Below are positions 1-20,800 of a stretch of DNA of 20,800 nt, in pieces. The position numbers and the translations under genes are program-made. The notes under the pieces are model-generated. The model was not told where the DNA came from and did not search any database. It worked only from the letters and a program-made list of their open reading frames with translations. Position 1 is the first letter of the stretch; every line of letters begins with the position of its first letter. The DNA lies in the IMG/VR virus record IMGVR_UViG_3300030451_006521, positions 1-20,800 of that record; one strand, 5' to 3'. This stretch comes from a virus.

Positions 1-845
1 TCAAGAGTTTTTTTGGTTTGTACTACGTTAGTATGGGCAACGCAGAACCCAAAATCGTGGTAAGGTGTGTCATATATTGCATAAGAAATCTTACGAAATG
101 CATTTTTAGGTTTTTGTTTAAGCATATCTACAATTTTCTTGTGCAATCCTCCTTCAGTTTCTAATCTTTCTGTATTGATAGCTAAATAATAGCATAGTTC
201 TCTCGGAGTGTCAAGCTGAAAAAGCCATTTTTCTTCAAGATTTTTCATATTAAGGCCTGCAATGGCACGAATCCGATTAATTTCGGCTGGTCTGGAAACT
301 TGGCCAATTTCTGGCTCAGAGTGAGTAAAATAATTCAGATGGTGGATTGCGGAAAAAATAAAATTATTTAAAGAATTATAATATGTTTTAATGTTTAAAT
401 CACCTAAAGAATTTTCAATTTCTAAATTTGAAATAATTGTTATAGAATTAAGAAGGCCAGATCTAGCATATTCTTGTAATACACCAAAAGTCGTATTTTC
501 AATGAGCACTGGCAATCCTGTTAACAATTCTGTATCAGGCTGAATGTAGATTAGATCAATCTTTTTGTGCTTTATTTGTTCCATTATACCAAGACAATAA
601 TTTGAGCTAAATGAGCCCCCAACAATAAAAAATTGTATGTGATCACCTATGTTTTGAAAAAACTTCTTAACATTTGGTACATTTAGTTCATAGTCTTCTG
701 GGTTTTCATATGTTTCTAACTTAAATTCATTTTTGGTGTTTTTTGAAATTTTAGAATTAAGTTTATAAACTTTATATTGCTGTATCTCAGAAAATAATTC
801 TGAAATCGCTGACGCGGCATTGCCAAGCCCTACAATCGATATCAT
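1..845 (-). CDS. Partial ORF, possible divergent tubulin/FtsZ-like protein (3' end beyond window)
   Basis: An open frame of 281 codons runs from an ATG at 845 to the left edge without a stop, so the C-terminus is missing. The ATG overlaps the polymerase stop as ATGA, which indicates translational coupling. Seen: an N-terminal strand then GLGNA (residues 6-10), a strand followed by GGSFSSN (76-82), an Asn-rich segment YYNSLNNF (155-162) starting a helix, a PAEI segment (186-189), and late hydrophobic strands near 253-258 and 265-271. In FtsZ/tubulin the T1 loop, the GGGTGTG T4 loop, the T6 Asn and the T7 acidic loop come in this order, and the T4-to-T6 spacing (about 80 residues) matches. The T4 loop has lost most of its glycines, so nucleotide binding may be altered. 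Alternatives are an unrelated Rossmann-like protein or a novel phage protein. The reading frame is certain; the fold assignment is inference. Confidence 0.5.
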   Translation of the reverse strand, partial: MISIVGLGNAASAISELFSEIQQYKVYKLNSKISKNTKNEFKLETYENPEDYELNVPNVKKFFQNIGDHIQFFIVGGSFSSNYCLGIMEQIKHKKIDLIYIQPDTELLTGLPVLIENTTFGVLQEYARSGLLNSITIISNLEIENSLGDLNIKTYYNSLNNFIFSAIHHLNYFTHSEPEIGQVSRPAEINRIRAIAGLNMKNLEEKWLFQLDTPRELCYYLAINTERLETEGGLHKKIVDMLKQKPKNAFRKISYAIYDTPYHDFGFCVAHTNVVQTKKTL

Positions 846-2011
846 ATCTCTATCTCTCTCAGATTAAAGCCATCTTTTCCAATGCTTACAGAGGACATAT
901 AACCATCTTCAAATATTTGTTTAATTTCAGTGATTAAATCGCGCTCTTTGTCACAATAGTCTAATACAATTTCATCGTGAATTACGTGCGACACATAGCT
1001 CTTGTGGCCATCAAGAAACTTATCAATCATCACAGCTTTTTCTAGAACGCGATCAGCAGTTGTGCTTTGGATTAAGTAATTGAATGCTTTTCGTTTTTCA
1101 ACCTCAATACAACGTCCGTATGGTGTTCTAATATGCTTGCCATCATACCACGTATCCAAAAGACTTTCGCGATCATATAAATTAGTGTTAATATCAGTTG
1201 AGTCAGGATCATACAACCATGCAAAAAATCTAACCTTGCACTCATCACGGCTCACTTCTTGCTCAAAGAGATGCTTACAGTTCCACTCATGAATATCCTC
1301 TTGTGGTTGTTCAAGACCCTGTAATTCCAATAGTGTTCTAACTTCTGCACCATTATAATCTAAAGCAACAAATAGGTCATTATTGGGTTTCAAAACCTGA
1401 CGAATTTCTTTTTTTAAAGTTAGCATAGGAAATGAGTTTTGTTTTGTAGTAAGGCGCCCTGTGACTGTTCCAAACAAATCATAGTCGATGTAATTATTGT
1501 TTAAAATCTGCTTGATTTTGTTCCTTGAAACGCTAGATGTCATAAGGTGCTTGCAATCAGAAATATTTAAATTAAGTTGTTGGTACCTAATTTTATGAAG
1601 CAGCTTTTGTACCATATCAAGATGTTGGTAATTTTGCGGCTTTTCAAAATTATCAAAAACATGTTCAGTAACTTTGTTTTTAATTTCACAAAACTGCAGC
1701 AGGAAGTCGTGCGGAATAAGATCGTATATGCAATGTTCGCGTAAATTAATCTTAGCAATTTCAAAAGATTTAACATAAGCCCGCGCCTTCTTTTGGACAT
1801 TTTGTAAATCTTCTTTAAGATGCTCGGGACAACAATCAATTAACTCTTTTCCGCCTGAATAAAGCCATGCATACTGAATAGCGTCATCAGTAATTGAGCC
1901 ACTATACTTCCATGTTCTTGTTAGCCCAGTTGGTATGTTTTTAAAGTCAAGTTTTCCGTTAGCGTATACTCCGATGCATTCATTTTTATCGTCAATAGCC
2001 TGAAAAATCAT
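842..2011 (-). CDS. Compact family A DNA polymerase (PolA-like), exonuclease-less
   Basis: This 389-aa protein carries the full family A polymerase core. It has a GTVTGRL segment (181-187), motif A DYNGAEVR (218-225, catalytic Asp218), motif B with Arg255, Lys259, Phe263 and Tyr267 at exactly the spacing of E. coli Pol I R754/K758/F762/Y766, an O-helix-side QSTTAD (315-320), and motif C HDE (345-347). The Gly after the motif B Tyr is replaced by Asp. Only about 175 residues precede the first palm motif and none look like the 3'-5' or 5'-3' exonuclease domains, so it is far shorter than Pol I (928 aa) or T7 gp5 (704 aa). The ATG at 2011 has a GAGG ribosome site six bases upstream and overlaps the preceding gene by 20 bases. 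Inferred role: DNA synthesis or gap filling, expressed late with the virion genes. T4 itself uses a family B polymerase, so this is not the T4 gp43 counterpart. Confidence 0.88.
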   Translation of the reverse strand: MIFQAIDDKNECIGVYANGKLDFKNIPTGLTRTWKYSGSITDDAIQYAWLYSGGKELIDCCPEHLKEDLQNVQKKARAYVKSFEIAKINLREHCIYDLIPHDFLLQFCEIKNKVTEHVFDNFEKPQNYQHLDMVQKLLHKIRYQQLNLNISDCKHLMTSSVSRNKIKQILNNNYIDYDLFGTVTGRLTTKQNSFPMLTLKKEIRQVLKPNNDLFVALDYNGAEVRTLLELQGLEQPQEDIHEWNCKHLFEQEVSRDECKVRFFAWLYDPDSTDINTNLYDRESLLDTWYDGKHIRTPYGRCIEVEKRKAFNYLIQSTTADRVLEKAVMIDKFLDGHKSYVSHVIHDEIVLDYCDKERDLITEIKQIFEDGYMSSVSIGKDGFNLREIEI

Positions 2012-3257
2012 TAGCGCCCTCTTCTACTGTAATATTAGTAATGGTTTCTTGCACGAAGTCTTCAAGACGTCGTTTTTTCTTTCCTTCTCTAATATATCCT
2101 AAACAGCCCTCTGTGTCAAATGTTTTATTTATCTGAGATTCTAAAAAGTCGAATAGGTGGCTAAGATCAGGATTTGAATTAAAATGTTCAAGCTGGTTTA
2201 TTACAACCTTAGCTACCTCTTCGTCATCCAAGTCGGGCATTTCTTCATATAATCTTAATTTTGTGTATATTTCAACAAATAGCGAATCATCAAATTGTTC
2301 ATTGTAAGAGTCAATCGTATATTGTTCTGGTTTTACCGCCGAAGCTATAATGGCCCCAGTATCATCACACACAAATAATTCCACGTACTCTTCCCTAATA
2401 AAATTATACAAATCAAACAAAGTATTTTTAAAAAAAGAAAAATTATACCTTGATGAGTTATTATAGAAATATGCAAGTGTCTTGTCTGCTGAGTCCGTTT
2501 CAATATATTTTGATGTAACTGCTAGCACACAATCCGCGTTTAAATCAATGGTAATTCGCCAGGGTATGTTTAAATCTACCATAAAACCATAAGAATCGCA
2601 AGTATTAACAAAAAAATCCCAGTTTGGACTTTTTACAAAATTTTGAATTTTTTCGTGATCATTGATGTAATCAAAATCAGCAATCTCAATTGCTAATCCT
2701 GTTGACATAACTGAGCAATTTTTACTTTTTAAAAACCCTGTGAACGTAAAAGGTTGAAATCTTAGCACACTTTTTAAAATTGGCATTATAGCTGTGACCA
2801 TATCTTTAAAATTATTAATCTTAACACCTTCTTGCAGAAGCAAGCCAGCTAATGAGTTAAAAAATTGTTGTTGATAAGTTTTGTACAATTCTAGCGGATC
2901 TTGATAAGCCTTAAAAGCTTTTAAATTACTTAAGTAAGCATCATTAGGGCGAATATTGCCTGATTGCACACATTTTTTAAATTGGTCTGCCATGGCGTTA
3001 AAAAGGTCAGCGACAAAATTAACTGCAACTGGTGGGATCGATTGATCATCAAATAACGCTAAGTTTTTTAATTTGTCTTTAGTGACTACGAGTGGTATAA
3101 AGTTTTTATTTACTTTACCGTATAATATTTTTTCGGCACCATCCATTTCAATTATATTGTTGTGATTTTGAGCTTTTAAAAATTCACGATATATCGTTCT
3201 TTTATTAAAAAGACGCATTGTGCTCTCGCCATTTGTTTCTGCATAGTACTGTGACAT
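1992..3257 (-). CDS. Unknown conserved-looking protein between baseplate hub and polymerase genes
   Basis: A 421-aa protein I cannot assign. It starts at an ATG one base after the stop of the 1395-aa baseplate gene, with an AGGA site inside that gene's 3' end, and its own stop lies inside the polymerase gene, so it is embedded in a coupled series. The centre (about 169-239) is the most distinctive part: PFTFTGFLKS, then STGLAIEIADFDY, then GFMVDLNIPWRITIDL, a run of alternating strands with a PWR motif. The N-terminal part is helical with Lys- and Gln-rich segments. The C-terminus is acidic apart from a KKKRR cluster (393-397). There is no signal peptide or membrane segment. An in-frame Met at residue 14 (3218) is a possible alternative start. 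Position next to the baseplate genes suggests a virion or baseplate-assembly protein, but a role linked to the polymerase is equally possible. Confidence 0.75.
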   Translation of the reverse strand: MSQYYAETNGESTMRLFNKRTIYREFLKAQNHNNIIEMDGAEKILYGKVNKNFIPLVVTKDKLKNLALFDDQSIPPVAVNFVADLFNAMADQFKKCVQSGNIRPNDAYLSNLKAFKAYQDPLELYKTYQQQFFNSLAGLLLQEGVKINNFKDMVTAIMPILKSVLRFQPFTFTGFLKSKNCSVMSTGLAIEIADFDYINDHEKIQNFVKSPNWDFFVNTCDSYGFMVDLNIPWRITIDLNADCVLAVTSKYIETDSADKTLAYFYNNSSRYNFSFFKNTLFDLYNFIREEYVELFVCDDTGAIIASAVKPEQYTIDSYNEQFDDSLFVEIYTKLRLYEEMPDLDDEEVAKVVINQLEHFNSNPDLSHLFDFLESQINKTFDTEGCLGYIREGKKKRRLEDFVQETITNITVEEGANDFSGY

Positions 3258-3258
3258 T

Positions 3259-6200
3259 TTATGGTTTCCTCATCTCATTGAGTCTATTAGTGATTGCAGT
3301 AGAGCAAGTTGGATCAGTCTCACCATTAGGATCAACCGCGGTTCCACCTTCTGCTGGTGGGAAATCACTTTGTAAGTTAGCAACCCATTTTGCAGATATT
3401 TGTGAGTTAGCTTCTCCCATTCCAAATCTGTGTGTAGAACGAATTATCATGTAATATCCACCAATACCCAACTGCGATAAATCAAAATTAACTTTTTTGC
3501 CATCTTTGTCTACTGTTTGTGGCGGCAGTCTTGCAAAGCTTGGATCAAAACCAGCAGGTGGCACGTAAATGTATGTTCCTGGATATGTATTTACATTTGC
3601 ATATGAAGAAATATCCAAATCATAAACTACTCTTAATTGAGATAGCCCGTCATAACCATCTTGTTCGAATCTGACTTCTGCTAATCCTTTAGATGTGGTT
3701 TTTTGTAAATTAATTTCTTTAATTAATCCTCTATCTCGACCTAAAAGATAGTGAAAAACGCCATTGCCATGATCTGTTGCCCTGTCTGGGACTGTGCCGT
3801 TAGCGGAAACTCTTCCAGCATAAAATACCATATAATTAATCTCGTTGGATAACGGTGAGTAATTGGAAAACTTTTTGTTTGGGCGCCCAGAAACATTTAA
3901 AACGGGTCCTAAGTTTTTATAATCTCCATTTTTTACACTTCCATCTTCATTTAAACCCCTGTGATCAGTCACAACGGCATCAGATATGTTTAGTTTAGTT
4001 GGGTTTCCGTTACCAGAAAGATTTTTAATCGCTTTTGCTTTTTCTCTAAGTAAATATGTAATATCATCTAAGCCGCCATATTCAGGTGGCGAAAAAGAAG
4101 TTAAAGTAGTTTGATTGACTCTTGATTTTTGTTTAATGTCAAAATAAAAACACCTATTATTGTTTAAAAATTTAGTAACTAAATTGTTCATTAATTGATT
4201 TAAAAATGATGACAACGGATAAAAAACTTCATCTTTTGATAAAACTTTACCAGCAACCCACTCTAAAAAATATTTGACGGAAATTGGAATATCTCCAAAA
4301 CTAACAAATACGCTCGGCTTTTTAGTTTCTTTGTTACTGTGGTGCGCCAACTCAACTGGCCCTAAAATAAGTCTAAATCTTTTTAAGTTTTTTTGATATT
4401 TTTCTAAATCTGATCTTCTTTTATTCCAATCATCAATATGTATGAGTTCTTCATTGACATTTGATGTTGTTGTATAAGTTTTTTTATTGTTTTTATTTTT
4501 GTATTGATCTGACAATTTTTGTAATTCTAGTTGTATGTTTTCTAGAACAATATCAACCAAATCACTTAAATAGAAAAAACTAAGTTCGTTACTTTGCGGT
4601 GATGCTGCAAAAAGGGCAGCTTTGAGGGAAGCCTCGGAAGCGTCCTGCTCGGTGCTTTGTAACTGTTGTTGATAGGCAGCGAAAGCATCGTTAATAATTT
4701 GTTGTTGCACCTCATCCTTATCAGAATCTGTGGTAACTAAGTTACCTCCTGAGCCTAATATAACATAATCTTCATAAGCTCTAAAGGGGCCATCGGCAAT
4801 AAAGTTTTGTATTTTTTCGTAATCTAAGTTTATATAATATATTTTTTTTCTTTGGATCATGCTTCTCATTAATGAACTTAGTGAATCATTTACTTCTTGC
4901 TCTACTACATCTCTATATAAGTTATTCAAATCTTGTATTTCTGAAGCAGACGAACACTTTGATCGCAATCGTTTCATTTGCATTCTTCTGATTTCTCTTT
5001 GCCACCCAACTTGACCAGTCGGATCAGCAAAAACATTGAAACCACGATCATCAAAAAAATCATCAATATATGCAAGATAATTGATTTCAAAAGTAACGGC
5101 GCCGTTTTGTTCAAAATTAAAATTGTGTATTGTGGGTGTTAGATTTAAAGTAACAAATGAATTTGATAAAACTGTTTTTAATCTATCTTTTTGATCTGCA
5201 TCTAAGCCAGGAATTCCGCCTTTTGGCATTGACCACCCAACAACAGCCTTTAGTCTAAAATTAAGTTTTGCTAGGTTTGCATTTTCATCAAATATTTTTT
5301 GATATTTTTTAGCTAACGAATTATCATTTGTAAATTTTGAAAATGTTTTTAATGCTAAATCAATATATCGATATTTCTTAGTACCGCCTAATTTTAATTG
5401 CCCATTTTCAACTTTAGTAGTTTCGCCATCTCTTTCAAGAAACAATTCTTGGAAAGTTGCAGAATGGAGGACCAGTTTTGCTTTAATGCTTTTTTTATAC
5501 GAAAAAGGATTGCTTCCATCATAAGTAAATTCGAACTCTTTTAAGCCAACACCAGCGGATCTAGTTTTTCGTCCAAGAAAAACATTTTCTAATTCATCGC
5601 GGGTAAATGCTGAATTAAACTTCATTTCTACTTCTTCTTCTAAGTCAGTAAATTGATCATCGTCCATTTCTTCATTATATTCAACCTTAAAAAGTCTTAT
5701 CATGGGCTGTAGTGCTGAAAGTTGGTGATGGGGAATATCAATTAAATCGCCATAATTTGGTGACTGCGTTAATTTATTTACGAAAGCAAAAGAATCACCA
5801 TTCATTTGTAAACAAGCATTGTATTGGCTTTGTGATGCGAAATCAGTCTGTTTAAAACCTAACTCTTTAATGTTCGAGTATGGTAATCTTTTAGTAATCC
5901 CCTCAATATTTTTTGGTTCAAGCTTGTTTGTGTGTTCAAGAGTTTTATTTTTAAAATCAGCAATTTTTGCTGCAAATGCTAACAAGAAACATTGTTCCTT
6001 GAAAAGTTTCTTGTCCTCCACGGAGCCAAATCCAATATCATCCAAATCAGTTTCATCAAGGTTTTGAATTGCTTGGTTAAGTGCGTCTTCAGCTACGTTA
6101 TTATCCAACGCTTCTGCTGCTTCTGGAATTGCTGCCCCAAGGCCATCAATAAAATCGTCAAAATCATCTTTAGCTTCTTTGATATCTTCCGCACACGATT

Positions 6201-7446
6201 TAATTTTTTCAAGTAGTGACTTCAAGTTTGCATATAAACTATTGCTACCCGATGTTAAAAAACTTTTGAGTTCTCCATCTGGTAATCTTTCAGCTGATGG
6301 GATGCAATAATTATCAATAAAATCAATTAAACCAACTTTATCCCCTAAAGGACCTAACACAGAAGAAGCAGCAGCATCTGGGGCAAAGTAATCCAATGTT
6401 GTCTGCGCTTTTGAATATATTGTAGCTGATGAGCCATCTGCACCGCCTGTAAACGCGTTGACTTCTGATTCTGTGGGCAGTGTCTGAGCCAGCCCCATTT
6501 CTAAAAGATTATGTAAGCTGACAATAAATGATGCATACAAATGTGGTATATCATTAAAATCCATAGGAGTTTCAGATGGTTGTGGTATATCGCTGTAAAA
6601 CTCAGGAGTGATTAACGCTCTCCGTGCTTGTTCATTCATCAGTAGGTGATCAAAATTAGCATATATGCCGCTACTGTTTACTAAATAACTAGGAATATTA
6701 GCAGGTGGCTCAACCGATGCTATCAAATTTGTAACATTACCAACTTTACCATATTCGCCTTGCAAAGAATCATACAGTACCTGATCTTGATCAAATAATG
6801 GCCTTGTTGGTATGCTACCTCGAAGTGTGTTGGCATCAAAATCTTCAAACATTCCAGCGGTTGGATCTGATGCCCCTTGAAAAAACAGATCAATCGCCTG
6901 TTGTAAGGTTAATTTTGCATCTTTTAAACTATTTGCACATTCTAAAGACTCCTGCTTAATTCCTGTGCCAACTGATTGAATGTCTTCTTCAATTATTTCA
7001 TATAACTCGTTTGCGCGATATTCTTGCCATGCTTTGTCCATAATTTGATCTGCAGAACAATCTATTCGTGCATAAGCCATTCGAACAACATCTTTTCCGA
7101 CATCGCGACCAGCAGTTGGCATAAGACCACCAGCCGCGGCGCCGCGGGCAGATTCGGCTTCTGCGCTTTGTAAACGATTATATGACTCTACTAAAAAAGT
7201 GCCAGTGCCAAGTTCTTCATCAAGCCTAGCAGCACCTGAAGAGTTTAATGTACCGAAGCCACCAGCGCCATAAGTAGTATAAACAAACGCACATTTATTG
7301 CCCAATAGTGCTTCTGCATTGGCGTTTTTCCAATCTTTTTCTGTAGTTCCACCGTCAAGCTGATCAACTTTGCTTTTGAAAGCATCTTCGTATCTTTCTT
7401 TTATTTCGCTTTCTGACATGTCTACTAAATTATTAGTTCTAGACAT
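3259..7446 (-). CDS. Giant baseplate structural protein, probable hub component
   Basis: A 1395-aa protein whose ATG shares a base with the preceding stop (TAATG), so it is coupled to the gp53-like gene. The N-terminal third (1-550) is mostly helical and low in similarity to anything I know, with a Gly/Ala-rich segment at 95-115 and acidic helices at 415-470. The middle (about 635-800) looks like tail-tube or hub beta domains, including FEFTYDGSNPFSY and later LTPTIHNFNF then VTFEINYLAYIDD. The C-terminus has YYMIIRSTHRFGMGEANSQI (1331-1350), similar in pattern to hub domains that close with a strand, an HxFG turn and a final strand. T4 gp27 (391 aa) and gp5 (575 aa) are far smaller, so this may merge several baseplate functions. 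A hub role is inferred from that ending and from its place after tape measure, gp48-like and gp53-like genes. A wedge protein is the alternative. Confidence 0.7.
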   Translation of the reverse strand: MSRTNNLVDMSESEIKERYEDAFKSKVDQLDGGTTEKDWKNANAEALLGNKCAFVYTTYGAGGFGTLNSSGAARLDEELGTGTFLVESYNRLQSAEAESARGAAAGGLMPTAGRDVGKDVVRMAYARIDCSADQIMDKAWQEYRANELYEIIEEDIQSVGTGIKQESLECANSLKDAKLTLQQAIDLFFQGASDPTAGMFEDFDANTLRGSIPTRPLFDQDQVLYDSLQGEYGKVGNVTNLIASVEPPANIPSYLVNSSGIYANFDHLLMNEQARRALITPEFYSDIPQPSETPMDFNDIPHLYASFIVSLHNLLEMGLAQTLPTESEVNAFTGGADGSSATIYSKAQTTLDYFAPDAAASSVLGPLGDKVGLIDFIDNYCIPSAERLPDGELKSFLTSGSNSLYANLKSLLEKIKSCAEDIKEAKDDFDDFIDGLGAAIPEAAEALDNNVAEDALNQAIQNLDETDLDDIGFGSVEDKKLFKEQCFLLAFAAKIADFKNKTLEHTNKLEPKNIEGITKRLPYSNIKELGFKQTDFASQSQYNACLQMNGDSFAFVNKLTQSPNYGDLIDIPHHQLSALQPMIRLFKVEYNEEMDDDQFTDLEEEVEMKFNSAFTRDELENVFLGRKTRSAGVGLKEFEFTYDGSNPFSYKKSIKAKLVLHSATFQELFLERDGETTKVENGQLKLGGTKKYRYIDLALKTFSKFTNDNSLAKKYQKIFDENANLAKLNFRLKAVVGWSMPKGGIPGLDADQKDRLKTVLSNSFVTLNLTPTIHNFNFEQNGAVTFEINYLAYIDDFFDDRGFNVFADPTGQVGWQREIRRMQMKRLRSKCSSASEIQDLNNLYRDVVEQEVNDSLSSLMRSMIQRKKIYYINLDYEKIQNFIADGPFRAYEDYVILGSGGNLVTTDSDKDEVQQQIINDAFAAYQQQLQSTEQDASEASLKAALFAASPQSNELSFFYLSDLVDIVLENIQLELQKLSDQYKNKNNKKTYTTTSNVNEELIHIDDWNKRRSDLEKYQKNLKRFRLILGPVELAHHSNKETKKPSVFVSFGDIPISVKYFLEWVAGKVLSKDEVFYPLSSFLNQLMNNLVTKFLNNNRCFYFDIKQKSRVNQTTLTSFSPPEYGGLDDITYLLREKAKAIKNLSGNGNPTKLNISDAVVTDHRGLNEDGSVKNGDYKNLGPVLNVSGRPNKKFSNYSPLSNEINYMVFYAGRVSANGTVPDRATDHGNGVFHYLLGRDRGLIKEINLQKTTSKGLAEVRFEQDGYDGLSQLRVVYDLDISSYANVNTYPGTYIYVPPAGFDPSFARLPPQTVDKDGKKVNFDLSQLGIGGYYMIIRSTHRFGMGEANSQISAKWVANLQSDFPPAEGGTAVDPNGETDPTCSTAITNRLNEMRKP

Positions 7447-7790
7447 TAATATACTCCGAGTGCAATTAGCACCTTTTCTAAATTTAGCGGAATTACAATC
7501 GCATCTCCATTTTGAATATCAGCTTCAGTTGGCAATCCGTTATACCAAGCAATAACCCACCAATATTCTGCATCATCATAATACTTGTGTGCAAGGTTAT
7601 AAAATCTGTCACCGTATTTCCATATATGGCTTGTTGTTTTAAGTGAAGCTCTCTCCAACATGGTGGGGTGGCGCATAACAACTGTAGAATAATGTGCGAT
7701 AGACTTGGTATTGCCACGCTTTTTTCTAAGAAACTCGTAAAACTCTGTATTGTTTTCTAAAATTTTTGATCTTGTATATCTTGTAGCCAT
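7446..7790 (-). CDS. 53: gp53-like baseplate wedge protein with LysM-like fold
   Basis: A 114-aa protein. After a basic, helical N-terminus (1-45), the segment HIWKYGDRFYNLAHKYYDDA (55-74), then EYWWVIAWYN (75-84) and a final GDAIVIP turn (95-101), follows the LysM-like pattern found in gp53-type wedge proteins and in the small LysM proteins of contractile injection systems. T4 gp53 is somewhat longer (196 aa), so this is a reduced form. It is expected to sit between the baseplate centre and the wedges. The ATG at 7790 lies ten bases after the upstream stop, and the AGGA ribosome site overlaps that stop codon. The stop shares one base with the start of the giant baseplate gene. The LysM pattern is seen; the gp53 equivalence combines it with gene order. 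Confidence 0.72.
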   Translation of the reverse strand: MATRYTRSKILENNTEFYEFLRKKRGNTKSIAHYSTVVMRHPTMLERASLKTTSHIWKYGDRFYNLAHKYYDDAEYWWVIAWYNGLPTEADIQNGDAIVIPLNLEKVLIALGVY

Positions 7791-7800
7791 TTGTATATTC

Positions 7801-9066
7801 CTATTCTATAAACTCAGCCAACGTTCTTCTATAAGCTTCTCCAGCAGCAATTTCTGTATTGCCATCTGCACTATCTGGATAGTTTACTGGATTTGCTGGG
7901 TTGACTCTGCTGGTTTTGTTTTTTCCCATTTGTCGTGCAATTTTTTTTGCTCTTCTTTCGCCTTTAGCAGTTGTTTCATATTGTACTTTTCCATCAATAA
8001 CACCAGAAGCTACCAAGTGACCAGCTGCAATCGCGTTTTGAATCATTTGCTCTTTGTTTCTGTCAGCCTCTTCGGTTTTAAGTTTTTCGACTTGCCCTTG
8101 CACGGCTGATTTTGCTGCAAGGGCCATGTTTTGTTCGAGTTGTTCTTGCGATCCTGCTGGTCCTGAATTTTCTACATCTACACCATATGGAAACAATCTA
8201 TCACTAAAACTTTGACCTGCACTTAACTCGCTATCATTCCATCCAAGCACTTTTTCATGCAATACATCAAAATCAAGCGTAACCTCTACTGCTCTTGGGA
8301 TAACAACTCCATCTGCTAAAACAAACGAGCCAAGTTCTAAGTTTTCTAAGTTGTGATTAATGCTTACGTTTCTGATGACACCCAAAAGGCCCTCACTGGC
8401 GGCGCCGCGGGAAAGAGTATTTTTTGCAATTTTGTGATCTCTAAACGTGCCGACTTCTGGCGTGCTGTAGTGTTCCCATAAATCATAGCGATTCATTGTC
8501 CCAGAATCTGATTCAGAAACTTGTCTTGTTTTTCTAACCAAGTTCATCAATCTCATTCTTATTAAAGGCGACTGAGAAATAGTTAGTGCGTTGTCTACTT
8601 CTTCATATGTTGGATATAAAAACGATAAAAGAGATTGGACCTTTCCTAAGTTTTCAAATCCCTCACCTTCAGAAGAAGCTGGCACTATTAAAGACAAAGT
8701 TAAACTTCTAGTGGTTTGCTTAAACATGCGAATCGGATCAGTACGTCCAAAAACAGACTCAGAACTCCAATCGCTGTTGAATGTTTCATTAAACGAATTA
8801 ATAAAAGCTTTGAAATGAACATAATTATTTGAAGGGACATGTAAGAAAGATACTACAAATCCTCTATTAGCGTATGCATCGGAGCCATCACTGTAAAATA
8901 CTTGTGTTGCATTGATTGGATTGCCCTTGGCGTCAACACCTTCTTTTAATTCTTCAAATGTGTATTCTTGAAGATTTCCAGGCTGACCGCCAGGAGTGCC
9001 ATCTTCTTTTAATAATCCACTAATTTTAAAAGCATTAAAAAAATCTTTTGGACTGTACTCTGACAT
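7801..9066 (-). CDS. gp48/gp54-like baseplate tube (tail tube initiator) protein
   Basis: A 421-aa protein. The N-terminal half has the layout of baseplate proteins that nucleate the tail tube: SFLHVPSNNYVHFKAFIN (73-90), then VFGRTDPIRMFKQTTRSL (105-122), a strand, then a helix ending LLSFLYPTY (146-154) and SPLIRMRLMNLV (166-177). A second beta section includes IRNVSIN and VVIPRAVEVTLDFDVLHEKV (254-273), again typical of tube-like folds. Residues 305-421 are a charged, Lys/Glu/Ala-rich tail that is probably helical and then disordered; it is not part of the tube fold. T4 gp48 and gp54 are 364 and 320 aa. The gene follows the tape measure gene, as gp48 follows gp29 in T4. The start has only a weak AAGGA about a dozen bases upstream. 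Which of gp48 or gp54 it replaces cannot be told. Confidence 0.65.
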   Translation of the reverse strand: MSEYSPKDFFNAFKISGLLKEDGTPGGQPGNLQEYTFEELKEGVDAKGNPINATQVFYSDGSDAYANRGFVVSFLHVPSNNYVHFKAFINSFNETFNSDWSSESVFGRTDPIRMFKQTTRSLTLSLIVPASSEGEGFENLGKVQSLLSFLYPTYEEVDNALTISQSPLIRMRLMNLVRKTRQVSESDSGTMNRYDLWEHYSTPEVGTFRDHKIAKNTLSRGAASEGLLGVIRNVSINHNLENLELGSFVLADGVVIPRAVEVTLDFDVLHEKVLGWNDSELSAGQSFSDRLFPYGVDVENSGPAGSQEQLEQNMALAAKSAVQGQVEKLKTEEADRNKEQMIQNAIAAGHLVASGVIDGKVQYETTAKGERRAKKIARQMGKNKTSRVNPANPVNYPDSADGNTEIAAGEAYRRTLAEFIE

Positions 9067-9082
9067 TTACTTGTTTTTTCCT

Positions 9083-11743
9083 TTAGTTTCCTATTATCTT
9101 CGAGACTGTTGTTTTTCTTTTCTGTATAATATTAATTACTGCGTCTTCAAAAAGTGGTGTATTAAATTTAACTTCAACCTCGCCCGTTATCTCGGTTTTT
9201 CCTACCGTGGTACCTGCTGCTGCTACTGTAGGGCGCGCAGCTGTTGCGCCAGCAACTGCAGGCAGGGGCGCTGGCGCTATTGCGCCCGCTTTAGCAAGAA
9301 CAGTATAACCAAGAAGCTTGCTGCCAGATGTGTCATTAATTGCTGTTCTAATATTTTCAAATGCGCTTTGTGCTGCTCTGTACTGCAGTTCAGAAACTCC
9401 ACTCATTCCCTCGAAAAAGGAACCCATGGCAGCAGCATTTTCTTTTTCTTTATTGCCGCCACCGAAGAGTTTTCCAAATAAAAATCCTGCGCCTGCTCCT
9501 ACTGCGGCAACTGCCGCTAAAACACCAGCACCTGCAACTGACAAAGGATTAGCCAACCCTGCCAGTGCTAGTGCTAACCCGCCGATGGCGGCAGAAAACG
9601 CTATTACTGTAAGACCTGCGGCAGTCAATTCTCCAACGCTCAGTCCTTTAAAGGATTTTACTAATTCTGCCATTCCTGTAGCTGCTAAACCAACACCAGC
9701 GCCAATAGCCAGAACACCAACACCAACTGCAAGAAGTCCTACCGCAGCAGTTTTGCTGGCAGGCGCAACCGATACTAATCCAATAGCTAATTTACCAAAA
9801 GCTAAGCTTAGTCCCACAACTGGCACTGTCATTGCAAGTATTTCGCCCACGCTCATATCTTTGAAAGCGGCTACAAATGTGCCCATTCCTTTAGCAGCTT
9901 CTTTAAGGCCCATGCCCAAGCCAAACAATGCAACACCAACTGCGGCAATTCCAAGTGGCGACATACCACCAAAACCCATTGTACCAGCTTTTGTATATTT
10001 CATTGATTGCTTGTGGATATTTGCTTTAAGTTTAAGATTGCTTCTTAAAGCCGCATTTTGTGCGATAATTGCGTTAGTTTGTCCTTGAGTTGCCAACACT
10101 TCTTTGCCGCCTGTTGCTATCTGTTTAACAGAAGTGGCTATGCTTTTAAGGCGGCTAGCTAAAATTAAACCACGCACAACAGCTAACCCTTTTAAAAGAC
10201 CAATTACAACACCAATTCCAACAGCATATTTTTTGAATGTATCGATTAGTTCATTTGCATTCATGTCAAGAATGCCCGTTGAGTTTGCAAGATCAACAAA
10301 GATTGAATTAATTTTTGTCATTACATCTTGAAGTTCCATTGCTCGTTCTTTTTGCTCGATAATCGATGCAGAGTTTTGATTTGTTGCACCTGAAAGCATA
10401 TCCATGTTGCCTGACATCAAAAGAGCCAAATCATTAACATTGTCTAAGCCAGCCGCTTCTGCAAAGAAAATTCTTTGATAATAGCCCATTTCATCAAACG
10501 AAAGACCAGTTTGATCAATTGCATTTCTAATCATTTGAAAACGTTCTGCAGGATCTGTTGCCATCATAAGATCCATTGCATTGACAAAACTGCCTCCCAA
10601 TGCGGCATTAAGCATTCCAGCGCGTTCTGCGGCGCCTTCAAAAGTATCAAACTGGTTAGTGATAGAAAGAAGTTTTTCCATTTCTATACCAGTCAACTTA
10701 GAAATTCTAGCTAATTCCTTAAAGTGTTTTACGCCTGTCTCGCCAAATTTTGCTAGTTCGGGGCCCATTTTGTTGAATTTTTCAACAAGTCCAGGAATTG
10801 ATAATCCCAGGGCTTGTGCAGTGGCAGCTAATTCTCCACCAAATGATTTAGCTTGATTAGCACTCATACCCATTGCTTTTGTGGTAACCTGAAGACCGCC
10901 TGCGAAATCCTCAAAAGCAATCCCATAACTTTTTTCAAGAATATTAGCAGTTTCACGTAATGATTTTTGTTGTGAGTCAGCTAGCATGGTGAAATCTGTA
11001 AAATTTACTACCAATGCTTCTGCGGCTTTAGTGGCATCTTCCATTGAAACGCCTAAAACATCTAACTCAGTATATATGTCTTTTGTTTGCTGTTTAAAAT
11101 CTTCGCCAAGTGCAAATTGTTTTTCAAATGACTTTGTTAGCGTATCAAAAGATAAAAACGTATCCTTAAGAGCACCAGTAAATCTACCCATAAAGGCATT
11201 AATTCCTGAATTAGCAAAGTTTTCTGCAGCAACAGCCGCTTGCCGAAGAGCAATTGAGAACTTTTCTGTGCCTTTTGCTTCAATCATTTGTAAGCGCATA
11301 TCTCTTACTTTTGTTGTCAAGCTCATTTCAAGATTAAGTAAATCTTGATTTTTTGTTCTCGCAACTCCTATTTGGCGCGTTGCTTCAAGCTGGTCTTCAA
11401 TAGTTGCTAATTGGCTTTCTAAGTCGGCATCTAAAACTTTGCCTTCTCTAATAAGGGCCATTATTTCAGATTTTTGTGCTTGTAGTAGGTTTAAGGCTGC
11501 TTCATGCCTAAGATTTAAAATCTCAGTTGTGCCTTTCATCACTTCCAAGGTTTCAAGATAATTTCGTGCTGACTCAACTGTTGCCTTGGCTTGTTTTGCT
11601 GTTTTTTCTGCTTCTTCGAAAATCTTTCTTAGTACAGTAAACCTTTCTTCATCAATCTCAAGACCTTTCTTCTTTGCCTCTACAAGATCGTCAAATTCCT
11701 GCCTTAGTCTTTTGGCATTTTCTACTTCTTCATTAGTAGCCAC
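9083..11743 (-). CDS. Tail tape measure protein (gp29 role)
   Basis: An 886-aa protein with the usual tape measure layout. Residues 1-160 are charged and predicted coiled coil. Residues 160-500 are amphipathic helices rich in Ala, Phe and Met. Hydrophobic Gly/Ala segments that could cross a membrane cover about 505-530 and 590-760, followed by a Gly-Lys break (757-766), an Ala/Pro linker (821-848) and a short beta-type C-terminus. Within the hydrophobic part a motif of the form MG/MA..FK.(M/L)SVGE(I/L) occurs twice, at 620-635 and 691-706, 71 residues apart. The protein would set tail length inside the tube and may contact the host membrane. T4 gp29 is 590 aa, so a longer tail is implied. The start is GTG at 11743 with GAGGG seven bases upstream; this follows a terminator, so a promoter in the 40-base gap or read-through is needed. 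Confidence 0.85.
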   Translation of the reverse strand: MATNEEVENAKRLRQEFDDLVEAKKKGLEIDEERFTVLRKIFEEAEKTAKQAKATVESARNYLETLEVMKGTTEILNLRHEAALNLLQAQKSEIMALIREGKVLDADLESQLATIEDQLEATRQIGVARTKNQDLLNLEMSLTTKVRDMRLQMIEAKGTEKFSIALRQAAVAAENFANSGINAFMGRFTGALKDTFLSFDTLTKSFEKQFALGEDFKQQTKDIYTELDVLGVSMEDATKAAEALVVNFTDFTMLADSQQKSLRETANILEKSYGIAFEDFAGGLQVTTKAMGMSANQAKSFGGELAATAQALGLSIPGLVEKFNKMGPELAKFGETGVKHFKELARISKLTGIEMEKLLSITNQFDTFEGAAERAGMLNAALGGSFVNAMDLMMATDPAERFQMIRNAIDQTGLSFDEMGYYQRIFFAEAAGLDNVNDLALLMSGNMDMLSGATNQNSASIIEQKERAMELQDVMTKINSIFVDLANSTGILDMNANELIDTFKKYAVGIGVVIGLLKGLAVVRGLILASRLKSIATSVKQIATGGKEVLATQGQTNAIIAQNAALRSNLKLKANIHKQSMKYTKAGTMGFGGMSPLGIAAVGVALFGLGMGLKEAAKGMGTFVAAFKDMSVGEILAMTVPVVGLSLAFGKLAIGLVSVAPASKTAAVGLLAVGVGVLAIGAGVGLAATGMAELVKSFKGLSVGELTAAGLTVIAFSAAIGGLALALAGLANPLSVAGAGVLAAVAAVGAGAGFLFGKLFGGGNKEKENAAAMGSFFEGMSGVSELQYRAAQSAFENIRTAINDTSGSKLLGYTVLAKAGAIAPAPLPAVAGATAARPTVAAAGTTVGKTEITGEVEVKFNTPLFEDAVINIIQKRKTTVSKIIGN

Positions 11744-11772
11744 TGGTTGCCCTCTTTAATTGCTAAAGTAAT

Positions 11773-11780
11773 TAGTTATA
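11773..11780 (-). promoter_or_regulatory. Possible T4-type late promoter element upstream of the tape measure gene
   Basis: The minus strand reads TATAACTA here, seven of eight bases of the T4 late promoter box TATAAATA. It lies just after the terminator at 11784-11811 and would start transcription about 25-30 bases before the GTG start, leaving the ribosome site intact. The region is AT-rich, so chance matches are common. The call depends on position more than on sequence. Confidence 0.3.
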
Positions 11781-11783
11781 AAC

Positions 11784-11811
11784 AAAAAAAGACAGAGCTA
11801 CATGCTCTGTC
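11784..11811 (-). terminator. Intrinsic terminator after the gp51-like gene
   Basis: On the minus strand an 8-bp perfect stem GACAGAGC/GCTCTGTC with a 5-base loop is followed at once by seven T. This is the cleanest terminator in the window. Its stem begins within the TGA stop codon of the gp51-like gene, so a ribosome finishing that gene would cover the 5' arm. Confidence 0.88.
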
Positions 11812-12052
11812 AATCACCAATGAATTTTTTTAGTTCTTGCGGCATTCTTGGTGAGTTATGTGCCGTAAGTTCAGTGGAGTTGCTACCACCACCGTTTTGT
11901 GCATTTTCGATTGCTTCTTTTTCATCTTTTAGCTGTTTTGATAAACGTTCGATAAACCACTTACGTAAACCAATTGGTAAATTATACGCTTCAGAAAAAG
12001 ACCAACCTCCAGAATATTTTAAAAAGAAGAACGCTTCATAAACGCTCTCCAT
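11810..12052 (-). CDS. 51: Small gp51-like baseplate hub assembly protein
   Basis: An 80-aa protein read from the ATG at 12052. A longer frame begins at an ATG at 12133, but that start lies deep inside the previous gene and has no ribosome site. The 12052 start has AGGTGA, overlapping the previous gene's stop, four bases upstream, so it is preferred. The core reads MESVYEAFFFLKYSGGWSF followed by a YNLPIGLRKWF helix and a Lys-rich helix, then a Gly/Asn/Ser linker and a short C-terminal helix. This is the pattern of small proteins encoded between gp26 and the tape measure in T4-like phages and annotated gp51. They resemble tail assembly chaperones that contact the tape measure. T4 gp51 is much longer (249 aa), so the name rests mainly on position and the short conserved core. 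Confidence 0.55.
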   Translation of the reverse strand: MESVYEAFFFLKYSGGWSFSEAYNLPIGLRKWFIERLSKQLKDEKEAIENAQNGGGSNSTELTAHNSPRMPQELKKFIGD

Positions 12053-12056
12053 ATAT

Positions 12057-12908
12057 TCACCTGTCAGGCCAAAAAAAGTCCGCGGTGAGCGGCACCTCCA
12101 AGTCTTGTTCATGGCCACAGTTTGAGCATTCAAAATTCTGTGTCATATCTACGTTTGGTGCGGTTAGCTTGTAGCAAGTTCTTAAGTGCCGTGCGTCCAG
12201 CGAAGGAATGTTTTCAATTAAAAAATTAATCGCTTGCGGGCTTTCATCATTATTAACTGATACAACCATGTTTTTAATTTGAGTTGTTACATTAGTCTCG
12301 GGACGTTTACGCTTTCTATCATTCTCAGCTTGGGCTAAAATATTCTTTTCATCACGGCCATTTAAAAGCCTAAAATCCACAGTTAAACCAGTTTTTGGCA
12401 ACACTGTGGTAAAAGTGCCGTCATTGTTATCAACAACACCAAGCGCTTCAGATTGCTCAAGATCTTGCATCTGAATATCATTTAAATCAAATGTATTAGT
12501 TTGGGTTGTGCCGCATGCAGGGCAATCCACATGTGTAGTATAATCATTACCATAGCCAGAAATTCTTGCTGCAATTAAAATCGCATTTCGATCTCCAACA
12601 AGTAGTGTGTCTACATTAATACGATTATCCATAACTAGACTTTGCAATACTCGATCAATAGCAACACCATTTTTAAGGAGAGTTCTTGATGTAAGAATAT
12701 CTTCCTCTTTGGCAGTCATTTGTTTAATCTCAACTGATTGTTGATTATAAAGTGGGTGGTTTTGAGCATAAAAACGCCCACCCGATGGGAGTTCTACAAA
12801 TTCGGTAGGGACCACAAATGAGAATCCCGCGTTTTCTTGTAGAGCTTGTTGTGGAGGGCTAGCATTTTCTGGAGTTGGCAAGCCCATCCTATCTCTATTA
12901 CGTGACAA
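12057..12908 (-). CDS. 26: gp26-like baseplate protein with CxxC pairs
   Basis: A 283-aa protein of the T4 gp26-type baseplate family. Seen: FVELPSGGRFY (37-47), then the strongly conserved MTAKEEDILTSR (64-75), RINVDTLLVGDRNAIL (96-111) and an ARISGYG segment (114-120). Two cysteine pairs, C129/C132 (CPAC) and C261/C264 (CSNC), lie about 130 residues apart and probably come together as a zinc ribbon; the protein ends in the WPDR tail. The first 30 residues are Pro/Gln-rich and likely disordered. The chosen start is TTG at 12908, because GAGGTG lies four bases upstream; an ATG at 12887 (residue 8) with a weaker site is possible. Inferred role: assembly of the baseplate hub or its junction with the tape measure. 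It follows the tube gene after a short gap. Confidence 0.75.
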   Translation of the reverse strand: MSRNRDRMGLPTPENASPPQQALQENAGFSFVVPTEFVELPSGGRFYAQNHPLYNQQSVEIKQMTAKEEDILTSRTLLKNGVAIDRVLQSLVMDNRINVDTLLVGDRNAILIAARISGYGNDYTTHVDCPACGTTQTNTFDLNDIQMQDLEQSEALGVVDNNDGTFTTVLPKTGLTVDFRLLNGRDEKNILAQAENDRKRKRPETNVTTQIKNMVVSVNNDESPQAINFLIENIPSLDARHLRTCYKLTAPNVDMTQNFECSNCGHEQDLEVPLTADFFWPDR

Positions 12909-12932
12909 TATACACCTCTATTTTAAAGTATT

Positions 12933-13520
12933 TTACGATTGGAAGAACTCGTTACCTTGATTAAGTGTGGCAACTGATTGACCTTGCGGTGTTTCAACTC
13001 TTGCCCAGTCGTACTTAAGGGTAACCGAAAGTTCTGTTAAGTTTTCATCACCATAAGCAAGTGTGTCTCCAAACTTGAGATCTGTGATGAATGCGTTCCA
13101 AAGTGTCCAAACTTCTAAGTCGTTACCTTCAGCGTCAATTTGAGTGATGGTAACTGAACCAAGAGCATTAACGGCTGTTGCTTTGGACATTGTTTGAAGG
13201 CTATTAGCGTCCGTGGGTGGCCTATAGCCTCCTTCTTGAACAATAGCAGCCATAGTAGCGGTCATATCAGGATCGTTAGGATCTACCATAGTGATTGTGA
13301 TATCGTTCCACGTAACAGAACCAGGGTAATAAAACGTATGATTTAAATATTTGTGTTCTGCAGCAGAAATTGCAAATGATGGTTTAGCAGCAGTTTTTGC
13401 AAACCATAGCGATGGACCATCTGGACCTTGAATTCCTTGGAATTCTATTCTAAAACGAAAATTTCTTTTTGGGTCCTTTATGGACGCTTCTAGACCGTGA
13501 TTTTGTGACCAAAATGCCAT
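12933..13520 (-). CDS. 19: Tail tube protein (gp19-like)
   Basis: A 195-aa protein with tail tube features: an N-terminal KDPKRNFRFRIEFQG strand (17-31), KPSFAISAAEHKYLNHTFYY (46-65), a PGSVTWNDITITMVDP strand pair (66-81), and a C-terminal section with EVWTLWNAFITDLKFGD followed by ELSVTLKYDWARVE. Tube monomers stack as hexameric rings on the baseplate and are enclosed by the sheath. T4 gp19 is 163 aa, so this is slightly longer. The start has a strong AGGAGA site nine bases upstream. The order sheath then tube matches T4 genes 18 and 19. The tube protein is made in large amounts, and the intergenic hairpin upstream may help set its expression. Confidence 0.92.
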   Translation of the reverse strand: MAFWSQNHGLEASIKDPKRNFRFRIEFQGIQGPDGPSLWFAKTAAKPSFAISAAEHKYLNHTFYYPGSVTWNDITITMVDPNDPDMTATMAAIVQEGGYRPPTDANSLQTMSKATAVNALGSVTITQIDAEGNDLEVWTLWNAFITDLKFGDTLAYGDENLTELSVTLKYDWARVETPQGQSVATLNQGNEFFQS

Positions 13521-13559
13521 TGTTGGGGTTCTCCTGTTAATCTATAATATATAGTTGCA

Positions 13560-13576
13560 CGGCTCGAAAAGAGCCG
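13560..13576 (-). other. Hairpin without T-tract between sheath and tube genes
   Basis: CGGCTC and GAGCCG form a 6-bp GC-rich stem with a 5-base loop just after the sheath stop codon. In the direction of transcription it is followed by GTGCAACT rather than a run of T, so it is not a standard terminator. It more likely stabilises or separates the sheath and tube messages. A small AT-rich dyad (CTATA/TATAG) follows at about 13540-13552. Confidence 0.5.
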
Positions 13577-13585
13577 CGACTTTTA

Positions 13586-16528
13586 TTAGTCTTCAAATGA
13601 TGCGCCTGTTGAAGCAACCACGAAATCAATCGCAATGTACTCGATAGCGCGTGCTGGCTTAACCATAATCTTAGCATACATGATGTTTTGATCAATTAAG
13701 TCAGGGGTCGTTGTAGTTTCATCGAGAATAAGTTTATAATCGGTGATACCGTACTGTGTCTTGACCGTTGAAAGGAATGGCTCAACAAGCCCCTTGAAAC
13801 GATTCCATGTGGTTTGCACATTTTGTTCAAAAAGAACTTGTGTGGAAAGAATGGAAATTTGTTTTTTCAAGTAAATAACCAAGCGACGAACATTGATTCT
13901 ATCAAGTGCCGAAGCTCTTTCTTGAAGTGTTTTCTGGCCAAATACTACTAATCCAGTAGATGGGAATGAGGCAATTGGGTTAATCTTAGCTTCATAGAGA
14001 ATATCCCTATCTTTAGAGGTAAGTCTCTCGGTTACATTTGTAACTGGGATACCCGCTGCTCCATCCGAAAGTCCACCGCGGTTAAATCCTGCGGGGGCAA
14101 ACCAAAGGTGCGAGCGAGCCTGAGAAGATGCTAGCACACCCATCATAGCAACACTTGGTGGAATCCACACTAGCTTACTAGTTGGCTCATCAAGTGTTTG
14201 GACCCATGGATAGAATGTTGCACCATAAGAAGTGTCAAGTCTTCTATTCTTAAGTGCATTTGCTACACTTTCTGCACCCGCTCCCAATCGACTTGAGAAT
14301 TTTGCACTGTAAGACTCGTGATTTGGCGTATAGACACCTGGAAGATCTATGAGACCCATTGCATCACCTCTATCCTCGCAAACATTCGTTAAGTGAGTTG
14401 TTAAGGCGTCTGCTGTAAGACCAGGCATTGTAAGCAAGTTCATATCAACTGATTCTGGGTCTGCAATTGTGTCAATTGCTCTTCGAACAGTGTAGAACGC
14501 TGAACTATTAAGTTCTGTCTTATCAGAAGTCATTAATGAGTTAGCAAATGGATCTGGGACCTTAACGTCCAATCCGTCATAACCTCCAAAGAATGGTGCC
14601 GTAAACCTGTTTACGCGAGCATTCAACAATCTTTCATAAGATGCAGATGAATAGGAAGCAGCGTTTACATGAGAACCAGATTCATAATAGAACATTTCAT
14701 TAGCGCCAGATCCTTGTGCTTTAATATCATTGAGCGTGAAAATATAAGAGAAGCCTTGCACACCAGTAGTTGCACTTGTTGTAGTGTCAACACTTTGCGC
14801 TAGTCTGTCGTCTAAAAGACCGTGCATGTCTGCTACACTGTCATCGTGACGCGTGCTTGTAGTTTCACGTGTGTTCATAAATCCATAATATGCATTCTTC
14901 TGATCTGACAGACCTCCATCAGAGCCACTGTGGCGAAGTCTGTCAATTGGGAACACAAATTGCGCTCTCAACTTTCCACTGCCGTGTGAAGACGCGTTTA
15001 ATACGCTACCGATTGACATGAACAAGTTGCCGCTTGCGCAAGATGCAGTACTATGTGGGTCTCCACCTGTCGCGTTTTGTGGTGCACCAAAAGCGCCCGA
15101 TACCATTTGAATCATCGAAGCCACTGGGGTTTTATCAAGGGCACCTGATACATAATTAACAGTAGCATATCTTGGTGGACCATAATATCCGAAAGGTAAC
15201 GATTTAGCATTTGTGGCCCCTGCTTCAACTTCTGTGTTCATTTCAACATAAACATATTTTGATAAGTTGGGATATGAGCCATATCTTCTAAGTCTGCGTT
15301 CTTGGTTGTTCCACTCATAGTATGTGTCACCAATTTTTCTAGCAACATAATTTGGAGATGCAGGATCAAGATTACAATTGTCGAATCTTTCTAAAACAAC
15401 AACTCTGTTATCTGTATCTTGCAATTGTCTAATAACAACCGAGAATGTTCCGTAATCTGTTGTGGTTGAAGTTGACTGACGGATTTTTTCAATTGAAACT
15501 TTGCAATTTTTCTGCAACCATTCACCATGGCCGCGGCCAACAAGACGAAACAGTTTTTGAGCATTTTCAATTACAAAAGTGCTGGCATCTCCAGTTAAAT
15601 CTTGACCAATAAACCATCCTGCTCTTGCCTCTTGTGAAGCAAGACGTTTTTCGTGTGGACCTTTATCTGTTGAGCCTGACAACGCTATAGGATAGATAAT
15701 TCCTAGTGCCGCTTGATCAACTAAACTATTGTCTCTTATAAACTGCTCATAACTTTCACCGAGCCAATAAGGCTTGTAAGCATCTTCGTGGAAGTACGTG
15801 CCTGCATCACTTGAAAGTGCAGGGTTCGTGTTAAATCTATCTCTAATATAGTTATCGCTGTTGTCGTTAAAGCCAAATTTAACTTTTTCATCATGGGTTC
15901 CGCCAGCAGTTTTCACAAGAACAGTGAATAAGTTATTTGCATCTGTCTTGAAAAGCATACCAGTACCCGCGTTAGTGCCTGCCGATTCGGACCAGTAGGT
16001 TCCTGAAAGTTGGACTTGAGAGCCTGAGTTGCAATACCACACAGCAGCTAAAGAGCCCGTACCTGGCGTTTCTGAAGATGCAGAATCATATGTGGAATTT
16101 GGGAACACAAACAATCCATACGCTCCACCGATACTAGCTAGTGCTGTTTGTGATGGTGGGTTCGTTGTATCCCAACCTGCTTTTCCATCCGTGGTAGCTG
16201 CTGGGTGTTCTGCTCCAAGTAATCTAATGTATGTAAGAGGGGCTACATTAGCTGCCAAGAATGCTTTGGAAGCAAAAGTACCGTACATTGGAGAATTTAA
16301 ATTTCCATTTCTTGGAACATCTCCACCGTTTCCACCTGCAACCGTTTCTCCAAACACTTCGACAAATTCAGAATAAGACTGAACTTTAATTGGTTGAAGC
16401 GCGAGACCTCTTACTGAACGGCCAATTACTACTGGCCCAATTTCTTCTGATGCGCGTGGACGAAACGAATTATCAATTTCGTTAATAAACACTCCAGGAG
16501 ATACAAACTTAAAACTTTTAACTGACAT
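13586..16528 (-). CDS. 18: Tail sheath protein (gp18-like), enlarged
   Basis: A 980-aa contractile sheath protein. The N-terminus has the family signature FVSPGVFINEIDNS (8-21) and GPVVIGRSVRG (31-41). The C-terminal 140 residues are clearly sheath: VVFGQKTLQ, then ASALDRINVRRLVIYLKK, LFEQN, and the final PARAIEYIAIDFVV strand that forms the inter-subunit mesh. T4 gp18 is 659 aa, so about 320 extra residues sit in the middle, probably as extra surface domains, with long Ser/Gly/Thr-rich stretches (about 90-250 and 440-620). It polymerises around the tube and drives injection by contracting. The ATG at 16528 has AGAGGG about nine bases upstream. The 124-base leader before it holds several dyads. 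The call is certain; the extra-domain boundaries are estimates. Confidence 0.95.
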   Translation of the reverse strand: MSVKSFKFVSPGVFINEIDNSFRPRASEEIGPVVIGRSVRGLALQPIKVQSYSEFVEVFGETVAGGNGGDVPRNGNLNSPMYGTFASKAFLAANVAPLTYIRLLGAEHPAATTDGKAGWDTTNPPSQTALASIGGAYGLFVFPNSTYDSASSETPGTGSLAAVWYCNSGSQVQLSGTYWSESAGTNAGTGMLFKTDANNLFTVLVKTAGGTHDEKVKFGFNDNSDNYIRDRFNTNPALSSDAGTYFHEDAYKPYWLGESYEQFIRDNSLVDQAALGIIYPIALSGSTDKGPHEKRLASQEARAGWFIGQDLTGDASTFVIENAQKLFRLVGRGHGEWLQKNCKVSIEKIRQSTSTTTDYGTFSVVIRQLQDTDNRVVVLERFDNCNLDPASPNYVARKIGDTYYEWNNQERRLRRYGSYPNLSKYVYVEMNTEVEAGATNAKSLPFGYYGPPRYATVNYVSGALDKTPVASMIQMVSGAFGAPQNATGGDPHSTASCASGNLFMSIGSVLNASSHGSGKLRAQFVFPIDRLRHSGSDGGLSDQKNAYYGFMNTRETTSTRHDDSVADMHGLLDDRLAQSVDTTTSATTGVQGFSYIFTLNDIKAQGSGANEMFYYESGSHVNAASYSSASYERLLNARVNRFTAPFFGGYDGLDVKVPDPFANSLMTSDKTELNSSAFYTVRRAIDTIADPESVDMNLLTMPGLTADALTTHLTNVCEDRGDAMGLIDLPGVYTPNHESYSAKFSSRLGAGAESVANALKNRRLDTSYGATFYPWVQTLDEPTSKLVWIPPSVAMMGVLASSQARSHLWFAPAGFNRGGLSDGAAGIPVTNVTERLTSKDRDILYEAKINPIASFPSTGLVVFGQKTLQERASALDRINVRRLVIYLKKQISILSTQVLFEQNVQTTWNRFKGLVEPFLSTVKTQYGITDYKLILDETTTTPDLIDQNIMYAKIMVKPARAIEYIAIDFVVASTGASFED

Positions 16529-16544
16529 GTTGTGAAACCCTCTT

Positions 16545-16647
16545 TACAATTTTGTATTAATTGATGTCATCAATCATACTTTAAATAGTATTTTGCTTTT
16601 CAAAAGGATATTCAGGAACTAAGAAAAACAGCATATCATATCCTGAA
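16545..16647 (-). promoter_or_regulatory. Cluster of inverted repeats in the sheath gene leader
   Basis: Between the gp15-like stop and the sheath start lie four dyads in a row. They are TACAA/TTGTA (16545-16556), the 15-base palindrome ATTGATG-T-CATCAAT (16560-16574), ATACT/AGTAT (16576-16591), and TTCAGGA/TCCTGAA with a 23-base loop (16611-16647). None is followed by a convincing T-tract in the transcribed direction. Likely roles are mRNA structure, a weak terminator for the gp15 message, or protein-binding sites. AT-rich DNA gives short dyads by chance, so only the 15-base palindrome and the 7-bp outer stem carry much weight. Confidence 0.4.
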
Positions 16648-16652
16648 CTGTC

Positions 16653-17519
16653 TTAAAAGTCGATGAAACCACTTGGCAACGTGGATTCTTTAGGAAAAAC
16701 GTATTCTACAACATTCTCGTCAACACGAACAATCGGGCGATTATCATTAGGGCCCTCACCAATTAAATACCCTAAAACTCTTATAGATATTTCAGTATTA
16801 AACTCTCTTAAGTCTTCACCAAGATTAGCTAAGTTATTGTTATGTGTAAAGTTTTGATCAATAAAAACTTCATAAATATGTCCATTTCTATTTAAAGCAA
16901 AAGCGTTAATTTGTCCTGTGCGAGCTATAAACGGCGTTAACAATTCATTCATGCTTTGTTGATATTCAGTCTTAAGTTTGATTTTATATTCAACGTTAAC
17001 ATATACAGGTATTGGTACCGACAAGGTTCGAATTACTATTTTTTTGTTATTTCCAGGATAAAATTGTTGTTTTTTGCCGCTGGTATTTGTTCTAGTTCCT
17101 GAAGCAATAGCAAAATTTTGAGTTTTATCGGGCACAATCTGTTTTGCAATCACAAAACGCCCAGATCTGCCATTCTTATCTACAGAGAATGTGTGTGCTT
17201 GAAATGAACCTTTTTGCTCAGGATTTTTAACAATATTAGTCCTTTCAATACTTATCAAAGGTAGTTTCAATGTGTTATTTTCGTCCCGCAAGTCTCTTTC
17301 ATTTTTAATTTGATAAGCTCTTTCTGGAACTTGCCACAACACTGGTACTTGAACTCTTCCTTCGTTTGTGTTACAAAATAAATTTAGATCTTTTTTTAAC
17401 CATGAAGTAATTGTATAATCAATGTCTTCAATGGTCGAGGAAAACATACCAATCTCTTGAAGAGTAAACTCACTCGACCCTTCTGGCAGTAACGCAAAAT
17501 CAAAATTATCAGGAAGCAT
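16653..17519 (-). CDS. 15: Tail sheath stabilizer / tail completion protein (gp15-like)
   Basis: A 288-aa protein read from the ATG at 17519. The frame extends upstream to a TTG at 17585, but that part lies inside the gp14-like gene. The 17519 ATG has AAAGGG about nine bases upstream and overlaps the gp14-like gene by only 11 bases. Seen: an N-terminal hydrophobic/beta start, a VQVPVLWQVPERAYQ strand and turn, PVYVNVEYKIKLKTEYQQSM with a following helix, and a late strand EISIRVLGYLIGEGPND. These match in order the T4 gp15 layout (interface strand, the YELSIFTRYEDD-type helix, the final strand). T4 gp15 is 272 aa and caps the tail as a hexamer that joins the neck. Its place after gp13-like and gp14-like genes is the T4 order. 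Confidence 0.78.
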   Translation of the reverse strand: MLPDNFDFALLPEGSSEFTLQEIGMFSSTIEDIDYTITSWLKKDLNLFCNTNEGRVQVPVLWQVPERAYQIKNERDLRDENNTLKLPLISIERTNIVKNPEQKGSFQAHTFSVDKNGRSGRFVIAKQIVPDKTQNFAIASGTRTNTSGKKQQFYPGNNKKIVIRTLSVPIPVYVNVEYKIKLKTEYQQSMNELLTPFIARTGQINAFALNRNGHIYEVFIDQNFTHNNNLANLGEDLREFNTEISIRVLGYLIGEGPNDNRPIVRVDENVVEYVFPKESTLPSGFIDF

Positions 17520-17997
17520 CAAATAAACCCTTTCTTGCGCGTCTGCATGTAGCAGAAATCTCAAAAGTTTGATCAACTTGGCCAAACAATTTGCGAGGCT
17601 GTGATAGTTTTACTATCTCATAATAAATATCGCCATATAATATAAAATCACCCTCACGAACATAAGAGTCTTGATCTTCTTCTAAGCGACGTTTATGAAA
17701 ATTGACTGTGATTTGAGAAACTTTATCAATTCCAAATCCCTCCAAATAATTTGTTGACTCTTCATTGAATGTTATCAAAGCGTACACGCGAATAGGAGAC
17801 AGAAATGTTTTATTAATTGCTTCACCGTACATATCATGAAAATTGGTCGTTTCCATGTCAATTGGATAATACAAGATTTGTTGTCCAATTACTTTTTCAA
17901 CAAGCTCGTCATTTACTTGCTTTACAAGATCGCGTTCTTTTTTACCTAAAAAAAGCGGTGGTGGTGGCGCTGCTGGTTTTTTCCATTCATCACCCAT
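17509..17997 (-). CDS. 14: Neck protein (gp14-like)
   Basis: A 162-aa protein. A Pro-rich start (8-14) leads into LFLGKKERDLVKQVNDELVE, then GQQILYYPID, HDMYGEAINKTF (54-65), and a beta section ending in the YEIVKLSQP and FEISATCRR strands. The phrase 'Y-[LP]-x-D/N ... D-x-(F/Y)-G-E-A' followed by beta strands is characteristic of neck proteins of this type. T4 gp14 is 256 aa, so this is a trimmed form. With gp13 it closes the filled head and receives the tail. The ATG at 17997 lies five bases after the gp13-like stop, and the GGGGTG ribosome site overlaps that stop. Confidence 0.75.
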   Translation of the reverse strand: MGDEWKKPAAPPPPLFLGKKERDLVKQVNDELVEKVIGQQILYYPIDMETTNFHDMYGEAINKTFLSPIRVYALITFNEESTNYLEGFGIDKVSQITVNFHKRRLEEDQDSYVREGDFILYGDIYYEIVKLSQPRKLFGQVDQTFEISATCRRARKGLFDAS

Positions 17998-18002
17998 TTA
18001 TA

Positions 18003-19274
18003 TCACCCCACATAAATTCCAAGAGGACTAATTTTAAGAACATTTGTTGAAGCATCAGAGAGTTCTTGATCTTTCTTAGCCAATTCAGGATATTCAACCT
18101 CTTTAAGCATTTCAGTTAGCTTATCTCTTAATTGTTGTTGTTCATCTTTAGCTTGTGATAAAAGTTCACTGTGATTAAGTGTAACACTTTCGCCTGGAAT
18201 CGGCATTGTTGTAAATTTGCCGCGAATTTGTCCCAACATTTCCTTACACAATGCCAAAGAGTATTTTCTAATCCATTGCTGTCCCATAGAGTTAATGTTT
18301 GTAAATGGAATATTATCAAATGGAACGGTATTAATATTATTTACGCCCTCAACACCAGAATTATATGAACCTGTTTCAAACGGCTGTAAATCAATATAAA
18401 ATCTAAACCATATTTCATCTTGCAAGTGGCTAAAACCAAAATTAGACGGGGTTGGATACAATCTTAGGTGGTTATCTAATAATTCATACGAATAATGAGA
18501 AGTTCTTGTGTAAATTGAATCTTCATACATAATAGCTTGCATTTTATTTTGCCATGTGGGAATAACTTCAAAAGTTGAATCATCAGCAAACTGTCCATAA
18601 GTTGAATAATTTCCAACAACACCAACACCCCCATAATAGCCATAAAACCGCCACATAGCGCGAGGTGAGCGATAAAAAACTTTTGTAACTCTTACTTTGC
18701 TATCGTTAACTTTGCCTGCATATGGAACAGCGCGGCCATCTTGATCAACTCCTGACTCTGAAGCGCTTTGGATTATGCTTTGTAAATCATAATCTTGTTG
18801 TTCTTTTACAATATTAAATGATGCGGAATACTGTGGAGTCACACCACCGATACCAGCGGCAGTTGCGGCGCCATCGCCAACTCGCTGGGAGTATCCTAAA
18901 CTAAATCTTGGATATTTGATATTGCTACCAGATGGGCCACTTTTCAAATCGCCCTTGTGGTTAAATGTTCCAGTAGCAGAACCCAAAACAGTAGAAAGAA
19001 CATTTTTTCCTTGATGCATATTAACAATATATGAATATTCTAATACTGCTTCTTCATATGAGGCATATACATTTGCTGGTGTAATTTCAATGTCTACAAC
19101 ATCGCCACCAAGTTTTTTATAGACATATGCCACTTGGGCTGATGCGCCGCTGAGAAAATCTGCTGAACCAGTATAAGTGCCGATTGGGCACGCTGCAGCT
19201 ACTAATGCTGCACTACCTGTTGACGTCAGTACAATGGCGCTTGTTTGTGAGGTTGGGGAAAGGTTTGTTGGCAT
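18003..19274 (-). CDS. 13: Neck protein (gp13-like)
   Basis: A 423-aa protein. After a low-complexity Ser/Thr/Ala N-terminus (1-45) comes VVDIEITPANVYASYEEAVL (59-78), the strand and helix typical of head-tail connector proteins. A long Gly/Tyr-rich insertion (about 115-260) contains YGYYGGVGVVGNYSTYG. The conserved end is WIRKYSLALCKEMLGQIRGK followed by PIPG (334-361), then a Gln/Lys/Glu-rich helix (375-410). T4 gp13 is 309 aa, so the insertion accounts for the extra length. The ATG at 19274 has the strongest ribosome site in the window, TAGGAGG, eight bases upstream; another ATG four bases earlier is out of frame. It heads the neck gene group, 40 bases after a terminator. Confidence 0.75.
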   Translation of the reverse strand: MPTNLSPTSQTSAIVLTSTGSAALVAAACPIGTYTGSADFLSGASAQVAYVYKKLGGDVVDIEITPANVYASYEEAVLEYSYIVNMHQGKNVLSTVLGSATGTFNHKGDLKSGPSGSNIKYPRFSLGYSQRVGDGAATAAGIGGVTPQYSASFNIVKEQQDYDLQSIIQSASESGVDQDGRAVPYAGKVNDSKVRVTKVFYRSPRAMWRFYGYYGGVGVVGNYSTYGQFADDSTFEVIPTWQNKMQAIMYEDSIYTRTSHYSYELLDNHLRLYPTPSNFGFSHLQDEIWFRFYIDLQPFETGSYNSGVEGVNNINTVPFDNIPFTNINSMGQQWIRKYSLALCKEMLGQIRGKFTTMPIPGESVTLNHSELLSQAKDEQQQLRDKLTEMLKEVEYPELAKKDQELSDASTNVLKISPLGIYVG

Positions 19275-19313
19275 GCATGTGGCCTCCTAAACATAAATAG
19301 TAAACCATTAAAC

Positions 19314-19343
19314 AAAACCCCCACGGATAGCGAAGGGGTTTTT
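19314..19343 (-). terminator. Bidirectional terminator hairpin after the lysine-rich gene
   Basis: On the minus strand AAAACCCC and GGGGTTTT pair around a 13-base loop, giving an 8-bp stem that ends in TTTT. The same sequence has a T-run on the plus strand. It lies 18 bases after the lysine-rich gene and 40 bases before the gp13-like start. Confidence 0.75.
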
Positions 19344-19360
19344 GAATTAATTAAATTATG

Positions 19361-19564
19361 TCATTTTTTGGTGGTTTTTTTAGCAGTCTTTTTGTCTACT
19401 TTTGGTGCCACTTTTTTCTCAACCTTTGGTGCAGGCTTTTTATCAACTTTAGGTTCAACCTTTTTTTCTACTTTTTTTGGTTGACTTTTTGTTTCCGCAG
19501 CGACTGCTGCAGCTTTTTGTGCACGAAGGCGATTTTTAAACATCAATCTTCTACGGGGATTCAT
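19361..19564 (-). CDS. Small lysine-rich, histone-H1-like protein
   Basis: A 67-aa, extremely basic protein. The first 30 residues form an Arg/Lys-rich helix (MNPRRRLMFKNRLRAQKAAA). The rest is a degenerate repeat of the form K-V-(E/D)-K-K-(V/P)-x-P, seen four times between residues 31 and 58, ending in KKTAKKTTKK. This resembles the Lys/Ala/Pro tails of histone H1 and of bacterial H1-like proteins, which bind DNA without a fixed fold. It lies between a capsid-region gene and the neck genes, so DNA packing inside the head or a prohead core role (as for T4 gp67/gp68) is plausible but unproven. The ribosome site AAGGAGAG is strong. Terminators flank it on both sides, so it may be expressed as its own unit. 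Confidence 0.8.
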   Translation of the reverse strand: MNPRRRLMFKNRLRAQKAAAVAAETKSQPKKVEKKVEPKVDKKPAPKVEKKVAPKVDKKTAKKTTKK

Positions 19565-19663
19565 AATACTCTCCTTATAGCTTATAAGTATCTTTGGTAA
19601 TTAGTTTTAAAAACCAAAAATCTCAAAAAATTGGCGGCGAAAAATTTTGACAGATCTACTTTT

Positions 19664-19698
19664 TTTAAAAAACTCCCTCAACACAAAGTGAAGAGGGA
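19664..19698 (-). terminator. Terminator after the 166-aa virion protein gene
   Basis: On the minus strand TCCCTC and GAGGGA pair around an inner CAC/GTG stem, and the hairpin is followed by G and six T. It lies 13 bases after the stop of the 166-aa gene. Confidence 0.75.
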
Positions 19699-19710
19699 AT
19701 AAGTTTTATA

Positions 19711-20211
19711 CTATGCAGTGAATGCACTGATGTGAACAACATCAGAAACTGCTTCAACAATGTGGTAAAAATTACCATCTGAGACAAGGTGAATTGTGCT
19801 ACCGATTTTAGATGCATCACCAAAACCAAGTTTTTGGTTTGAATGTGCAACTACGTTAGCGATTGCAGATGCTGCTAACTTTTTAAGCATACCTCTAATA
19901 CCAGTGCTAATTTGCGAATCTAATAAAATCTCAGTATTAGCGTGACTGTCTGCAGACAAAATAACAGTAAACTCTAAACCAGCAGTTGTTGGTGCTGGTA
20001 AGTGAATTGTGTGATTTCCTTCTGCGCTACCATCAACAAAAATTATTTTACCAGAATCTGCAGTTGTAAGTGTATCAGTCCCTGCGTCACACGTAATAGT
20101 CTTCACACCTCTGTGCAAACCATTAAATTGTGTGCTAGTCATGTCTAATTCTCGTTTTAATCCTTCAAGTAATTTTTGAGTTCTCTTTAATCCTACTCTT
20201 TTGCTTCCCAT
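19711..20211 (-). CDS. Putative capsid-associated or decoration-type virion protein
   Basis: A 166-aa protein. A basic helical start (1-24) is followed by a beta-rich domain with TLTTADSGKIIFVDGSAEG (47-65), an HTIHLPAPTTAGLEFTVIL strand pair (67-85), a TGIRG turn and a closing GSTIHLVSDGNFYHIVEA section. The pattern 'LT..DSGK..F.D....TI.LP....GL.F...L' is common in phage virion proteins of decoration or fibre type. I do not recognise a specific family. It follows the major capsid gene, separated by a terminator, and has its own strong GGAGGG ribosome site eight bases before the ATG. A head decoration or fibre-base role is inferred. It has no cysteines apart from one at 41. Confidence 0.7.
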   Translation of the reverse strand: MGSKRVGLKRTQKLLEGLKRELDMTSTQFNGLHRGVKTITCDAGTDTLTTADSGKIIFVDGSAEGNHTIHLPAPTTAGLEFTVILSADSHANTEILLDSQISTGIRGMLKKLAASAIANVVAHSNQKLGFGDASKIGSTIHLVSDGNFYHIVEAVSDVVHISAFTA

Positions 20212-20253
20212 GTTTGAAACCCTCCATTTATAATCATGTCAAAAACATATTGC

Positions 20254-20270
20254 TAGCCATTTTGTGGCTA
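20254..20270 (-). other. Short hairpin upstream of the 166-aa gene
   Basis: TAGCCA and TGGCTA form a 6-bp stem with a 5-base loop in the 83-base gap between the capsid terminator and the next start codon. A run of five T appears eight bases later in the transcribed direction, too far for a good terminator. It may be part of a leader structure. Confidence 0.35.
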
Positions 20271-20294
20271 TACCATAAGTAGTTTTTTACATAG

Positions 20295-20330
20295 AAAAAG
20301 CCCCTCTGCATATATGCAGAGAGGCTTTTT
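20295..20330 (-). terminator. Strong terminator after the major capsid gene
   Basis: The minus strand carries an almost perfect dyad, AAAAAGCC then a CTCTGCATA/TATGCAGAG palindrome then GGCTTTTT, with one T-G wobble. It gives a long stem with a tiny loop and ends in five T. It can work in both directions. It lies 24 bases after the capsid stop, as expected for isolating a very highly expressed gene. Confidence 0.9.
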
Positions 20331-20354
20331 AATTAGGCAATCTATTTAGCTAAA

Positions 20355-20800
20355 TCAGCTACCAGATTCACCCAACAGACCACGCACAACGACTAATCCG
20401 TACATATCTGGACGAACCATCTTCTTCGCGTAACGGGTCATAACGCCCTTACGTGGCACGAAGTCTTCAGGTCCGAAGATCGTAGGAGTAGTTTGCAGTG
20501 GCACATATGGTGCGTACACGTAACCGCTTTCAAGGAAAGAGTTACCACGACGTCCAACAAGAATCACGTTGCGAAGGAAGTATGGGTCAACAATAACGTC
20601 AAACTTCTTGCTCAGTGAACCAACTTGAACTGCTCCAATGGAACCAGTTTCATCGTCGTGTGTGACAGATGCACGGAATCCAGCGGTGAACTCAAGGATG
20701 TTTGCTGTTTCAGGTCCGCAGACAACGAAATTAGCACCACCACGCAGAGTCTTACGGTGAATTTGTGCAGACACATCGTTGATAGTTTCAACAAGAGTCT
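20355..20800 (-). CDS. 23: Major capsid protein, C-terminal part (gp23-like; 5' end beyond window)
   Basis: The frame is open to the right edge; 147 residues and the stop are visible. The correct reading continues upstream as TLVETINDVSAQIHRKT, so an apparent start at a GTG inside it is not the true one. Seen: the conserved GANFVVCGPETANILE, then KKFDVIVDPYFLRNVILVG, ESGYVYAPYVPLQ, and the end motif GVMTRYAKKMVRPDMYG. These are hallmarks of the T4 gp23 C-terminal HK97-fold section (the strand and loop region ending just before the 521-residue T4 terminus). It builds the hexamers of the head. Codon use here is more GC-rich than in the left part of the window, fitting high expression. The preceding T4 head genes (20, 21, 22) are expected beyond the right edge. 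Confidence 0.95.
   Translation of the reverse strand, partial: TLVETINDVSAQIHRKTLRGGANFVVCGPETANILEFTAGFRASVTHDDETGSIGAVQVGSLSKKFDVIVDPYFLRNVILVGRRGNSFLESGYVYAPYVPLQTTPTIFGPEDFVPRKGVMTRYAKKMVRPDMYGLVVVRGLLGESGS

Follow-up and report, generated by a model that had tools for sequence, protein, structure and literature searches.

What does a small DNA polymerase do beside the tail genes of a phage? The question is raised by the window, that is, the whole 20.8 kb viral fragment analysed here, whose source is read as a large ocean phage. On its minus strand, positions 842..2011 encode a short family A DNA polymerase of the divPolA1 type (389 aa plus stop). An earlier note on the same DNA had left three roles side by side for this enzyme: repair or end filling, packaging in the virion, or replacement of the replicase.

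The assignment to family A comes from Pfam DNA_pol_A (PF00476; E 5.7e-12, 45.7 bits against a gathering cut-off of 34.3) and from the DNA polymerase family PHROG 17 (E 9.5e-18); comparison with Taq and Klenow chains gave a weak sequence match (7e-4). Family A is the only polymerase family that Pfam recognises in the ORF, with no qualifying match to PF00136, the family B of gp43. The catalytic motifs are complete, as the earlier note had read them, and lie on the minus strand: TGR (1454..1462, residues 184-186; coordinates computed from the ORF), motif A DYNGAEVR (1337..1360, residues 218-225) with the catalytic Asp 218, the steric-gate Glu 223 and R225, motif B or O-helix (1211..1249, R255-K259-F263-Y267), and motif C HDE (971..979, residues 345-347) with the second catalytic Asp, 346. 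Q315 is a further catalytic position, so that motifs A, B and C, both Asp, the O-helix R/K/F/Y and the Gln of family A are all represented. T184/G185/R186, D218, E223, R225, R255, K259, F263, Y267, Q315 and H345-D346-E347 are invariant in the 56 aligned relatives; a further alignment set the motifs against E. coli Pol I and T7 gp5. Relative to textbook Pol I, the O-helix has changed its glycines, from FG..YG to FA..YD/N.

The structure prediction that had been proposed as a check gave a confident, Klenow-like AlphaFold2 model (pLDDT 90.9, pTM 0.90). It aligns with Bst Pol I, the large fragment of the Bacillus enzyme, at Z 24.8 over 347 residues (rmsd 3.9), and model residues 1 to 385 span this alignment, the thumb being included in that range. 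Only ~60 residues precede the thumb helices: the 3′-5′ exonuclease domain is absent, in agreement with the earlier reading, and neither Pfam nor PHROG matched an exonuclease family in the ORF. The aligner's ranges begin at Bst residue 316, which we take to lie inside the vestigial exonuclease domain of that enzyme. Judged from these range ends only, polymerase residues 1 to ~45 may be a remnant of the exonuclease domain. The motifs and the predicted fold together support a polymerase that looks active and does not proofread.

Could the gene instead be a piece of something longer? Scanning viral contigs yielded 132 confirmed relatives, of which 80 were kept; these are 51-80% identical to the window polymerase, nearly all of them matched over the whole length. 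The window polymerase is not a broken longer gene, because full-length relatives occur in ~80 other viral contigs: the short PolA is about as long at all 80 loci as in the window, which rules out a fragment, a frameshift or an assembly join. The substitution pattern excludes the same case, which the earlier note had named as its own refutation. Against L003, a relative with 80% identity, dN is 0.12 and dS 2.3 (saturated), and the differences by codon position (63/26/181) fall mostly on the third; the gene is, on these counts, under strong purifying selection. BLAST found no near match in cultivated phages. One match came from GTDB, in a WOR-3 MAG (CP070664.1), with a PolA 39% identical and the same phage neighbours. 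Since these neighbours sit between masked or N stretches, this locus is probably a phage piece, and it was set aside as a bacterial-genome home for the short PolA; its presence in the MAG chromosome is possibly a scaffolding error.

At both ends the polymerase gene overlaps its neighbours, as had been noticed: by 20 nt with the upstream ORF (1992..3257, minus, 421 aa) and by 4 nt with the downstream one, as an ATGA stop/start overlap (842..845, minus). The 421-aa ORF precedes polA at 61/61 testable loci. Neither this ORF nor the 1395-aa ORF before it (3259-7446, minus) has a Pfam or PHROG match worth naming, and the two lie between the baseplate-like genes and polA. Further upstream, all on the minus strand, are a baseplate wedge-like protein (7446..7790; phrog_7145, E 4.4e-10), a T4-type baseplate (hub) protein (12057..12908; PF12322, E 5.4e-21; phrog_150, E 3.4e-24) and the tail sheath protein (13586..16528; PF17482, E 1e-11; PF04984, E 2.6e-8); the genes leading to polA thus run sheath, tube, baseplate, conserved 421-aa ORF. 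On the other side, the order in the relatives is a tubulin-fold ORF, gp32 SSB, UvsX, FEN 5′ nuclease, DnaB and a B12-type ribonucleotide reductase. Where the flank is long enough, the tubulin fold is found at 80/80 loci, gp32 at 62/62, UvsX at 29/29, FEN at 28/29 and DnaB at 26/29; FEN is a separate gene (PF02739, E 2.7e-30). In the same replication block, the related genome G002 has a UV-endonuclease-like ORF, read by eye.

The earlier note had placed the polymerase inside a virion operon and directly after baseplate genes. Co-oriented tail genes do lie upstream; however, because the next genes are the tubulin fold, gp32 SSB, UvsX, FEN and DnaB, polA is better read, from this gene order, as the junction of a tail module with a replication and recombination block. 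"Directly after baseplate" also turns out to be loose: a baseplate-like gene exists, but the nearest one is at 7446-7790 and the adjoining ORF has no recognised family.

Which enzyme, then, copies these genomes? The expectation had been a family B polymerase encoded elsewhere, as in T4. PF00136 was found in 0/12 of the longest related contigs, which reach 195.7 kb (two are long, 189.7 and 195.7 kb), while an E. coli control was detected; each of the 12 has one family A gene, the short PolA. What the relatives do encode is DnaE, of family C. A search of 30 related contigs located it downstream of polA in 15/15 of those with at least 19.8 kb beyond polA and in 0/15 of those with at most 15.8 kb; the window itself ends too early to show it. 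These proteins have about 1,150 aa; that of the related genome G001 (1152 aa; PHROG 405, E 1.5e-233) has PHP, alpha NTPase, finger and HHH domains. Because its PHP metal-site residues look intact when read by eye, it may proofread itself. A separate DnaQ-type exonuclease was considered as a partner of the short PolA and rejected, RNase_T/DnaQ (PF00929) not being found in three large relatives. DnaE is most likely the replicase of these phages, to judge from gene content, and the short PolA a second polymerase; with no family B found and DnaE in every testable relative, the short PolA is probably not a replacement replicase.

We consider it fairly probable that the enzyme is an accessory family A polymerase in a split Pol I: an exonuclease-less PolA and a separate FEN, which would fill gaps and mature Okazaki fragments beside the DnaE replicase. 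Among the roles listed at the outset, repair in the sense of gap filling is the most likely for an enzyme that looks active and non-proofreading. The short PolA would be the polymerase half of bacterial Pol I, and its 5′ nuclease half would be the FEN gene a few genes downstream. The polymerase would extend 3′ ends into gaps, and then slightly into the downstream strand; because a polymerase without proofreading cannot idle back, a short 5′ flap would result, which the phage FEN would cut, leaving a nick for ligase. Proofreading-deficient Pol gamma gains strand displacement and makes flaps (PMC4557304), and the FEN-family RNase H of T4 acts in Okazaki repair with gp32 (PMC3012046). The scheme would be the phage counterpart of the way in which bacterial Pol III and Pol I split their work, covering both Okazaki-fragment maturation and gap repair, and a possible extra use would be to fill the recombination intermediates that gp32 and UvsX help to form. 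Polymerase activity, strand displacement, the FEN partnership and timing are what we infer here. The split Pol I agrees with the constant grouping of polA, gp32 and FEN and with the presence of another enzyme as replicase; the lack of any fusion of polA to FEN or DnaE counts against it. A search of three large relatives for DNA ligase (PF01653, PF01068) and beta clamp (PF02767) found neither, so that a host or unrecognised ligase and clamp would be needed, and the host may supply what completes the pathway.

The same constant context could equally be compatible with a role in recombination. The enzyme would then serve recombination or repair: together with gp32 and UvsX it would extend D-loops or carry synthesis past lesions, rather than process Okazaki fragments as a routine. 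We regard this as possible, if unlikely: gp32 and UvsX stand just downstream at all testable loci, lost proofreading suits lesion bypass, and the UV-endonuclease-like ORF of G002 is in the same block, but FEN and DnaB in that block point to lagging-strand work too, and by sequence the two roles look alike.

It is distinctly improbable that the short PolA is itself the replicase, perhaps the ancestral one, with its DnaE, PolB or PolA partner serving another purpose. Exchange of one replicase for another is known, so that a polymerase gene which is exchanged is the likelier replicase. The short PolA has no proofreading domain, the search for an RNase_T/DnaQ partner in the three large relatives was negative, and a complete DnaE accompanies it in all 15 testable contigs. 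What speaks for this reading is that the short PolA holds a constant place by the replication block whereas the family and context of the "regular" polymerase vary, a pattern also described by Yutin et al. 2024 (PMC11348598). As for an enzyme made late and packaged in the virion, for instance to fill ends on entry, polA indeed shares the orientation of the last tail-module genes and overlaps with them; it is joined equally to replication genes, however, the T4-type late promoter TATAAATA has no match within the window, and no targeting feature was found. This last explanation we hold to be extremely unlikely.

Another question concerns the gene coupled to polA on the downstream side (3..845, minus; truncated by the contig end after 281 aa), which encodes a tubulin/FtsZ-fold protein of about 278-288 aa in the relatives. 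At 79/80 related loci the polA stop and the start of this gene overlap as ATGA or GTGA. The ORF has no Pfam or PHROG family match; its model (pLDDT 91.6) resembles the tubulin/FtsZ superfamily over the whole length (CetZ, Z 24.0; TubZ, Z 22.7, rmsd 3.0). In place of the usual GGGTGTG loop it has G-G/S-S-x-S-S-N-Y. A second tubulin/FtsZ protein occurs in G001 (PF00091, 2.4e-8; L105:14545-15693, G001 94545-95696), with the canonical G-rich loop GGGGTGSS; its gene overlaps the end of an SbcCD-like gene, and the protein is 87% identical in G002. In the phages immuto and Mel-JY01 the stretch from polA to SSB showed no tubulin-like ORF, so the coupling marks the window's clade. Literature searches for a phage tubulin of the polA-coupled kind returned nothing that matched, and a new link between a short PolA and a phage tubulin is possible. 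Do the two proteins form one unit, and does a filament system, together with the second tubulin/FtsZ, hold or position a gap-filling polymerase at the sites of phage DNA synthesis? We think this rather unlikely.

The wider family can be followed through the nearest named phages by terminase: Flavobacterium phage immuto (46.8%), Microcystis phage Mel-JY01 and the uncultured LR756508. Their short PolA-like ORFs have 441 aa (gp001 of immuto; L135:1-1326), 408 aa (L137:20398-21624) and 452 aa (L125:14359-15717), and match profile A1 at 1.7e-15, 2.0e-11 and 4.6e-17, respectively. In a 17-taxon tree, a small taxon set, the short PolAs form one clade with bootstrap 100. In immuto and Mel-JY01 the gene lies between tail genes and SSB/RecA/FEN/DnaB, and in LR756508 RecA, FEN and DnaB come after it. 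The main polymerase is a full-length family A enzyme (gp199) in immuto and of family B in Mel-JY01; LR756508 (L125, L130, L139), a 484 kb phage, carries its short PolA together with matches to both DnaE and family B as main polymerases. In all three short PolAs, His takes the place of the steric-gate Glu and motif C is YDA, with both catalytic Asp kept. By their sequence, these changes may alter sugar choice in the immuto-type enzymes, and because of them function may differ across the family.

What these loci add is an uncultured, mostly marine-looking group of T4-type phages with a bacterial-type DnaE and a separate minimal Pol I. Across the wider family the short PolA and FEN stay put while the replicase is swapped among families A, B and C; this speaks for a job that is separable from bulk replication. 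The cultivated relatives immuto and Mel-JY01 make such a separable role testable.

How does this arrangement compare with known systems? Bacterial Pol I, or its Klenow fragment, shares the polymerase-domain fold and the catalytic motifs, but joins a 5′ nuclease and a 3′-5′ exonuclease to them in one chain; the 389-aa window protein lacks the 3′-5′ exonuclease domain, and the relatives encode the 5′ nuclease separately. The T4 replication set (gp43 of family B, the FEN rnh, gp32) has in common with these phages a gp32-type SSB, UvsX, a FEN-family 5′ nuclease and a DnaB-type helicase, as well as a T4-type tail; in the relatives, however, family B was not found (12 longest contigs), with DnaE instead and an extra family A polymerase. 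A split between genes is also seen in Rhodothermus phage RM378, of Far-T4 type, whose polymerase and exonuclease are encoded apart and which has a FEN-like gene besides. Its polymerase part is of family B (PF00136, E 2.2e-33), with no family A match, and an RM378-like split of one polymerase was rejected for this reason.

The closest parallel is divPolA1, the name given to the immuto protein and its relatives: an extra PolA with the palm kept, the exonuclease inactivated and the thumb domain truncated, accompanying a regular polymerase of family A, B or C (PMC11348598). Conserved replication genes lie downstream of it; the role was left open, with involvement in replication suggested, and the set includes ocean (GOV) members, with MK892584 (protein QDP51333) and LR796625 among its records (PMC11348598). 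The window protein is homologous to the immuto members, keeps its palm catalysis and has no working exonuclease; in its relatives a regular polymerase, DnaE, is encoded as well (15/15 testable contigs), and the same kind of replication genes follows. By homology and gene context it is a new member of a kind already known. It differs in the canonical E223 and HDE of its clade, against the H and YDA of immuto, Mel-JY01 and LR756508, in a shorter N-terminus (389 aa against 408-452 aa), and in the coupling of its polA to a tubulin-fold gene.
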